Source: an uncultured Lachnospiraceae bacterium
Lineage (GTDB): Bacteria > Bacillota > Clostridia > Lachnospirales > Lachnospiraceae
Direction of reading: 5' to 3'
DNA: 64,000 nt
Assembly: GCA_900316395.1 (NCBI GenBank)
Contig: ONCT01000027.1
Location: 45,020-109,019 of the forward strand
The position numbers and the translations under genes were made by a program. The notes under the pieces were generated by a model. The model was not told the origin of the DNA, did no database searches, and was given only the letters and a program-made list of their open reading frames with translations. Of this stretch, positions 1 through 64,000 are shown in pieces (within the stretch, counting starts at the first letter, position 1; every line of letters begins with the position of its first letter).

Positions 1-66
1 GTACCCAAGACTATACAAAGTCGCACACAGTCCGAAGACTGCGATTAGGTCACTGATGGTCAGCAT
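1..66 (-). CDS. Putative holin-like small toxin, N-terminal part (runs off window)
   Basis: The first 22 codons read MLTISDLIAVFGLCATLYSL plus two more residues and continue past the window edge. A strong ribosome site, GGAGGTGAGG, lies just upstream. The peptide opens directly into a hydrophobic stretch, as in the very short putative holin-like toxins of Firmicutes, which have been proposed as type I toxins. A consensus promoter and a folded leader of about 118 nt precede it, which fits that class. Only the N terminus is visible, so the family assignment is tentative; any small membrane peptide could begin this way. Confidence 0.5.
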   Translation of the reverse strand, partial: MLTISDLIAVFGLCATLYSLGY

Positions 67-184
67 AAGCCTCACCTCCGTTTTCGGATTTCCCAAATAT
101 ATGAGATTTCTATGATAAACAGAGGCCACAGTTGTGTCCTCTGGAAAGAGGACTAACCGCCTACCCGTTGTATTGATAGCACCT
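67..184 (-). other. Structured 5' leader of the small toxin-like gene
   Basis: This is the predicted untranslated leader between the promoter and the small hydrophobic ORF. It contains a perfect 7-bp hairpin with a GGAA tetraloop (GTCCTCT/AGAGGAC, 136-153). Long folded leaders are typical of type I toxin messages, where they control translation. I saw no convincing antisense RNA promoter on the opposite strand. Confidence 0.4.
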
Positions 185-190
185 GTATTT

Positions 191-219
191 ATTATAGCAA
201 ACTAATGTTCGCATTTCAA
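191..219 (-). promoter_or_regulatory. Consensus promoter for the small toxin-like gene
   Basis: On the minus strand TTGAAA (219-214) and TATAAT (196-191) are separated by exactly 17 nt. A TG dinucleotide gives an extended -10. Predicted transcription start is near 184. Confidence 0.75.
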
Positions 220-233
220 GATAGAATAATACA

Positions 234-262
234 AAATAGAGCTCGGCAGCTGCCGAGCTCTT
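234..262 (-). terminator. Intrinsic terminator after dhaKL
   Basis: A perfect 22-nt palindrome (GAGCTCGGCAG/CTGCCGAGCTC, 239-260) is followed on the minus strand by a T-rich tract. It lies about 40 nt past the dhaKL stop codon. Confidence 0.75.
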
Positions 263-301
263 ACTATGATACATAGCCATATAATCTAACCAGCTCTCAG
301 A

Positions 302-2053
302 TTACTGTACTAACTCTCCAAGCTTTGTGAAGATCTCGCCAAGAGCGAAAGCACCAGCATCAGGATAACCAATTGATCTCTCACCAACTGTACCTGCACG
401 ACCCATGTGAGCTACGTGCTCTGCTGTAGCTGCAGCGCCGTCAACGGCCTTCTTAGCAGCTCTCTCAAATGAAGTCTTCATGTCACATCCCTCAGATGCA
501 CAAGCGCTCCACTCGTCTGCGCAAGGAACAAGAGCATCAATTAATGTCTTATCTCCTACAACAGCTCCACGACCAAATGATCTCTCACCTGTAGCCTGAA
601 CGCCCTTAACAGCAGCCTGAAGAAGGTCAGCCATATCCTGAACGCTAAGTTCCTTCTTACCTTCTGTAGACTTACCAGCTGAACGGAATGCTGAACCCCA
701 GATAGGACCTGAAGCACCACCACAGTTCTCCATGATAATCATAGATAATGCACCGATGAAATCTCCGATGTCCTTGTTGTTATTAGCATTAACTTCGTTC
801 CACTCTCTCTTAACCTGTCTGAATCCCTTAGCAACAGACTGACCGAAGTCACCATCACCAGCATGAGAATCAAGCTCACACCAAGGCTGCTCGCTCTCGA
901 TAATAATCTCAGCCATCTTATCAACTAAGAATACTACTGCATCCTGGCTAATTGTTGCGCCATTAGGAACTGATGACATCTTAGATGTGTCAGCTGTAAA
1001 TGATACGTTAGTGTTATCTTCAGCACCGAACTTAATCTCAGAATATGTAGGAGCATCAACTGGTCCTGTTACTCTGAAGCCAGGAGCTTCTGAAACAGCA
1101 TTTAACATCTCCTTAAGCTCGTCATCCATCTTAAGAAGTGATACAGATGCACCAAGCATATCGATTGATGTCATGAAGTTACCAACGAATACTCTAAATG
1201 TCTTAACGCCCTTGTCAGCTAATACCTTAGCTACTGCGTTGTTGAATAGATATAACTCTTGAAGTGGTGTAGAACCGAATCCGTTAATAAGAACAGATAC
1301 TTCTTCACCGTTAAGCTTAAGCTCATCAAGTAATGCAGGAACGATTCTCTCTGCTAACTCGTCAGCTGTAGCAATCTTCTCTCTCTTGATACCTGGCTCA
1401 CCATGGATACCAACACCGAATTCCATCTCACCTTCTGAGATGTCAAATGTAGGTTTTCCAGCTGCAGGAACTGTACATGATGAAAATGCGAATCCAAGGG
1501 AACGAACATTATCAGCAGCCTTCTGACCAATTCTCTTAACCTCAGCTAAGTCCTTGCCCATTTCAGCAGCTGCACCAGCACATTTGTGAACGAAAACTGT
1601 ACCAGCAACACCACGACGACCTACTGTATATAAACTATCCTGAACAGCGATATCATCTTCTACCTTAACATAATCAACCTTAAGTCCGTCCTCTTCTGCT
1701 AATGCAGCGGCGTTCTTGAAGTTCATCATATCACCAGAATAGTTCTTGATTACCATTAATGTACCCTTGTCAGAAGCGATAGCCTTAAGAGCCTGATATA
1801 CCTGAACCTGTGATGGTGAAGCAAATACGTCACCACATACAGCAGCATCAAGCATACCTTTTCCAACATAACCAGCATGTGCAGGCTCATGTCCTGAACC
1901 ACCACCAGATACAAGAGATACCTTGTTCTTGTTGATGTCTTTCTTCTTAACAATCTTATACTTCTGGATGAATTCCAAATCAGGATGTGCATTAGCAATA
2001 CCGTTACACATCTCCATAACAACTGTCTCAGGTCTATTAATTATCTTTTGCAT
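302..2053 (-). CDS. dhaKL: ATP-dependent dihydroxyacetone kinase (fused DhaK-DhaL)
   Basis: Phosphorylates dihydroxyacetone to dihydroxyacetone phosphate in the cytosol, feeding glycolysis. The 583-residue protein fuses a DhaK substrate domain (about 1-345) with a DhaL nucleotide domain (about 365-583), the layout of single-chain ATP-dependent kinases rather than PEP-dependent DhaKLM systems; no dhaM is seen. GGGSGHEPAHAG (50-61) is the DhaK glycine loop. His217 in GIHGEPG matches the histidine that covalently binds the substrate carbonyl. Asp395, Asp400 and Asp402 in DSHAGDGD match the magnesium-binding aspartates of DhaL. AGGAGAA precedes the ATG. The gene lies 82 nt downstream of gldA, so the pair forms an oxidative glycerol route. 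Confidence 0.95.
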   Translation of the reverse strand: MQKIINRPETVVMEMCNGIANAHPDLEFIQKYKIVKKKDINKNKVSLVSGGGSGHEPAHAGYVGKGMLDAAVCGDVFASPSQVQVYQALKAIASDKGTLMVIKNYSGDMMNFKNAAALAEEDGLKVDYVKVEDDIAVQDSLYTVGRRGVAGTVFVHKCAGAAAEMGKDLAEVKRIGQKAADNVRSLGFAFSSCTVPAAGKPTFDISEGEMEFGVGIHGEPGIKREKIATADELAERIVPALLDELKLNGEEVSVLINGFGSTPLQELYLFNNAVAKVLADKGVKTFRVFVGNFMTSIDMLGASVSLLKMDDELKEMLNAVSEAPGFRVTGPVDAPTYSEIKFGAEDNTNVSFTADTSKMSSVPNGATISQDAVVFLVDKMAEIIIESEQPWCELDSHAGDGDFGQSVAKGFRQVKREWNEVNANNNKDIGDFIGALSMIIMENCGGASGPIWGSAFRSAGKSTEGKKELSVQDMADLLQAAVKGVQATGERSFGRGAVVGDKTLIDALVPCADEWSACASEGCDMKTSFERAAKKAVDGAAATAEHVAHMGRAGTVGERSIGYPDAGAFALGEIFTKLGELVQ

Positions 2054-2085
2054 ATAAATCTTCTCCTTCTCTAAAAATTCACGAA

Positions 2086-2115
2086 AACCGAACGAATGTC
2101 GCCACTCGTTCGGTT
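2086..2115 (-). other. Intercistronic hairpin between gldA and dhaKL
   Basis: A 10-bp perfect stem (AACCGAACGA/TCGTTCGGTT) with a 10-nt loop sits in the gldA-dhaKL gap, followed on the minus strand by TTTTCG and then TTTTT. It could be a partial terminator that lowers dhaKL expression, or a hairpin protecting the processed mRNA. Confidence 0.55.
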
Positions 2116-2135
2116 ATCAAAAAAGTCATATTATC

Positions 2136-3281
2136 TTACCAAGTTTTGATTTCCTTCTTACGTGCAGCACCAATCTGTGAAGCAACCTTAATAGCAGATG
2201 CTGTAGCCTGTGCTGTAACAGGGAATGGCATGTTATGAATTGACTCATCAGGGATACAAGCCTTCTCAGCAACCTTGAGTAGTAATTCATCATCAACATC
2301 CTCAGACTTCATATCAGCAAGAGATACAGGAAGTCCTACTGCGATACAGAAATCGATAACTTCAAGAAGCTCTTCCTTAGGAGCATTCTCTAATACTAAC
2401 TGACAAATTGTACAGAATGCAACCATCTCACCATGGAAGAAGTCATGATGTGCAGGAAGAAGTGTCATACCATCAACGATAGCATGTGCAGCTGCAAGTC
2501 CACTTGACTCGAATCCAAGACCTGATAGTAAGATGTTAGTCTCAACGATCTTCTCGAATGCAGGAGTAATCTGCTCATTATCACAAGCAACCTTAGCAAG
2601 AACACCATATTTCTTAAGGTTCTCATAGCAAAGAGTAGCTAGTGCATAAGAAGCATCAGTACCATATCCTAACATTGTTCCTTCTGCTCTGTTAGCTCCA
2701 CAAGGAAGTCCAGCATTAACGTTAGAGCAAGAACGTACGTTAGCACGTGCCTCAAAGAATGTTGCAAGTGCATCACCCATACCACTTACTAAGAAACGTG
2801 TAGGAGCTGTAACGATAACGTTAGTATCAATCATAACTACGCTTGGATTCTGCTTGAAGTAAGCATAGTCTTCGAACTCATGATTGTCTGTGTAAACAAC
2901 AGCTGAGTGAGATGTAGGAGCATCTGTTGCAGCGATTGTAGGACAGATAATAAGGTTAGTTCCAGCAGCAACACACTTAGATGTGTCAATAGCCTTACCG
3001 CCACCAAGACCGATTGTACAAGTACATCCAGCTTCCTTAGCTTGTGCCTGCAATTTAGTGATTACGCTTCTGCAGCACTCGCCTTCGAATCCGTCAGCAT
3101 ATACTAACTCAATGCCCCATTTCTTCTGAGTAGCTTCTAACTTATCCTTTACAAGGTTAAGTGCAAATGGATCACCGATAAGTAATGCCTTGTCACCAAA
3201 TGTCTTAACGAAATATCCTAAGTTCAATAATTCGTCTTCGCCCTGTACGTACTTTGTTGGTGTAATAAACGCTTTTCTCAT
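2136..3281 (-). CDS. gldA: Glycerol dehydrogenase (NAD+, iron-type alcohol dehydrogenase family)
   Basis: Oxidises glycerol to dihydroxyacetone with NAD+, or runs in reverse. At 381 residues it is close to normal family length. The N-terminal half carries the dinucleotide motif GLGGGKAIDTSK (91-102). The C-terminal helical half carries the expected metal ligands Asp170 (GMGDALAT), His266 (AAAHAIVDG) and His283 (FFHGEMVAF). Its product is the substrate of the next gene, dhaKL, so the two form a short glycerol oxidation operon. AAAGGAGA precedes the ATG and a recognisable promoter lies 70-100 nt upstream. The family includes other polyol dehydrogenases, but the kinase neighbour makes glycerol or dihydroxyacetone by far the likeliest substrate. 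Confidence 0.93.
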   Translation of the reverse strand: MRKAFITPTKYVQGEDELLNLGYFVKTFGDKALLIGDPFALNLVKDKLEATQKKWGIELVYADGFEGECCRSVITKLQAQAKEAGCTCTIGLGGGKAIDTSKCVAAGTNLIICPTIAATDAPTSHSAVVYTDNHEFEDYAYFKQNPSVVMIDTNVIVTAPTRFLVSGMGDALATFFEARANVRSCSNVNAGLPCGANRAEGTMLGYGTDASYALATLCYENLKKYGVLAKVACDNEQITPAFEKIVETNILLSGLGFESSGLAAAHAIVDGMTLLPAHHDFFHGEMVAFCTICQLVLENAPKEELLEVIDFCIAVGLPVSLADMKSEDVDDELLLKVAEKACIPDESIHNMPFPVTAQATASAIKVASQIGAARKKEIKTW

Positions 3282-3352
3282 ACCTAAAAATCTCCTTTAC
3301 ATTATATTATTTTTCTTCCCTAATAAAGGGCGCGTCTTATTCGCATACATCT

Positions 3353-3380
3353 ATTATAGCAAATCGAAAATAATATTCAA
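3353..3380 (-). promoter_or_regulatory. Promoter of gldA-dhaKL
   Basis: TTGAAT (3380-3375) and TATAAT (3358-3353) on the minus strand are 16 nt apart, with TGC before the -10. This predicts a leader of about 65 nt before gldA. Confidence 0.65.
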
Positions 3381-3443
3381 TAGTCACAATTATTAAAATA
3401 AAACATTACACATAATTATAACTTTTGACCATAAAAATAAAAT

Positions 3444-3588
3444 AAGCCCATACTAACAAAGTCTATATCAAATACTAATTATTAATATTTTCACGAAAAT
3501 ACCCCCACGCTCATGAAGAAAATCGCGTTGGGGGTTTTTCGTAAAAATATTACGCAAAGTTAATTATAGACTTTGTCAGTATAGGCTT
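3444..3588 (-). other. Long intergenic hairpin with conserved loop (element 1 of 4)
   Basis: This fills most of the 316-nt gldA-capD gap. Outer 24-nt arms (3444-3467 and 3565-3588) pair with only two imperfections, which are A-C on the plus-strand RNA but G-U on the minus-strand RNA. An inner stem ACGAAAA..CCCCC / GGGGGTTTTTCGT follows, then a GC-closed 14-nt loop at about 3511-3524 (plus strand TCATGAAGAAAATC). The same loop recurs in three other intergenic hairpins with unrelated stems. It starts about 10 nt after the stop of the dehydratase gene, so termination of that operon is the simplest role. The stretch 3381-3443 shows nothing else. Confidence 0.7.
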
Positions 3589-3597
3589 GCGTCATTC

Positions 3598-5472
3598 TCA
3601 AGAAGGGTTATAGGTGTTAACCATTTTCTTTACAAATTGACGGATGTCTGCGTTCTCGCGGATGATGACATCGTAGCTGTCCTCGAGTTCCTTGAGGAAG
3701 GCTTCTTCGTCGAAGTCGATTGGGTGGCCGATGTGGATGAGTTCATTCTCGGTACTCTGGGTGCCCTCTTCATCCATAAGGAGCTCTTCGTATAGCTTCT
3801 CCCCTGGGCGAAGGCCGGTGTAGACAATCTCGATGTCGCGGTCTGGGACATAGCCAGAGAGACGAATCAGGTTACGGGCCATATCATCAATCTTAACTGG
3901 CTCTCCCATATCGAGAACAAATATCTCGCCGCCCTTGGCCATGGAGCCTGCCATAAGCACAAGCATAACAGCTTCAGGAATGGTCATGAAGTAGCGCACA
4001 ATGTCCTTGTGGGTTACAGTAACAGGTCCACCTGCCGCAATCTGCTTCTCGAACAGAGGAATAACACTTCCGTTAGAACCAAGCACATTTCCGAAGCGAA
4101 CAGCAACAAATTCCGTCTTAGAACGTGCGTTATACGCCTGCACAATCATTTCGCACATTCTCTTGGATGCGCCCATAACATTAGTCGGATTAACGGCCTT
4201 ATCCGTAGAGATAAGCACCATTCGCTTAACACCATAAGCGTCGCACATCTTAGACAGCTTCAGTGTGCCATAGACGTTGTTCTTAATAGCCTCACTAGGG
4301 CTGTCCTCCATAAGAGGCACATGCTTATGGGCCGCCGCATGGAACACAATCTCAGGCTTGTATGTACTAAATATATAGTCCATTCTGTTGGTATTGCGAA
4401 CAGAGGCAATAAGCGTCACCAGGTTAAGCTCAGGGTGTGTCACCTTAAGTTCCTGCTGAATATCATAGGCGTTGTTCTCATATATCTCCACAATCACCAG
4501 CTTCGATGGCTTGAAGTCCGCAATCTGTCTGCACAGCTCGGAACCAATACTACCACCGCCACCAGTAACCATAACAACCTTGTCAGTCACGTACTCAGCG
4601 ATTCTGTCATTTTCCACCTCAATCTCGTCACGACCAAGAAGGTCCTCAATAGAGACATTACGAAGCTTACGAACAGAGACCTCATCATTAATAATCTGAT
4701 ACATTCCAGGCAGGGCCTTAATGCGACAGGTTGTATCAGAGCACAAATCAACAATTGCCTTAAGCTCTTTACGTGGAAGGGATGGGATGGCAATGAAAAT
4801 GTCTGTTATAGCGTATTTCTCAACTGCCCATGAAATATCTTCACGAGCGCCAACAATCTTGACACCCTGCATATATTTGTTAACCTTGGTTCTATCATCA
4901 TCAATAACACACACAACCTTGCCATTAAGATACTCACTACTCTTCATCTCACGAAGGATAGCATTGCCCGCCTCTCCTGCGCCTACAAGCAGAACACGAT
5001 TCTCCCTATCCACCTTGTAGCTTCTAGACATACGCCTAATCACCCTGTATAGAAAACGTATGCCACCTACGAGAACAATTAGAGTCACAACTTCTAAGAG
5101 CCAGAAGCTTCTTGGCATAACGTAAGGACTCATAGAGAAGAACATTATGTTCATTCCTACGAAATGTTCAAGTTCTGCCACAAAGCACGCAATAATAATT
5201 CGCACCATTTCGTTAATTGACGCGAACTCCCACAAGCTGTTATACATATGGAACAGGGTGAATATTATAAGGCATAGCACAATATGTATAGGAAGATAGT
5301 AAAGAAAATTGTTAAGATACCTTTCGTCTATCTGCGTAAAATGAAAATCAAAACGCAACAAGAGCGCCGCCATTCCAGCGACGCCAATACATATAATATC
5401 AAGCAATATAAGAAAGATTCGTCTAATCCAAACCTGTTTTTTCTCTTTATTCATCTTCTTAACGCTATCCAC
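3598..5472 (-). CDS. Membrane-bound nucleotide-sugar 4,6-dehydratase/epimerase (CapD/PglF/WbpM type)
   Basis: Likely converts UDP-GlcNAc to its 4-keto-6-deoxy derivative, the first step toward a deoxy-amino sugar for the exopolysaccharide. The 624-residue protein has four N-terminal membrane segments (about 16-145), a first Rossmann-like region beginning VLLVGAGEAG (160-169), and a C-terminal SDR domain with TGGGGSIGSE near 298. In the active site the usual Tyr-x3-Lys is replaced by Met-x3-Lys (NVMGASKR), as in the large FlaA1/PglF group. Start is probably GTG at 5472 behind TTAGGT; an ATG six codons later is possible. It is the last gene of the loaP-led operon and lies 23 nt after the Wzz-like gene. 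Whether it is a dehydratase or an epimerase cannot be fixed from sequence alone. Confidence 0.88.
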   Translation of the reverse strand: MDSVKKMNKEKKQVWIRRIFLILLDIICIGVAGMAALLLRFDFHFTQIDERYLNNFLYYLPIHIVLCLIIFTLFHMYNSLWEFASINEMVRIIIACFVAELEHFVGMNIMFFSMSPYVMPRSFWLLEVVTLIVLVGGIRFLYRVIRRMSRSYKVDRENRVLLVGAGEAGNAILREMKSSEYLNGKVVCVIDDDRTKVNKYMQGVKIVGAREDISWAVEKYAITDIFIAIPSLPRKELKAIVDLCSDTTCRIKALPGMYQIINDEVSVRKLRNVSIEDLLGRDEIEVENDRIAEYVTDKVVMVTGGGGSIGSELCRQIADFKPSKLVIVEIYENNAYDIQQELKVTHPELNLVTLIASVRNTNRMDYIFSTYKPEIVFHAAAHKHVPLMEDSPSEAIKNNVYGTLKLSKMCDAYGVKRMVLISTDKAVNPTNVMGASKRMCEMIVQAYNARSKTEFVAVRFGNVLGSNGSVIPLFEKQIAAGGPVTVTHKDIVRYFMTIPEAVMLVLMAGSMAKGGEIFVLDMGEPVKIDDMARNLIRLSGYVPDRDIEIVYTGLRPGEKLYEELLMDEEGTQSTENELIHIGHPIDFDEEAFLKELEDSYDVIIRENADIRQFVKKMVNTYNPS

Positions 5473-5495
5473 TTTGTATACCTAACCTATAACAA

Positions 5496-6983
5496 TTATT
5501 CAATAACTACTCCACCTACAACATCAATCTCATGTTGGTTAAATGTTGTGAATTCCTGGCAAATGTTATTAAAGGATGAAGTACCAATTCCTTCAACAAC
5601 AAGAACTGCCTTGGCCTCATCTGCCTTTACTAAGGAATTCTGATCTACGCAGACATTGTCTCCAAATTCAACTGATATGCCTTCTTTACCCAGTCCATTA
5701 ATTAGGACATCTCTTGTGGCATTCTCAAGGGCATCTACCTTAGTTCCCGTAACATATATTCTGTCAAGTTCCTTTCCCTTAAGAAGGAGACTTATATTAG
5801 TTATAAAATGCTCTATAGATTCCTCTGCTGTATTATTTCTCTTATTCTTATAACGCATCTTGTAGAGCCATGCATCAATACCCTTGTAATGTTTCTCTTT
5901 CCTAATGATGTAGAGACTGCGAATGCCGAATACATCCTTAAGCTCTGCTGCACTATTAAGCTTGCCACCAAGAATATCAATAAGAGCAACAATTACTGCA
6001 ACGACAAGGATACCAATTATGAATCCAAGCACTGCATACTTAATACTAAATGATGGCTTAGCTAAAGTCTCACTGCTGCTTGCATCAGTTGTAGTGCTTG
6101 TGGCATTAGCATTTGACATATTGGTAGAAGTCTCATCTTCATCAAGAGCTACAAGATTGTTGTATGCTGTAAGCTGCGCATCCTTCAAGTTCTTCTTGTT
6201 AGTATCAACAGCAGTCTTGGCAGTTGTAAGGCGGCTCTTAGCCTCCTTCTGCTTAGTCAATAAGTCATTGTCCACACGAGTCGTCTGATACTCACTCATT
6301 ACAACAATGCTGTGAGAGCCAATATCACTGGCAATCTTATCTGAATTGGCTGCAAATGTATCTCTGACCACACCTGCCAATCTCTCGCGAAGGGCAGCAT
6401 CAGGAGCAATAATGTCAACCTTGATCACACTCTCAACATATTCCGCAGTAATCATTTCCTGAAGCTGTGATACTGTATACATATTACCTTCTAGACGTGC
6501 TGCATTCTCTGCCACAGCACCATCATTAACAAGGCTACAGTAAGCAGCTAGAACTGAATTAGTGTAACTATCTTTATTTACACCATTAGCATCATTAACA
6601 TATCCTGAATCAAGATAATAGTCGAGATTATAAACCTGTTCATTATAAGCATCTATCTGCATTACAGGGGATGTATTAAGATACTTAAGGGCGTCATTAT
6701 AGTCCTTGGTTGAGATGACAGCCATTTCAACTGCAGCCTTCTCATCCGCCTTAAGATTCTTAGTAAGTAAAGCCTTCTGCTCCTCCTTGGACATAGTATT
6801 CTTAACTGTCTGAACCTCTTCCTGCTTATTAAGAGACTCATTGTAAGAACTAAGGTCCTTATAATACTTTACTCCTGGCACCAAAATTGCGCACACTAAT
6901 GCAGCTACAAGGCACCAGCGCCAGGCAAATGCTATCTTCCATAACAGATTAATGAGATCAATCTCTCGTTCTCTATACTCCAT
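5496..6983 (-). CDS. Polysaccharide co-polymerase / chain-length regulator (Wzz-like)
   Basis: A 495-residue protein with the Wzz topology: a short cytosolic N terminus, membrane segment 1 (about 20-40), a large extracytoplasmic helical region rich in Lys, Glu and Ala, membrane segment 2 (about 318-340), and a cytosolic C-terminal domain ending in VVGGVVIE. That C-terminal part resembles a degenerate BY-kinase-like fold without a Walker motif I can recognise. Such proteins set polymer length together with a Wzy polymerase, and a polymerase is encoded immediately upstream (29-nt gap). AGAGGAGTTAAG precedes the ATG. It may need a separate tyrosine kinase not seen in this window. Confidence 0.75.
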   Translation of the reverse strand: MEYREREIDLINLLWKIAFAWRWCLVAALVCAILVPGVKYYKDLSSYNESLNKQEEVQTVKNTMSKEEQKALLTKNLKADEKAAVEMAVISTKDYNDALKYLNTSPVMQIDAYNEQVYNLDYYLDSGYVNDANGVNKDSYTNSVLAAYCSLVNDGAVAENAARLEGNMYTVSQLQEMITAEYVESVIKVDIIAPDAALRERLAGVVRDTFAANSDKIASDIGSHSIVVMSEYQTTRVDNDLLTKQKEAKSRLTTAKTAVDTNKKNLKDAQLTAYNNLVALDEDETSTNMSNANATSTTTDASSSETLAKPSFSIKYAVLGFIIGILVVAVIVALIDILGGKLNSAAELKDVFGIRSLYIIRKEKHYKGIDAWLYKMRYKNKRNNTAEESIEHFITNISLLLKGKELDRIYVTGTKVDALENATRDVLINGLGKEGISVEFGDNVCVDQNSLVKADEAKAVLVVEGIGTSSFNNICQEFTTFNQHEIDVVGGVVIE

Positions 6984-7012
6984 CTTAACTCCTCTATCAC
7001 TTATAATTCAAA

Positions 7013-9133
7013 TTACGCTTTCTTCTTGCGTCTAAGCTCTGTCCATCCTGCAGCCATTCCAAGACCAAGGAAGGTCCAGAAGGTTGGCGAATGAACAATC
7101 ATGGAATCTCCTGGGATTCCTGCAACTAAGAATACAGTAACTGCTGCTGTACAGGCAATTGCAATTCTTCTGTTGGCTGCATCAGTTATGCCGCCTTCCT
7201 TAACAGCTAGTCCCTTGATTATCATTACATAATACAATACGAAGAACACAAGCATACATAGTAGAAATGGAAGTCCTTCCTCAACCCAGTACTGCATATA
7301 CAAATTATGAGGCTTAACATCATAATTTGTATTTCCATTCATCTTGTCAATATAATTATTCTGTGGAAAATCTGTTATAAACAGTCCACTACCACATCCT
7401 ATTAACAAGTGATCCTTAAGAAGTGGAAGTGTCTTATTCCAGATTGTACCTCTACCTGAGAATAGTTTGTCAGGGAATACATGAGCATTTGCAATATCAG
7501 TTCCATCATTCTGAACGAATCTTCCATAAGGGTTGGTGAAATAGTATTCGCCACTCTTATCAACCTCATTACTTACGGCAAATGTTAAACTTTCGCCCTG
7601 CTTGCCTACCATTATTCCATGGTCAATCTTGCCATCCTGACCCTGGGCTCTATATTCAGATATAGTAAGACCATTCTTGCCTATATCCTTCTTAGAATAT
7701 TCGAAGTACTGTGGCTGTTTGCTGGCGGCCTCATGGTATGTCCCATTAATAGGACTGCCATCTGCATTCTTAAGGTCAACCTTAAGAGTGTTATTGTCAT
7801 AAGAATATGCCACCGAGTATTCCTTACCATCTAAGTCGAAGTATACTCCATCTGACTTAGGTGTTATATGATGAATTCTGTAACTTGCCTCAGCATTACT
7901 ATCTGTTGCACCAATACCACTAACTACATAGTTGCGAAGCTGTGGCACTGCAAATACTGCTACAATAGCAACTACAATTACACCTACAACAATAGCCAAT
8001 CTCTTCTTACTCTTAACAGAAATAAGAATAGCAAGAACTATGATTCCGCCAATAAATCCAAGTCGTCCACCGTCGGAACCAGCTGCAAACATATCGAATA
8101 ATGTAAGAATAAGTAATGCAGCCCTTACAATCTTCTCCTTAGGATTCTTACTCATGGTGAACATGATTAAGAATATCATCGCCCACATAGCGAAGAATGT
8201 TGATACGTAGTCGATATTGTGAAGTGTTGTATATTCACCTGTTCCAACTGTTATTGAAGCTCCAGGCTGTCTGTATTCACTTGATGCAAATAAGAATTTA
8301 CCGAACTCAGTCTTGAACAAATCAAGATTGAACACCTGGAATAGTCCAATTACAGAGATAATTAGAAAACCAGGTAGCGACGCACGATATACAAACTGCA
8401 TGTCACGATATATTGAGTCGGATTGAGAGAATAATATGAAAGTGTATATCATAACTATAAAGTAGGATAAGGTTACAAATATACTCTCAAAATTCTCGAA
8501 TCCACCTAATAGTAGAAGTGGCTTGTTGCTTGCAAATATTCCAGATATAAGCACGAATAATACTGCTATTCCAATTACATAGAATGGAACAGACTTCATT
8601 CTCTTGAATACATTGCGCTTACCGTTAAAGAACCATATTAGCATAATAAATAACGTAAATACTGCTACAACAAGGAAAACAATTGCCTTAATCTTAAGGA
8701 ATACATCAACCTGTGTTGCATTATCAGCTGCAACCCACTCATAATCTTCTAAGAAGGTACTATATGTAAGGGTACGCATAAGAAGTGGAATATATCCAAG
8801 CACTAAAATAATAGGAATATATGTCATAAAATATTCCTTAGGCTTCTTGGCAAATTCTACATTTAAAAAGAAGGGCGTCTTCTTCTCTCGCTCTTCCTTC
8901 CTAGTTGTGTAGGTATTATTAGTTTCTGTCGTTTGTTGGAAAGTATTATTCTCAACCTTGTCTTGCGAATTATTAGTTGTATTATTAGATGCATCAGCGC
9001 TAGTAGTTTCAGCTGCCTTAGCAGCCTCTTCGGCTTCATTAACTGCAGCAGTGCTCTTGGCCTTGCTACTATTCTGCTGTGCGTTATTTTTCTTCTGTTG
9101 TGCCTTTTTCTTTTTTCTAGAACTCTTAGCCAT
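7013..9133 (-). CDS. O-antigen ligase/polymerase family membrane protein (Wzy/WaaL-like)
   Basis: Predicted to polymerise or transfer lipid-linked repeat units outside the membrane. The 706-residue protein begins with about 90 residues of low-complexity Lys/Gln/Asn/Thr-rich sequence, unusually long for the family. Many membrane segments follow, with a large extracytoplasmic loop (about 420-590). The family signature HNLYMQYWVEEGLPF near 625 lies just before the final membrane segments. AGAAAGGTGAG precedes the ATG. It heads the preserved distal part of the loaP operon with the Wzz-like and CapD-like genes. Distinguishing polymerase from ligase is not possible from sequence, but the Wzz partner favours Wzy. 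Confidence 0.8.
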   Translation of the reverse strand: MAKSSRKKKKAQQKKNNAQQNSSKAKSTAAVNEAEEAAKAAETTSADASNNTTNNSQDKVENNTFQQTTETNNTYTTRKEEREKKTPFFLNVEFAKKPKEYFMTYIPIILVLGYIPLLMRTLTYSTFLEDYEWVAADNATQVDVFLKIKAIVFLVVAVFTLFIMLIWFFNGKRNVFKRMKSVPFYVIGIAVLFVLISGIFASNKPLLLLGGFENFESIFVTLSYFIVMIYTFILFSQSDSIYRDMQFVYRASLPGFLIISVIGLFQVFNLDLFKTEFGKFLFASSEYRQPGASITVGTGEYTTLHNIDYVSTFFAMWAMIFLIMFTMSKNPKEKIVRAALLILTLFDMFAAGSDGGRLGFIGGIIVLAILISVKSKKRLAIVVGVIVVAIVAVFAVPQLRNYVVSGIGATDSNAEASYRIHHITPKSDGVYFDLDGKEYSVAYSYDNNTLKVDLKNADGSPINGTYHEAASKQPQYFEYSKKDIGKNGLTISEYRAQGQDGKIDHGIMVGKQGESLTFAVSNEVDKSGEYYFTNPYGRFVQNDGTDIANAHVFPDKLFSGRGTIWNKTLPLLKDHLLIGCGSGLFITDFPQNNYIDKMNGNTNYDVKPHNLYMQYWVEEGLPFLLCMLVFFVLYYVMIIKGLAVKEGGITDAANRRIAIACTAAVTVFLVAGIPGDSMIVHSPTFWTFLGLGMAAGWTELRRKKKA

Positions 9134-9212
9134 TTCTACTCACCTTTCTATATACTGAAACTACATTATATCATATATTCTGTGATGTGCATTATAAATT
9201 TGACGATTATAC

Positions 9213-9240
9213 AAAAAAGGACTCGACGCATCAAGCCCTT
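9213..9240 (-). terminator. Intrinsic terminator after the 98-aa hypothetical gene
   Basis: Minus-strand RNA forms an 8-bp stem (GGGCTTGA/TCGAGTCC with two G-U pairs, TGCG loop) followed by six T. The plus strand would carry A-C mismatches, so it acts in the minus direction. Confidence 0.7.
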
Positions 9241-9248
9241 TCACATCT

Positions 9249-9545
9249 TTATATAGCAGCCACAACTTGGTTATTCACTCGTTCACAATCATCATTTTCT
9301 TCTCTAAGACGAATTGCAATCAGCTGAATTTCATCTGATGTAACATTATCGCCATTCAGCCTCGCTGTTCTGATGTAATTAAGAATTGTATTCCACGCAT
9401 CTTCTGTTCGCGCTATATCAACCGTACTACATACAAAATCTTCATTGTCATATATATTCTTCAATTCTTTCATCAACTCGCGCCTTATATCCATATTAGT
9501 CAACTTCCTTCCATAATTCCCTATGGCTTTAGTATATTTGCTCAT
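9249..9545 (-). CDS. Hypothetical small protein, possibly 5'-altered by an insertion-sequence end
   Basis: A soluble, charged 98-residue protein of no family I recognise. The longest ORF starts at 9545 without a ribosome site and only 3 nt after a GTGGCTCACTTTT insertion-sequence end. An internal ATG at 9494 has GGAAGG about 12 nt upstream. The native N terminus may therefore have been replaced by the mobile element, or translation may start at 9494. The body (MDIRRELMKELKNIYDNEDF onward) is acidic, helix-rich and ends NNQVVAAI. A terminator follows directly. No function can be assigned. Confidence 0.5.
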   Translation of the reverse strand: MSKYTKAIGNYGRKLTNMDIRRELMKELKNIYDNEDFVCSTVDIARTEDAWNTILNYIRTARLNGDNVTSDEIQLIAIRLREENDDCERVNNQVVAAI

Positions 9546-9547
9546 CT

Positions 9548-9609
9548 AAAAGTGAGCCACTTTCTCCAAAACGCTAGCTTGAAAGTGAGCCACCTTCTTA
9601 ATTACTCCC
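9548..9609. mobile_element. Remnant of an insertion-sequence end (IS21-like repeats)
   Basis: Two copies of GTGAGCCAC (within 9548-9560 and 9581-9593) are separated by about 20 nt. Repeated GTGGCTCACTTT blocks resemble the terminal transposase-binding repeats of IS21-family elements as I recall them. The 29-bp block 9581-9609 recurs at 11921-11949 with two differences. No transposase gene remains. The family label is from memory and needs a database search. Confidence 0.45.
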
Positions 9610-9616
9610 ATATACT

Positions 9617-9664
9617 AAAAAGACCAGCAACTAAGTAATAATAATTATTATTAGTCACTGGTCC
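9617..9664 (-). terminator. Repeated terminator, copy 1 (after the Rpn nuclease)
   Basis: Minus-strand stem ACCAGTGACTAA/TTAGTTGCTGGT with one G-U pair, followed by TTTTT. The same stem occurs at 10789-10822 and 12984-13026. Confidence 0.75.
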
Positions 9665-9698
9665 AACTGCGGTCTTAGCTTCAAACATCTTTACTAAG

Positions 9699-10679
9699 CT
9701 ATCTTATCCCTTCCGCTAGTTCAATAGTCTTAATATCTATCCCTTGCTTAAGAATATCTTCTTTGTCTACACCTTCGCGGAGCAACTCGACAGCCTTAAC
9801 AAGTTTATTCTGTCCACTCTCTTCTCCCTGGGAAATACCTTGAGAGATGCCCTGAGAAATGCCTTCTCTAATCCCATCATCATGCGCCTTAATTATATCC
9901 AAATCTAATACCTTGCCACCCATTAGATCACCTACTTTCTTCTGCGTCTGCTTCTGCTTCATAAGCTGCTTATATGATACTTTATTGATTAAACTAATTA
10001 TAACATCTTTCGAAAATGAGGACAACACGCCCTCTGCCACTAATTCTTCTAAAGTATCTATTATCCCACGATAAATCTCAACAAATTCATCCTGCTTTGC
10101 CTCATCTGCCTCTATGGCATCAAACTCATCCTTATAATTAAATGAATAGAACGGCAGCAAGAAATACAAATCATTCTCATAAACCTTCTCTAAGTCAAAA
10201 TCCGACTCCTTCATCACATCAACAAAGTAATTGTTGTCACCACCAGATGTATGCATAACAATCTCCATCTTATCTGGGGTTGAGTCTGAAGAACTCAAGA
10301 AGAGAATCCCTGTATGTGGAAAATATACATCCAACCTCCCAAGGCTAACTTCTCCTCTATCAAGTGCAATCTGCGCATCATATTCAAACAACCGAACTAT
10401 AATCGTTCCATCTGTATCATCTTTACTCTCACACTCTACATGATATGTATGCACCACATCGTTCTCTCTAATCTTAAGCAACGAATCAGTAATCCTCTTA
10501 TCCTGCGCACCACCTTGCTGATCTAAATACCTCTCATTAGCATTCCTAATAATCTGCGCATTCTTGCTGTAATTCATATCGAACATATAATTGATAAATG
10601 GAATGAGCAGTTCATCACACTTTACTACCATTGTACGAAATGCATCATCATACGCAAAATCTGAATACAAGTTATCCAT
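9699..10679 (-). CDS. Rpn-family recombination-promoting nuclease (PD-(D/E)XK, putative transposase-like)
   Basis: Members of this family are PD-(D/E)XK-fold endonucleases; the E. coli RpnA group stimulates RecA-independent recombination. The protein is about 326 residues. The N terminus MDNLYSDFAYDDAFR is typical. A nuclease-like core with DSLLKI and HVECES lies around residues 65-95, and the C-terminal region holds KVGDLMGGKVLDLDIIKAH followed by tandem GISQ units. The real start is the ATG at 10679 behind GAGGTGGTGAGG; the longer GTG reading from 10691 overlaps the ribosome site. Two broken copies lie at 11674-11917 and 12255-12682. Its promoter is near-perfect and overlaps two SOS-box-like sites, so damage control is inferred. 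Confidence 0.82.
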   Translation of the reverse strand: MDNLYSDFAYDDAFRTMVVKCDELLIPFINYMFDMNYSKNAQIIRNANERYLDQQGGAQDKRITDSLLKIRENDVVHTYHVECESKDDTDGTIIVRLFEYDAQIALDRGEVSLGRLDVYFPHTGILFLSSSDSTPDKMEIVMHTSGGDNNYFVDVMKESDFDLEKVYENDLYFLLPFYSFNYKDEFDAIEADEAKQDEFVEIYRGIIDTLEELVAEGVLSSFSKDVIISLINKVSYKQLMKQKQTQKKVGDLMGGKVLDLDIIKAHDDGIREGISQGISQGISQGEESGQNKLVKAVELLREGVDKEDILKQGIDIKTIELAEGIR

Positions 10680-10714
10680 CGACCTCACCACCTCTCATAA
10701 CACTAGCAGCATGC

Positions 10715-10763
10715 AAACATTTGTTCTATATATGATTATAGAACAGTTGTTCGGGTATGTCAA
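10715..10763 (-). promoter_or_regulatory. Consensus promoter with two SOS-box-like operators
   Basis: Minus strand: TTGACA (10763-10758), 17-nt spacer, TATAAT (10740-10735). GAAC-N4-GTTC (10741-10752) lies in the spacer and GAAC-AAAT-GTTT (10726-10715) lies just downstream of the -10. Both resemble the Firmicutes LexA site GAAC-N4-GTTY and would block RNA polymerase when bound. Confidence 0.7.
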
Positions 10764-10788
10764 TGGTATTTTTCAATTCTTATATAAT

Positions 10789-10822
10789 AAAAAACCAGCA
10801 ACTACATCAAATAGTCACTGGC
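10789..10822 (-). terminator. Repeated terminator, copy 2 (after the histidine phosphatase gene)
   Basis: Minus-strand stem CCAGTGACTA/TAGTTGCTGG with a T run after it, the same stem as at 9617-9664. It lies upstream of the Rpn promoter and downstream of the phosphatase gene; 10823-10945 shows nothing else. Confidence 0.7.
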
Positions 10823-10945
10823 TAAATAAAACTCTTTATGTATCGCCTTAACTTAACAATTAAGTTGAGTGATTGTTCGGAGCATAGTGTGCTTGGAAAG
10901 AGCGCGTAAAGACGTTTCTTATATTAACATTTGATGAAACCCTAC

Positions 10946-11590
10946 TCAAAACTTAGCATATTGATCAACGGCATCATCAAGATCATAGTAGACCTTATCG
11001 TCCGTTATCAACCTTCCTATGCCCTGCTTGCCCTCAATGATATTCACAGCACAGTTATACGGAACATGTCCATGCCAATAGTCTGATTTATCGTCATATA
11101 AAAAGTTCAGCATTCCTCTAAGCGCAAACCCGTGGGTTGTAATAAGATATGTCTTGTCATCGTCTTGTAGGAGCAGCTCCCTAAGAAATCCCTGTGTTCT
11201 TTCACATACCTGAGCTATAGTTTCTCCTTTAGGACACCCCGCAAAATGGAATGGATCTGTAAAGAACATTTTTATCTCATGTTCATCCACTTCACGTTCA
11301 CCAGGACGAAACTTTTTCCTTTCCCACTCACCCATATTGATTTCCTTGAGGCGGTCGTCAAAAAGGATAGGAATATCATTTCCGCTCTCTTTTAATATAA
11401 TCTCAGCGGTCTCTCTGGCTCTGATCAACGGGCTGGATATACAGCAATCGAACTTAATCCCCCGCATACCTTGTCCTGTTATCATAGCTAATTTTCTTCC
11501 ATTCTCATTGAGCGGGTCATTCGTCCATCCCTGCAAGTACCCATTCACATTTGCATTGGTTTCACCGTGCCTTACTACATATATCAGCAT
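10946..11590 (-). CDS. Histidine phosphatase family protein (phosphoglycerate mutase-like)
   Basis: A 214-residue cytosolic enzyme of the branch-1 histidine phosphatase superfamily. The nucleophile motif is VVRHGET (5-11), followed by NENGRKLA and SSPLIRARETAE, the standard arginine-bearing helix. The second catalytic histidine sits in TTHGFALRG. Members dephosphorylate sugar phosphates, nucleotides or cofactor intermediates, and the substrate here is not predictable. An AAGGAG ribosome site precedes the ATG by about 10 nt. It sits alone among nuclease fragments and terminators, so the neighbours give no hint. It is intact although its surroundings are decayed. Confidence 0.85.
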   Translation of the reverse strand: MLIYVVRHGETNANVNGYLQGWTNDPLNENGRKLAMITGQGMRGIKFDCCISSPLIRARETAEIILKESGNDIPILFDDRLKEINMGEWERKKFRPGEREVDEHEIKMFFTDPFHFAGCPKGETIAQVCERTQGFLRELLLQDDDKTYLITTHGFALRGMLNFLYDDKSDYWHGHVPYNCAVNIIEGKQGIGRLITDDKVYYDLDDAVDQYAKF

Positions 11591-11673
11591 TTCTGCCTTT
11601 GCTCCTTCATAATGCAGAATGCCTCAAATAAGTCCAGGTCATCCTGATTTGTTATGTTCTAGTCCTATTACTT

Positions 11674-11917
11674 TTATAACTTTGTCATATACTTGCTTCG
11701 CTCATTCTTGGGAATGTCGAGGGCATCCATGGCTTCCTCTTCCCTCTTCAAGTCCGACATCATGCGCTCTTATTATATCCAAATCCAATACCTTGCCACC
11801 CATCAAATCACCCACTTTCTTCTGCGTGTCTTGATACTTCATTAACTGCTTATAAGATACTTTGTTAATTAAGCTAATTATAACATCTTTTGAAAATGAG
11901 GAGGATATGTTCGTCAA
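11674..11917 (-). pseudogene. C-terminal fragment of an Rpn-type nuclease (copy 2)
   Basis: Encodes FSKDVIISLINKVSYKQLMK and KVGDLMGGKVLDLDIIRAH, nearly identical to the intact gene at 9699-10679, then in another frame DALDIPKNERSKYMTKL and a stop at 11674. The N-terminal nuclease core is absent and a frameshift lies near 11730. Upstream it abuts an insertion-sequence remnant. It is a dead fragment. Its tail matches copy 3 (12255-12682) better than the intact gene, so at least two lineages of this gene were present. Confidence 0.8.
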
Positions 11918-11920
11918 CTA

Positions 11921-11949
11921 GAAAGTGAGCCACCTTATTAATTACTCCT
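11921..11949. mobile_element. Second copy of the insertion-sequence end block
   Basis: 29 bp matching 9581-9609 with two differences, containing one GTGAGCCAC unit. It borders the Rpn fragment on one side and the 92-residue hypothetical gene on the other. Confidence 0.45.
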
Positions 11950-11950
11950 A

Positions 11951-12229
11951 TTATGTAGGTATCACGCACTCTAAAAACGATACCCTACCATCTTCATAAT
12001 CCACTTTACATCTAGCTACATAAGGAAATTGACTATCAGATGTTAGTAGTAAACCCTCCCCACTTCGAGTTTCAGGTTGGTTGTTTACTCCTAGGAAGCA
12101 ATACAAATAATCTCCCCTGTCCCCAAAAGCGGAGCTAGAAGACTCTTGATATTTCTCAACAAATTCACGCCCCATCTTATCTATACATGCATTTAAACCT
12201 ATTTTTTGGGCTTTATCTATTGTAATCAT
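11951..12229 (-). CDS. Hypothetical protein of 92 residues
   Basis: A small soluble protein starting MITIDKAQKIG and ending FLECVIPT. I chose the ATG at 12229 because AAAGGGA precedes it; the longer reading to 12286 runs into the nuclease pseudogene. The sequence shows an N-terminal helix (residues 5-30) and a beta-rich half (YLYCFLGVNN, YVARCKVDYEDG). I do not recognise the family. The compact shape and position beside mobile-element debris would fit an immunity-type or cargo gene, but nothing in the sequence proves that. Confidence 0.55.
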   Translation of the reverse strand: MITIDKAQKIGLNACIDKMGREFVEKYQESSSSAFGDRGDYLYCFLGVNNQPETRSGEGLLLTSDSQFPYVARCKVDYEDGRVSFLECVIPT

Positions 12230-12254
12230 ATTTAGTTTCCCTTTAAATATCCCT

Positions 12255-12682
12255 TTATAGTTTTGCCATATACTTACTGCGTTCACTCTTAGGAATATCG
12301 AGCGACTCCATGGCTTCCTCTGCAGATATCTTCAAATTCTTCATCATACTACGAAGTGAAGATATTTTCTCTTCTTCTCTGCCTTGAGCTTTGCCTTCTT
12401 CAATTCCATCATCATGTGCCTTAATTATATCCAAATCTAATACCTTACCACCCATTAGATCACCTACTTTCTTCTGCATCTGCTTTTGCTTCATAAGCTG
12501 CTTATACGATACTTTATTGATCAAACTAATTATAACATCTTTCGAAAATGAGAACAAAGCGCATTCTTACTGTAATTCATATCGAACATATAATTTATAA
12601 ATGGTATGAGCAATTCATCACACTTTACTACCATTGTACGAAATGCGTCATCATACGCAAAATCCGAATACAAGTTATCCAT
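12255..12682 (-). pseudogene. Internally deleted Rpn-type nuclease gene (copy 3)
   Basis: The first 40 codons (MDNLYSDFAYDDAFR to NYSKNA) are nearly identical to the intact nuclease. At about 12562 they jump to FSKDVIISLINKV, missing roughly 180 codons including the catalytic core. The joint is out of frame, so the N-terminal part ends a few codons later. In the intact gene GCG occurs at both break points, which suggests deletion between short repeats. The tail ends KSERSKYMAKL. The upstream promoter and operators are also duplicated. Confidence 0.85.
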
Positions 12683-12717
12683 CGACCTCACCACCTCTCA
12701 ACACATTAACAATAAGC

Positions 12718-12766
12718 AAACGTTTGTTCTGTATATAATTATAGAACAGTTGTTTGGGTGCGTCAA
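12718..12766 (-). promoter_or_regulatory. Duplicate of the SOS-box-like nuclease promoter
   Basis: TTGACG (12766-12761), 17-nt spacer, TATAAT (12743-12738). Sites AAAC-AACT-GTTC (12755-12744) and GAAC-AAAC-GTTT (12729-12718) lie at the same positions as in the intact copy. The first site has lost one half-site base; the second is kept. Confidence 0.6.
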
Positions 12767-12788
12767 TGTTTTTTTCAAATCTTATAAT

Positions 12789-12836
12789 AAAAAAAGAGCT
12801 CTGGGCCCCTCGTTATACAACAACGGGTCGAGCTCT
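12789..12836 (-). terminator. Intrinsic terminator with interrupted stem
   Basis: AGAGCTC/GAGCTCT arms (12795-12801, 12830-12836) enclose a further CGTT/AACG stem. Seven T follow on the minus strand. Confidence 0.7.
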
Positions 12837-12983
12837 CTTCAATTATTATATTACATCCATAAACTCTATTTGTAAAGATAGTTCAGCATTCAAACATAGC
12901 AGCAATATCAAGCGTATCTACGCTCTGTGTTGTTTTGAGCTTGTTTTATTCTCTCTTTACCCATAGTGCTATCCCCTTAAAAC
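12837..12983. other. Intergenic stretch with only an 18-codon ORF
   Basis: I see no conserved gene here. On the minus strand AAGGGGAT precedes a tiny ORF MGKERIKQAQNNTERRYA that stops almost at once. An AGCGTA/TACGCT inverted repeat lies over its end. It may be the remnant of a small regulator gene. Confidence 0.3.
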
Positions 12984-13026
12984 AAAAAACCAGCAACTAT
13001 CACTTTAATCAATAATAGTCGCTGGT
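12984..13026 (-). terminator. Repeated terminator, copy 3 (after the ugd fragment)
   Basis: Minus-strand ACCAGCGACTAT/ATAGTTGCTGGT with one G-U pair and a run of six T; it belongs to the same family as 9617-9664 and 10789-10822. Confidence 0.75.
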
Positions 13027-13082
13027 CTAATTCACTTCTCTACATCTTAACTTACAGTTATAATTCATTCAACACATGTATT

Positions 13083-13742
13083 CTAATCCCTTCTGAACAA
13101 ATCTCTTGTATAAACCTTGTCCTGAACATCATCTAAAATGCTATCATAGCGATTAGCTATGATTGCATCGGATTCGCTTTTGAATCTATTTATATCATTC
13201 ACTACCAAGCTTCCAAAGAAGGTCATTCCATCTGTAAGTGTTGGCTCATAAATGATAACTGTAGCACCCTTCGCCTTAATTCTCTTCATTATACCTTGTA
13301 TGCTACTCTGGCGAAAGTTATCACTATTCGCCTTCATTGTAAGTCTATATACACCTATTATAATTGATTTCTCTTTCTCTGCCTTCCACGTGGAATTATC
13401 AGAATAACTATAGTAGCCTGCCTTTTCTAATACCCTATCTGCTATAAAATCCTTTCGGGTACGATTGCTTTCTACAATTGCCTCTACAAGATTCTCTGGA
13501 ACATCTTGATAATTCGCCAATAACTGCTTAGTGTCTTTCGGCAAGCAATATCCACCATATCCAAAGCTTGGATTATTGTAATGGCTTCCTATACGCGGCT
13601 CTAGGCAAACACCATCAATAATATCCTTCGTATTTAACCCCTTCATCTCAGCATAGGTATCTAATTCGTTAAAATATGACACTCTTAGTGCCAAATATGT
13701 ATTAGCAAATAACTTCACAGCTTCTGCTTCGGTATCCTTCAA
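13083..13742 (-). pseudogene. UDP-glucose 6-dehydrogenase, C-terminal fragment
   Basis: About 218 residues from the middle and C-terminal domains of a UDP-glucose/GDP-mannose dehydrogenase: [20 protein letters not shown], the catalytic Cys motif [15 protein letters not shown], and the C-terminal nucleotide-sugar domain to LFRRD. The N-terminal NAD-binding Rossmann domain (about 190 residues) is missing. The apparent TTG start at 13742 lies inside another gene's coding sequence (13702-14226), which shows that a deletion fused the two. Despite the intact catalytic Cys the protein could not bind NAD+. The original gene made UDP-glucuronate for the polysaccharide. Confidence 0.88.
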
Positions 13743-14226
13743 GTATTCTTTTAGTTAATTCTTCATCAGTAAGTAAATGACTTATTTCTGTATGAAACGT
13801 AGACCACAGAATACTATTTATTTCCTTTACGTCTGACACCCTTGCCTCTTCAACCACAGCAGTTTTTTTATACTGAAGGATATCATAATGATTATCAAAT
13901 ATTCCTTTACAATCATTATTAGATAATCTCATCATTCGACTTATCATAGTCGATTTTGTAGGTACATATTCATTAGCATTTTTTGTCAAAAATTCCAGAT
14001 AGTATTTTCCATTATCTATTTTTTCTATAAGTTTATTAAGAGAATCGTAGTCTATTGCAGAAAACAATAAACGTTTTATTCCATTATCCTCATAAGATGC
14101 AATAAACGAATCATCTATTGTCCAAGTTGATTCTATCCTGTCAAGAGTTCCCAAAGAATAGATATTATTTATATATCTATTCTTTCTTCCAACAGTCATC
14201 CTATTAGCTAAATCTTGCTTATTCAT
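13702..14226 (-). pseudogene. N-terminal part of a probable GNAT-like protein, fused out of frame to ugd
   Basis: The first about 160 residues (MNKQDLANRMTVGRKNRYIN to [12 protein letters not shown]) belong to an uncharacterised protein whose distal portion (ARVSDVKEINSILWSTFHTE) looks like the start of a GNAT acetyltransferase domain. At about 13742 the frame runs into ugd DNA and stops at 13702 after an unrelated [11 protein letters not shown] tail. The acetyl-CoA-binding part is gone. It starts 4 nt after the preceding FabH-like fragment ends, with GAGGCGG upstream, so that boundary is natural. Function of the intact ancestor is inferred only: acylating a sugar amine. Confidence 0.55.
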
Positions 14227-14230
14227 AATT

Positions 14231-14806
14231 CTACAACGCCGCCTCGATCATCTCGCAGTGTTTCAACTTGCCAATATCCATGAAGATTACTCCCCACGCA
14301 AGTCCAGAACCAAATGCTGACAAACAACATTTGTTATTCTTATTCAGCAGTTCGTTCTTACAGTTAAAAATGGTTGTTAATGGTATAGATGCACCACTTG
14401 GATTACCAAAATTCTCAACAAGATTCATCGGTAGTTTTTCTTCTGGAATGTCAGCCTTTTGAGCCAACTTCTTAAGCATGAACTTGTTAGGTTGATGGAA
14501 TAAAAACCAGTCGATATCCTCTTTCTTCTTCCCTGTTTTCTTGAATGCAGCATCTAACATTGGTGGTACTTCAACCTGTACAAAGTTAAACACGCCACTT
14601 CCATCCATACAAATATTATCAAGTGATCTATAATTGCCTTCGCCATCATCATGCATAATGGCTGTTTCCGGTGTGCTAGGCATACGAAATGCTCCAGCAG
14701 GTATTTTTAATGCATCTGCTCTTTTTCCATCAGTATGCATTTCATAATAAATATCATCAGACTCACCATTTTCAACAATAGTAATTGTACATCCATCTCC
14801 TATCCT
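14231..14806 (-). pseudogene. 3-oxoacyl-ACP synthase III-like protein, C-terminal fragment
   Basis: About 190 residues of a KAS III (FabH-like) thiolase fold: GDGC at the broken start, the catalytic His region DWFLFHQPNKFMLKK, the Asn motif ENFGNPSGASIPL, and the final SAFGSGLAWG. The N-terminal half with the catalytic Cys is missing. The sequence before 14806 belongs to something else and has an in-frame stop. In polysaccharide loci such enzymes usually supply acyl groups for N-acylated sugars. The natural C terminus (MIEAAL) is kept. Confidence 0.85.
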
Positions 14807-14833
14807 TTATAGCAACTACAGCACAAACATCAG

Positions 14834-15061
14834 GTTTATTATACTTTTGCCAAAGTTCTTATGCACTTCCATGAATGACCCATCATCTATAAATGTCTCT
14901 ATAACTTGATGGACATCATATCCTTTTCTTTGATTATCTGACACAATTTCCTGGAGTTCTTCCGAATTATCTCTCGCTTTTCCCACAATCCGCTTCGGTT
15001 TCTCACGATAGTTTTTCGGAAGATACGATAGTAATTTCTTTACTCCGTCCAGGCAGGCAAA
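14834..15061 (-). pseudogene. Internal fragment of an acyl-CoA carboxyltransferase
   Basis: About 75 codons read DGVKKLLSYLPKNYREKPKR and then YDVHQVIETFIDDGSFMEVH, matching the middle of propionyl-CoA carboxylase beta / methylmalonyl-CoA decarboxylase alpha subunits as I know them. Both ends are missing. At 15061 it joins the aminotransferase fragment and at 14834 it runs into about 28 nt reading PDVCAVVAIKD, possibly a scrap of an acyl-CoA ligase, then into the FabH-like fragment. Non-functional. Confidence 0.7.
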
Positions 15062-15650
15062 AGGAACCTGTTTGTATACCTTTATAAGTTGCACCCAGAG
15101 ACTCCGCTGCATCTTCAATAATAACTGCGCCATGCTTATCACAGACTGCCTTGATTTCATCCATTTTTGCAGGGACTCCATATAGATGCGCCATAACAAC
15201 CAGCTTCACATCTGGATAAAGCTTAAATGCATTCTCTAGAGCCACCGGATCCATGTTCCAGGTGTCATACTCGGTATCAATAAATACCGGCTCTCCGCCT
15301 TCATAGCAGTTCGGATTAACTGTAGCATCAAATGTCATATCACTTGCAAAAACCTTCCTGCCTTCTAATGCCCCATGACCTGGCGCTGGGCGACCATATA
15401 ATTCCTGGCCAGCTAGTCTTATTGCCATATGAAGAGAAGCCGTACCTGATGATAAGGCAACTGCGTAATTGCAGCCTATCTTCTCGCTTAAAGCTTCTTC
15501 TATCGCATTTATATTTGCTCCTAAAGTAGTCATCCAGTTAGTATCATAAGCTTCCTGCATGTACTTTAGTTCATCACCATGCATTGTTGGTGAACTTAGC
15601 CATATTTTGTTTTCAAAAGGTTTAATAGACCTTGTATTATCAAATGCCAT
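15003..15650 (-). pseudogene. DegT/DnrJ/EryC1-type sugar aminotransferase, N-terminal fragment
   Basis: About 197 native residues of a PLP-dependent nucleotide-sugar aminotransferase (PglE-like): WLSSPTMHGDELKYMQEAYD, ALSSGTASLHMAIRLAG, DMTFDATVNP and AVIIEDAAESLGATYKG. The sequence breaks at TGSF (about 15062) before the PLP lysine, and the last 18 residues are out-of-frame carboxyltransferase DNA. Without the lysine it cannot work. No clear ribosome site precedes the ATG at 15650. It was the first gene of the loaP-controlled operon, and its partner 4,6-dehydratase survives at 3598-5472. Confidence 0.9.
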
Positions 15651-15660
15651 TTTTATCTAA

Positions 15661-15689
15661 TATAAAAGAAGCAGGACCTTGCCCACTTC
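15661..15689 (-). terminator. Leader terminator, presumed target of LoaP antitermination
   Basis: Minus-strand GAAGTGGG/TCCTGCTTC folds with two G-U pairs and is followed by TTTTATA. It stands between loaP and the first biosynthetic gene, where processive antitermination would be needed. Confidence 0.65.
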
Positions 15690-15747
15690 TTGTCATCACT
15701 CAAAACTTATGTATTATAAATATTTAAATTGGGGTGTGCTTCGCCAA

Positions 15748-15825
15748 CTGCAACGATTTCGTCACAGACACATTTACCATATGACCAGGTTACGTCATAC
15801 AAAGCGAATCATACCGACATTGCAG
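15748..15825 (-). ncRNA. Structured leader RNA downstream of loaP (candidate LoaP recognition element)
   Basis: CTGCAA/TTGCAG (15820-15825 with 15748-15753) close a domain holding a 9-bp hairpin, minus strand TTGTATGAC/GTCATATGG with an 8-nt loop (15777-15802). LoaP proteins are reported to act through an RNA hairpin in the leader of the operon they control; position and compactness fit. I cannot confirm a match to the published consensus. Confidence 0.5.
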
Positions 15826-15833
15826 GTTTCACC

Positions 15834-16472
15834 CTATTTTGCGCTTAATACTTTCTGTCTTAGTTCGTTCAAATCAACCTCCGAACCATCTGATAGTGTT
15901 GCGAGCTTGGAACTAGAATCCTCGAACCAGTGCGCCTTAGGCTTGCACTCGAAGCCCGCCTGAGCATTCCTTCCATCGACTTCGAACTTCAGGAATGCTT
16001 TTCTGTTGTGTTTATCAACATTTGCAATCATGTCCTCGAAGGGCTTTAAGGGGCCGTCCATTACCACGTATCGATTGCCCTCTTGGTAGCCTACAGACAT
16101 CTCCAGCAAACCTTCACCTGTGCAAAAAAAATCGAGGAACTCTTCTTCTTCACTACTAATGCAGGGATGGTACTCCTGCTTATCGAATCCAAGCTCTCTT
16201 ATGCCTATCTGTGTCTCTTTTGCTGTGTCTCGAACTGTCTTATGTAATTCAATGGGGTCAATGGATGTCCTGACAAATGTATATCCTGGAAATATGGGCT
16301 TAATCTTAACAGCCTTCTCACCACGCCGGTAATATTCCATTCGCGGAATGAATATCTCGCTGTCTGTACCTTCTAGCTTCTTCTCAAGTCTGGGCTTGAT
16401 CTTATCCTGGTCCATTACCTGCGTGTACAGGACGTGATATACTTTTTTTCCTTCATCTCTCCCCACTAGCAT
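15834..16472 (-). CDS. loaP: NusG-paralogue antiterminator (LoaP-type)
   Basis: A 212-residue specialised NusG. The N-terminal NGN domain (about 8-110) includes YHVLYTQVMDQDK, EIFIPRMEYYRRG and the conserved PIFPGYTFVRT. The C-terminal half contains the KOW-like segment GPLKPFEDMIANVDKHNRKA. Such paralogues bind RNA polymerase at a leader element and let it read through terminators in long polysaccharide operons. Here it is followed by a folded leader, a terminator and the exopolysaccharide genes. AAAGGAGT lies very close to the ATG; a GTG two codons later has better spacing (8 nt). It appears intact although much of its presumed target operon is broken. Confidence 0.85.
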   Translation of the reverse strand: MLVGRDEGKKVYHVLYTQVMDQDKIKPRLEKKLEGTDSEIFIPRMEYYRRGEKAVKIKPIFPGYTFVRTSIDPIELHKTVRDTAKETQIGIRELGFDKQEYHPCISSEEEEFLDFFCTGEGLLEMSVGYQEGNRYVVMDGPLKPFEDMIANVDKHNRKAFLKFEVDGRNAQAGFECKPKAHWFEDSSSKLATLSDGSEVDLNELRQKVLSAK

Positions 16473-16503
16473 TACTCCTTTATGGACATTTGCATACTAG
16501 GAT

Positions 16504-16532
16504 ATATTAGCATATAATGCGGATATTTTCAA
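16504..16532 (-). promoter_or_regulatory. Promoter of loaP
   Basis: TTGAAA (16532-16527), 17-nt spacer, TAATAT (16509-16504) on the minus strand, about 30 nt before the start codon. Confidence 0.65.
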
Positions 16533-16537
16533 CTAAC

Positions 16538-16557
16538 AAAAAGCCCTACTAATAAGG
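16538..16557 (-). terminator. Weak intrinsic terminator after the NlpC/P60 gene
   Basis: A 5-bp stem (CCTTA/TAGGG with one G-U) is followed by C and five T on the minus strand; short, but correctly placed 12 nt after the stop. Confidence 0.45.
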
Positions 16558-16568
16558 TCAAATTGTAA

Positions 16569-17819
16569 TTAGTAGATACGTCTTACATCAGCAATACTTC
16601 TGTAGTTAGCATTACTTACCTTGATACCATCTCTCTCGTTAGATGCGTGAACAATTTGGCCGTCACCTACGTAGATACCTACGTGGCTTCCGTAGCAAAC
16701 GATATCACCAGGCTGCATATCGCCTGTTCCTACGCTGTAGCCACAGTTCTGCTGACTCCATGATGAGTGAGGTAGACTTACACCGAACTGTGCATATACA
16801 CTCATTACGAATCCTGAACAGTCTGTTCCGTTAGTAAGTGATGAACCACCGTATACATATGGGTTACCGATGAACTGGCTTGCGTATGAAGCAACTGCTG
16901 ATCCACCTGCTCCATTAGGTGCAGAGTAAGATCTACCTGAACCAGACCTGCTGCTTGAACTTGATGAAGATTTGCTTGATGAGCTCTTGCTCTGGTTAGC
17001 CTGAGCTGCCTTAAGGAACTGCTTCATCTGAGCTTCTGCTGCTGCCTGTCTCATTGCCTCTTCCTGTGCAAGTCTAGCATTTGCCTCAGCAACTGTCTCT
17101 GCCAAATTATATTTTGTAGAAAGAGTTACAACATCTGTTGTAACGAATCCATCACCGTTCTCACAAGTTATCTTGATCCAACCTGAATCCTTAGTGCTCT
17201 CATCAACAACCGTAAATGTCTCTCCCTGAGGGAACTTACCGATTGAAATTGAATTCCTATCAGGCTGCTCGAATACATCAATAGCTGTAGCGCTAACTGT
17301 TGCCTGTCTCTGAGATACGCTTCTAGCAAGGTCAGCATTACCAACAACAAGGAATTCCTTCTTGATAAATCCTGTTACGTTACCAGATACAATCTTGTAC
17401 CAGTCACCCTGTGTATCTATAATTGAAGCGCCACAGTTGTTATATATCATACCAACAACTTCTGAATTCTCATCAGGAAGCGCTCTAACATTAGCATAAG
17501 ACTCAACCTGTGCAATAGCTACGTCTTCATAACTAGCATTTGCAGTCTGAACAAGGGATGCACTATTAGCTGCAACAGTAGCTGTAGCATCATCTGCAAG
17601 GGCGTTACCCATAAGAAGTGTTACACCAGCTGTAGATGCGCCTTCGTCAACTGCCTTATCTTCGTCTGAAGAAGATGTTGTTGTCATAGCGGTTACACCA
17701 GACAAGCCTGTTGACTTAGTTGCAGCGTTAGCAGTAATGCCTGCTGTTCCCACACTAATTGCAAGACCTGTACAAGCAACTGCTGCTATATATCTTACGT
17801 GTTTTGACTCGATTATCAT
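16569..17819 (-). CDS. Secreted SH3b - NlpC/P60 peptidoglycan endopeptidase
   Basis: A cell-wall hydrolase that cleaves D-Glu-diamino acid bonds of peptidoglycan stems. The 416 residues comprise a signal peptide (about 1-32, IAAVACTGLAISVGTAGITANA), a linker, two SH3b domains (about 100-165 and 172-240), a coiled segment, a Ser-rich linker (275-300) and an NlpC/P60 domain (about 303-416). Catalytic Cys334 is in TDCSGF, His379 in GSHVGIYVG and His391 in IVHAS. AGGAGGT precedes the ATG. Transcribed alone from a perfect promoter. WalR-like repeats at the transcript start suggest control by the WalKR wall-stress system, as for NlpC hydrolases of Bacillus. Confidence 0.93.
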   Translation of the reverse strand: MIIESKHVRYIAAVACTGLAISVGTAGITANAATKSTGLSGVTAMTTTSSSDEDKAVDEGASTAGVTLLMGNALADDATATVAANSASLVQTANASYEDVAIAQVESYANVRALPDENSEVVGMIYNNCGASIIDTQGDWYKIVSGNVTGFIKKEFLVVGNADLARSVSQRQATVSATAIDVFEQPDRNSISIGKFPQGETFTVVDESTKDSGWIKITCENGDGFVTTDVVTLSTKYNLAETVAEANARLAQEEAMRQAAAEAQMKQFLKAAQANQSKSSSSKSSSSSSSRSGSGRSYSAPNGAGGSAVASYASQFIGNPYVYGGSSLTNGTDCSGFVMSVYAQFGVSLPHSSWSQQNCGYSVGTGDMQPGDIVCYGSHVGIYVGDGQIVHASNERDGIKVSNANYRSIADVRRIY

Positions 17820-17860
17820 GTCTATATACCTCCTAAGAATGTATGTAATAATTATACCTT

Positions 17861-17888
17861 CTTACAAATTTGTTACGAATTTGTTACA
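17861..17888 (-). promoter_or_regulatory. Triple WalR-like box downstream of the NlpC/P60 promoter
   Basis: Minus strand TGTAAC-N5-CGTAAC-N5-TGTAAG; the spacers are both AAATT. The WalR/YycF consensus is TGTWAH-N5-TGTWAH. The boxes start a few nt after the predicted transcription start, a position that favours repression. Confidence 0.6.
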
Positions 17889-17899
17889 TTGCAATAGAA

Positions 17900-17928
17900 A
17901 TTATAACAACGTGACTTGATTTTGTCAA
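17900..17928 (-). promoter_or_regulatory. Perfect consensus promoter of the NlpC/P60 gene
   Basis: TTGACA (17928-17923), 17-nt spacer, TATAAT (17905-17900) on the minus strand. Confidence 0.8.
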
Positions 17929-17960
17929 ATCATTGGGCTGTTTTGTGCCAATTTTCATAA

Positions 17961-18878
17961 TTATTTCACATTTTCAAGGTATCTAGAAGCACTTGTTATG
18001 CAATTTGCACCATCTGAACAGGCTGTAATTACCTGGCGAAGCTGCTTGGTCCTTACATCGCCTGCCGCAAATACGCCTGGGATAGAGGTTACGCCGTCCT
18101 CGCCAGCCTCGATATAGCCAGCCTCGTTAGTATTAGGAAGGCCAGCAAGTCCCTCTGTATTAGGAAGGATTCCAACTGCCATAAATACGCCGTTGACGTT
18201 AAGCTCTGACTTCTCGCCTGTCTTCTTATTAAGAATTGCAACCTTCTCTACCATGCCGTCTCCAAGAACCTCTTCAACAACGCTATCAAGAACAAGCTCG
18301 ATATTCTCTGTTGCTCTCACCTGGTTCTCTAGGACCTTGGCGCCTCTGAAGGCATCCCTTCTATGAATAAGATATACCTTGTTACTTGTTCTCGCTAAGA
18401 ATAGGGCATCCTCAAGGGCAACATCGCCACCGCCTACAACGGCAACATCCTTATTCCTAAAAAATGCTCCATCACAAGTCGCGCAATATGACACACCCAT
18501 ACCTGCATGCTCAGACTCACCTGGCACACCTAGTGTTCTATGTCTTGCACCTGTTGCGATGATAACGCTCTTAGCTTCAATGTCATCCTTATTAGTATGA
18601 AGCACCTTCACATCACCCTTGTCCTCAATCTCAGTGATGTTAGATACAAGGAACTCAACCTCCTGCTCTGTGGCATGGGCTTTGAACTTGTCAGCAAGCT
18701 CCATACCTGTCACCTTAGGAAGTCCAGGATAATTGTCAACCTCATAAGTGCTTGTTACCTGACCACCGCACATAGGGCTTCTATCTACAATAAGTGTGCT
18801 GAGTCCTGCGCGTTTTCCATAAATTCCTGCGCTAAGACCTGCAGGGCCGCTACCAATAATTACAACGTCGTATGTCAT
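17961..18878 (-). CDS. trxB: Thioredoxin reductase (NADPH)
   Basis: Transfers electrons from NADPH through FAD to thioredoxin, keeping cytosolic thiols reduced. At 305 residues it has normal length. The FAD-binding motif GSGPAGLSAGIYGKRAG lies at 9-25, the redox-active CATC pair (Cys132 and Cys135) follows at YCATCDGAFF, the NADPH motif is VVGGGDVALEDALFLA, and the C-terminal FAD motif is GVFAAGDVRT. GGAGCGACATT precedes the ATG. It is transcribed away from the YjfB-like gene, and an AT-rich shared upstream region (18879-18974) contains TATAAT on both strands without a convincing -35. No thioredoxin gene is adjacent. Confidence 0.96.
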   Translation of the reverse strand: MTYDVVIIGSGPAGLSAGIYGKRAGLSTLIVDRSPMCGGQVTSTYEVDNYPGLPKVTGMELADKFKAHATEQEVEFLVSNITEIEDKGDVKVLHTNKDDIEAKSVIIATGARHRTLGVPGESEHAGMGVSYCATCDGAFFRNKDVAVVGGGDVALEDALFLARTSNKVYLIHRRDAFRGAKVLENQVRATENIELVLDSVVEEVLGDGMVEKVAILNKKTGEKSELNVNGVFMAVGILPNTEGLAGLPNTNEAGYIEAGEDGVTSIPGVFAAGDVRTKQLRQVITACSDGANCITSASRYLENVK

Positions 18879-18974
18879 AATGTCGCTCCTTTCTTTATGC
18901 CTACTTTATTTTTTCACATTTTCATATTATAATGATTGTACAAAGGTAAATACTACATGAAAGGAGGGGTTACT

Positions 18975-19175
18975 ATGGATATGCCTAGTGCATCAATGAT
19001 TAACTCTAACAATGGTGTTCTACAACAATTCGGTATAGCTATGCTTGACAAGCAGCTTAATGTGCAAGAAGCTCAGGCTGCTACTGAAGTTGCAATGCTT
19101 AATTCCATGCCTTCTCCTTCATTGGAGAGTCTGGTTAATCCCGCAATCGGTGGCAATATCGATATTGGAGTATAA
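18975..19175 (+). CDS. YjfB family putative motility protein
   Basis: A 66-residue protein starting MDMPSASMINSNNGVLQQFG and ending GGNIDIGV. The N-terminal MD.xSxS pattern, helical middle (IAMLDKQLNVQEAQAATEVA) and C-terminal NIDI are the marks of the YjfB family, named as putative motility proteins because they often accompany flagellar genes. The start at 18975 is set by a strong AGGAGGGG; the longer reading from 18936 includes this ribosome site. No flagellar gene is in the window. It is a single-gene unit closed by a strong terminator. Biochemical function is unknown. Confidence 0.8.
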   Translation: MDMPSASMINSNNGVLQQFGIAMLDKQLNVQEAQAATEVAMLNSMPSPSLESLVNPAIGGNIDIGV

Positions 19176-19199
19176 CCCCAACACAGTACTTACTATTGT

Positions 19200-19228
19200 A
19201 GCGCTGAGATGAATCTCGGCGCTTTTTT
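19200..19228 (+). terminator. Intrinsic terminator of the YjfB-like gene
   Basis: A 10-bp stem (AGCGCTGAGA/TCTCGGCGCT, TGAA loop) is followed by six T. It touches the 3' end of the convergent ridA gene. Confidence 0.85.
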
Positions 19229-19601
19229 ACTTCTCTACGATGGCTTCAATCTCAAGCATTACATCCTTAGGAAGTCTTGCAACCTCTACACAGCTTCTTG
19301 CTGGGTAAGGCTCTACAAAATACTTTGCGTACACTTCATTGATTGCCGCGAAGTCGTTCATTTCCTTAATAAATACAGTTGTCTTAATAACCTTGTCCAT
19401 TGATGATCCTGCTGCCTCAATTAAGTTCTTAAGGTTGGAAAATGCCTGCTCTGCCTGTGCCACTGAGCCCTCTGGGATATTGCCTGTGGCTGGGTCTACT
19501 GGAATGACTCCTGATGTGTATACTACATTTCCCATGTCAATTGCTTGTGAGTAAGGGCCGATTGCTGCAGGCGCCTTGTCTGTGCTAACTACTTGTTTCA
19601 T
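19227..19601 (-). CDS. ridA: RidA family 2-iminobutanoate/2-iminopropanoate deaminase
   Basis: Hydrolyses reactive enamine/imine intermediates released by PLP enzymes such as threonine dehydratase. The 124 residues match the usual length, with the N-terminal APAAIGPYSQAI, the middle VVYTSGVIPVDPATG, and the C-terminal PARSCVEVARLPKD in which Arg102 corresponds to the catalytic arginine that holds the substrate carboxylate. GAGGACAAAACA precedes the ATG. It lies downstream of the CvfB-like gene on the same strand with a 76-nt gap, so co-transcription is possible. Confidence 0.93.
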   Translation of the reverse strand: MKQVVSTDKAPAAIGPYSQAIDMGNVVYTSGVIPVDPATGNIPEGSVAQAEQAFSNLKNLIEAAGSSMDKVIKTTVFIKEMNDFAAINEVYAKYFVEPYPARSCVEVARLPKDVMLEIEAIVEK

Positions 19602-19677
19602 TGTTTTGTCCTCCTATTAGTTATTAAATGTATGCAAAGGATTGCTAAGAGTAATTCGTCTTAATTATCATATTATA

Positions 19678-20517
19678 CTACGCCTTACGAATCTTGCCAT
19701 CGTTAAGGGTGATGAGACGTTCCTTGTATAGATGGCCGATGGCGCGCTTAAATGCATTCTTACTTAGGCCAGTTTCACGCTTAATGACCTCAGGGCTGGC
19801 CTTCTCTGTAAATGGAAGCACCCCGGCGTAGCTGTCAATTAAGTCAAGAACCATGGCTGCGTCCTCATCCATCTGAATGTAGGACTTATTTCTGATGGAA
19901 ATGTCCAGCTTGCCATCTTCCTTAACATTAGTAACTCTGGCATCTATTACATCGCCTATACGATATTGGCTAACATCCTCGTGCTTCGGTATCATTGCCG
20001 AATACATATCATCTATGGCAACATAGGTTCCGAAGTCATGACCGAACTCATAGATTCTACCCTGCACCTCATCCTCTGGCTGATATGCACATTTACAAGA
20101 TAAGAGATGGTAAATGCCCTTCATGCTGCCGCAGAGCCTGTTACTCTTGTCAGCATACAGTCTGATTAGAATCTCGTCACCTTCTTCGACTCTTCCAATC
20201 ATCTCCTTATATGGAAGGAACAGATCCTTCTCGAGGCCCCAGTCAAGAAATGCACCAATCTTGGTTACTTCCTTAACTGTAAGGGGTGCGAAGCCTCCCA
20301 TTGTAAGTGGAGGTGTTGTGGTGGTGGCAATGAGCCTGTCCTTGGAATCCCTATATATAAAGACTTCGATTTCGTCACCTGTGTTGCAGCCCTCTGGCAC
20401 CTGCTTTCTCGGCAGGAGAACTCGCTCTTCATTGCCTTTCTTGCTGCTGGCAAGGTACACGCCGAAGTCTACCTTCTTAACTACTATTAACTTCTGAATT
20501 TCACCTAATTTAATCAT
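19678..20517 (-). CDS. CvfB-like S1-domain RNA-binding protein (YitL type)
   Basis: A 279-residue protein made of tandem S1-like OB folds and a C-terminal winged helix. The S1 units begin GEIQKLIVVKKVDFGVYLAS, then VTKIGAFLDWGLEKDLFLPY and then GRIYEFGHDFGTYVAIDD. The last 70 residues (ETGLSKNAFKRAIGHLYKER) form the helix-turn-helix-like domain. This is the architecture of CvfB of Staphylococcus aureus, which binds RNA and affects virulence-gene expression. I chose the ATG at 20517 (MIKLGEIQ); the longer reading from 20577 would translate through a strong hairpin. That hairpin can alternatively pair with the ribosome-site region and may control translation. Confidence 0.85.
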   Translation of the reverse strand: MIKLGEIQKLIVVKKVDFGVYLASSKKGNEERVLLPRKQVPEGCNTGDEIEVFIYRDSKDRLIATTTTPPLTMGGFAPLTVKEVTKIGAFLDWGLEKDLFLPYKEMIGRVEEGDEILIRLYADKSNRLCGSMKGIYHLLSCKCAYQPEDEVQGRIYEFGHDFGTYVAIDDMYSAMIPKHEDVSQYRIGDVIDARVTNVKEDGKLDISIRNKSYIQMDEDAAMVLDLIDSYAGVLPFTEKASPEVIKRETGLSKNAFKRAIGHLYKERLITLNDGKIRKA

Positions 20518-20523
20518 GTTATT

Positions 20524-20573
20524 CCGTCCCTTGTCGTAAGGAGGGACCCACTTGTGGGACGATTCCTTACGAC
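20524..20573 (-). promoter_or_regulatory. Hairpin and possible translational switch before the CvfB-like gene
   Basis: Minus-strand GTCGTAAGGA (20573-20564) pairs with TCCTTACGAC (20542-20533), with an inner CCCA/TGGG stem. CGTCCC inside the loop region (20561-20556) can instead pair with GGGACG (20530-20525), part of the likely ribosome site 7-13 nt before the ATG. The stop codon of the upstream thioesterase lies inside the first arm. Confidence 0.5.
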
Positions 20574-21307
20574 ACACTATCTAAACTATATAGCATCTCT
20601 ACTACTGCGAATTGAGTTTCGTCGTTATATAATGCCATCTGTACACCGTCGTCAATTGGTGCTGAGCTAACACTAATAACGTCATCCTTGTATGCCACGT
20701 TCTGGTAGCTTGCTCTTATGTATGATATATCTAAGTCATCGTCTAAGCACTCAGTTGCGGCTTCGATATATCTTGAGTTGTTCATGTGATGGTTAGTGTC
20801 GATATGCATTTGCCGTACCTTGAACTTATAGTCAGCTTCGGCGCCGTCTATCTTCGCCTGAAGCTCGTCACATACAGGTATCTTTCTTGATAGCCATTTC
20901 CTATGAACCTCTGTCTCACATGTGAAGTCATCAGCCATCTTCTGTGGTACATTAGTTGGCTTTAGCTTCTTAAGATTCATAAGAATCCACATGGAATCGG
21001 CTTCCACTAGGCGCTCACCATCTGTTGTCTCTATTGTGAAATTACGAAATCCCATCATTGACCTGAACTTGTATGGCCATGTCTTAATCACAATCTCCTG
21101 ACCTAGCACCGGGCGCTTATTGATTCTAATCTGCCACTCTGTTATGTACCAGCCCAAGTCCTGTTCGTTAAGTGTATCTAAGTCATAATCTATCGCTATA
21201 GAGTGGAACATGGAACAGTCTGTCATATACTTCATAATAGAAGATAAGGACATGAAGCCCTGCTCCCCCACCTCGCTATATCTAACTCTTGATGTAAATT
21301 GATGCAT
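20567..21307 (-). CDS. Acyl-ACP thioesterase (FatA/FatB-like double hotdog)
   Basis: Hydrolyses acyl-ACP to release free fatty acids. The 246 residues (from MHQFTSRVRYSEVGEQG) contain two hotdog domains: the first with TEWQIRINKRPVLGQEIVIKT, the second with MHIDTNHHMNNSRYIEAATE, where the Asp/Asn/His cluster (DTNHHMNN) matches the catalytic motif of the family. Start at 21307 is taken because GAGGAG lies 10 nt upstream; an in-frame extension to 21370 has no ribosome site. Its last codons form part of the hairpin before the CvfB-like gene, so the two genes are probably one transcript. Confidence 0.88.
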   Translation of the reverse strand: MHQFTSRVRYSEVGEQGFMSLSSIMKYMTDCSMFHSIAIDYDLDTLNEQDLGWYITEWQIRINKRPVLGQEIVIKTWPYKFRSMMGFRNFTIETTDGERLVEADSMWILMNLKKLKPTNVPQKMADDFTCETEVHRKWLSRKIPVCDELQAKIDGAEADYKFKVRQMHIDTNHHMNNSRYIEAATECLDDDLDISYIRASYQNVAYKDDVISVSSAPIDDGVQMALYNDETQFAVVEMLYSLDSVS

Positions 21308-21394
21308 TACATTACTCCTCACCTGTTTATTTACATAGTAGATTTTAACACATTTCGCAGGAAATAACATTATTACACAATTATTTCACAAAAT

Positions 21395-21420
21395 AAAAAA
21401 GCAACCTCAATAGAGGTTGC
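21395..21420 (-). terminator. Intrinsic terminator after tRNA-Gln
   Basis: Minus-strand GCAACCTC/GAGGTTGC with a TATT loop and six T, 5 nt after the tRNA 3' end. Confidence 0.85.
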
Positions 21421-21424
21421 CTAG

Positions 21425-21496
21425 CTGGCCCACAAGGATTCGAACCTTGAAATGACGGAGTCAGAGTCCGTTGCCTTACCATTTGGCGATGGGCCA
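21425..21496 (-). tRNA. tRNA-Gln (anticodon CTG)
   Basis: A 72-nt cloverleaf on the minus strand. The acceptor stem is TGGCCCA/TGGGCCA with the U1-A72 pair typical of tRNA-Gln and G as discriminator. The D arm is GCCAAATGGTAAGGC, the anticodon arm ACGGA-CTCTGAC-TCCGT gives anticodon CTG, and the T arm is CAAGG-TTCGAAT-CCTTG. CCA is not encoded. CTG reads only CAG, so a second tRNA-Gln (TTG) is expected elsewhere. Confidence 0.93.
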
Positions 21497-21575
21497 ATAT
21501 TCATTCGCACTAGAAGATTATACACACTTCTTAGTGCAAATGTCAACATTTTTATTTAAGCATCTCTTCTTCTTT

Positions 21576-22784
21576 TCACACTTCCAACAACTTCTCTATA
21601 AGCTTATAGCCGTTCTCTTCGTAAATGCCTGTCTCCTTGGCGTTCTTCTCGCAGTATGTGCGGTGTGGTTCTTCACCTAGAGTCTTGGTGCTGTCGAAAA
21701 GCATATATGGGATTGGCTCATCAGTATGAGTTCTTATCTTAATTGGTGTTGGGTGGTCTGGCATAATTAGCATGCGGATATCTTCACCTGCAGCTGTCAC
21801 ACCCTCATAAACTCTCTTGATGATTCGTGAATCAAGATTCTCTATAGCCTTAATCTTGCGCTCCACACTGCCCTGGTGACCCATCTCGTCTGGAGCCTCT
21901 ACATGAACGTATACAAACTCTATGTTGTGGTTGATTAACGCATCAACCGCAGCATCTGCCTTTCCTTCATAGTTGGTGTTAAGTCCACCATTAGCTCCTT
22001 CAACGCTAATTACCTTCATATCGGCACCAACAGCTATTCCCTTAAGCAGGTCAACTGCTGATATCATAGCACCACTCTTGCCAACCTTGCCCTGGAATGA
22101 AGTTAGTGCTGGCTTAGTGCCAGCTCCCCATAACCATAGTGAGTTAGCAGGGTTAAGCCCCTTCTTCTTTCTCTCAACATTAATTGGATGATTAACTAAT
22201 ATGTCATAGCTTCTAATCATCATATCTCTTAGTACATCATCCTTAGGCAGCTTATCACCTACAACCTGTCCTAATACATCATGAGGCTGAACAAGTGGCA
22301 TAACTGTTCCCTTATCAATTATAAGAAGATGTCTGTAGCTTGTTCCCACATAGAATGTATATCCATCTCTCTCCAACTCAGACTTTACAGCATCAATTAA
22401 TACTGCTGCATCCTCTGTTGAAATCTCTGAAGAGCTATGGTCAATAATTGTTCTATCCTCATATCTGTCTTCATCCTCAGATAATGTAACGATATTACAT
22501 CTAAGTGCCACATCAGTATTCTTCATATCAACACCAATGCTAAGTGCTTCAAGTGGACTTCTACCAGAATAATACTTCTTAGGATTGTAGCCAAGCACTG
22601 ACAGATTAGCTGTATCAGAGCCTGGGCTCATGCCCTCTGGCACTGTGCGCACCATCCCCAGTTCCGCAGTCTCACTTAATTTATCCATAAAAGGAGTGTT
22701 GGCATACTCTAGCGGAGTCTTGTCTCCTAACTCCTCAATTGGCCAGTCAGCCATGCCATCTCCTAATATCACAACATATTTCAT
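21576..22784 (-). CDS. ApgM-like alkaline-phosphatase-fold enzyme, proposed homoserine kinase
   Basis: A 402-residue member of the alkaline-phosphatase/iPGM superfamily branch annotated either as cofactor-independent phosphoglycerate mutase (archaeal ApgM type) or as proposed homoserine kinase. The metal/phosphate-binding start VVILGDGMADWP and the Ser-bearing GMSPGSDTANLSVLG (about 52-66) are present, as are the late metal-ligand motifs HVEAPDEMGHQG and MPDHPTP. It follows the homoserine dehydrogenase gene by 9 nt in the same operon, and no classical thrB is seen. The context therefore favours phosphorylation of homoserine in threonine synthesis over a glycolytic role. Confidence 0.8.
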   Translation of the reverse strand: MKYVVILGDGMADWPIEELGDKTPLEYANTPFMDKLSETAELGMVRTVPEGMSPGSDTANLSVLGYNPKKYYSGRSPLEALSIGVDMKNTDVALRCNIVTLSEDEDRYEDRTIIDHSSSEISTEDAAVLIDAVKSELERDGYTFYVGTSYRHLLIIDKGTVMPLVQPHDVLGQVVGDKLPKDDVLRDMMIRSYDILVNHPINVERKKKGLNPANSLWLWGAGTKPALTSFQGKVGKSGAMISAVDLLKGIAVGADMKVISVEGANGGLNTNYEGKADAAVDALINHNIEFVYVHVEAPDEMGHQGSVERKIKAIENLDSRIIKRVYEGVTAAGEDIRMLIMPDHPTPIKIRTHTDEPIPYMLFDSTKTLGEEPHRTYCEKNAKETGIYEENGYKLIEKLLEV

Positions 22785-22793
22785 AATAGTCTC

Positions 22794-23987
22794 CTACCTT
22801 ACTCGTATCATCTTAACGATATCTAATGCTGCAGCCTTGCTTTCATAGTCAGCTTCTGTCATTACATCTGTAACGAATCCAACCTCTCCATCTACAATGC
22901 CTTCAACAAATTCCACCTTGCCAAACGCACCCTCAACATCACTCTTAGATGACTTAGTTCTTGCGAAGAACGCACTCTCAACAACAGACGCATCTGCAAG
23001 CACCTTTTTCTCTGGTTTCCACTCTAGGAATATGTTCTCATCCTTATGACGAGCCATCTCCACAATATCACCAACAACTGCTGATGCTGTTGGAAGTGAG
23101 CCGGCACCCGAACCATAGAACATTCCGTCGCCAAGCATATTACCATGTACGAATATTGCGTTAAATACATCATTTACAGCAAATAGTGGATGCTCTGGTG
23201 CAAGCAAATATGGTGCAACTCTTGCAACATAAGTATCTCCTGTAGCTGTTGATGTAGCAAGCAGCTTAATATTTCTTCCAATTGCCTTGGCATACTTAAT
23301 ATCATTAGAAGATATATTGCTAATACCCTCTGTTGGAATGTCAGTATATTCAACCTGCTGACCACAGATAAGTGATGTAAGAATAGCAATCTTACGCTGT
23401 GCGTCGTGACCTTCAATATCAGCAGTTGGATCCTTCTCAGCATATCCTAACTCCTGTGCCTCCTTAAGCACATCCTCAAACTCGCTTCCATCCTCTGTCA
23501 TCTTAGTCATAATGTAGTTAGTTGTACCATTGACGATACCAGAGATTTCCTCAATTACATCACCAGTTAAGCACTCTAGGATTGGACGAATAATTGGGAT
23601 TCCGCCACCAACAGAAGCCTCGAATAGGAAGTTAACATTGTTGTCTCTCGCAGTCTTAATCAAGTCAGCGCCCTTGTCAGCCACAAGTGCTTTGTTACTT
23701 GTAGTTACATGCTTGCCATGCTCTAGCATTGCCTTAACAAATGTGTAAGCTGGCTCAACACCACCCATTGTCTCAACTACAATATCAACACTAGGGTCGT
23801 TAGCAATAATGTTGTAGTCATCAACAACTAATTGCTCCCATGGCTCTCCAGGGAATTGTCTTCTGTCTAATACATATGCTACCTCTAGCTTCTCTCCAAC
23901 TCTCTTAGCAATTACATCTTCGTTAGTTGTAAGAACCTTATATACTCCTGAACCTATAGTTCCAAATCCCATTATTGCTACTTTCAT
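22794..23987 (-). CDS. hom: Homoserine dehydrogenase
   Basis: Reduces aspartate semialdehyde to homoserine with NAD(P)H, the branch point to threonine and methionine. The N-terminal Rossmann fold starts MKVAIMGFGTIGSGVYKVL. HVTTSNKALVADKG carries the catalytic-domain lysine, and the long motif near 185-205 (ELGYAEKDPTADIEGHDAQR) is the family hallmark. A C-terminal tail of about 50 residues is shorter than a full ACT domain, so feedback control by threonine may be weak or altered. Start is ATG 23987 behind AAGGAG; the upstream in-frame codons are that ribosome site. Co-transcribed with the predicted homoserine kinase. Confidence 0.94.
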   Translation of the reverse strand: MKVAIMGFGTIGSGVYKVLTTNEDVIAKRVGEKLEVAYVLDRRQFPGEPWEQLVVDDYNIIANDPSVDIVVETMGGVEPAYTFVKAMLEHGKHVTTSNKALVADKGADLIKTARDNNVNFLFEASVGGGIPIIRPILECLTGDVIEEISGIVNGTTNYIMTKMTEDGSEFEDVLKEAQELGYAEKDPTADIEGHDAQRKIAILTSLICGQQVEYTDIPTEGISNISSNDIKYAKAIGRNIKLLATSTATGDTYVARVAPYLLAPEHPLFAVNDVFNAIFVHGNMLGDGMFYGSGAGSLPTASAVVGDIVEMARHKDENIFLEWKPEKKVLADASVVESAFFARTKSSKSDVEGAFGKVEFVEGIVDGEVGFVTDVMTEADYESKAAALDIVKMIRVR

Positions 23988-24020
23988 TTTTCTACTCCTT
24001 TTCACTTTCTTCTTTTTTAT

Positions 24021-25037
24021 TTATGCTCCATATACTTTCTTCAAGAATTCTAATACCATCTTCTCGTAACCCTCAGGGTCAGAGTCAATTGACAGTCCAT
24101 GTGCTGCCCCAGGGAATTCGTGATATTCGCTATATCCTGAGTAGGCCTCATTCATCCTCTTACTATTAACTGGCAGAATAAAATCATCTGCTCCACCATG
24201 GGCAAAGCATATTGGAATCCTGCCACTACCCATATGCTCAATTGGTGCAATCTTCATATAATTATATCCGAATAGTATTCGAGATATTACACCGCCAAGG
24301 CTTCCTAAGAAACCAGGCAGATGGAACTTAACAGCCATTCCTTCCTTAACAACATTTTCAAGGTCGGCGTAGCCGCAGTCAGCCACAATAAAGTCGATAT
24401 CCGGCTCATATTGCAGTGCCGTAATACTTAGGCCTGTTCCCATAGACTCGCCATGACAGCCAAGGGCAATGTCCTTACCGAATCTTCGCCTTGTATCCTT
24501 AATTACCGCCATCAAATCCTTGGACTCTTCTCTGCCAAATGTGGTGAGTGTCTTAACATTTTCACCATGACGACGGTCATCATAGATAACACAATTGTAG
24601 CCATGCCTACGGAATATAGTAGCATATTTCATAGAGCCATGTCTATTATATGTATATCCGTGGCTGATGATTATGAATCGCTGGCCGTTGCAGTTGTCAA
24701 GCCCGCCCTCAGCTCGATATTCATCCTTCGCCTTAGGTCCATCTGACAAATGTGTCTTAGGATTCTTATAATCATACTCGTCTATTCTACCATATTCATC
24801 CATATAATCATATGCCGGAAGAAATGAAGCGTGAAGAACATAACCCTCATCTGTAGTGATGGTATAAACTGAGGAAGGATTCATATCACATTTCTTAACG
24901 AAATCCTTGCTCATCTCATTGTTCCACGCATCCTCCATTGATGTCTTCTTCGGATGGGTTGTTACGGCTGCCGTATACACGCCAAAGCCTAGTATAAAAA
25001 CTACTATTACCCCACAAATAATTAACGCTATCCACAT
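24021..25037 (-). CDS. Membrane-anchored alpha/beta hydrolase (serine aminopeptidase S33-like)
   Basis: A 338-residue hydrolase with an N-terminal membrane anchor (about 3-25) and an alpha/beta-hydrolase domain. The nucleophile elbow is CHGESMGTG (Ser in GESMG); the acid is in HGGADDFILP and the His in GAAHGLSID. The oxyanion region is IIISHGYTYN. Similar proteins of Bacillus and Clostridia are annotated as S33 peptidase-like hydrolases of unknown substrate. GAAGGAGAC precedes the ATG. It lies 33 nt upstream of hom and may be co-transcribed with it, though no functional link is evident. Confidence 0.87.
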   Translation of the reverse strand: MWIALIICGVIVVFILGFGVYTAAVTTHPKKTSMEDAWNNEMSKDFVKKCDMNPSSVYTITTDEGYVLHASFLPAYDYMDEYGRIDEYDYKNPKTHLSDGPKAKDEYRAEGGLDNCNGQRFIIISHGYTYNRHGSMKYATIFRRHGYNCVIYDDRRHGENVKTLTTFGREESKDLMAVIKDTRRRFGKDIALGCHGESMGTGLSITALQYEPDIDFIVADCGYADLENVVKEGMAVKFHLPGFLGSLGGVISRILFGYNYMKIAPIEHMGSGRIPICFAHGGADDFILPVNSKRMNEAYSGYSEYHEFPGAAHGLSIDSDPEGYEKMVLEFLKKVYGA

Positions 25038-25067
25038 ATCTGTCTCCTTCTTGTGTAAACAAATCCC

Positions 25068-25093
25068 AGAGAATTCATACTCAGTAATTCTCT
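25068..25093 (-). other. Hairpin between the membrane protein and hydrolase genes
   Basis: Perfect 8-bp stem AGAGAATT/AATTCTCT with a 10-nt loop, starting 2 nt after the stop of the upstream gene. There is no T run, so termination is uncertain; it may be an mRNA 3'-end stabiliser. Confidence 0.45.
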
Positions 25094-25095
25094 AA

Positions 25096-27087
25096 TTATG
25101 TCACCTTATATATTGTATATCCTTCAACTGTATCAATCTTAAGCAGGTTGTATGCATCAAGATTCTTATCGCTAAGTATGAAGTTAACCCCCAGCTTAGA
25201 TAAGTCACTTCGATTAACATTGATAATGACCATATCAGGCGGGTCCCTCTCAACCAGTTCAAATGATGTATTATCATTTGTCACATTCATTAGAATGTGG
25301 GCATATCTATTGTAAATGTCATTATGAGCGCCACCTTCATCAATCTTCTCCCACAGCTCAAGGTTAGGATAGGTGTTGGTGGAATTAATTGTTCTAGCTC
25401 CCACCATAATTGGCACGTTGTTAATGACATAATTATCACTTACCACCATCCATATAGCATTAGGATTAGCGTGAACTAAGGCTCCTACTGAATCAACCAT
25501 TTTGTTATCATAGACTGCCTTGGCGTCCCTTTGTAATGGATTGACACATAGTCCGCTCATGGCAATTACACATATAATTACAATGGCAATCTTCTCTATG
25601 CGAGATGCACTAATAACCTTGCTACTCTTATTATCTTCCCCTAGGAATCTAATAATTAACAGTATATCTATAAAGCCAACTATCTCCATAATCCTCATTG
25701 ATAGGGAGTGGCTAAGCAAAGTAATCTTAGCAATTATCTCAGGAAATCCTACTAAACAAAATGTAAGCAGAATTCCTTCAACAACTATTAATAGTATATA
25801 TAACAGGTCAGCCTTCCTCTTCTTAATCATGCTATATATAGCACATATTATTCCAAGCGGGAACAGTGAGAAGAACACTGCCGAGTCGCACACATTACTG
25901 TCTACTGGTACTAAATTAACATCATCTATTGGTGTGAAGATACTAGCTATATAGAAGAACAAATCCTTAATGGATGATTCTCCACCTGTATCAACTCTTG
26001 CACCTGGATAGACAGTTCCCATTGCCGCCTTAAAGGTGTCCAAAGAATGGTACACCACTAATGCACCCACAATTGCGAACACCACTACACTTGCTATAAG
26101 AAGCAGTACATCTAATTTCTTAAATAGCTTGCGAGAATCAACAATTACATATATTGCCAGCACTCCGAATATATAAGCCAATGGAATCTGCTGCGCCGGA
26201 TAATATGCTAAGAGATATCCCATTGCACTGTAAGCAATTCCTAAAGCAATTACAACCTTAAGCCATGTCTTATCAACTCTTACAAGATAGTATATTAGTA
26301 CTAATGCAAGCTGTCCGAATATGAACATTTCCAATAGTCCATTGGTGCTATACCACCACTGAATAGTCTGGGAAAATGTTATTAATACGCCATATGCGCA
26401 GGCTAGCACCTTCTTCTTATTAGTCAGAAGCTTGCCGAATTCGTAGGACACAAGGAACAATACAACTGTTCTTGAGGCCCAGTAGAATGCAAGCCCCATC
26501 GTGTTGCCAAGCAACATATAGCCCCATAAAAACGGGCGAAACAGTGTTGCTAACGAAAAACTAGGAGCGGCATATAATGTAGTTACATCTGTTGCCGTTC
26601 CCCTGATAATATCAGATACAGACTTGAAATCATTATAATCCTGTGAGAAATTCATAGGGGTCAAGACAGCGAATTCATCTCCTCGAATCCTACGAGGAAC
26701 GCCGAATAGTGTACCGCTACTCATAAGCTCCGATGTGGTTGTATGAGCCTTGCCGAAGAACACATCATACATGCCAATTGAGGAGCCGCTTAGCTCAAAC
26801 AATGTGCATCCTACTATAATCAGTGCTCCTATGACAAATCTGAATCTATCAATATAAATAAATATATGCTTAAACTTCTCGAACAGGAGAAATACAATTA
26901 GCGCCGCTGCGAAGAATAACAGTAGCTTAACTAACAGCTTTCCTCCAACATCACCAGCCAGCAGGCCTACTCGCTGGTTAGTAAGAAATTGATGACGCAT
27001 TTCCAATATCAAGTCAAAATATACAGCTATAAATGCGGAAAGAAATATATATATTCCATATCTTCCCAGTATATTCTTAACCTTCAT
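25096..27087 (-). CDS. Large polytopic membrane protein (GT-C-like, function unknown)
   Basis: A 663-residue protein with about 12-14 membrane segments and a C-terminal extracytoplasmic domain (about 530-663). The first large outside loop (about 110-190, GMYDVFFGKAHTTTSELMSS onward) and aromatic motif TIQWWYSTNGL suggest a GT-C-like glycosyltransferase or flippase-like protein acting on polyprenyl-linked sugars. I do not recognise a named family with certainty. It lies 21 nt after a polyprenyl-phosphate glycosyltransferase gene in the order DUF2304 - GT2 - membrane protein. Such triads typically charge a lipid carrier and decorate a surface polymer outside the cell. Start at ATG 27087 (GGAG 8 nt upstream), not the adjacent TTG. 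Confidence 0.7.
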   Translation of the reverse strand: MKVKNILGRYGIYIFLSAFIAVYFDLILEMRHQFLTNQRVGLLAGDVGGKLLVKLLLFFAAALIVFLLFEKFKHIFIYIDRFRFVIGALIIVGCTLFELSGSSIGMYDVFFGKAHTTTSELMSSGTLFGVPRRIRGDEFAVLTPMNFSQDYNDFKSVSDIIRGTATDVTTLYAAPSFSLATLFRPFLWGYMLLGNTMGLAFYWASRTVVLFLVSYEFGKLLTNKKKVLACAYGVLITFSQTIQWWYSTNGLLEMFIFGQLALVLIYYLVRVDKTWLKVVIALGIAYSAMGYLLAYYPAQQIPLAYIFGVLAIYVIVDSRKLFKKLDVLLLIASVVVFAIVGALVVYHSLDTFKAAMGTVYPGARVDTGGESSIKDLFFYIASIFTPIDDVNLVPVDSNVCDSAVFFSLFPLGIICAIYSMIKKRKADLLYILLIVVEGILLTFCLVGFPEIIAKITLLSHSLSMRIMEIVGFIDILLIIRFLGEDNKSSKVISASRIEKIAIVIICVIAMSGLCVNPLQRDAKAVYDNKMVDSVGALVHANPNAIWMVVSDNYVINNVPIMVGARTINSTNTYPNLELWEKIDEGGAHNDIYNRYAHILMNVTNDNTSFELVERDPPDMVIINVNRSDLSKLGVNFILSDKNLDAYNLLKIDTVEGYTIYKVT

Positions 27088-27108
27088 CAATCAACTCCAT
27101 CTAACTAA

Positions 27109-28050
27109 TTATTTGCCAATCTTGCTCTTGAACTTGTCTGCAATCTCCACAAGCTTCATCTCGAAGTCCTGTCTGTTCTTCCATGTAATCGTATGAAGAA
27201 TCATACCCGAGAAGAAGGATACAATTCCGATTAGAATTGAGATACAGCTTACAATCAATGTCGGAATCTTAGGCACAAGTCCAGTCTTAACGAACTCTAC
27301 AATTATAGGAATCATGAAGCCTACTCCGAGGGCAATAAAAAATAGTGCCAGCAGTCCGAAGAAGAACATTGGCTTGTATGTTCTAAGCAGCTTAATTATT
27401 GTAAATATTACTTTAAATCCATCTGAATATGTATTGAGCTTAGACTCACTTCCTTCTGGTCTGTCTCTGTATTCTATAACAACATTTTCCAGATACATAT
27501 TCTTGTCAACTGCGTGAATTGACATCTCAGTCTCAATCTCGAAGCCCTGTGACAATACCGGGAAGGACTTAACGAACTGATATGAGAATGCTCTGTATCC
27601 TGTCATAATATCCTTGATGTTAGAGTGGAACAATGTGTTAATTGACCATCTTACAATGGAATTACCGAAGTTGTGGAACGGTCTCTTGTTCTCTTGAAAA
27701 TATGTAGAAGAAAGTCTGTCTCCTACAACCATATCCACATTCCTATTAAGGACGGCGTCAGCCATCTCGCGAGCATTGTCAGCTGGATATGTGTCATCAC
27801 CATCCGTCATAAGGTAGCATTTTGCATCGATATCGCGAAACATTCTTCGAATAACATTTCCCTTACCCTGCTGGTACTCGTGGCGAACTACAGCCCCAGC
27901 CTTGGCTGCAATCTCTGCAGTATTATCGCTGGAATTGTTATCGTATACATATATTACAGCTTCTGGAAGTACGTTCTTGAAATCCTTAACAACCTTCTCT
28001 ATTGTCTGTGCCTCGTTATAGCAAGGAATTAGAACTGCGATTTCATCCAT
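27109..28050 (-). CDS. GT2 polyprenyl-phosphate glycosyltransferase with two C-terminal membrane segments
   Basis: A 313-residue glycosyltransferase. The GT-A domain (1-225) shows VLIPCYNEAQTIEKVV, the DNNSSDNT motif and the metal-binding DGDDTYP, all of the DPM1/GtrB/ArnC group. Two membrane segments follow (about 232-256, 268-295) and a basic tail. Such enzymes transfer one sugar from a nucleotide donor to undecaprenyl phosphate on the cytosolic face. The ORF overlaps the upstream DUF2304 gene by 8 nt, so the two are translationally coupled. The donor sugar is unknown. Confidence 0.88.
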   Translation of the reverse strand: MDEIAVLIPCYNEAQTIEKVVKDFKNVLPEAVIYVYDNNSSDNTAEIAAKAGAVVRHEYQQGKGNVIRRMFRDIDAKCYLMTDGDDTYPADNAREMADAVLNRNVDMVVGDRLSSTYFQENKRPFHNFGNSIVRWSINTLFHSNIKDIMTGYRAFSYQFVKSFPVLSQGFEIETEMSIHAVDKNMYLENVVIEYRDRPEGSESKLNTYSDGFKVIFTIIKLLRTYKPMFFFGLLALFFIALGVGFMIPIIVEFVKTGLVPKIPTLIVSCISILIGIVSFFSGMILHTITWKNRQDFEMKLVEIADKFKSKIGK

Positions 28051-28471
28051 TATTCTTCTCCTTTATCTCCTCTTTCTTGTCCTCATCATCTTCAAGCATT
28101 ACGCCTTCGCCACTTGGTGTGCCGGCGGCAATCATATCATCTATCCTCTTATTGAGTATTCCAACCTCCTGGGTGAGCCGCTTGACTCGTCTTGTGAGAT
28201 TGGATATTACAATTGTCTGGGAAAATATTATCATTAGCACGAATAGGAAGCCCACGAAGAAAAGCATATTAATCGGAAGCTCGATTCCTAACAGCTTCGA
28301 TAAGCCCTGGAGCCAGTCCTTGTTGGCGGCAAATATAATTACCAGAACGCCAACTAAAAACCATACTAGGGCATACTTAAGCTCAAGTCGTCTGACTCGC
28401 ACCAGGTTACCTATATACAGGATTCCCAATCCTGCCAATATTATAATTATAACTTGAATTTCTGTTGTCAT
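28043..28471 (-). CDS. DUF2304 membrane protein
   Basis: A 142-residue protein with three membrane segments (about 5-20, 30-48, 66-88), then a short coiled coil (VKRLTQEVGILNKRIDD) and an acidic/basic tail. This matches the DUF2304 family, almost always next to a polyprenyl-phosphate GT2 gene, and a partner role for that enzyme is plausible. It overlaps the GT2 start by 8 nt. Biochemical function is not known. Confidence 0.85.
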   Translation of the reverse strand: MTTEIQVIIIILAGLGILYIGNLVRVRRLELKYALVWFLVGVLVIIFAANKDWLQGLSKLLGIELPINMLFFVGFLFVLMIIFSQTIVISNLTRRVKRLTQEVGILNKRIDDMIAAGTPSGEGVMLEDDEDKKEEIKEKNNG

Positions 28472-28491
28472 ACTTTTTACCTTATTACTGA

Positions 28492-28562
28492 AGATGATTT
28501 CACAAAAGTCTGCCCGCTCATACAGAAAATCGCTTGCCAGACTTTTGCTGAAATCATCTGCT
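28492..28562 (-). other. Intergenic hairpin with conserved loop (element 2 of 4)
   Basis: Outer stem AGATGATTTCA/TGAAATCATCT, a one-base bulge (C) in the right arm, inner stem CAAAAGTCTG/CAGACTTTTG, then GC-closed loop TCATACAGAAAATC (28519-28532, plus-strand reading). It begins 3 nt after the stop of the GT2 gene at 28566 and probably terminates its transcript. The stem sequence is unrelated to the other three copies. Confidence 0.75.
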
Positions 28563-28565
28563 TTA

Positions 28566-29258
28566 CTACGCTGAAATGGCTGCCATCACACATGCCAAGG
28601 ATACTTTTATCATATAGTAAATGGAGCGTTTAGGTGAGATGGATGAGGTTCCAGCCTGCCTCTCTTTCATTACTACAGGTATCTCCTCTACGCTCCAGCC
28701 CCTCTTAACAATAGTGACTGCCGTCTCTGGCTCCGGATAATCCTTAGGATACTCCTCTGCAAAATACTCTATAATATCTCTTCCAACCATTCTCATACCA
28801 GAGGTTGGATCAGTTATCCTCTTGCCTGTTAATATCTTGATTAATACAGTAAAATACTTGATGCCAAATCGTCTTAATCCAGAGGACTGAAAGCCCTGCT
28901 TCTCAATATATCTTGAGCCAATTAACATTCCTGTTCCATGCTCTTCCATATATCTTGCCATGGTACCAAGAAATGCTGCGTCATGCTGACCATCTCCATC
29001 AACCTGAATGGCATATTTATAGCCATATCTCTTGGCATAGAGATAGCCTGTCTGAACAGCCGCTCCAATACCACTATTAATTGGCAGGTTAACCACGTTG
29101 AAGCCATGCTCTAAGCACAGCTTGTAGGTGTCATCCCTTGAGCAGTCGTTGATTACAACGTAATCAAATTCAGGCGCATTTTCTATTATATCATTCACTG
29201 TATTAACAATACAACCGGCCTCGTTAAAGGCCGGTATTATAACTAATTTATCTTTCAT
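28566..29258 (-). CDS. GT2 family glycosyltransferase (DPM1-like, no membrane segments)
   Basis: A 230-residue glycosyltransferase with a complete GT-A fold: VIIPAFNEAGCIVNTVNDI at the N terminus, NDCSRDDT, and the metal motif DGDGQHD. TDPTSGMRMVG and FPEPETAV-like KDYPEPETAVTIVKRG are typical of the dolichol/undecaprenyl-phosphate sugar transferase group. The C terminus is short (SIYYMIKVSLACVMAAISA) and amphipathic rather than a true double membrane anchor. It starts 4 nt after the glucosaminidase gene stops, so the two form one transcript ended by hairpin element 2. Donor and acceptor are unknown. Confidence 0.86.
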   Translation of the reverse strand: MKDKLVIIPAFNEAGCIVNTVNDIIENAPEFDYVVINDCSRDDTYKLCLEHGFNVVNLPINSGIGAAVQTGYLYAKRYGYKYAIQVDGDGQHDAAFLGTMARYMEEHGTGMLIGSRYIEKQGFQSSGLRRFGIKYFTVLIKILTGKRITDPTSGMRMVGRDIIEYFAEEYPKDYPEPETAVTIVKRGWSVEEIPVVMKERQAGTSSISPKRSIYYMIKVSLACVMAAISA

Positions 29259-29261
29259 AGA

Positions 29262-30803
29262 TTATACAGCTATTCTCCCCTCACTCATTCCACTTGTAAT
29301 GTAATGGATATAATAATCCCTAAGATTCCAACCAAATGCATTTCTTAAGTCCTCATAATTACTAGCATAAGTCCATAAGTCGAAGTTCGCGCTGGCTCTT
29401 CTTCCTTCATTCATTCCATCACTTAAGAAATGTCCAAATACTGCCATATCATCATTGCCTAAGGCAGCCACCACATCAGGATTATGCTCTATGTAATAAT
29501 AATAGTCATATACAGGCGAGAAATCCGTACCCATGAAGGAATGCTCAGGCTCTACGTAGTGGTCGATATAGCTCGCATCTCTTCCCTCACTCTTGCCAGA
29601 GAACTGATAGTGGAAGTAATAATTACGCAAATCATGTCCAAATGCTCTTCTTAGATCAAGATACCTGTTCTTATATCCCTCAAGGCTAAATTCTCCTTTA
29701 CCCTGACGACCTTCATACATTCCGTAATTAACAAAATGATACAGCATTCCAATATCATCATCTCCATATGCCGCCTTAACATCTGGATAGTGCTGCGTAT
29801 AATAGTTATAATCATACACATTAGCAAAATCAATACCATACAAAGCAGTAACCTTGTCAGTAGAGCCATTAGGAACCCATCCTTGACGGTTATCCTCCTT
29901 GCAGCCATAGAATACAAAATGTCTTGTATAATTGCCAATTGTATAACCATAGACATTACGAAGGTCAACATAATTATTCTTATATACGTAAGGATTAAAG
30001 TACTCCTTCGCCTGACGCCCCTCATCAATACCATAATTAACATAGTGGGCAATCAATGCATATCCATCGTTGGCAAATGCATTTCTCATATCAGCATAGT
30101 TCTCAAGATAATAATTAGGATCATAAACCATGTTGTATTCAACACCATTATACATAGTTGTAAATCCGTTAAATGTACCTAGTTTATCCATATACTGATG
30201 ACGAATCTTATATCCGTAATCAGCTCCAGATGCCCATCTGCCCCCTAAGTCCTCAACGTAAGGCGCACAGCCCCTCGTCACATAGTTGAATCTAGGGTCA
30301 ACGCACCAGTTATTAAGGCTGTCATGGCTTGCATAAGCCTTAAGATGCTGTACCTGGGCTCTAACACCAGTCCTTACATCAGGGAACCAGTTGAACTCAC
30401 CAGGGTTAGAATCAACCGCTCCAATTCCTGCAAAGTTATAGGCAGCAATATCAACAGCTCCACCGAATCTTAAGAAGCCTGTCTCATTCATCGCCTGACA
30501 AAATGCTACCTCAACACGAACATTCTCCGCAGCACACTCTTCAATATAAATTCTACAGAAATCATCAAGAGTTGGTGCGTCAGAACCCGCATCTCTATAG
30601 AAGCTAGGGTATCTTGCGTTGTTATTATAATAGTTCATTAACTGTCCGATGCTTACGTTAGACGGTCCCATTATTGGATATTTGTCTTCCGCAGCCACCT
30701 TACTCATTGGCATCATAATTCCAGCAGCCAATGCTGTGCATAAGACAAATACTATTATTGCTACCGATATTATCTTCTTACTTATTATCTTACTAATCTT
30801 CAT
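29262..30803 (-). CDS. Secreted GH73-type glucosaminidase with C-terminal EGR repeats
   Basis: A 513-residue peptidoglycan hydrolase. A signal peptide (about 1-38) is followed by a glucosaminidase domain (45-215) with the predicted catalytic Glu107 in AMNETGFLRFGG and the family sequence YNFAGIGAV. From about 220 come six repeats of 40-60 residues in two alternating forms: one like VYDYNYYTQHYPDVKAAYG, one like GYKNRYLDLRRAFG, nearly every one ending in EGR plus a small residue. The protein ends EGRIAV. The same tail is found on the amidase next door and the transglutaminase-like protein at 55234-56907. AGAGGA precedes the ATG. The repeats probably bind the wall or its polysaccharide, which is inference. 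Confidence 0.87.
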   Translation of the reverse strand: MKISKIISKKIISVAIIVFVLCTALAAGIMMPMSKVAAEDKYPIMGPSNVSIGQLMNYYNNNARYPSFYRDAGSDAPTLDDFCRIYIEECAAENVRVEVAFCQAMNETGFLRFGGAVDIAAYNFAGIGAVDSNPGEFNWFPDVRTGVRAQVQHLKAYASHDSLNNWCVDPRFNYVTRGCAPYVEDLGGRWASGADYGYKIRHQYMDKLGTFNGFTTMYNGVEYNMVYDPNYYLENYADMRNAFANDGYALIAHYVNYGIDEGRQAKEYFNPYVYKNNYVDLRNVYGYTIGNYTRHFVFYGCKEDNRQGWVPNGSTDKVTALYGIDFANVYDYNYYTQHYPDVKAAYGDDDIGMLYHFVNYGMYEGRQGKGEFSLEGYKNRYLDLRRAFGHDLRNYYFHYQFSGKSEGRDASYIDHYVEPEHSFMGTDFSPVYDYYYYIEHNPDVVAALGNDDMAVFGHFLSDGMNEGRRASANFDLWTYASNYEDLRNAFGWNLRDYYIHYITSGMSEGRIAV

Positions 30804-30821
30804 TCTTAATGTCCTCTATTA

Positions 30822-31379
30822 TTATACTGCCACTCTTCCTTCTGCCTTGCCAAATTCTATGTAATGCATATAATACTTGGCAAGATTCCAGCCAAAGGCA
30901 TTGCGAAGATCCTCATAATTACGAACGTATGTCCATAAGTCGAAATCAGCGCTTGCTCTTCTTCCCTCATTCATTCCATGGGTAAGAAAGTGTCCAAATG
31001 TAGCCATATCATCATATCCAAATGCTGCCGCAACATCAGGATTATTCTGCTGATAGAAATCGTAATTATATACGGGTGAAAAATCTGTTCCCATAAAAAC
31101 GTACTCTGGATCAATTACCTCTGGACAAAAGCTTGCATCTCTACCCTCCGCTTTACCACATAACTCATAATGGAAAGCATAATCTAACAGATTAGATCCA
31201 TAGGCTCTTCTTAAATCAAGATATCTATTCTTATAACCAATTATATTGAATTCATTAATAGCCTGTCTTCCTTCGTATATACCATAATTAGCGAAATGCT
31301 CAAGAGTAGATATATCATCCTCTCCAAAAGCCCCCTTAATATCACCGTAATTAGTCGTGTAGAAATCGTAATCATACAC
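30822..31379 (-). pseudogene. C-terminal EGR repeats of the amidase, displaced by a frameshift
   Basis: 185 codons encoding four EGR repeats (VYDYDFYTTNYGDIKGAFG through FGKAEGRVAV). They directly continue the repeats of the amidase gene at 31241-33172 but in another frame. The apparent GTG start at 31379 has no ribosome site. A single missing base near 31391-31406 (TATGATTTTGG region) would restore one reading frame. The sequence is otherwise well preserved, so the lesion is recent, a sequencing error, or a reversible switch. Confidence 0.8.
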
Positions 31380-33172
31380 CTGACCAAAATCATAAGTATG
31401 ATGACCTTACCTACTCGACGATCATCATAGCCTAATGCCTCTCTTCCTTCCAACCATCCAGTGGACTCATAATGCATATAATAGCTTCTTAATTCCTTAC
31501 CGAAATCATTACGAAGGTCTACGTATCTATTCTTATATGATTGAACACTGAAGGAATCACTTGACTTACGTCCTTCACTCATACCATTTTGGCTAAAATG
31601 TCTTGCATAGGCTCTAAAGTCCCATCCGAATGCACTGACAAGGTCAGGATTGTTGCCTAAATATTCAGACATATTGAAAACAGGCGAACCATCTCTATCC
31701 TCTGCTATTCCATGCTCTATCCAGTGATTGAAGCATTGCTGGTCATTTAATTCCCACAAATCTTCGTTGAAAAACCTATATATATTAGCATCAAAAGCGC
31801 CTTCATACTGAGACAAATCCTCTTGTCCAAGCTTGAAATACTCTGCGATACCTCTAGCATCAGCCTCTCCAAGCTGTCTTAGGAAATTCTCATCACATAA
31901 TCTGTTATAATCTCCATCTATAAAGGCATGTTCGACAATTATTCCGGCAAAGCCTCTTGCCTTAGCATTACGTATTATAGAATAATAATCAGAACCATCT
32001 CCATCTGTAGAGTTCCTAATTTTGACACCACGCTCAGCCATGCCAAGAGCGACGATATTATTATATATACAATATGATAATCCTCTTCCTATATCACTTA
32101 CTGTAGGATTGAAATTAGCATTAGGATAGTAAACCTCAACACCATTTCCACCACCTGAATTCATATGAATACTTACAATAGCATTTGCTCCTACCCTCTG
32201 AGCAAAATTAACTCTGTTAATTAAATCTTCTCCAACAGGGTAGCCTGGTGCTGTATCATCATATCTTGTCATATATACAGTAACATTACCATATTGTTCA
32301 AGAACATTTTTACAATATGTTGCAACACTTAAGTTAAGGTCCTTCTCAAGAAGTCCGCCATAGGTTGCACCAGAGTCATATCCACCGTGACCTGGGTCAA
32401 GTACAATAACAGTGTTGCCAGCCCCAGTATTAATCACATCATTAGAAGCTGCTGTCAAGCCAGAGTCTGACAGTAATCTCTCATCACCTGCAGTCTCATA
32501 AGAAGCCTTGGTATTAACTACACCGTTACTCTCAACACTAAGTGTACCATTAGCCTTCTCTAACGCTTCTGATACAGTAGATGCAGTAGCGTTCTTGCCA
32601 TCCTCTGTAGTAACATCAAAGCTCACATCAGCTATGCTACCATCCATATCTTCGTTACCACTTTCAACAGCAATGACATCATCAGGATTAGAATTATAAT
32701 CAACTCCTACACCCCATGACACATTAAGGTCTGCATCAGACAGAGCAATATTATTCTTCTCATTATCAATCACATATTCAAGTCCAACTAACTGATATAC
32801 ACCCTCAGCCTTGCCTTCGTAGAATATGTCAAATGATAATGCCTCAGCCGACTTATCATTACATTTTACCTGATATATATCACCTGTATAGGTGTTCTTG
32901 TAAGTTAAGACTCCCTCTACGAGCTTCTTATTACCATTACCAATTCCAACAACTACCTGCTGGGTATCTGTAAGCTGCTGCTTAGATGATGCAATGGCAA
33001 TATAGTTAATCAGATTATCTGATAGCTTCTCATTAGCTTCTGCCACAATTTCTTCCGTCTTATTAGTTGTACTAAATATTGGTTCAGCTGCCGTAACAGG
33101 AAGCGCCATCCCAACAACCATAACTACAGCCATTACTGCTGATATTACTCTCCCCTTCAGCTTCTTGTTCAT
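31241..33172 (-). CDS. Secreted N-acetylmuramoyl-L-alanine amidase with EGR repeats (frameshifted)
   Basis: Cleaves the bond between N-acetylmuramic acid and the stem peptide. A signal peptide (about 1-28) precedes an N-terminal domain of unknown fold (30-245), then an Amidase_3 domain (about 255-445) with the zinc-site residues in VLDPGHGGYDSGA, LLEKDLNLS, VSIHMNSGGG and the catalytic Glu in IIVEHAFIDG. Three EGR repeats follow before the frame breaks after WLEGREALGYDDRRVG; the last 50 residues are out-of-frame. The remaining four repeats lie in 30822-31379. Start ATG 33172 behind AAGGAGAC. Catalysis could survive truncation but anchoring would be weakened. Confidence 0.85.
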   Translation of the reverse strand: MNKKLKGRVISAVMAVVMVVGMALPVTAAEPIFSTTNKTEEIVAEANEKLSDNLINYIAIASSKQQLTDTQQVVVGIGNGNKKLVEGVLTYKNTYTGDIYQVKCNDKSAEALSFDIFYEGKAEGVYQLVGLEYVIDNEKNNIALSDADLNVSWGVGVDYNSNPDDVIAVESGNEDMDGSIADVSFDVTTEDGKNATASTVSEALEKANGTLSVESNGVVNTKASYETAGDERLLSDSGLTAASNDVINTGAGNTVIVLDPGHGGYDSGATYGGLLEKDLNLSVATYCKNVLEQYGNVTVYMTRYDDTAPGYPVGEDLINRVNFAQRVGANAIVSIHMNSGGGNGVEVYYPNANFNPTVSDIGRGLSYCIYNNIVALGMAERGVKIRNSTDGDGSDYYSIIRNAKARGFAGIIVEHAFIDGDYNRLCDENFLRQLGEADARGIAEYFKLGQEDLSQYEGAFDANIYRFFNEDLWELNDQQCFNHWIEHGIAEDRDGSPVFNMSEYLGNNPDLVSAFGWDFRAYARHFSQNGMSEGRKSSDSFSVQSYKNRYVDLRNDFGKELRSYYMHYESTGWLEGREALGYDDRRVGKVIILMILVRCMITISTRLITVILRGLLERMIYLLLSISLIMVYTKEDRLLMNSI

Positions 33173-33222
33173 CAAATGTCTCCTTGTATAACTTCTTTTT
33201 TCTAGTTTATAACGTCATAATA

Positions 33223-33240
33223 AGCCTGTTTTCACAGACT
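33223..33240 (-). terminator. Hairpin with GAAA tetraloop after the HAD-GT2 gene
   Basis: Minus-strand AGTCTGT-GAAA-ACAGGCT (one G-U pair) lies 24 nt past the stop of the gene at 33264; the T tract after it is weak. Confidence 0.45.
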
Positions 33241-33263
33241 ACGTCTAAATATTGTACCACAAA

Positions 33264-36200
33264 TTAGTCCAAAACACCACATATAGATTCAATATTCGTA
33301 GCTTCTTTATAAAAAGACCTATTAGTTTTCATATCGGTTAGAACCACGTACATATTAACAATATCCTTAGGATTATATGGTATTTCCCCACTAAATCCAG
33401 AAAGGAAAGCATTGTCTGTAATAATGGCTCTGGCAACATCATGCCTTATATACCTTGTTGTATCGTATAGGATAACCCTGTCATCATCAGCACTATCCTT
33501 GGTTCTAATTCCTATCTCAACCCTGTAATCTATGCTGGATGTTCCGTTAAGATGAGCCCATCCATGGAATCTTATTAAGTCTGTGAAAGCACCATAGCCT
33601 GTGGATACCAGTCTCTCATATGAGCCGTTATCAATGCTGTTCATCAAATCCTCTCTGTATTCCATATCACTTAAGGCTGCGCTTCTAGAATAATATGAAT
33701 ATGTAATATCTTCTATGCCGTCATGTGTAATCTTCTTGTCACTCCATGTATAGTCAATAGTTCCGTCTTCGTACTCCTGAAGAATTCCTATCTCATAATC
33801 GAATACGCTTAGAGCAAGTATCTTCCTGTCAATACAACATCTAAAGCCTTCTGTAAGGTTAGGGTTGTTAAATTGTAGTGATAAATCCTCTCTTGTAAGC
33901 TTATATACCTTAAGCTTATATACCTGACCTGCAATATTACGAAGAAGAATATACCTGTCTGCTTTCAAATCCTTCATTGGATCATCTGTAAATGACCATC
34001 CTCTAAGCATGATTACATCACCCTTGATGTTATCATCTATAAGGAAGCTCATGTCGGATGATTCTTCCCTTGGATAGATGTCATCAACTATTGTCATATC
34101 ATAGTTATGTAGTCCAACGCCTACCATATTAACTTCATAATCAATCCTGTCTACGCCATAATTAGGATTGTGGAATGGATCCTTGCCAAATAGGTCCTCG
34201 TGTTCTGTATAGAGAATATCTCTCTCAGTCTTAAGTCTTAGCTTCTTCTCGTAGCTAATATCATCATTTCCTCTGCTATAGGATTCATGATGATATAGCA
34301 CACTATCAGGACGAACACTGTTATAATATCCTGCCTTGTATAGCTTAAAGCAGAAGTCAACATCGTTATATGCTACTGTTAGTTCTTCATTAAGACCGCC
34401 CACCTGGGTGTACTTATATTTGGACACCATTAAGCAGGCTGCTGTTACAGCAAGCCAGTTATAAATCAGGCGATTCCTGCCAAATGACAGCACTGAATTA
34501 TCAGGATATCTCATATACATATGAGATGGTCCTATTGGAAGATTGGCAATACCGATATGCTGAATTGCTACACTGTTAGGGTATAACAGCTTGGCGCCAA
34601 CAGCTCCTGCATGTGGCTGCATAGCCTGACCAAGCATCCTGCTTAACCAATCCTTACTTATAACCTCAACATCGTCATTAAGAAGGAGTACATACTCGCC
34701 CTTAGCAGCTTCTACGCCTATATTACACATTTTAGAGAAGTTGAAATCCATCCTCTCGTATATGTATGTAGCGCCTGCATCTTCTAGGTACTCAGATATA
34801 CATAATCTGTTCCTGTCGTCACTTCCATTATCTACTACAATAATCTCGTAGTTATCATAATCAGTGTATTTCTTAATTGAATCGATACACTGTCTTAAAA
34901 TGTCAGGATTATCCTTAGATGGAATAATGATGCTAACAAGTGGGTTACCAGTGGTTCCATAATTAATTAGGAACTGTCCCACATCCTCCTTATACTCAAC
35001 GCTGGCATCTATTCCGTTACGCTTAATGTAGTCCTCCTTAAGCTTTCTCATGGCTTCAATTGCATAAGGCTTGGCATTCATAGAGCTTGCAATGGACTCT
35101 GGTCTTGCACGCCAATGATACAGGACATAAGGCACATGACCTACTCTCTTATTGTCAGACTTCTCCATGAATCTAAGGGTAAAGTCATAATCCTGGGCAC
35201 CGTTATATTCTGTTCTAAGACCACCTATATCGCACACAATCTGTCTTCTGTATATTGCAAGATGATTAGTATACATTACAGACAGAATCGTATCAGGGGA
35301 CCAGTCAGGCTTGAAGAATGGATTATATACATCTCTTCCATGCTCTGTCACCTTGTCCTCATCACTATATACGAAGTCAGTGTCAGGATGTTCATTCAGG
35401 TAATACACCATCTCAGCTAATGTGCGTTCTTCAATATAATCATCACAATCCATAAAGGCAATAAACTCTCCAGATGAAGCGAATATTCCATCATTAGTTG
35501 CCTTGGAGATGTGACCATTTTCCTTCCTGTAGATAACATTAATCTTAGGATTGTCCTCATAGCCTCTAAGGACATCACGAACATCTTCCCAGCTGGAATT
35601 ATCGTCAACCAAGAATAGCTCCCAGTTAGGATAGGTCTGACCTACAATGGAATCAATACACTCTCTAAGCTGATACTCTTCAACATTATATACAGGAACA
35701 ACCACTGATATAAGTGGCTCGTAATCCTGCTTAATATAAGGCTTGGTTACGCTGTAGTGCTTCTTATACCATTTCGTATATGAATTATCCTCATAGTCAG
35801 CCTTCTTAGCATCCTCACTATATAGCTTCTCCTCCTCAGATAATTCCTTCTCATCGGTCGCATCATCATCTACCAGATAGTCCTCCAGCTTCCATCCGTT
35901 GTGATAACACATCAGCTTCTTAAGACCAACATCAAGGTCGTCTCTCTTGAAGAAACCAGGAATCCATATCATCTCAAGAAGAATTCCCTTATCATATTGC
36001 TCACGGGTAAGGGATGCAATCTTAATATCTATTCCTTCTCTCTTTGCAAATGCGTCATCATAAGGCAAATCACCTACCATAATTGCCTCTTCATTAGTAG
36101 GATGTTCTATGAATCTAAGAAGCTCTACTATTGAATCGTCTCTGCCAACCTGAATATTGTATTTATTAACGAAGTCGTAGGCCACATCCATAAAGGCTTC

Positions 36201-37775
36201 AATTCCTTCTAACATCTTAGCCTTGAACTTATCCTCACTGTCAGACTCATCGAATACAACATTGCCGTCCATATAATTGTACACGCTATGCTCTGGAGAA
36301 CTGAAGAAAAGCTCTAACAGTATAATGCTGTCGCTGACTCTCTCCTGTATGTCCAGATTGTTATCATAATCGAATAGATACGCCTTGAAATCCTTGTTCT
36401 CAAGCTGCACACGGCTCTTGGCTGTATTAATAATTCCAGTATAGAGATACCTGTTATTGTACATATAACCCGTAGCGTCTAGGAACTTGTCCATAAAGTG
36501 CTGAGACGAACCATTCCATCCACAGTCGAATACAACACTGTCTCCATCATAGAAGCCTATTTCTTCAAAATATTTCTTAGCAGATTCTCTCTCCTTAGCA
36601 CATCTTGCTAAGAATTCCTCTTCATGATACAGATATATCTCCTTGAACCTGCCTGTTGCAATATCATCATAGAGAATTGGAGCATCCAAGCTAGAGTATC
36701 CCATCTTGTCAATACAGTCACTGTATAAGTCAGTCATCTCAATAATGTCTAAAGCATCTCTTATTGTCTGACCATGCTGAAATGGAGGCAATACTCTAAG
36801 TGCATCATCATCTAGCTGGGTAATATGAGCAAGCATCAATGCACGCCTTGATGTATACAGATATTCCACAGGAAGATTAGTGAACTTCTTGAAGAGATGA
36901 TATAGATTATATCCATCACGAGCAAGGAAATATATCTTGTTATATTGCTTATTCTCAAGTTCCTTCATGAACCACTGCATTAGTCCAAGATAAAGTGGGC
37001 CACCTACTCTCGCACCGAATCGATTCCAGAATGAAGGGGCCTCTTTATATACAATGTTAGCCGCACCATATCCTACACAGACATTATGCGGCGTCTTATC
37101 CTCTATCGCAATATTACTCTTATAATGATAGGCATTAATTCCATATCTTGATGCAATCTCATAGTCAGAAGACTCGTTGTCTCCAATATGCATAAGATTA
37201 GGCCCTGCTATCTTCTCAGTAGCAAGAACATGCTCGTATAAATCACCTACCCATTTTGTCTTATGAACATTAGCAGAATCATATATGGCAGCGAACTTAT
37301 AGCCATTATCTTCAAGGACTTCCTTCAGGAAATCATCTTCAAGATACATATCACTAACAGCTATAACCTTCTTGCCCTGACTTACGGCATAGTCATATAC
37401 CTTCTTAATCTCAGGGTTAAGTTTCAGAGCATCTCTTTCCATCTGAAGCTCTGTATTTCTAACCTCGTCCCAGTCAATTCCAAGCTCATCGTAAGGAGTG
37501 GACTCTAGGGACTTAATATAATCATATATCTGGTCAAATGTAGGATGAGGCCAGCCTAATTCATTCTCTGCCTTAGTACTTGCTTCAATCTGCATCTGAA
37601 CTCTGAAGGCTTCATAATCCTTCATTCCAAAGTATTCACCCAGACACGAAAAAATAGCTTCTGGCGTGTTAACTACTCTAAGTAATAAAGTATCAAAAAC
37701 ATCAAAAGAAACTATCTCTGCTGAGTCAATCATTCTTATTAAAGATTTATCATTTAAAGAATCTCTTAAGACCAT
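33264..37775 (-). CDS. Giant fusion protein: HAD hydrolase - unknown domain - two GT2 domains - C-terminal domain
   Basis: A 1503-residue cytosolic protein. Residues about 15-210 form a HAD phosphatase fold (nucleophile motif SFDVFDTLLLR, late motif HIGDNESSDYEIA). About 215-640 is an uncharacterised alpha/beta region (KIYFLARDGYNLYHLF) often fused to such HADs in capsule loci. Two GT-A/GT2 domains follow: SVVVPVYNVEEYQLRECIDS with FMDCDDYIEE, and VSIIIPSKDNPDILRQCIDS with LLLNDDVEV. The last about 260 residues are beta-rich. The second GT2 resembles rhamnan-synthesis transferases. It overlaps the kinase-like gene by 26 nt, so translation is coupled. It likely adds two different sugars; the HAD role is unknown. 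Confidence 0.85.
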   Translation of the reverse strand: MVLRDSLNDKSLIRMIDSAEIVSFDVFDTLLLRVVNTPEAIFSCLGEYFGMKDYEAFRVQMQIEASTKAENELGWPHPTFDQIYDYIKSLESTPYDELGIDWDEVRNTELQMERDALKLNPEIKKVYDYAVSQGKKVIAVSDMYLEDDFLKEVLEDNGYKFAAIYDSANVHKTKWVGDLYEHVLATEKIAGPNLMHIGDNESSDYEIASRYGINAYHYKSNIAIEDKTPHNVCVGYGAANIVYKEAPSFWNRFGARVGGPLYLGLMQWFMKELENKQYNKIYFLARDGYNLYHLFKKFTNLPVEYLYTSRRALMLAHITQLDDDALRVLPPFQHGQTIRDALDIIEMTDLYSDCIDKMGYSSLDAPILYDDIATGRFKEIYLYHEEEFLARCAKERESAKKYFEEIGFYDGDSVVFDCGWNGSSQHFMDKFLDATGYMYNNRYLYTGIINTAKSRVQLENKDFKAYLFDYDNNLDIQERVSDSIILLELFFSSPEHSVYNYMDGNVVFDESDSEDKFKAKMLEGIEAFMDVAYDFVNKYNIQVGRDDSIVELLRFIEHPTNEEAIMVGDLPYDDAFAKREGIDIKIASLTREQYDKGILLEMIWIPGFFKRDDLDVGLKKLMCYHNGWKLEDYLVDDDATDEKELSEEEKLYSEDAKKADYEDNSYTKWYKKHYSVTKPYIKQDYEPLISVVVPVYNVEEYQLRECIDSIVGQTYPNWELFLVDDNSSWEDVRDVLRGYEDNPKINVIYRKENGHISKATNDGIFASSGEFIAFMDCDDYIEERTLAEMVYYLNEHPDTDFVYSDEDKVTEHGRDVYNPFFKPDWSPDTILSVMYTNHLAIYRRQIVCDIGGLRTEYNGAQDYDFTLRFMEKSDNKRVGHVPYVLYHWRARPESIASSMNAKPYAIEAMRKLKEDYIKRNGIDASVEYKEDVGQFLINYGTTGNPLVSIIIPSKDNPDILRQCIDSIKKYTDYDNYEIIVVDNGSDDRNRLCISEYLEDAGATYIYERMDFNFSKMCNIGVEAAKGEYVLLLNDDVEVISKDWLSRMLGQAMQPHAGAVGAKLLYPNSVAIQHIGIANLPIGPSHMYMRYPDNSVLSFGRNRLIYNWLAVTAACLMVSKYKYTQVGGLNEELTVAYNDVDFCFKLYKAGYYNSVRPDSVLYHHESYSRGNDDISYEKKLRLKTERDILYTEHEDLFGKDPFHNPNYGVDRIDYEVNMVGVGLHNYDMTIVDDIYPREESSDMSFLIDDNIKGDVIMLRGWSFTDDPMKDLKADRYILLRNIAGQVYKLKVYKLTREDLSLQFNNPNLTEGFRCCIDRKILALSVFDYEIGILQEYEDGTIDYTWSDKKITHDGIEDITYSYYSRSAALSDMEYREDLMNSIDNGSYERLVSTGYGAFTDLIRFHGWAHLNGTSSIDYRVEIGIRTKDSADDDRVILYDTTRYIRHDVARAIITDNAFLSGFSGEIPYNPKDIVNMYVVLTDMKTNRSFYKEATNIESICGVLD

Positions 37776-38775
37776 GCTTATTCGCCTCTCTTTGTCTCTT
37801 AGCTTCCATCTGTCTTATATCATCTCTGTATTTATCTAATTCTAGCTGAGTTAATACATATTCATTCCTAAGGTTACTAAATTCAGCCTCATTTCTCTTT
37901 GCCATTTCAACGTAATGCTCATGCTCAGTACTAAGCTCTCCTATTCTGTTCATGGCCTTATCATATTCTCCTGAGACAACCTTGAGTCTGTTCTTCGCCT
38001 CTAACAGTTCAATAAGAGGAATGAATCTTATATCACTTTCATAAATATAGTCTTCAATAGTTTGCTTTCCCTTAGTTATATATGTCTGGAAATTCTTCTC
38101 CATTCTCTTATAGATTTTCTCTTGCTCTTCAGTAATTCCTGCCCACTTAAGAGCCTTGTTGAATTTCATTACATAGCTAATCTTAGAGCTGTTATATAGA
38201 TATACAAGCGTTCTGTATAATACATATTCTCTTGGAATAGGAAAGTCAAATGTCCATTCGTAATCGATTAACTGCCATGTTCCATCAGACGCTACAATAA
38301 TATTCTCAAGAATCATATCTATATCTGTAACATCTGAAGACATAAGGTTCATATCATCTAATGCATCAAAGCTTCCGAATACCTCTTCGAATTCTCTTGT
38401 AGAAGTAAATGCCTTATCCTCTGATGTAGAATAATATATTCTGTCTCTGTAGTCATCTAAGGTCTTCATTACAGCTTCCTTGTCTCCCTCTTCAATCACT
38501 TCCTCGAAGATTTTGAAATAGGACTTGCCTTCTACAAATTCATTAGTAAGTACTCGTCCATTAAGAGCACTGCCTGATATCCTAATCTTGTCACCGAACC
38601 GATTAGACAGCTTTTTAGACATATTAACCATGTGCTCTAGGTGCTTAACTCCTTCATCACATAAAGCCACCTTGTTAATAATCTCTCCACCATTATCTGA
38701 TAGTAATCTGTCAGTTCTAATGGCAAAATTCTTATCTCTATCTGTTGAATACTTTGTATATATCAGTTTATCCAA
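37750..38775 (-). CDS. Kinase-like protein with C-terminal coiled coil (WbdD kinase/ruler-like)
   Basis: A 341-residue protein. The N-terminal 245 residues have a protein-kinase/APH-like layout: Lys35 in INKVALCDE, a catalytic loop D153-x4-N158 (DMILEN) and a metal Asp171 in LIDYEW. Residues about 255-335 are a charged coiled coil. In Escherichia coli O8/O9a, WbdD is a methyltransferase-kinase with a long coiled coil that caps the polymer and measures its length. Here a methyltransferase-like gene lies just upstream and an ABC exporter with a carbohydrate-binding ATPase follows the same order. The start is TTG at 38775 behind AAGAGGG. Assignment as a capping kinase is inference. Confidence 0.6.
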   Translation of the reverse strand: MDKLIYTKYSTDRDKNFAIRTDRLLSDNGGEIINKVALCDEGVKHLEHMVNMSKKLSNRFGDKIRISGSALNGRVLTNEFVEGKSYFKIFEEVIEEGDKEAVMKTLDDYRDRIYYSTSEDKAFTSTREFEEVFGSFDALDDMNLMSSDVTDIDMILENIIVASDGTWQLIDYEWTFDFPIPREYVLYRTLVYLYNSSKISYVMKFNKALKWAGITEEQEKIYKRMEKNFQTYITKGKQTIEDYIYESDIRFIPLIELLEAKNRLKVVSGEYDKAMNRIGELSTEHEHYVEMAKRNEAEFSNLRNEYVLTQLELDKYRDDIRQMEAKRQREANKHGLKRFFK

Positions 38776-38790
38776 AATACAACCCTCTTA

Positions 38791-39471
38791 CTATACTATG
38801 CTAATCAGATATGAATTAGAAAACTCAGGGAATAACCCTGCCTTAATAACGCTGTCAAATGCTCTTCTCTCATCGAAGATAACAAGTCGCTCTCTATCAA
38901 CATTTCTTATATTCCTAAAAAGCTCCCCTTCCTTAGGAAGACACTTATCAGAATAAATAATCGTAGGATATTTATAATCAGGATAAGGATAATAGAATTC
39001 ATATGTGACATCTTCAAGTCCAGCCAATACTTCCTCTAATTCCTTCTTAGACAGGGGCTTAATATCCCCTTCCCAGGTGCTATAGTCCTCTATGCCAACG
39101 AAGACGCCGCCCTTCTGCTCCTCCTGACAACCAGCCCAGTATTTCATACCAAGCTTATTCTCAAGGGCAAGAAACAACCTTCCATTGTCACCCTTAAGGG
39201 ATAATAGCCTGCTTAGCAGTTCATTAATGGAAATGTTATTATCAAGACAGAAGCCATAGGCATCATACATAAGTATCAAGTCATATGTCTTAGATTCATC
39301 AATAAGATTATTTACAGCCTTAAGGTCTCCTGCCACTCTAAGATGACATCTATCTTCCATCAATTCATCAATGGCACTGTCCCCACCATTAATAAGAAGC
39401 ATATTATCATCTAACTTAACTGGATACCACTCTATAAGACTCTGCCTAATCAACTTAAAATCATCAATCAT
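38791..39471 (-). CDS. SAM-methyltransferase-like protein (possible polymer-capping partner)
   Basis: A 226-residue protein with class I methyltransferase-like features: NMLLINGGDSAIDELM in place of motif I, YDLILMYDAYG at motif IV, and GRLFLALENKLGMKYWAG, a segment typical of methyltransferases of surface-polysaccharide clusters. Motif I lacks the usual GxGxG, so SAM binding may be weak or lost. Start ATG 39471 (MIDDFKLIRQ) lies 1 nt after the ABC ATPase stop; the upstream extension is rejected. It is 15 nt before the kinase-like gene, so the two may form a split counterpart of WbdD. Confidence 0.6.
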   Translation of the reverse strand: MIDDFKLIRQSLIEWYPVKLDDNMLLINGGDSAIDELMEDRCHLRVAGDLKAVNNLIDESKTYDLILMYDAYGFCLDNNISINELLSRLLSLKGDNGRLFLALENKLGMKYWAGCQEEQKGGVFVGIEDYSTWEGDIKPLSKKELEEVLAGLEDVTYEFYYPYPDYKYPTIIYSDKCLPKEGELFRNIRNVDRERLVIFDERRAFDSVIKAGLFPEFSNSYLISIV

Positions 39472-39472
39472 A

Positions 39473-40819
39473 TTAGTTAGCCTTCTCAATCTTAACAGTT
39501 GAATTCATATCATAGAAGCCAACCGTATTCTTATCAGATACAACCGTTATATTAATCAAATCATACAGCCTGTGATATGCCACAAGCTCACCATTATCAT
39601 CATATCCCGTACAGCTAATTGACAGAAGATATTCTCCACCCTGCAGATTCATCTTCTGTGTGAAGCTTGCCACGTACTCTTCTCCTGCCTTGGCAAGATC
39701 TATGTACTCTTTTTCGTACATGGTATTAGTACCGGTAATGTCCACACCCTTAACATTTCTGAAGGTATATGTGAAGATAGGATTCTTAATGTCCTCGTTA
39801 AAATGTACCTTGGACTTAATGGTGAAATATTCATTCTTCACAATGGAATTAGTAAGGAGACCATCGTTATCTACAATTGCAAAATCAACTATCTCTGCCT
39901 TCTTACTTCCATACTCATTAATATCTGGGTTAATTGCGAAATTATTCTTCCAAGGAATGCCACTATTATCTGATATAGAGACATTCTTATTAATCATCTC
40001 ATTAGCCTTAGATGACTTACCCTTCTTCTTACCCGAGTCATCTAAATCATTATTATGAGATGCAGCTAATGCGTCCTCAACAGCAGTACCTGTCATTAGT
40101 TTCTTATATATGTTAATCATGTCCTTAGGAGTTCCCTCGGACAGCTTCTTACCATGATCTAACAGCACTACTCTGTCACAATACTTAGATATTGAGCCTA
40201 AGTCATGACTTACGAATAGAATTGTCTTGCCCTGCTTCTTAAAGTCCTCGAACTTCTTATAACATTTGTTCTGGAAGAATACGTCACCTACTGACAACGC
40301 TTCATCTACAATAAGAATCTCTGGGTCAATATTAATTGCAACGGCAAATGCAAGTCGCACGAACATACCTGAAGAATAAGTCTTAACTGGCTGATATACG
40401 AAGTCTCCTATGTCAGCAAAGCTTAGAATATTATCCATCTTGGCATCTATTTCTTCACGGGAATAACCAATCATTGTTCCGTTAAGATATACATTTTCAA
40501 TACCAGTATATTCCATGTTGAAGCCAGCTCCAAGCTCAAGCAGAGCCGAGATTCTTCCATTAATATCAACATCACCACTTGTGGCATTAAGTACGCCAGT
40601 AATTATCTTAAGGATTGTTGATTTTCCAGCACCGTTAGTTCCAATGATACCTACTGTCTCGCCCCTCTTAACATCGAAGGACAATCCATGAAGTGCATAG
40701 TGTTCTCTGTATCTTGGCTCCTTGGACAGGCCGAATGCATCCATAATTCTGTCTTTGTTGCGATTATATAATTTATACATCTTGCTCACGTCGCGGACGC
40801 GAATTGCATAATCTGACAT
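39473..40819 (-). CDS. wzt: Polysaccharide ABC exporter ATPase with carbohydrate-binding C-terminal domain (Wzt type)
   Basis: Powers export of finished, lipid-linked polysaccharide. The 448 residues hold an ABC ATPase domain (1-245) with Walker A GTNGAGKST (60-68), signature YSSGMFVRLAFA and Walker B ILIVDEALSVGD. A linker (250-290) follows, then a beta-sandwich (about 295-445, KAEIVDFAIVDNDGLLTNS to LINITVVSD) of the Wzt C-terminal type. In ABC-dependent O-antigen systems this domain recognises the capped polymer end. It sits between the permease gene and the methyltransferase/kinase-like pair, which matches that logic. AAGGAGT precedes the ATG. Confidence 0.92.
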   Translation of the reverse strand: MSDYAIRVRDVSKMYKLYNRNKDRIMDAFGLSKEPRYREHYALHGLSFDVKRGETVGIIGTNGAGKSTILKIITGVLNATSGDVDINGRISALLELGAGFNMEYTGIENVYLNGTMIGYSREEIDAKMDNILSFADIGDFVYQPVKTYSSGMFVRLAFAVAINIDPEILIVDEALSVGDVFFQNKCYKKFEDFKKQGKTILFVSHDLGSISKYCDRVVLLDHGKKLSEGTPKDMINIYKKLMTGTAVEDALAASHNNDLDDSGKKKGKSSKANEMINKNVSISDNSGIPWKNNFAINPDINEYGSKKAEIVDFAIVDNDGLLTNSIVKNEYFTIKSKVHFNEDIKNPIFTYTFRNVKGVDITGTNTMYEKEYIDLAKAGEEYVASFTQKMNLQGGEYLLSISCTGYDDNGELVAYHRLYDLINITVVSDKNTVGFYDMNSTVKIEKAN

Positions 40820-40834
40820 ATTGTTACTCCTTAA

Positions 40835-42199
40835 TTAAAGAACATCTGCAAAATGTTGCTGTAGCTTTCTAAATATAGCCATTCCACCTACAACAAGAAT
40901 TGTAGTCAGAATCCAAAAGTATGCTGTCATACCAGGTCTCTCCCAGAACCACATATTGTTGTAGAGTGCGTCACGATATCCATTAACAATGTAGTACATT
41001 GGATTCAATTTCAGGATTGTCATAGCCCATCCTGGAATTCTGTTAGCCATTGCATCCATATTCCACATAATAGGTGTCATCCACATTCCAATCTGTAATA
41101 ACACATTTACGATCTGAGACAAGTCTCTGAAGAATACCATAATTGCAGAAAATGCATATATTAATCCGAGACTCAGCATGAACATACAGAAGGAATAATA
41201 TATGAGCTGCAACGTGTATAGCGTTGGGAAATATGAATAAATACTATATAACACAATTGTAAATATCACGAAGAAGCCATGTACGAACATGCTGGACAAT
41301 GCCTTAACAACAGGCAGGGTGCTTATCTTGAATACAACCTTCTTAACAAGGTAGTTGTACTCAATAAGGGCAAGTGTTCCGCTGGCTAGTACTTCTGAGA
41401 AGTAGAACCATGGAACAAGACCTGCGATTAACCATAATACGAACGGGATGTCGATTCCTGCCTTAGTGGACTGGGAACCAACATTTAAGGCCTTCTCGAA
41501 TACGAACCAATATACAAGTACTGTAATAATTGGTTGGACAAATGCCCACACAGTACCCAAGTACGAGCCTGCGAACTTCTGCTTGAAATCGTTCTTCGCT
41601 AAGTTGCCAATAAGCTTTCTATTGGCGAAGACATCCTTAGGAATTATCATTATGCTATCGAGCTTAAGCCAGATAACAACAAGTAATACATCTATTATGA
41701 GACAGATAAGAATCTTAAGAATCAGATTACGAGTATGTCGCGCCTCTGTTACAACTTCCTTAGTCTTATCAGTATCTATCTTCCATGAATAATATTTCTC
41801 AGCGTCATTGAAATTCTCGTTAGTTACAGGGTATTTCTCAATAACATCATCCTTGTATGCTAGGTACACTTCCTTATATGCTATATCATCTGTAACCACA
41901 TTCATTGGATTGATTCGAACGCTTGATGCATCTCCAGGCAGTGCTATCTCATAATCATTCATGCCCTTATCTGAGGCAACCTCTAGGTTAAGCATATGAT
42001 TAGTTGAGAACTTCTCATTCTCATAGTTTTTCTGCTTATAATACACCTGAATCTTAGTATCATTCTTAGCATCAGCAACAACATGGAATGAAACTGTTAT
42101 ATCCTGTATATTCTCTTGATGTAGTATAGCCAGAATATTAGTACATGCCATTATAACTAAGAATAACAATCCGACTATTACTTTCTTCTTCTTACTCAT
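40835..42199 (-). CDS. wzm: Polysaccharide ABC exporter permease (Wzm/TagG type) with extra N-terminal extracytoplasmic domain
   Basis: The C-terminal 270 residues are a normal ABC-2 polysaccharide permease of six membrane segments (DFKQKFAGSYLGTVWAFVQP at its cytosolic start; NPMYYIVNGYRDALYN near the end). Unusually, 180 residues precede it: a membrane segment (about 7-25), an extracytoplasmic domain (about 30-155, SFHVVADAKNDTKIQVYYKQ) and another membrane segment (158-180). Standard Wzm/TagG proteins are about 260 residues. The added domain may bind polymer or wall outside the cell. It is 15 nt from the wzt gene and shares its transcript. AGGAGAT precedes the ATG. Confidence 0.9.
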   Translation of the reverse strand: MSKKKKVIVGLLFLVIMACTNILAILHQENIQDITVSFHVVADAKNDTKIQVYYKQKNYENEKFSTNHMLNLEVASDKGMNDYEIALPGDASSVRINPMNVVTDDIAYKEVYLAYKDDVIEKYPVTNENFNDAEKYYSWKIDTDKTKEVVTEARHTRNLILKILICLIIDVLLVVIWLKLDSIMIIPKDVFANRKLIGNLAKNDFKQKFAGSYLGTVWAFVQPIITVLVYWFVFEKALNVGSQSTKAGIDIPFVLWLIAGLVPWFYFSEVLASGTLALIEYNYLVKKVVFKISTLPVVKALSSMFVHGFFVIFTIVLYSIYSYFPTLYTLQLIYYSFCMFMLSLGLIYAFSAIMVFFRDLSQIVNVLLQIGMWMTPIMWNMDAMANRIPGWAMTILKLNPMYYIVNGYRDALYNNMWFWERPGMTAYFWILTTILVVGGMAIFRKLQQHFADVL

Positions 42200-42242
42200 T
42201 ACTTAATTATCTCCTACACACACGAGCCTTAGTGCCTTGCAT

Positions 42243-42248
42243 ATTATA
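42243..42248 (-). promoter_or_regulatory. Probable promoter of the wzm-wzt cluster (-10 element)
   Basis: TATAAT on the minus strand in a 123-nt gap upstream of wzm. A weak TATTGA lies 16 nt upstream. It suggests that export and capping genes have their own start site apart from the upstream GT genes. Confidence 0.4.
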
Positions 42249-42322
42249 CAACACAATTTCATAATCAATATATAAGAATTAACATCACAAGTTACATTGA
42301 TTATGGACATTTATCACAAATA

Positions 42323-44806
42323 CTAACTCTGTCTTATGGCGAAATCCGCTCTGTCAAGGGCAAGATTCACATTATAGTATGGGTCACCATCTCTTAGTAT
42401 ATCAGCCCATCTCTCCTGAAACATTCTAATCTCATCAGCAAATCGCTGCTTCTTCTCAGGTGTATCCTCTGCGCCTCTGGACTTGGATTCATAGTGGGTA
42501 AGGGCTGCGAAGGAATTATATACAACCTTCTTATCAAGCTCTCTAACCCTTAGACAGTAGTCAATATCGTTAAATGCAACCTTGAATTCTTCATCAAAGC
42601 CACCAACCTTGTCGAAGATTTCCTTCTTGGTCAGAAGACATGCTGCTGTAACAGCGCTGTAATCCTGAGTCAGCATTGCCCTGCCAAATGCTTTACATTC
42701 ATCAGGGTGAAGTCCTACGAAAGCATGACCTGCAATCTCACCAAATCCTATTACAACACCAGCGTGCTGAATTATGCCATCAGGGTATAATAGCTGCGCC
42801 CCAACAATTCCAACATCCTCTCGCTGACAAAAGCCTAGCATTCTGTCAAGCCAGTCATTATTAATGGCCTCAATATCATTATTAAGGAATAAGAGATATT
42901 CGCCCTTGGCTTCCTTAACACCGAAGTTATTAATCTTAGAGAAATTAAATTCTGCCGGCCATCTTATAACCTTCGCCTTAGGACATACATTAGTAATATT
43001 CTTATAATACTCCTCTGTCTCAGGCTCAGTAGAATTATTCTCAACAACGATAACTTCGTAATTGTCATAGGTATTACGAACAATTGACTTAAGGCACATA
43101 TCAAGGTCTCTTGTATGGTCCTTGTTAGGAATGATGATTGATACAAGAGGCTTACCCTGAACAATATGCCTTGCATGGTATTGGCCGAACTGCAAGCCGT
43201 CCTCCATCTCAACCTCAATACCCTTATTGTCAAAATATTTCTTAACAGCCTTCTTACCATTCTTGAAAGCATACAGCTTACTTTCTGGGTTCTCGGCTGT
43301 GGAATTCTTGTGCATTCTCCAATGATAGAGAATCTTAGGTATGTGATATACCTTGTCAACTTCACTTACACATTTAAGAATGAAGTCATGGTCCTGAGCT
43401 CCGTCGAATCTTGAATCGAAGCCACCCACCTTGTCTGCAATCTCCTTCTTAACGCAGAACAAGTGACATATATAGTTGTTAGAGCAAAGCAAATCAATAT
43501 TGAAATCTGACTTAAAATAAGGCTCATATCTGTCGTTGCCCTTAATGTCAATCTTATCCTCGTCAGAATATATAACTTCGGCGCCATGCTTATCAATCTG
43601 AACCATCATCTCATATAGGGCATCAGGTGATAGCATATCGTCGTGATCAACTAAGATTATGTATTCCCCTACTGCCAGCTTAAGAGCTTCATTGGTATTC
43701 TCAGCAATTCCGCCGTTGTCAACTAAGTGCTTATATGTAATTCTTCCCTGGTAGCTTCCGTCATCAATATGGCTCATTACATGTTCGCCCACCTTGTTGT
43801 TATTACTGCCATCAGCAAGGCATAGCTGCCAGTTAGGATATGTCTGTGCCATAACTGACTTAACAAGCTCATCAAGAAAGTTAAGTGGCGTGTTATATAA
43901 TGGTACGATGATAGAGAACTTAACACCATTCTCGAATACCTGATTGCGCTGGAATTCTAACTGCTCTTCTGTAACATCATTAAGCTTCATCCAGTTCTCA
44001 TATCTGCTGTCATTACCACCCATTGTCATCTCGAATAGCTTCTTGAGACCATGGTTAATGAAGGACTTAAGTCCATTGTTGTTATAATAGCGAAGAGCTC
44101 TATGCCATCTGTTAGTTGGGTCGAAAGACAACGCCTTGTCAAGGTCTACTATCTCAATACATTCCTTGCCATCTCGGATAATGTGTACCTTCACTTTTTT
44201 GCCCGTTCTGGTGAAAGTTGAAAGAAAGCCCAACTTGTCGTTTCTATCAGAAGCAGGGATATTGTCAAGCTCTGGGAACTGTGTCTCTACATCCTTACGA
44301 ATCACATACTCTGTATTAGCATCAATTCTCTGTCCTGACTCGTCTACTAAGAATACCTCAAGACTCTCGGTATTAACTCCCCATCCACGAATGGCCACAT
44401 CATTACTGTCACCATTGACATTGACAGAATCCACCTTTACCATCCCAGTTGATAAGGAATTCATAATCTTGTTCACGCTAATATCGAAGCATTTATTAAT
44501 GACATTGCCATCCTCATCAGTAATGGCAACTGCAACCTTACCTCGTGAATCAATTAGAAGCTTAGGCACATTGATAAAGACCTCAGCCACAGGGTTGTGA
44601 CCAGGCACATCATACTTATCCCATATAAATCTGTCTTCGCGCACAAGTATATCAACACCCTCGTAGGTGTATTTCTCGTTATCAATAAACAAGACAACGC
44701 ACTCCCGCGGAGTGCGTACATCTACTTGTACAGCTTCAATAGTGATGAATTTATCACTACAAGCATTTTCTCTTACCTTGTGAAATACAATATTAGCTTT
44801 AGACAA
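42323..44806 (-). CDS. Double GT2 glycosyltransferase with N-terminal beta domain (827 aa)
   Basis: Residues 1-215 are a beta-rich domain (VFHKVRENACSDKFITIEAV, FIDNEKYTYEGVDI) shared in style with the next two proteins. Two GT-A/GT2 domains follow: about 295-540 (FSIIVPLYNTPLNFLDELVK; DHDDMLSPDALYE; SDEDKID) and 553-815 (VSIIIPNKDHTRDLDMCLKS; LLFLNNDIEAINNDW). The second resembles rhamnosyl/rhamnan-synthesis transferases. The pair could add two residues of the repeat in turn. The start is TTG at 44806 with GGGGAG upstream, overlapping the junction with the preceding gene's stop (44807). Part of a run of three related GT genes. Confidence 0.85.
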   Translation of the reverse strand: MSKANIVFHKVRENACSDKFITIEAVQVDVRTPRECVVLFIDNEKYTYEGVDILVREDRFIWDKYDVPGHNPVAEVFINVPKLLIDSRGKVAVAITDEDGNVINKCFDISVNKIMNSLSTGMVKVDSVNVNGDSNDVAIRGWGVNTESLEVFLVDESGQRIDANTEYVIRKDVETQFPELDNIPASDRNDKLGFLSTFTRTGKKVKVHIIRDGKECIEIVDLDKALSFDPTNRWHRALRYYNNNGLKSFINHGLKKLFEMTMGGNDSRYENWMKLNDVTEEQLEFQRNQVFENGVKFSIIVPLYNTPLNFLDELVKSVMAQTYPNWQLCLADGSNNNKVGEHVMSHIDDGSYQGRITYKHLVDNGGIAENTNEALKLAVGEYIILVDHDDMLSPDALYEMMVQIDKHGAEVIYSDEDKIDIKGNDRYEPYFKSDFNIDLLCSNNYICHLFCVKKEIADKVGGFDSRFDGAQDHDFILKCVSEVDKVYHIPKILYHWRMHKNSTAENPESKLYAFKNGKKAVKKYFDNKGIEVEMEDGLQFGQYHARHIVQGKPLVSIIIPNKDHTRDLDMCLKSIVRNTYDNYEVIVVENNSTEPETEEYYKNITNVCPKAKVIRWPAEFNFSKINNFGVKEAKGEYLLFLNNDIEAINNDWLDRMLGFCQREDVGIVGAQLLYPDGIIQHAGVVIGFGEIAGHAFVGLHPDECKAFGRAMLTQDYSAVTAACLLTKKEIFDKVGGFDEEFKVAFNDIDYCLRVRELDKKVVYNSFAALTHYESKSRGAEDTPEKKQRFADEIRMFQERWADILRDGDPYYNVNLALDRADFAIRQS

Positions 44807-47017
44807 TTACTTATTCTCCCCTTGCTCTATCTCTTCTACCAATGTGAATTTCTCATCTAATCTTCTCGGAGTACAATCTAGTCTGTCAAGCGTCAAATTA
44901 GGGCTATAATATGGGTCTCCTTCTTCTAATTCCTTCTTCCATTTGTCACGGAATCTCTTAATCTCACTCTTGAATCTGTTAATCTTCTCTGGAGCCTCGT
45001 CTGTTCCTCTTGATTTGGACTCATAGTGATACATAAGTATATTAGGGTCAAGTATAATCTTCTTGCCCTTATCTCTAATATTAAGACATAAGTCAACATC
45101 ATTAAGTGCTACTGCAAATTCTTCATCAAGACCGCCAATCTCATTAAAGACATTAGCATCAACCATCATACAGGCTGCTGTTACAGCAGATACCTCCTGC
45201 TGCACGATTAGTCTTCCAAAGTAACCTAGGTCCTGTCTTGTTAATCCGTTGAATACATGGCCTGCAAAGCCTGCAATACCAACTACAACTCCGCAGTGCT
45301 GAACTGTATCATCTGGATATAGAAGCTTAGCACCAACTGCTCCTATTGACTCATCCTGACAGTAGCCAACCATACGATTAAGCCAGTCAGGGCTAATTAC
45401 TTCAATATCATTGTTAAGGAGCACATAATATCTTCCGGATGCATGCCTAGCACCGAAGTTATTAATCTTAGAGAAGTTGAATTCATGCTCCCATCTAACT
45501 ACTTTGACGCAGGATAGTTCTTCACTAATCTTGTCATAGTATTGGAATGTCTCTTCTTCAGTTGAATTATTCTCAACAACAATTATCTCATAATTAGAAT
45601 ATGTTGTCTTATCAACAATACTTCTTATACATTTATCAAGAACATCTACATTATCCTTGCTTGGGATAATTATTGACACAAGCTCTTCTTCCTTAATCTT
45701 TCTTGTAGTCTTAAGAATAATAAATATATCTGTAGCCTCTACATCAGCCTCAATACCCACTCGCTTATAATGCTCCTGTAAGGCATGAACACTTGCATCA
45801 ACTGCATAGCGCTTAGAATCAGCATTTCCGGCAGTAGATTCCATGTGTGAACGCCAGTGATACAGCACCTTAGGAATATGATATATGCGGTCAGACTTCT
45901 CACAGCAGCGAAGTATCATATCGAAATCCTGAGCGCCGTCATACTCCTCTCTAAATCCACCAACCTCATCCATAATGGATTTCCTTGCCACGAAGATATG
46001 GCATATATAATTCCTGTGACGAAGCATCTCAAGGTTGAAATCAGGCTTGAACTTGAAGTCGCTAAAGAAGGTTCCCTTCTCATCAACAAGGTCTTCATCT
46101 GTATATATAATGTCAAGTGTTGGGTCTTCATTTAACGCCTTGACAATCTCGTATAATGCATCTATCTCTAATAGGTCGTCATGGTCTGCAAGCATAACAT
46201 AATCACCTGTAGCCATCTTAAGAGCCACATTAGTGTTGCCCGCAATTCCAAGGTTTTCCTCTAGCTTCACATATTTGATTCTGTCATCAGGATAATTCTT
46301 CTCTATATATTTGCCAAGATAATCATTGTCGCTTCCATCCGCTAAGCACAGCTCGAAGTTAGAATATGTCTGTCCTAATACAGCATCCATTATTGGCTTG
46401 AAGAAATCAATCCTTGTATTATACAAAGGAATAGAAATACTAATAAGTGGCTGATATTCGAATACAGTATTCCTCTGCTTCTCATAGTCTGAGGCTGTTG
46501 GATTGTTATCCTTGCGCCACTTAGCATACATTTCATCAAGGGTATTGCCAACGCTTCCCCCGTTATTTTTGTTCTTAATATGCCTAATTGTATTCTTAAT
46601 TGGCGAGTTGCCAAGAAATCCTACGACTTTACCCAAGGAAGTAAGAGAGAAATCAAGCTTCTTAACATCAATTCCCAGATACATATCTTTGGCATTTTCC
46701 CCTTTAAAATGTACATATACAACGTCTCCTGGCACATTTTCCCTATCGAATCTAATTAAGAATTCTGCGTTAAAGTCATCATTGACATTAAGGGCATTCC
46801 TAACATCAATTCTTGTCTTACGCCATACATTGCCATCAGATATACTCTTCTTGTCAGCGTTGACAAGCTCTACTTCAACAGGGACTTCACTTTCGGCAAT
46901 GACCCATCCCTTAATTAGGACGTCCCTTTCTTCCCTGTCCACAGACTCGATATAATACTTATAATCAGAATTATCTTCTGTCGCTAATACGAACTTCATT
47001 CCTTCCATCTTACACAC
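44807..47017 (-). CDS. Double GT2 glycosyltransferase (736 aa)
   Basis: Closely similar in layout to the downstream 827-residue protein: a short N-terminal beta domain (about 10-130), then GT2 domain 1 (ISISIPLYNTRIDFFKPIMD; ADHDDLLEIDALYE; TDEDLVDE) and GT2 domain 2 (VSIIIPSKDNVDVLDKCIRS; YVLLNNDIEVISPDW). Each has its metal-binding acidic motif, so both may be active. The start is probably GTG at 47017 with AGGA 8 nt upstream; ATG at 47008 is an alternative. It ends exactly where the next ORF starts, so translation is coupled. The sugar specificity cannot be read from sequence, but rhamnose is plausible given rfbA and rfbC in the window. Confidence 0.85.
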   Translation of the reverse strand: MCKMEGMKFVLATEDNSDYKYYIESVDREERDVLIKGWVIAESEVPVEVELVNADKKSISDGNVWRKTRIDVRNALNVNDDFNAEFLIRFDRENVPGDVVYVHFKGENAKDMYLGIDVKKLDFSLTSLGKVVGFLGNSPIKNTIRHIKNKNNGGSVGNTLDEMYAKWRKDNNPTASDYEKQRNTVFEYQPLISISIPLYNTRIDFFKPIMDAVLGQTYSNFELCLADGSDNDYLGKYIEKNYPDDRIKYVKLEENLGIAGNTNVALKMATGDYVMLADHDDLLEIDALYEIVKALNEDPTLDIIYTDEDLVDEKGTFFSDFKFKPDFNLEMLRHRNYICHIFVARKSIMDEVGGFREEYDGAQDFDMILRCCEKSDRIYHIPKVLYHWRSHMESTAGNADSKRYAVDASVHALQEHYKRVGIEADVEATDIFIILKTTRKIKEEELVSIIIPSKDNVDVLDKCIRSIVDKTTYSNYEIIVVENNSTEEETFQYYDKISEELSCVKVVRWEHEFNFSKINNFGARHASGRYYVLLNNDIEVISPDWLNRMVGYCQDESIGAVGAKLLYPDDTVQHCGVVVGIAGFAGHVFNGLTRQDLGYFGRLIVQQEVSAVTAACMMVDANVFNEIGGLDEEFAVALNDVDLCLNIRDKGKKIILDPNILMYHYESKSRGTDEAPEKINRFKSEIKRFRDKWKKELEEGDPYYSPNLTLDRLDCTPRRLDEKFTLVEEIEQGENK

Positions 47018-47045
47018 CCAACAATCCTAGACAAAAAAATGTCTA

Positions 47046-48899
47046 TTAATTTGTAAGGAAACTGCTTAAGAATGCTGATACAAATCCAACGTCAGACACA
47101 TTCAGTGAACAATTCTCCATAACGTCAGTTCTTACCTGTCTGTTAGCCTTGATTGCAATAGCACCCTTATCACTCTTAAGCACAACTGAGTAGGTACAGC
47201 CGCTATCCTTAAGGTCAGTCTTATTAACAATCCATCCTCTTACTCTTATAGTCTGTCCTATCTCAACAGAATCTATATTCATGAAGGAATCAACCTCATG
47301 GACCTTAGATAAATCAAGATGAGCATAATACAGCATCTGTGACTCTCGAAGATCAAAATCCACCTTCTCAGCTGTAAGATTCACATTATAGAATGGGTCA
47401 TAATGAATGAACTGAGGATGAAGCTCTCCTAGAAGTGCTCTCTCTCTAAGAAGCCTCTGCTCTGTCTCTTCGTCCTTATAATCACTACCTCGACTTACTG
47501 ATTCGTAGTGAATCATCTTGACATCATTACGAACTGTATTGTAGTAGCCATGCTCTACTAACTTATAGCATAGGTCAACATCGTTATAGCATATTGACAA
47601 ATCCTCGTTATAGCCCCCTACCTCTTCGTATTTTTCCTTAGAGACACACATACATGCACCTGTTACAGCAAGGTAATTATATACATATCTGTTACGGCCA
47701 AAATAATAATAGATATTGTCGTTAAATCCCCAGCAGGCATGTGTAGGACCTACGTTGGTTATTACACCGCAGTGCTGAATCGTAGTTCTATCGCCGAATA
47801 ACAGCTTGGCTCCAACAGCACCACTATGTGGCAGCATTGCCTGACTTAATATCTTAAGAAGCCACATACTATCAATAACTTCAATATCATCATTTAAGAA
47901 TAGATAATATTCACCCTTGGCGTGGCTTACACCAACATTACACATATGAGAGAAATTGAACTTCTTCTCTTCATATATGTACTGAATATTATTAGCATCT
48001 AACAGCTTCTCATAGAGAGCTTTATTCTCAGCCGAGCTTCCATTATCAACAACTACGATCTCATAGTTCTCATAGGAGGTCAAATCAAGAATGCTGTTAA
48101 TACACCTTTCTAATACAGGGTAATTATCCTTAGATGGGATTATGATACTAACAAGTGGTTTCTCATCCCATTTATAATCAATAATATAGCTATATCCCTT
48201 AGGCTCTAACGCCATTGTTGCGAAAATATTCCTTCGAATCAGGGAATTCTCCTGACATATTCTGATATTCTCATTGGCATCGAAGAACTCTAAGTCATCC
48301 TTCTTTCTCTTCTGTGAGAAGAGAACCTGTGGGCAGTGATAGAAGTTCTTATCTTCTTCAAAACATTTTAACAGGAAGTCGTAGTAAGCCTCTTTACCTA
48401 AGGACTCATCGAATAATCCCACCTCATCAATAAGGGATGTACGGAATAGGAAAACCCTTCCCATATATGGATAACTCATAAGGGTATCTGGGGAAAATGA
48501 AGGCTTAAAAAATGGAAGTCTTCTACTTGAATCTTCCTCAATATATATATCCTCATCACTATAGATAATGTCAATATCCTTATGCTCTGTTATTATGCTA
48601 AGATACACATCTAAGATAGACTGACTAACAATACAATCAGATGGAATCAATAATGTATATCTAAAAGCTGAACTCTTTAGAAAATCGTTCAATTCCTTCA
48701 CAGACGAAAGTTCACTAAGATGAACATCAGACAATTGATTAGAGCTGTTGTTATATGACATTTCCTGTGCATTCTGGTCAAAATTCAAAATAGCAACAGC
48801 GAAGTCATTATACTTAACAGAGTTCCTCCAAATATCGTAGTCTGAGCGCATAGAATTGTTATTATTCTTCCTATAAAATAACGCGTTCTTAAGGGACAT
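47046..48899 (-). CDS. GT2 glycosyltransferase with degenerate first domain (617 aa)
   Basis: The N-terminal 215 residues are a reduced GT2 domain: the nucleotide-binding start strand is missing or changed (AVAILNFDQNAQ), while IIYSDEDIYIEED and the FFKPSFSPDTLM segment remain. A complete GT2 domain follows (about 240-500; VSIIIPSKDNYPVLERCINS, LFLNDDIEVIDSMW, YNDVDLCYKL). The last about 90 residues are a beta domain (IGQTIRVRGWIVNKTDLKD) like the N-terminal domains of the neighbouring GTs. Probably only the second domain is catalytic. It is the first gene of the minus-strand GT run, transcribed divergently from the DUF4422 gene. GAAAGG precedes the ATG. Confidence 0.82.
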   Translation of the reverse strand: MSLKNALFYRKNNNNSMRSDYDIWRNSVKYNDFAVAILNFDQNAQEMSYNNSSNQLSDVHLSELSSVKELNDFLKSSAFRYTLLIPSDCIVSQSILDVYLSIITEHKDIDIIYSDEDIYIEEDSSRRLPFFKPSFSPDTLMSYPYMGRVFLFRTSLIDEVGLFDESLGKEAYYDFLLKCFEEDKNFYHCPQVLFSQKRKKDDLEFFDANENIRICQENSLIRRNIFATMALEPKGYSYIIDYKWDEKPLVSIIIPSKDNYPVLERCINSILDLTSYENYEIVVVDNGSSAENKALYEKLLDANNIQYIYEEKKFNFSHMCNVGVSHAKGEYYLFLNDDIEVIDSMWLLKILSQAMLPHSGAVGAKLLFGDRTTIQHCGVITNVGPTHACWGFNDNIYYYFGRNRYVYNYLAVTGACMCVSKEKYEEVGGYNEDLSICYNDVDLCYKLVEHGYYNTVRNDVKMIHYESVSRGSDYKDEETEQRLLRERALLGELHPQFIHYDPFYNVNLTAEKVDFDLRESQMLYYAHLDLSKVHEVDSFMNIDSVEIGQTIRVRGWIVNKTDLKDSGCTYSVVLKSDKGAIAIKANRQVRTDVMENCSLNVSDVGFVSAFLSSFLTN

Positions 48900-48942
48900 T
48901 GTTTTTTACCTTTCAGCCAATATAAAACTTTACATCTAGTGA

Positions 48943-48971
48943 ATTTTATCATAAAATATGCTAAAAGTAAA
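48943..48971 (-). promoter_or_regulatory. Probable promoter of the GT gene run
   Basis: Minus strand TTTACT (48971-48966), 17-nt spacer, TAAAAT (48948-48943) with a TG before the -10. It is the only good candidate in the 107-nt divergent gap. Confidence 0.45.
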
Positions 48972-49006
48972 TTTTAACGTATAAAAAGGAATGGTAAGCA
49001 AAATAG

Positions 49007-51601
49007 ATGCAAACTGATATCAAAATCTTTATCTCGACACATAGAAACGACGTGTATTTTCCAGATAACGAATACTTCTATCCTATTCAGGTTGGTACAA
49101 CAAAGGATAAGTGTTATCCAGATATTCTCCACGATAACGAAGGGGACAATATAGCTGATAAGAATTCTTCTTATTGTGAATTAACCGCACAATACTATGC
49201 ATTCAAGAATGTTGATGCTGAGTATTATGGGTTCTTTCATTATAGAAGATATTTTAATTTTAGCGATGCAAAATACCCAGACACAATTAAGCCATTTATC
49301 TGTGGTGATGTATTAGCCAAGGATAATCGTGAAAAATATCTTGAGAGATTCCAGGTAAATGAAGCTGCAATAGAAAAGTGTATTAGCGGATATGATTATA
49401 TTGCTCCTGTTATGATTAATGCTTCAGATGGATTATCAATCTATGAGCAGTATGCTAATTCCATTGATCATTATATAAGTGACTTAGATACAGTCCTTGA
49501 CATCATCAAGGCTGACTATCCTAAAATATATCCTTATGCCATGGATTACATCCATAATCACAAAAGCTATCTGTGTAATATGTTCATTATGAAGAAGGAT
49601 TTATTCATAGAATATTCTTCCTTCCTATTCGATGTATTAAGAAAGCATGAAGATCTCTGTGACATGTCAGATTACTCTCCTGTTGCAAGACGTGTAAGCG
49701 GCTATCTTGGAGAGAGATTATGTGGCATCTACTTAAGCTACCTAAAGAGAAGTGGCTACAAGGGTAAGGAATTACAGCGTGTCTTCTTCGAGGAATTCAG
49801 AACTGACGAGGCCATTGCAGAAGCTCAAAGTCAGGCTGGTAAGTCATCAGATAAGACTGATGCAATATATGCTCCAGCCTACTCATCATATTTTGATGAG
49901 AATTATGAGAACTGGTTCTTAAAGAACAGGACAAGCGCTGGTACATTGGACTCCCAGAGAAATAAGACATTTGACATCAATCCAAAGTATTCTATTATTG
50001 TGCCATTATATAACACGCCGAAGCAATTCTTCGATGATATGCTTGAAAGTGTTGTTAATCAGTCATACTCTAATTTAGAGCTTCTTCTTGTTAATGCTTC
50101 TAAGGACAACAAGGACTTATTAGACCACGTGGAGGACAAGATTAAGGGCAAGGATTATATCAAGCACATCATTATTGATAAGAATCTTGGAATAACTGAG
50201 AATACTAATTACGGAATAGAGGCCGCAACAGGCGATTTCCTGTGCTTTCTCGACCACGATGATGTATTGGAATTAGATGTATTATATGAATATACCAAGG
50301 CGTTAAATGATAATCCAGAGATAGATATGTTCTATTGCGATGAAGATAAGTTGTTCGGCAGTCACTACTGCAATCCTTTCTTCAAGCCAGACTGGAATAT
50401 CGACTATCTTAATGCTGTTAATTACGTATGCCATTTTCTAACTGTAAGAAAAAGCATATTAGATGAAATGGATCTTCCAACTTCGGAATATGATGGTTCT
50501 CAGGACTATCATATGACATATAGAATTGGTGAGAAGGCAAGGAAGGTATGCCATGTTCCTAAGATATTATATCATTGGAGAATACACAGCCAGTCAACTG
50601 CAAGCTCAGCTTCACAGAAGGATTACACACTTGACAGTAGTATTCTCGCAATTCAGACTCACCTTGAGAGGACTAATGTGAAGGGTGAGGTTTTAGAATC
50701 TGACATTTGCCCGAGACGATTTACTATTAAGTATGACACCTCTAATGTTAAGGCATCTATTATCATTGACTACAATGGAGTAATCGACAACCTTAACAGG
50801 TGTCTGCTTTCTATAAGAAGGAATGCATCTAATTCAGACTACGAGATAATTGTAGTTGGTACTGTTGAGGACTTCCAGAAGAGTAACTTCTATTTCGAGA
50901 GAATGGATAAGCTTGGAATTGATATTCTCAAGGTCGTTAAGACACCATCAGATGGCAAATGCTCATATAATACAGGGGCCCAGTCTGCCAAGGGAGATAT
51001 CCTATTATTTGTTGATAGTGATACTGAGTTTATCAAAGGCTCATTTAACCAGCTTATAGGAACCTGCACAAGGTCTGACGTTATTGCTGCTGGCCCTAGA
51101 TTCCTTAAGAACTTCACTGACATTGACAACGCTGGAATCAGCTTATCTGACAGAGGAATTGTTAAGAACGCACTTGGTCTTAACAGAATTGACGGCGCAA
51201 GCCTTGACAGATTCTTATGTTCAATGGATGTAGAAGCTATTAGTGGCAAATGTATTGCCATTAAGAAATCAACATTTGACAGATTCGGCGGATTCGATGA
51301 TACACTTAATAATCTGTATAAGGGAATTGATTTCTCCATTAAGTGTTCTAAGGAAGAAGCAGGTTGTAACCTAGTTGTTGACCCAACTATTGAAGTAAGA
51401 ATTATAGATGAAAAAAGCACTGCAGATGATAACAATGATGCAGCACTTATTCAGAAGTGGCCATTTATTCATGATATACGCCACGCTTCATATAATTGTA
51501 ATCTTGACATGTATAAGCCTTATGATGTGCTTAATTACAGCTCCTCAGAGATATTCGTAATAAAGGTCAAGAGAAAGCTTAAGAGGATGCTTTTTTCTTA
51601 A
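49007..51601 (+). CDS. DUF4422 - GT2 multi-domain glycosyltransferase (864 aa)
   Basis: Residues 1-245 form a DUF4422 domain (IKIFISTHRNDVYFPDNEYF; CELTAQYYAFKNVDAEYYGF; HYRRYF), a putative glycosyltransferase module of capsule loci. A GT2 domain follows (about 320-560; YSIIVPLYNTPKQFFDDMLE; FLDHDDVLELDVLYE; YCDEDKLF), then a second GT2-like domain (about 580-830; LFVDSDTEFIKGSF) whose first motif is altered (ASIIIDYNGVIDNLNRCLLS). It is the only plus-strand GT in the cluster. The ATG has only a distant AAGGAA and an in-frame stop immediately upstream, so translation may be modest. Its 3' end overlaps the convergent membrane protein gene by 23 bp. Confidence 0.83.
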   Translation: MQTDIKIFISTHRNDVYFPDNEYFYPIQVGTTKDKCYPDILHDNEGDNIADKNSSYCELTAQYYAFKNVDAEYYGFFHYRRYFNFSDAKYPDTIKPFICGDVLAKDNREKYLERFQVNEAAIEKCISGYDYIAPVMINASDGLSIYEQYANSIDHYISDLDTVLDIIKADYPKIYPYAMDYIHNHKSYLCNMFIMKKDLFIEYSSFLFDVLRKHEDLCDMSDYSPVARRVSGYLGERLCGIYLSYLKRSGYKGKELQRVFFEEFRTDEAIAEAQSQAGKSSDKTDAIYAPAYSSYFDENYENWFLKNRTSAGTLDSQRNKTFDINPKYSIIVPLYNTPKQFFDDMLESVVNQSYSNLELLLVNASKDNKDLLDHVEDKIKGKDYIKHIIIDKNLGITENTNYGIEAATGDFLCFLDHDDVLELDVLYEYTKALNDNPEIDMFYCDEDKLFGSHYCNPFFKPDWNIDYLNAVNYVCHFLTVRKSILDEMDLPTSEYDGSQDYHMTYRIGEKARKVCHVPKILYHWRIHSQSTASSASQKDYTLDSSILAIQTHLERTNVKGEVLESDICPRRFTIKYDTSNVKASIIIDYNGVIDNLNRCLLSIRRNASNSDYEIIVVGTVEDFQKSNFYFERMDKLGIDILKVVKTPSDGKCSYNTGAQSAKGDILLFVDSDTEFIKGSFNQLIGTCTRSDVIAAGPRFLKNFTDIDNAGISLSDRGIVKNALGLNRIDGASLDRFLCSMDVEAISGKCIAIKKSTFDRFGGFDDTLNNLYKGIDFSIKCSKEEAGCNLVVDPTIEVRIIDEKSTADDNNDAALIQKWPFIHDIRHASYNCNLDMYKPYDVLNYSSSEIFVIKVKRKLKRMLFS

Positions 51602-53399
51602 CTAAAGGAGTAATAATACGTATCATGCTGCATATTCCAAGTATTAATGCTACGGCAAATAATACATAGCAGCTTGATGCGTAGAAACAGAATACATTCA
51701 CATTAGGATCTGGTGTCAGGGCTTTCGAGAACAGGCTTACGGCGAATATATTGACAAATGCAGTAAGCAGCACTCCAAGCTCTAATAGCCAGGAATCAAA
51801 GACAGCTCTGTCCCCCTTACCTCTTCTAACAATAATATAAACTGTAGCGAATACAAATCCCCCGGCTAATAATATAATATATACGATATAGAGTGCTCTA
51901 TATACAAGTAGATTGCGCAGCGCAAGAGCATTGCCATCACTGAACTTCTCATAGAGCTTCTCATTGTCAGCACTATCTTCTACAATATCTGTGCCTTCCA
52001 CGGTAGCGTCAGTCATAAGCTGCTGTTCATCCCTTGGAAATGTCATTCCAAGAAGGGACTCCCAATTCTTCATCTTGTTATAATCATAATCACTTATCTT
52101 AGGCATATTAACATCGCAGAAGTCGAAATGAAGCATATGATTAATAGTTACACCTGTAATGTTAAGTGCCTCTGCAAAATCATCTGCCACAAATGGTCCT
52201 GTCTGAGATGAGAGGAATACTCCTTCCTTAGACTTAAGACGGCCTTCATCGAATGCAGTCTTAAGTTCATCAGCTACGATGGCAAAATAAACTTCTGTCT
52301 CTAAGGCATCGCGATAATAGCCCTTCTCAACAGCCGCATCTCTAAGAGCCCACTCAGGCCAGTCAGCCCACAGCTCTTCCCCACCTGACAATCTATAATA
52401 GCAGTCAAGATAATTATCAAGGGATGCTAAGGCAGGACTCTCCTTTTGAGCCATTTTAATTGCATCTGAAGACACAATAATATCAGGTTCATTGGCCCCT
52501 CTTTCAGATTGCCAATTATGACCATCATCAATGCGATAGAGGTAACTCATAACATTTCCAATAGATGCCTCCACCCTGTCTTCTGTAACGAATATGTTAT
52601 AGTTAAGCTTGTTCATGCCGCTTACAAATAGGCGAGTCATGCCAAGTAGGCAAAATGGAACTATGGCAAGGATCAGACATTTTATAATTAAGCCAAGCTT
52701 GTCTCGAAACGCCTTGCTTCTCTCCCCCTTCTTATATGTCTTGAAAAAGTATGATACCCAATAGATTAGGATGGCAAATGTGCCTACAAGCATAAATGGG
52801 AACATCCAGATTGAGTCTTCTCTTAGATACCAGAAGAACGACACTGTAATTCCAAGACAGATGCTCCAAAAGACCATCTTCTTAGGCCCCTTATCCTTGC
52901 GAAGATAAAAGCCCACCATGCTCGCAATCACAAATAAAACTGCCCATGGAATCAGGGAATTACGATAAATCCTGGTGGCAAATTCATAAGCGAAGCCCAC
53001 AGGATTATATATTAGAAACAGGTAGAAAATACCACGAACAAATACGTTCTCACATATTGGCTTAATTGCAATTACAAATAGTAATGCAGAGCCACAGATT
53101 AATAATGAAATGCCAATATAATAAGGAATATGCAGTAAATTAAGGGCTGCCAAAAACAGAGGAAACATAGGATGCTTAGGTATAGTTTCTTCATTATACA
53201 AACCCATATAGTTGCCGTTTAAGATGCTATGGGCATTACGAACCTGCATATCATCATCAACTGGGGATACTAATAGCAAATAATATCCCATATAATGCTC
53301 CATATATATTCGAAGAATGCTCATCAATACAAGAACAGCAACGAAGATAATTACTATAATATTTTTCGCTGTAAAAAATTTTTTACTCACAATTTCCAT
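51579..53399 (-). CDS. Large polytopic membrane protein (GT-C-like)
   Basis: About 606 residues with roughly 11 membrane segments and a large extracytoplasmic loop (about 255-500) rich in charged residues (DRVEASIGNVMSYLYRIDDG). An early acidic motif VDDDMQVRNAHSIL lies after the first membrane segment, as in GT39/GT-C type transferases that use polyprenyl-phosphate sugars. Such an enzyme would glycosylate polymer or protein outside the cell. I set the start at ATG 53399 (MEIVSKKF) because a TTGACA promoter lies over the first codons of the longer reading (53477); a GTG at 53390 is also possible. Specific function unknown. Confidence 0.65.
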   Translation of the reverse strand: MEIVSKKFFTAKNIIVIIFVAVLVLMSILRIYMEHYMGYYLLLVSPVDDDMQVRNAHSILNGNYMGLYNEETIPKHPMFPLFLAALNLLHIPYYIGISLLICGSALLFVIAIKPICENVFVRGIFYLFLIYNPVGFAYEFATRIYRNSLIPWAVLFVIASMVGFYLRKDKGPKKMVFWSICLGITVSFFWYLREDSIWMFPFMLVGTFAILIYWVSYFFKTYKKGERSKAFRDKLGLIIKCLILAIVPFCLLGMTRLFVSGMNKLNYNIFVTEDRVEASIGNVMSYLYRIDDGHNWQSERGANEPDIIVSSDAIKMAQKESPALASLDNYLDCYYRLSGGEELWADWPEWALRDAAVEKGYYRDALETEVYFAIVADELKTAFDEGRLKSKEGVFLSSQTGPFVADDFAEALNITGVTINHMLHFDFCDVNMPKISDYDYNKMKNWESLLGMTFPRDEQQLMTDATVEGTDIVEDSADNEKLYEKFSDGNALALRNLLVYRALYIVYIILLAGGFVFATVYIIVRRGKGDRAVFDSWLLELGVLLTAFVNIFAVSLFSKALTPDPNVNVFCFYASSCYVLFAVALILGICSMIRIITPLVKKKASS

Positions 53400-53460
53400 C
53401 CTTAAATCAGCACTGCAACAATAGCATTTTAATAAGAAAAAATACTCAAAAACTTCTGAT

Positions 53461-53490
53461 ATATTAACATTTGTCATTTATATATGTCAA
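53461..53490 (-). promoter_or_regulatory. Promoter of the GT-C-like membrane protein gene
   Basis: TTGACA (53490-53485), 18-nt spacer, TAATAT (53466-53461) on the minus strand; this excludes the upstream ATG at 53477 as a start. Confidence 0.6.
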
Positions 53491-53534
53491 TACCAGTAGG
53501 TCCTTCCCTTGGTCAGAATATGCCATATATTCGC

Positions 53535-53563
53535 TTTACTCTTACCATAGTCTATGCTATATT
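53535..53563 (+). promoter_or_regulatory. Promoter of the DUF5648 protein gene
   Basis: TTTACT (53535-53540), 17-nt spacer, TATATT (53558-53563) with TGC immediately before, an extended -10. Confidence 0.55.
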
Positions 53564-53615
53564 AGAAATTACCTAACAAGTGGGGGCACTTAATAATGAA
53601 GGAGGGGTAAGAAGT

Positions 53616-55073
53616 ATGAAAAAAAGAAAAACAAGTATCATCGCTTTAGCGGCAATTCTTATCATGGTAATATCTGTGATACCTGCAAATGTTGCTAACG
53701 CTGATATGACTTTCAGTCCTTGGAGTACTAAGAACGTATACAGACTGTGGCTTCCTGCTAATGGAGACCATATGTACACAATGAGTACTACAGAACGTGA
53801 CTGGCTTGTATTTACAAGCGGATGGGTAGATGAAGGTGTAAGCTGGGCTGCTCCAACAGATTACAATTCTTACACACCTGTGTACCGTGTATACAACGAA
53901 TACAACGGAGATCACGTATATACTACAAGCAGTACTGAAAGAGATTATATCCTGGCAAATCTTAATTGGACTAACAGATGGGTTGACGAAGGTATATCCT
54001 GGTATAGTGCTGATTCACTTTCAGGAGATGCAAGTACTCTTGTTCCTGTATTTCGTATGTTCAATCCTATGCAGCCAGATTACTGGCCAGGTTCACATCA
54101 CTATACAACAGATTATAATGAGGTGTTGACTCTCGCAAGCGGAGGTGTATGGCAATACGAAGGTGTTGCATGGTATGGTTCCCCTGACCAAAGAGCCCTT
54201 ACTATAGAAGCTCTCAGAAACAGGGGCACTCTTACAATAGATCAAGATACAGCCTATGCTCAGGTTGAAGCTGTTGTTAGGCTTAACGATACAGGAGCAA
54301 GCGGTTCTTCTGCAAAGGTAGTTATGGCCTGCGGTGGAAAGGTTGCAAGCTTCGGTCTTGGCAATCAGTCTAACCTTAGAGAGCAATTCCCATGGTACAC
54401 TTCTAATACAGAATTTGTACTAGAGAATATCTATGATCCTAGCCAGGCAGCACAAGCTGGAATGGGTGGTAAGAATTACCTGCGTTTTGAACTTGATGAC
54501 CAAGGAAATGATGCAAGACTTAATCAAGAATATAAGATTCGTCTTACATGGAACAAATATGACAAGAGACTTCGCGCCTATGTAAATGATAAGGAATTAA
54601 CAGTAGGCTACGAACAATGGACACAGATTGACTTCCCACCACCATTTACAATTGCAATCGAAGGTGGTGTTAAGCATGGTGGAGACAGAATTGATGCTAA
54701 CTTTAGAAATGTGAAATTCAAGGTTGGTGACGGAACAGAAAGATACCCTGTATATAAGGGAATGGAAAACGGTTGGAATGATGTAGATCTTGATTTCTTC
54801 GGTCTTAACGCAACTGTATTAGATCCTGGCACACAAGGTCCAGATGCGCGTTATACAATTTGGGATTGGAACAAGGATCCTATTGGTGGATACAATGCAT
54901 CAATGAGGATTACAGGAACAGCTGATGCGGCTGCTTTACAGGGACATGATTGGGATACATGCTTCCAGGTAGTTGAGCCTAGAACTGGACAAACTGGAAA
55001 GCCATTGTCAGCACAGGTTAATATCTCGCAGTGGCAGAGTCCGAAGAATGACGACGTGCCGAATCCACAGTAG
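53616..55073 (+). CDS. Secreted DUF5648 repeat protein with C-terminal lectin-like domain
   Basis: A 485-residue exported protein. After a signal peptide (1-29, ending ANVANA) come three DUF5648-type units of about 45-50 residues (VYRLWLPANGDHMYTMSTTE, VYRVYNEYNGDHVYTTSSTE, VFRMFNPMQPDYWPGSHHYT), each with the pattern H-x-YT and WxxEGVxW/WVDEGxSW. From about 205 a beta-sandwich region (LTIDQDTAYAQVEAVVRLND, TIAIEGGVKHGGDRIDANFR) looks like a concanavalin-type carbohydrate-binding fold. There are no catalytic residues I recognise and no sorting signal. Start ATG 53616 follows AAGGAGGGG; the longer reading from 53580 includes the ribosome site. Probably a wall or polysaccharide-binding protein. 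Confidence 0.75.
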   Translation: MKKRKTSIIALAAILIMVISVIPANVANADMTFSPWSTKNVYRLWLPANGDHMYTMSTTERDWLVFTSGWVDEGVSWAAPTDYNSYTPVYRVYNEYNGDHVYTTSSTERDYILANLNWTNRWVDEGISWYSADSLSGDASTLVPVFRMFNPMQPDYWPGSHHYTTDYNEVLTLASGGVWQYEGVAWYGSPDQRALTIEALRNRGTLTIDQDTAYAQVEAVVRLNDTGASGSSAKVVMACGGKVASFGLGNQSNLREQFPWYTSNTEFVLENIYDPSQAAQAGMGGKNYLRFELDDQGNDARLNQEYKIRLTWNKYDKRLRAYVNDKELTVGYEQWTQIDFPPPFTIAIEGGVKHGGDRIDANFRNVKFKVGDGTERYPVYKGMENGWNDVDLDFFGLNATVLDPGTQGPDARYTIWDWNKDPIGGYNASMRITGTADAAALQGHDWDTCFQVVEPRTGQTGKPLSAQVNISQWQSPKNDDVPNPQ

Positions 55074-55215
55074 GTGCGATGCCGCAAGGTAGATTAATAG
55101 AATAACACCTAAAATAATGCCTACGTGCTCATAAAGAAAATCGCACTGTAGGCATTATTTATAGGTGTTATTTTTTTAGTTGCATTCCGCGGTATGCACT
55201 AGCGCACCTACTGCG
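55066..55215. other. Nested intergenic hairpin with conserved loop (element 3 of 4)
   Basis: Core: outer stem AATAACACCTA/TAGGTGTTATT, one bulged base, inner stem AATAATGCCTAC/GTAGGCATTATT, GTGC/GCAC, loop TCATAAAGAAAATC (55120-55133). An additional CAGTAGGTGCG/CGCACCTACTG pair (about 55068-55078 with 55203-55213) encloses it and includes the stop codon of the plus-strand gene. Seven T follow the core on the plus strand, so it ends the plus-strand gene and possibly the convergent transglutaminase gene. It fills the 160-nt gap. Confidence 0.75.
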
Positions 55216-55233
55216 GAGGGTTCGCACTAATAG

Positions 55234-56907
55234 CTAGATAGCTACTCTGCCCTCATATTGACCATAGTTTATGTAATGGAGGACGTAGGCTGCGAGGTCC
55301 CAGCCAAATGCATTGCGCAGGTCTTCGTAGTTATAGATATATGTCCATAGGTTGAAGTTGGCTGACGCCTGGCGTCCTTCATATAAGCCATTAGTTAGGT
55401 AGTGGCTAAATAGAGCCACATCATCGCCACCAAAAGCATTTGCCAGATCAGGATAGTGACCATTGTAATAATAATAGTCATATACAGGTGAGAAGTCTAC
55501 ATTGAAGAATGAATGAACTGGGTTCTGCAACGTGTTGCAGCCGGTTCCATGTCTTCCTTCTCTTACCCCATTGAAGAGGTAGTGATTATAATATGCTGGA
55601 AGATTATTATAGCCAAAGGCCGCTCTTAAATCAGCATATTCATTACGATATGACTGCACACTGAAGGTTGACTTACCCTGTCTTCCTTCTGGTATTCCTA
55701 CATTAACAAAATGCTCTAAGGCTTTATTAGCATTACTTCCATAAGCCTTCTTAACGTCAGCATACGCATTTACATAATATTCAAAATCATATACATCAGC
55801 ATAATCTATTCCCTTATATACTGTTGGATATACAGGCGCTGGAGCATAACCATAATCATATGGGCATGAATCTCTACCTATCTTATCCCAGAAGCTTTCT
55901 AATGTGTGAGAAACCCTATCATACCTTAGCAATGTCTTATCACTTATATCGAAATAATCATAGGCAATCTCAGATTCTCTGTCAGCATCGTCATCATCCC
56001 ATGTTACATCAACGTGATACCAATAGCCATCTATCTTCGCCTGATTCCACTCATGTGAATCACTTGTTACTGAATATGCCGGGATTCCACTGGCATAGCA
56101 AAGCATGGCAAATGCTTCTGAATAACCAGCACACACTGTTGCTCCACGTGAATTAAGGAATACTGAAGCACAGCTCTGAGAGTAGTTTGCATATCCATCA
56201 TAGGAGCAATTAATAACCATAAGGTCGTGAATCTTCTTCTCTCTATCATAAGCACTATCATTAGGATTTACCTGATTAAGATACCACTCTATCTTTTTCT
56301 TAATCTTACCAGCTGCGGCGGCACGATCACTTCCCGTGGCGAAGTCGTCAAATACCTCTAGACGAACTGTACCAGAATTCTTGCCCGATACGGTAGAGAT
56401 GTTAATAAGCGTATCTAAGAAATAGAATTCAGGTGTATCATACAATATTAGATGACATACTTCTTCAACTTGAGATTTGCTCATATTAGAATAGCTTACT
56501 TTAGGTGTCAGATAAGGGTCATATCCGTTAACGCGCTCCCATTGACAATCAGCCCCACCTTCAATCATTGGGTACAACATAGAATATAAATCATCATATA
56601 ACTTCTTCTGATTATCAGTTAACTTATCATTATATGTATAGAAAGGCTGCGAGAACGATTTCCAATAATCGCTTGTTCCCTTCTTAGAATATAAGAAATA
56701 CTCAGACTGATTTTCCCCATTATCAGCAAGTACCTTGTTATATTCTTCTTCACTAATCTCATCTTCTACTACAACAGATTTCTTCAAACCACCTGTTGGC
56801 TTGTTAGTTGCTGCTACGGCTATAATGTTAGTCATACCCACAATGCCTAATAGCATAGTTAGCGATAATGCTATGGATAATATGATTCTCGTCTTCTTAT
56901 GCTTCAT
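55234..56907 (-). CDS. Secreted transglutaminase-like protein with C-terminal EGR repeats
   Basis: A 557-residue exported protein: signal peptide (about 1-33), an N-terminal helical region, and a transglutaminase/protease-like domain (about 205-330) with the triad Cys259 (RGATVCAGYSEA), His285 (DSHEWNQ) and Asp300 (YHVDVTWDD). Four EGR repeats follow from about 365 (VYDFEYYVNAYADVKKAYG; EGRQG; EGRHG; EGRQA) and the protein ends EGRVAI, as in the glucosaminidase and amidase of this window. Bacterial enzymes of this fold are usually wall peptidases or cross-linkers. GTAAGGAGAAGG precedes the ATG. It lies 22 nt after rfbC in the same transcript, linking it to polysaccharide synthesis. Confidence 0.85.
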   Translation of the reverse strand: MKHKKTRIILSIALSLTMLLGIVGMTNIIAVAATNKPTGGLKKSVVVEDEISEEEYNKVLADNGENQSEYFLYSKKGTSDYWKSFSQPFYTYNDKLTDNQKKLYDDLYSMLYPMIEGGADCQWERVNGYDPYLTPKVSYSNMSKSQVEEVCHLILYDTPEFYFLDTLINISTVSGKNSGTVRLEVFDDFATGSDRAAAAGKIKKKIEWYLNQVNPNDSAYDREKKIHDLMVINCSYDGYANYSQSCASVFLNSRGATVCAGYSEAFAMLCYASGIPAYSVTSDSHEWNQAKIDGYWYHVDVTWDDDDADRESEIAYDYFDISDKTLLRYDRVSHTLESFWDKIGRDSCPYDYGYAPAPVYPTVYKGIDYADVYDFEYYVNAYADVKKAYGSNANKALEHFVNVGIPEGRQGKSTFSVQSYRNEYADLRAAFGYNNLPAYYNHYLFNGVREGRHGTGCNTLQNPVHSFFNVDFSPVYDYYYYNGHYPDLANAFGGDDVALFSHYLTNGLYEGRQASANFNLWTYIYNYEDLRNAFGWDLAAYVLHYINYGQYEGRVAI

Positions 56908-56929
56908 ATTCCTTCTCCTTACGGAAAAA

Positions 56930-57517
56930 CTAGTCTAATTTCATGCCCTTACCAGCACAGTAGTCCTTGAAGCTCTGGTTGACCTTATCCTTGTCAGATA
57001 GGATGACGTCATCAGGTGTAAGGTCGTTGTCGAATGGCCATTCTACTCCTATGTCAGGGTCGTTCCACATTAGGCCGCCCTCATCATTAGGATGATAGAA
57101 GTCAGTTACCTTATAGCAGAACTCTGCATAGTCAGACATAACTAAGAAACCATGTGCGAATCCCTTCGGTACGAAGAACTGCTTCTTATTCTCAGCAGAC
57201 AGAACTATTCCATAACATTTGCCAAATGTTGGTGAACCATTACGAAGGTCAACTGCCACATCATACACCTTACCATTAATAACTCTTACAAGCTTATCCT
57301 GTGGGTGATTGAGCTGGAAGTGAAGTCCACGAAGAACTCCCTTCTTAGATGCAGACTGATTGTCCTGAACGAACTTATGGTCAATTCCTTCTGCTGCAAA
57401 ATCATTATAGTTGTAAGTCTCCATAAAGTAACCACGCTCGTCGCCAAAAGCTGTTGGTGTTATTACATGAAGTCCTTCAATACCATTTACGTTATGTTCT
57501 ACTGTTATCTTACCCAT
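56930..57517 (-). CDS. rfbC: dTDP-4-dehydrorhamnose 3,5-epimerase
   Basis: Third step of dTDP-L-rhamnose synthesis. The 195-residue cupin has the expected GDERGYFMETYNYNDF, the catalytic His in VLRGLHFQ, DVAVDLRNGSPTFGK, and FVPKGFAHGFLVMSD. AGGAGGAAACA precedes the ATG. It follows rfbA by 13 nt, and the transglutaminase-like gene follows it. rfbB and rfbD are not in the window and must lie elsewhere if the pathway is complete. Presence of rfbA and rfbC supports a rhamnose-containing surface polymer built by the GT2 enzymes nearby. Confidence 0.95.
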   Translation of the reverse strand: MGKITVEHNVNGIEGLHVITPTAFGDERGYFMETYNYNDFAAEGIDHKFVQDNQSASKKGVLRGLHFQLNHPQDKLVRVINGKVYDVAVDLRNGSPTFGKCYGIVLSAENKKQFFVPKGFAHGFLVMSDYAEFCYKVTDFYHPNDEGGLMWNDPDIGVEWPFDNDLTPDDVILSDKDKVNQSFKDYCAGKGMKLD

Positions 57518-57530
57518 TGTTTCCTCCTAA

Positions 57531-58409
57531 TTATAATCCCTCAGCAACATCTATTAGATATTTACCATAGTCAGTTTTCATAAGTGGCTCTGCCAGCTTA
57601 CGAAGCTGATTAGCATCAATAAAGCCTCTCTTATATGCAATCTCTTCAATACAAGATACATATAATCCCTGTCTCTTCTGGAATGTCTCAACGAAGTTGG
57701 CTGCTTGAAGAAGCATCTCGTGATTACCAGTATCAAGCCAAGCAAATCCACGACCAAGAGTCTCAACATGAAGATTGCCGCGGCTAAGATATTCATTATT
57801 AACAGAAGTAATCTCAAGCTCGCCTCTTGCTGATGGCTTAACATTCTTAGCAATGTCAACTACATCATTGTCATAGAAATATAGTCCTGGTACAGCGTAG
57901 TTAGACTTAGGCTTCTCTGGCTTCTCCTCAATGGAAATAGCAATTCCAGACTCATCGAATTCTACAACACCATACTCTCTTGGATTGCGAACGTAATATC
58001 CGAATATTGTTGCGCCTGCTTCTGACTCAGTCCTCTCTGCAGTCTCACGAAGCACCTTAGAGAAGCTCTGGCCATAGAATATGTTGTCGCCTAGTACCAA
58101 TGCCACTGCGTCATTGCCTATGAATTCATCTCCTATAATAAATGCTTCAGCAAGTCCGTTAGGTGCCTCCTGAATCTTATATTCGATGTTCATTCCTAAC
58201 TGACTTCCATCGCCTAATAATTCCTGGAATACTGGAAGGTCTCTCGGTGTGGAGATAATTAGAACCTCTCTTATTCCTGACAACATCAATGTAGATAATG
58301 GATAGTAAATCATTGGCTTGTCATAGATTGGCATTATCTGCTTTGATATTGCTTTAGTTAGGGGATATAATCTCGTTCCAGACCCTCCCGCCAGAATTAT
58401 TCCTTTCAT
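57531..58409 (-). CDS. rfbA: Glucose-1-phosphate thymidylyltransferase
   Basis: Makes dTDP-glucose from glucose-1-phosphate and dTTP, the first step of dTDP-rhamnose synthesis. The 292 residues from [20 protein letters not shown] show the nucleotide-binding GGSGTRLYP, the uridyl/thymidyl-type [27 protein letters not shown] and [13 protein letters not shown]. Start is ATG 58409 with AAGGAGG; the longer ORF to 58517 is leader sequence overlapping a 59-codon ORF in another frame. First gene of rfbA-rfbC-transglutaminase. Confidence 0.95.
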
Positions 58410-58437
58410 TATATCTGTCCTCCTTGTTATTTTATTC

Positions 58438-58617
58438 TTATGCACGAAGTATACAATAGTATGACTTCGCTGATATTTCTTCGCTAAGAGTATACTTATG
58501 ATTAATGTATTCTCCACTTAGAAACTCTGACCAAGACCGCTCCTCAATCCGACATCGTGTCGGCTCGTCGCTAATCGCGTCATCCCTGACGCGATTTCTT
58601 GTCGCTGAATTAATCAT
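58438..58617 (-). CDS. 59-residue ORF of unknown function, rich in internal palindromes
   Basis: An ORF reading [20 protein letters not shown] at the start and [10 protein letters not shown] at the end, with AGAGGA 5 nt before the ATG. The peptide is highly charged, with no membrane segment or known motif. Its DNA holds AATCGCGTCA/TGACGCGATT (58573-58596) and CCGACA/TGTCGG (58549-58563), so the transcript would fold strongly, and a further AAGTATAC/GTATACTT pair covers its end. GC is higher than in neighbours. It ends 28 nt before the rfbA start. It may be a real small protein, a dispersed repeat that happens to be open, or a leader peptide for rfbA. Confidence 0.4.
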
Positions 58618-58720
58618 ATGTATCCTCTAAGCTCGAACTAAGGCTTCAGTCATACATTGCATACTTCTTAGCATATTCCTTACAACAATATTGCATCTAT
58701 AATGATGCGTCATCCATGGC

Positions 58721-59893
58721 TTACAGAAGAAGCGTCTTGTCTTCTCCCATACCGAGGCAGCCAGTTAAATCGTACTTTCTGCCGGCTTCGTCACGGATGT
58801 AGCCTTCAAGCTCACCGAAGGTGATGTAGTAGTCGATGTTGACTACGCCAGTGTGAAGTATCATTGGGTTAAGGCTGTAAACCTTCTGCTTCAAGTTGAC
58901 CATATCGTATTGATCGCGGATTAGCACCTCTGCATAATCCTTGAAATCCTTGGTTGCTGGTTCTCTTGTAAATGTTACTGGTGGAAGAAGACTTGATGTG
59001 CCCTCTAGCCACAAAATGTTCTCATTATATTTTGCCTGATTAATTGACTGGTTACGAGTCAGGTTGAAGGCAAGATACATATCTTCACCATCGATATTGT
59101 ATCTGCCAAGAGTTGTAACCCAATCATAGTGAGCGCGTCTTGGATAATAGCCTCTGTGGTCATCAATGATTGCTGTTGTAAATTCATTGGCAACCATCTT
59201 CTCACCATTGATTGTCAGCTCGCCCTCTGCCTTAAAGAAATCCTTCTGAGAGTAAAGCGGCCTTGGCCTCTTCTTGTCAAATGGAATACTTGCCACACAA
59301 GGATCTGACATTCTCTCAAGATTGATATCATACTCAATGGTTGCTTCTCCCATATTCTCCTTCATTGCCTGCACCGCCGTCTTGTCCTTACGAGGAACGG
59401 TGATTAGGCATGGACCCTTATGAGAGCCAGTTAGATGTGCTCTTCCTTCATCAAAGTAATTCTCATACTTTACGAAGCTCACATCCGTCTGGGCAAATGC
59501 AACAGCACCTCTAATCAGATTAGGTGCAATCTGAGTATCCTTGCTCTTAAGATCAGTATCCCAACAGTAAGTGGTCTTAGTCCTCTTATCGTAGAATACG
59601 TTCAAGGTCTTGCCGAAGATTCCCATGTCGCACACAACCGCAAGAAGCACACCATTGTCAAAATGTACCTCTGTAGCCTCCCACAGCGTCAGCTTCAATC
59701 TGTTAAATGCATTAGGAAGAGCTGTCGGTCCCTTTAATCGGACAAGGTCCATCTCTTCAAATTCCTTGTCAAATGTTCCAAATTCGCAGCTTCCATCTGC
59801 TCTAACCATACTCTTAGGTGTTGGCACTGCACGTCTTGTCTCATTAATATACTTACTGTATTCGCCCCTAATTGGTTCCTTCTTCTTAACCAT
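58721..59893 (-). CDS. DUF2804 family protein
   Basis: A 390-residue cytosolic protein of the DUF2804 family, recognised by FDKEFEEMDLVRLKGPTALP, RNQSINQAKYNENILW and a C-terminal Cys/Gly-rich DLTGCLGMGEDKTLLL. The fold is probably a beta-rich lipocalin-like barrel; related AttH/CrtC-type proteins act on terpenoids, but no activity is established for DUF2804. Start ATG 59893 with AAGGGGGAG. It forms its own transcript behind an extended -10 promoter. Between its end and the 59-residue ORF (58618-58720) I see nothing recognisable. Confidence 0.83.
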   Translation of the reverse strand: MVKKKEPIRGEYSKYINETRRAVPTPKSMVRADGSCEFGTFDKEFEEMDLVRLKGPTALPNAFNRLKLTLWEATEVHFDNGVLLAVVCDMGIFGKTLNVFYDKRTKTTYCWDTDLKSKDTQIAPNLIRGAVAFAQTDVSFVKYENYFDEGRAHLTGSHKGPCLITVPRKDKTAVQAMKENMGEATIEYDINLERMSDPCVASIPFDKKRPRPLYSQKDFFKAEGELTINGEKMVANEFTTAIIDDHRGYYPRRAHYDWVTTLGRYNIDGEDMYLAFNLTRNQSINQAKYNENILWLEGTSSLLPPVTFTREPATKDFKDYAEVLIRDQYDMVNLKQKVYSLNPMILHTGVVNIDYYITFGELEGYIRDEAGRKYDLTGCLGMGEDKTLLL

Positions 59894-59955
59894 AAGCTCC
59901 CCCTTTCTGTAAATGCGCACGCATAAACCATTTATTATATATCTCCTTATGATAT

Positions 59956-59964
59956 ATTATAACA
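59956..59964 (-). promoter_or_regulatory. Extended -10 promoter of the DUF2804 gene
   Basis: TGTTATAAT on the minus strand (TG-n-TATAAT) about 65 nt before the start codon; no good -35 is present. Confidence 0.45.
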
Positions 59965-59980
59965 CATTTACAAGGGTTAA

Positions 59981-60211
59981 CTACTCATCAAATTCAACTA
60001 TTACATAATATCCTCTTGGAGTCTCACGAATGTCGGTAACCTTGCCCTCTTTCGATGCAATTCGTTCCGTTATCTTGTAGTTACCTGACATGGCGTAACT
60101 CCTGCCCAAGGTATAGTAATATGAGTTAGGAAGCTTACCCTCTGATACAGGAAGAACGTCACCGACTTCTACCAAGCCAGGACGCTCCATCTTGAATTCC
60201 TCTTGTCTCAT
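59981..60211 (-). CDS. Hypothetical protein of 76 residues
   Basis: A small cytosolic protein (MRQEEFKMERPGLVEVGDVL to YYVIVEFDE). It reads as a compact beta-barrel: GDVLPVSEGKLPNSYYYTLG, then GNYKITERIASKEGKVTDI and RGYYVIVEF. I do not recognise a named family. GAGGTGA precedes the ATG by a good distance. It lies between hairpin element 4 and the DUF2804 gene, with its own AT-rich upstream region formed by the hairpin, so it is probably a separate transcript. Confidence 0.65.
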   Translation of the reverse strand: MRQEEFKMERPGLVEVGDVLPVSEGKLPNSYYYTLGRSYAMSGNYKITERIASKEGKVTDIRETPRGYYVIVEFDE

Positions 60212-60242
60212 ACGTCACCTCTTCAACATCAAAGCACTAAAT

Positions 60243-60307
60243 TATTTGCAAAAAAGTTCCACCGCTCATACAGAAAATCGCTTGTGGAACTTTTCTTGCA
60301 AATATTA
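60243..60307 (-). other. Intergenic hairpin with conserved loop (element 4 of 4)
   Basis: Outer stem ATTTGCAA/TTGCAAAT, one bulged C in the right arm, inner stem AAAAGTTCCAC/GTGGAACTTTT, GC-closed loop TCATACAGAAAATC (60266-60279, plus-strand reading). It directly follows the stop codon of the DUF308 gene at 60309. The loop is identical to that of element 2 while the stems are unrelated. Confidence 0.75.
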
Positions 60308-60308
60308 T

Positions 60309-60926
60309 CTAATTCTTATCGTCTTCAACAACCTTAGATTCAACATCCTTAGCTGGAGCTGGATTCTCTGGTGCCGGATTCTCCTTAGCCATATTCTTAA
60401 GAGCAATTGAGCTTCTGATAGTAATAACAATAGTTATGATTGAATCTACTATCATCATTATACCCATAATAATTGCTGATACCTGAAGTACTCCAAATGC
60501 GAAGAATACACAGATCAATCCGAAGATTACACTTAAAATACCACCGAAGAATGCAAGCCACCAAAGGGAGCGGCCATAGTTCTTGAAATGGAATGCTGAT
60601 ACAATACTCTGAACACCATGTATTACAAGCATTACTCCAACTGCGATTGGCATAATGGTTGCGAACATTACTGGATTGTAGATAATCCAGCCGCCAAGTG
60701 CTCCTAAGAGAATTGCAATCAGGACACACGGAATTGCTGTTCCGACGCCTCCCATGATGCCACCAATAAGAACTGTTACTGCAATAATTATAATGAAAAC
60801 GCCAATTATAATTGATACTGCTGCTGATGTTCCTATTGGAAATATTACATACATCAATCCAATAATTAGTGACAATATAGAAGAAATGTATATCTGCCAC
60901 CTTGCTGCCTTCAACCTATCTTTCAT
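60309..60926 (-). CDS. HdeD/DUF308 family membrane protein
   Basis: A 205-residue integral membrane protein with six membrane segments in three Gly-rich pairs (ISSILSLIIGLMYVIFPIGT; IIGVFIIIIAVTVLIGGIMG; FFGGILSVIFGLICVFFAFG) and a 30-residue Pro/Glu-rich cytosolic tail. This matches the DUF308 repeat family that includes HdeD of Escherichia coli. The role is uncertain; HdeD is linked to acid resistance. AGGAGGT precedes the ATG. It follows the DUF2142 gene by 28 nt and is followed by hairpin element 4, so it likely ends that transcript. Confidence 0.83.
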   Translation of the reverse strand: MKDRLKAARWQIYISSILSLIIGLMYVIFPIGTSAAVSIIIGVFIIIIAVTVLIGGIMGGVGTAIPCVLIAILLGALGGWIIYNPVMFATIMPIAVGVMLVIHGVQSIVSAFHFKNYGRSLWWLAFFGGILSVIFGLICVFFAFGVLQVSAIIMGIMMIVDSIITIVITIRSSIALKNMAKENPAPENPAPAKDVESKVVEDDKN

Positions 60927-60954
60927 TATTATTTACCTCCTAAATATTGTAGTA

Positions 60955-62604
60955 CTACACATACGATAAAACACTAATACAAGTTAAGTAACTTGTCAAC
61001 GTAATTCCCATGGCGAATAAATTATCTATGTTAGGGATGCGGATTTTCTTCCATCTACCGATAGATAGCATAATGATTGCTAATGTTGGAACGATGTATC
61101 GTCCCTGGAATCCCATAATTACATTGTCAGTTGGAAGGGTCCAATAGAGAAGCATTGCAAATGCTGTTATGAGAATTGGAATAATACCAACTATAAATGT
61201 AAGAATTCTATTGCCAACCTTATATTCATCATCCTCTGTGTCGTACCTTACCATGGATACAAGTAGCATCAACAGATTGATTATATACACACCCTTGAAT
61301 ACAAATATTCTGCTGTAGCCTAGCGCGGTACCGCCAATCTGTGCTATGTAATGACCTAAATCTTCCTTTAGGGTGTTAAAGATGAGTCCCATAAAACGGA
61401 CAGGGTTAGTCAAATATTCGATTGGTGCAACACCCATTTGTCCATATATCTCACGAACATTAACAGGGACTGCGTGAAGGAATGTATAGACCATCTCGTA
61501 TCCTCTTAAATATACGAATACGCCAGTTCCTATCACCAATACCACAATAATCGGAATGCTAATCTTCTTAGCATTTCCCACAAACCATGACTTCTTAATA
61601 CTAAGAACAAATGGCAGTAATAAAACCACAAGGAACACTCCTGACTTAACGCTGCTTAGAAGCAGACCGCAGAAGATGTACATTGCAAGCTCTGTTAAGG
61701 TTGTCCTAATAAATGGAATTTCCACATTCCAGTGCCATTTATGCCTTGTAGATGTATCACCACATTTTAGGAAAAATGCCTGAGCAGCAACCACCATTAT
61801 ACATGCCATAACAGCGCAGTCATAGGAGTAGGACGACACCTGCTGCAATGTTATAGGAAGAAGGGATACCATGAACAATATCCTCTTACCTACCGGAATC
61901 TTCCTTATGGCATAAGTGGTCATAAGCACGTAGAAGAGCATATTAAGAATTGCTCCGAATATATATTCAAATCCGAATCCCAGATTAAGGAATCTGGCAA
62001 ATGTTATTCCAAGTGCTGGCAGATAATAAAGGGTCATTTTAGAATTAGATGAGTAATCAACAGCAACTACCTTAGCAGCTTCTCCTTCGTCAATAATTCT
62101 AAGATTATCAAGCAATGACTCATAATTCGTGGTATTAATTCGAGATTTAATATTGGCTTCACCAACAGAAGCATCCTGGGCTCTCATGTATCTGTAGGGC
62201 GTAAAGCCTGCTGGCGCAGCATTATCATCATAAGGACTACCATAATCAAGATACACATTGGACTGATTGTAGGCGCTGCCGAAATGGTCCTGCTCATCAG
62301 GTGTCTCGAATGCTGGCACGAGAAATACGAATATAAGCCCAAGAGTTATTGCAATAATTGGATATATCTTCCCTAGCTCTGTTTGCTTATATATTTCTAG
62401 GAAACCAACAACAAGCACCAACAGAAAGCATGCTACAAGCACGATTCCTGCAAAAACCTTGAAGCTTGTCCCAGCATTTTCGTTATTATTGAAGGTCCTA
62501 ACAAAACCAATAATAAGCAAAGAAATGGCGACAATAACCACTGCCACCATTCTTAATAATTTAATTTTATCTGAATACTTGTATTTTGCGTAAGTATACT
62601 TCAT
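60955..62604 (-). CDS. DUF2142 polytopic membrane protein (GT-C-like)
   Basis: A 549-residue protein with about 12 membrane segments. The first outside loop contains PAFETPDEQDHFGSAYNQ, the PDExxH-type motif of DUF2142, whose members sit in surface-polysaccharide clusters and resemble GT-C glycosyltransferases. A long extracytoplasmic loop (about 110-195) follows. It starts on the last base of the glf stop codon (TAATG), so it is translationally coupled to UDP-galactopyranose mutase. A role in attaching a lipid-linked sugar to the polymer outside the cell is plausible but unproven. Confidence 0.83.
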   Translation of the reverse strand: MKYTYAKYKYSDKIKLLRMVAVVIVAISLLIIGFVRTFNNNENAGTSFKVFAGIVLVACFLLVLVVGFLEIYKQTELGKIYPIIAITLGLIFVFLVPAFETPDEQDHFGSAYNQSNVYLDYGSPYDDNAAPAGFTPYRYMRAQDASVGEANIKSRINTTNYESLLDNLRIIDEGEAAKVVAVDYSSNSKMTLYYLPALGITFARFLNLGFGFEYIFGAILNMLFYVLMTTYAIRKIPVGKRILFMVSLLPITLQQVSSYSYDCAVMACIMVVAAQAFFLKCGDTSTRHKWHWNVEIPFIRTTLTELAMYIFCGLLLSSVKSGVFLVVLLLPFVLSIKKSWFVGNAKKISIPIIVVLVIGTGVFVYLRGYEMVYTFLHAVPVNVREIYGQMGVAPIEYLTNPVRFMGLIFNTLKEDLGHYIAQIGGTALGYSRIFVFKGVYIINLLMLLVSMVRYDTEDDEYKVGNRILTFIVGIIPILITAFAMLLYWTLPTDNVIMGFQGRYIVPTLAIIMLSIGRWKKIRIPNIDNLFAMGITLTSYLTCISVLSYV

Positions 62605-63725
62605 TATTTACCAAACTCTTCATCTACACACTCAAGTGCTGCCATAAGTACCTTGTCCATATCGTAGTATTTGTACTGGCCAAGTCGACCGCCGAATATT
62701 ACATTGCCTTCCTTGGCTGCCTCAGCTGCATACTTCTCATAAAGGGCATTATTCTTGTCATTATTAACAGGATAATAAGGCTCAACTCCAGGCTTCCACT
62801 CAGATGAGTACTCCCTTGAGATGATAGTCTTCGGCTGCTTACCGAATTCAAAATGCTTATGCTCAATGATACGAGTATAAGGAACCTCGCGCTCTGTGTA
62901 GTTCACAACAGCATTTCCCTGATAATTGTCAGTGTCAAGCTCCTCTGTCTCGAAGCGAACAGAACGATACTCTAATGGGCCAAACTTAGAATCGAAATAC
63001 TCATCAATCTGGCCTGTGAAGAGAATCCTGTCATACTCAACCTTGGTGCCATCAGATAATGCACCTGTCTTCTTAATATCGAAGAAATCCTCACCAGTCT
63101 TAGTATCAATTCCATCAAGCATCTTCTCAACAATCTTAGTATATCCACCCATTGGGATACCCTGGAATCTATCGTTGAAATAGTTATTATCATAAGTAAA
63201 TCTCATAGGAAGGCGCTTGATAATGAATGCAGGAAGCTCTGTACATTTTCTACCCCACTGCTTCTCTGTATAGCCCTTAATGAGCTTCTCATATACATCC
63301 TTACCAGCGAGGGAAAGGGCATGCTCCTCAAGATTCTGAGGCTCGTCAATCTTGTACTCAGCCTTCTGCTTCTCAATAATCTCCTTAGCTTCGTCAGGAG
63401 TTCTGATATTCCACATCTTGCTGAAGGTGTTCATATTGAAAGGAAGGTTATATAACTCATCCTTGTATACAGCAATTGGGGAATTCACGTAGTTATTGAA
63501 TTCAGCGAACTGGTTGATGTACTCCCAGATTTTCTTATCAGATGTATGGAAAATGTGGGCGCCGTAGACGTGAACGTTAATGCCCGCCTGCTCCTTGGTA
63601 TATACATTGCCGGCAATGTGATCTCTCTTGTCAATTACTAAGCATGACTTGCCTCTCTTTTTGGCTTCATACGCAAAGGTAGCGCCAAATAATCCTGCTC
63701 CTACAACTAAATAATCGTACTTCAT
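62604..63725 (-). CDS. glf: UDP-galactopyranose mutase
   Basis: Interconverts UDP-galactopyranose and UDP-galactofuranose using reduced FAD. The 373 residues match the family: YLVVGAGLFGATFAYEAKKR at the N terminus, HVYGAHIFHTSDKKIW, LPFNMNTFSKMW, YTEKQWGRKC, and the late VIFGGRLGQYKYYDMDKVLM. AAAAAGGAGAACATGAA precedes the ATG. It heads a transcript with the DUF2142 and DUF308 genes. Its presence indicates galactofuranose in a surface glycan, probably the polymer of this region. Confidence 0.96.
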   Translation of the reverse strand: MKYDYLVVGAGLFGATFAYEAKKRGKSCLVIDKRDHIAGNVYTKEQAGINVHVYGAHIFHTSDKKIWEYINQFAEFNNYVNSPIAVYKDELYNLPFNMNTFSKMWNIRTPDEAKEIIEKQKAEYKIDEPQNLEEHALSLAGKDVYEKLIKGYTEKQWGRKCTELPAFIIKRLPMRFTYDNNYFNDRFQGIPMGGYTKIVEKMLDGIDTKTGEDFFDIKKTGALSDGTKVEYDRILFTGQIDEYFDSKFGPLEYRSVRFETEELDTDNYQGNAVVNYTEREVPYTRIIEHKHFEFGKQPKTIISREYSSEWKPGVEPYYPVNNDKNNALYEKYAAEAAKEGNVIFGGRLGQYKYYDMDKVLMAALECVDEEFGK

Positions 63726-63755
63726 TTCATGTTCTCCTTTTTCTCAAGTATTACG

Positions 63756-64000
63756 TTAATGTCTCTTAGTAGTTCCTGCTACGACGTAGCGCTTCAACTT
63801 GTTGTACAAGTATAATTCTTTCTCGCTATGAGGGCGGTAGCCAAACTTCAGGCTGCGCTTGACATAGTTTCTAAAATCAGAATCCTTGTATTCTTTATAA
63901 TTCACACTATCAAGCATACGGTCGAGGAGCTTCATCTCCAGCTCTATGATAGTATTCTCAATAGTCTTGGTCATTTCCTTGTCATCGTATTCCTTGGCAA
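63756..64000 (-). CDS. C-terminal end of an unidentified gene (runs off window)
   Basis: The frame stays open from the stop at 63756 to the window edge (AKEYDDKEMTKTIENTIIEL at the visible start, YVVAGTTKRH at the end). The ATG at 63974 lacks a ribosome site, so it is probably internal and the gene continues beyond 64000. The visible 81 residues are charged and helix-forming with no motif I recognise. It lies 30 nt upstream of glf and may share its operon. Confidence 0.5.
   Translation of the reverse strand, partial: AKEYDDKEMTKTIENTIIELEMKLLDRMLDSVNYKEYKDSDFRNYVKRSLKFGYRPHSEKELYLYNKLKRYVVAGTTKRH

Follow-up and report, generated by a model that had tools for sequence, protein, structure and literature searches.

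The closest described systems are the Rpn nucleases (family COG5464/TIGR01784/PF04754) of E. coli, which comprise RpnA-E and the plasmid-encoded RpnP2 (RpnL/RpnS; Zhong et al. 2023, PMC10327210; Kingston et al. 2017, PMC5350276). The gene-within-gene arrangement of RpnL and RpnS has been shown in E. coli, and RpnS is also produced from a C. difficile gene (PMC10327210). The RpnS antitoxin, internal promoters or transcription starts and four-amino-acid repeats have been published for Rpn, and separate rpnS copies have been reported in E. coli (Zhong et al.; PMC10327210). Rpn nucleases induce the SOS response in E. coli (PMC5350276, PMC10327210). How the toxicity of RpnL is released is stated to be an open question by the discoverers of the RpnS antitoxin, who name regulated expression as one possible factor (PMC10327210). 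LexA is absent from the main text of both PMC10327210 and PMC5350276. The first-pass annotation of the present DNA was aware of no LexA control in this family, and the titles and abstracts of the open-licence literature likewise describe none for any rpn gene, although such an absence is no proof.

Links between DNA damage and toxic or defensive genes are known from other families. The tisB gene of the E. coli TisB/IstR system is induced by DNA damage (PMC9040746) and TisB is described as a 29-aa membrane peptide (PMC11449926), while the AbpAB phage defence system is triggered by host DNA damage (PMC10732053). The Firmicutes LexA box of B. subtilis and C. difficile is GAAC-N4-GTTC/T, and one transposase of C. 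difficile ribotype 027 is named as LexA-regulated (PMC4234289).

The window, meaning the whole 64-kb stretch of DNA analysed here (G000:C46:45020-109019), belongs to the 2.17 Mb genome of a gut-type bacterium, on 75 contigs and 98.6% complete. On its minus strand, at 9699-10679, lies rpnL copy 1, which encodes a divergent Rpn (PD-(D/E)XK) nuclease of 326 aa. We propose, with a probability of about 0.8, that this is a chromosomal Rpn toxin-antitoxin gene, with the antitoxin nested inside the toxin gene, and that its toxin promoter has been recruited into the SOS regulon, so that LexA would gate the toxin and the antitoxin would also have a promoter of its own.

RpnL copy 1 gave no match to the Pfam and NCBIfam Rpn models. 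Among 31 aligned homologs, TIGR01784 was matched by 15 and PF04754 by 5, with E-values up to 0.01. Profile comparison with order-level TIGR01784-type Rpn proteins and E. coli RpnA yielded a probability of 97.9% (E 6e-13, 275 columns), and the assignment to the Rpn-type nucleases made in the first-pass annotation is borne out by these homologs and this comparison. In the alignment, D11, D65, E82 and R96 of RpnL correspond to D11, D63, E82 and R94 of RpnA, and D65, E82 and R96 are invariant in all 31 homologs. The catalytic residues of the family are present with one variant, since Q84 of RpnA is replaced by E84 in RpnL copy 1 and in its genus clade. The RpnA variants D11A, D63A and E82A lose all phenotypes and Q84K is inactive; E at position 84 was not among the tested variants (PMC5350276). 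Structure prediction from five close sequences was poor (pLDDT 46), comparing the family profile with solved structures returned chance-level matches only, and PADLOC gave weak matches only.

The promoter of rpnL copy 1 is the minus-strand sequence TTGACATACCCGAACAACTGTTCTATAAT (10763-10735), a sigma-A-type TTGACA-17-TATAAT element that matches the consensus at 12/12 positions. Two perfect elements of this kind occur in the window, including this one at 10735-10763, against a chance mean of 1.05 for sites with at most one mismatch. Two predicted LexA boxes on the same strand, each scoring 16.7 bits, are superimposed on this promoter. Box 1, CGAACAACTGTTCT (10740-10753), occupies the -35/-10 spacer and abuts the -10 element, and box 2, AGAACAAATGTTTG (10714-10727), lies 26 bp away, directly 3' of the predicted +1 (~10728). 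Each agrees with CGAAC-N4-GTTYG at 9 of the 10 specified positions, and both are conserved, box 1 in the related upstream regions L085 and L089. A leader of ~49 nt extends from the predicted +1 to the ATG at 10679 and contains the Shine-Dalgarno sequence AGGTGGTGAGG (10683-10693, minus strand). On the 5' side, an intrinsic terminator found by scanning (10793-10823, minus strand), with a stem that L085 and L089 share in their upstream sequence, insulates the rpn promoter from the upstream gene. The perfect promoter with two SOS-box-like sites reported in the first-pass annotation is thus confirmed at these positions.

The same annotation had named lexA and recA promoters with a different consensus as the observation that would speak against its reading. 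In this genome both promoters carry the same class of box. The sole lexA-type gene (C58:8199), which provides the single LexA_DNA_bind match in the genome, has five boxes upstream, for example CGAACAATTGTTTG and CGAACAAATTTTCG, and encodes a full-length protein with the Ala-Gly cleavage site and the Ser/Lys residues. The recA gene (C72) has a perfect box, CGAACCTTTGTTCG, less than 40 nt upstream of its start. A further box, CGAACATATGTTTG, belongs to a gene for a Y-family polymerase that was identified by eye. Judged by these sites, the box class of the genome is the Firmicutes one (GAAC-N4-GTTC). The lexA promoters of all eight genus genomes (8/8) carry four to six boxes, several of them 26-27 bp apart, a range into which the 26-bp spacing of the rpn boxes falls. 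Exact matches to GAACNNNNGTTC number 5 in the 2.17 Mb genome, including one at recA, compared with 76 for the reversed pattern.

To score the rpn sites, we used a weight matrix trained only on the lexA, recA and Y-polymerase boxes, with the rpn sites left out; its 21 distinct sites are partly related, so the scores are approximate (training range 13.5-20.7 bits). The four best matrix sites in the 64-kb window are the four rpn boxes, with the copy 1 pair at the top and the pair of a duplicated promoter next. The rpn operators therefore match the lexA and recA boxes of the organism and overlap the promoter. Taken alone, LexA control of rpn is well supported computationally and very probable, and DNA damage would be expected to induce rpn copy 1.

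The operators are also conserved in orthologous promoters, so that three species of the genus share them. Orthologs with the same two-box promoter were found in G200 (L060/L085; 84.8% identical over aa 1-270 and 75% over the full alignment) and in G204 (L063/L089; 90% identical over 51 aa, with only the N-terminal part present at a contig edge). Across the three species the -35 element, both boxes, the -10 element and the spacing are retained, whereas the flanks and part of the N4 letters differ. In a search of the genus, the two-box pattern was found once per genome in three genomes, solely at rpn; the pattern misses the second copy in the window, one letter of which falls outside it. Paralogs that are 69-73% identical (L061, L065 and L066, in G200 and G201) have an unrelated promoter and no boxes. 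The two-box promoter was not found in the viral contigs searched. The gene is present in 38 of 200 family genomes, and in the window, G200 and G204 its neighbours are, by appearance, surface-polysaccharide-like clusters.

A scan of other rpn promoters, of the kind that the first-pass annotation had suggested, returned a single strong promoter-proximal box. It covered ~30 family-level, 23 order-level and 79 further order-level upstream regions, and a strong promoter-proximal box was absent from the ~120-130 other family and order rpn upstream regions, with the exception of L112. This distant Rpn gene comes from another family of the order (G293) and has the promoter TTGACA-CCGAACATAAGTTCTATA-TATAAT with a LexA box in the spacer; lexA of G293 itself has three CGAAC-N4-GTTTG boxes. 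L112 is thus apparently an independent SOS-controlled rpn gene. Given this one boxed gene among ~120-130 regions, rpn has probably come under SOS control on more than one occasion, though such control is rare, and LexA control would be a lineage-specific feature and not a family trait. The Rpn protein of L112 also has an internal methionine, Met211, preceded by a Shine-Dalgarno sequence.

In addition to the toxin, the gene most likely encodes its own antidote. The predicted internal antitoxin gene rpnS (9699-9923, minus strand; 74 aa) is the open reading frame starting at Met253, a residue invariant in 31/31 homologs. Its start is preceded by the Shine-Dalgarno region AGAAAGTAGGTGATC (9926-9940, minus strand; -16.0 kcal/mol), and the internal start region as a whole reads AGAAAGTAGGTGATCTA-ATG. 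Pairing with the 16S tail before Met253 is stronger than the synonymous-codon mean in 31/31 homologs (mean z -1.9), which are related and do not amount to 31 independent trials. The Shine-Dalgarno sequence before Met253 is also stronger than that before any other internal methionine of the same gene, a comparison in which the encoded peptides differ. The internal start typical of Rpn genes is thus present as a sequence signal. Four-residue repeats, GIRE-GISQ-GISQ-GISQ, begin ~16 residues after Met253, within the 8-20 residues past the internal methionine that characterize Rpn proteins, and are followed by tails that differ between the copies, as the variable tails of the family do.

Inside rpnL, at 9997-10025 on the minus strand, lies a putative promoter that would serve rpnS; it reads TTGTCC-17-TATAAT, carries a TG extension and has no LexA box. 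Its TATAAT is 73 nt before the internal ATG and is found at the same place in 10/31 homologs. Compared with synonymous codons it is enriched in the seven of these that have the TG extension (z 2.1-3.3), including homologs that are 34-41% identical, and is near the synonymous expectation in the three that lack the extension. An internal promoter for rpnS is therefore suggested. The predicted layout matches the published RpnL/RpnS gene-within-gene, and the toxin-antitoxin part of our proposal draws on knowledge of the family and on the internal-start statistics.

The window contains further rpn copies, all on the minus strand. A 237-nt block with the promoter and first codons of copy 1 is repeated at 12559-12795 (88% identical), and the 3' part of copy 1 is repeated at 12380-12578 (89%) and 11728-11926 (71%). 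The duplicated promoter, TTGACG-17-TATAAT (12738-12766), has a weaker -35 element than the TTGACA of copy 1. The first-pass annotation had stated that it preserves one of the two sites, but both are in fact kept within 12717-12766, as predicted box 1, CAAACAACTGTTCT (12743-12756; AGAACAGTTGTTTG on the other strand), and predicted box 2, AGAACAAACGTTTG (12717-12730), at 15.4 bits each. The box 2 sequence of the duplicate is also present in the lexA promoter of the same genome. Behind this promoter, a remnant of rpnL (12530-12682) encodes the first ~40 aa before a frameshift and stop (50 aa in all), and the nuclease core has been deleted. The rpnS of copy 2 (12255-12455; 66 aa) stands alone and is intact, with an identical internal Shine-Dalgarno sequence and ATG and a different tail. 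Copy 2 thus has the appearance of an antitoxin gene left on its own that has kept its SOS promoter. Copy 3 (11728-11926) is a decayed C-terminal rpn fragment with a frameshifted tail.

Copy 1 ends in a C-terminal tail unlike those of its genus relatives, so the specificity of its antitoxin may have changed. Matches to the window Rpn that are restricted to the C-terminal tail (69-92% identical) were seen in L081 (G000:C26), L064 and L069 (G205) and L084 (G201), which suggests that tails have been exchanged within the genus or that it contains orphan pieces of rpnS. Between the rpn copies lie a 111-aa open reading frame without a family match (11951-12286, minus strand) and a histidine-phosphatase gene (10946-11590, minus strand), possibly cargo of the duplications. 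Rpn was also considered as a transposase and this was rejected: no inverted repeats were found around the array, and PMC10327210 argues against it as well.

Two other loci of the genome may belong to the SOS regulon. At 191-219 of the window (minus strand, L005), a TTGAAA-17-TATAAT promoter has the LexA box CGAACATTAGTTTG in its spacer and is followed by a hairpin-rich leader, a Shine-Dalgarno sequence and a small hydrophobic open reading frame, MLTISDLIAVFGLCATLYSLGY... (1-66, minus strand), which runs past the window edge and is possibly an SOS-controlled small membrane toxin of a type I-like kind. At L003 (G000:C17:41026), the box CGAACACTTGTTTG precedes a phosphoribosyltransferase-like open reading frame and then a DprA-like one (by eye), a possible extra SOS operon.

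LexA control by itself would also be compatible with a function in repair, in which Rpn, as a repair or recombination nuclease, makes damage-induced cuts that favour RecA-independent recombination or DNA processing and any part in phage defence is incidental. Overexpression of RpnA-D increases RecA-independent recombination in E. coli (PMC5350276), the property that the first-pass annotation had emphasized, and repair genes are among the other boxed genes of the genome. However, the internal antitoxin signal in 31/31 homologs, the variable tails and the decay of the tandem copies have more the look of a conflict or toxin-antitoxin system than of a housekeeping repair enzyme, and the patchy presence of the gene (38/200 family genomes) also speaks against a repair nuclease. 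For the present gene, a role as a toxin-antitoxin or anti-phage nuclease with a predicted internal antitoxin is better supported than one as a recombination factor, and we regard the repair function as unlikely. Another view is that the promoter is real but the locus is a decaying relic array with inherited boxes and an inactive protein. Copies 2 and 3 are broken, E84 is a variant residue and the tail of copy 1 is unlike its relatives; but copy 1 is intact, and its other catalytic positions, the promoter half-sites and the internal start are conserved across species, which leaves an inactive relic distinctly unlikely.

The identity of the boxes can be questioned as well. GAAC-N4-GTTC palindromes are short, and LexA/CI-like repressors of phages and mobile elements can share the fold of LexA and bind similar sites, so a different regulator might act here and the gene might lie outside SOS control. 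We consider this very improbable, as the genome contains a single LexA_DNA_bind match, one box sequence of rpn copy 2 recurs in the lexA promoter and the spacing of the rpn boxes is the same as that of lexA boxes. It is hardly credible that the boxes are a chance product of AT-rich promoter DNA, even though the motif is short and the genome has isolated near-matches at other places: shuffled sequence would yield 0.017 equally good sites per 64 kb, a close box pair was found in 0 of 60 simulated windows, and the boxes are conserved in three species while the flanks diverge. An SOS-controlled Rpn toxin-antitoxin gene is the reading that we prefer.

We then propose a model for how such an SOS-controlled toxin-antitoxin gene may work. 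The promoter, the boxes, the LexA consensus, their conservation, membership of the Rpn family and the internal start signal are computational results; binding by LexA, induction, synthesis of RpnS, toxicity and defence against phages are inferred. In the undamaged cell, LexA dimers on the two operators, 26 bp apart, would shut the consensus promoter and little RpnL nuclease would be produced, while RpnS would still be made through the box-free internal promoter and the internal ribosome site. Upon DNA damage or phage attack, active RecA would lead to cleavage of LexA, the promoter would fire and the ratio of full-length RpnL to available RpnS would rise. In E. coli the SOS response is induced by Rpn nucleases, and SOS caused by RpnL could therefore make the circuit self-reinforcing; this feedback and the defence role are proposals of the model. 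One point counts against it: RpnS lies on the same mRNA as RpnL, and SOS would raise RpnS too. It is tempting to speculate further that the locus is a two-promoter damage switch, in which derepression of RpnL past a threshold, with RpnS supplied from the box-free promoter, becomes self-reinforcing and commits the cell to abortive defence, and in which the RpnS-only copy behind its SOS promoter is a damage-induced brake. This extended scheme is tentative, and we give it a low probability.

Together, the locus resembles E. coli Rpn in its catalytic residue pattern, its internal RpnS start with tetrapeptide repeats after the internal methionine, its variable tails, tandem duplicates and separate rpnS genes, and its internal promoter, which is putative here. 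It differs in E84 for Q and in a very divergent sequence, and, whereas E. coli Rpn induces SOS and is not described as SOS-induced (PMC10327210, PMC5350276), the present gene is predicted to be under SOS control. TisB/IstR and the window rpn both pair a toxic gene that is damage-induced (predicted for rpn) with an antitoxin, but the antitoxin is an RNA in TisB/IstR and the window gene is predicted to encode a nuclease and, in the same frame, a protein antitoxin. AbpAB and the window rpn both link defence, presumed for rpn, to DNA damage, but belong to different gene families. The genome shares with the SOS regulon of B. subtilis and C. difficile (PMC4234289) the box consensus, boxed lexA and recA and accessory genes recruited per lineage; unlike here, no rpn gene is seen for the C. 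difficile regulon in the passages of PMC4234289 covered.

The toxin-antitoxin nuclease and the repressor are both known, and we did not find their combination described. Two LexA operators on the toxin promoter and a possible promoter for the antitoxin offer a concrete and testable answer to how the toxicity of RpnL is released, and the signal for an internal antitoxin start is shared by a wide range of divergent homologs from Firmicutes. The predicted circuit would link a nuclease that causes SOS with SOS-driven expression of the same nuclease.
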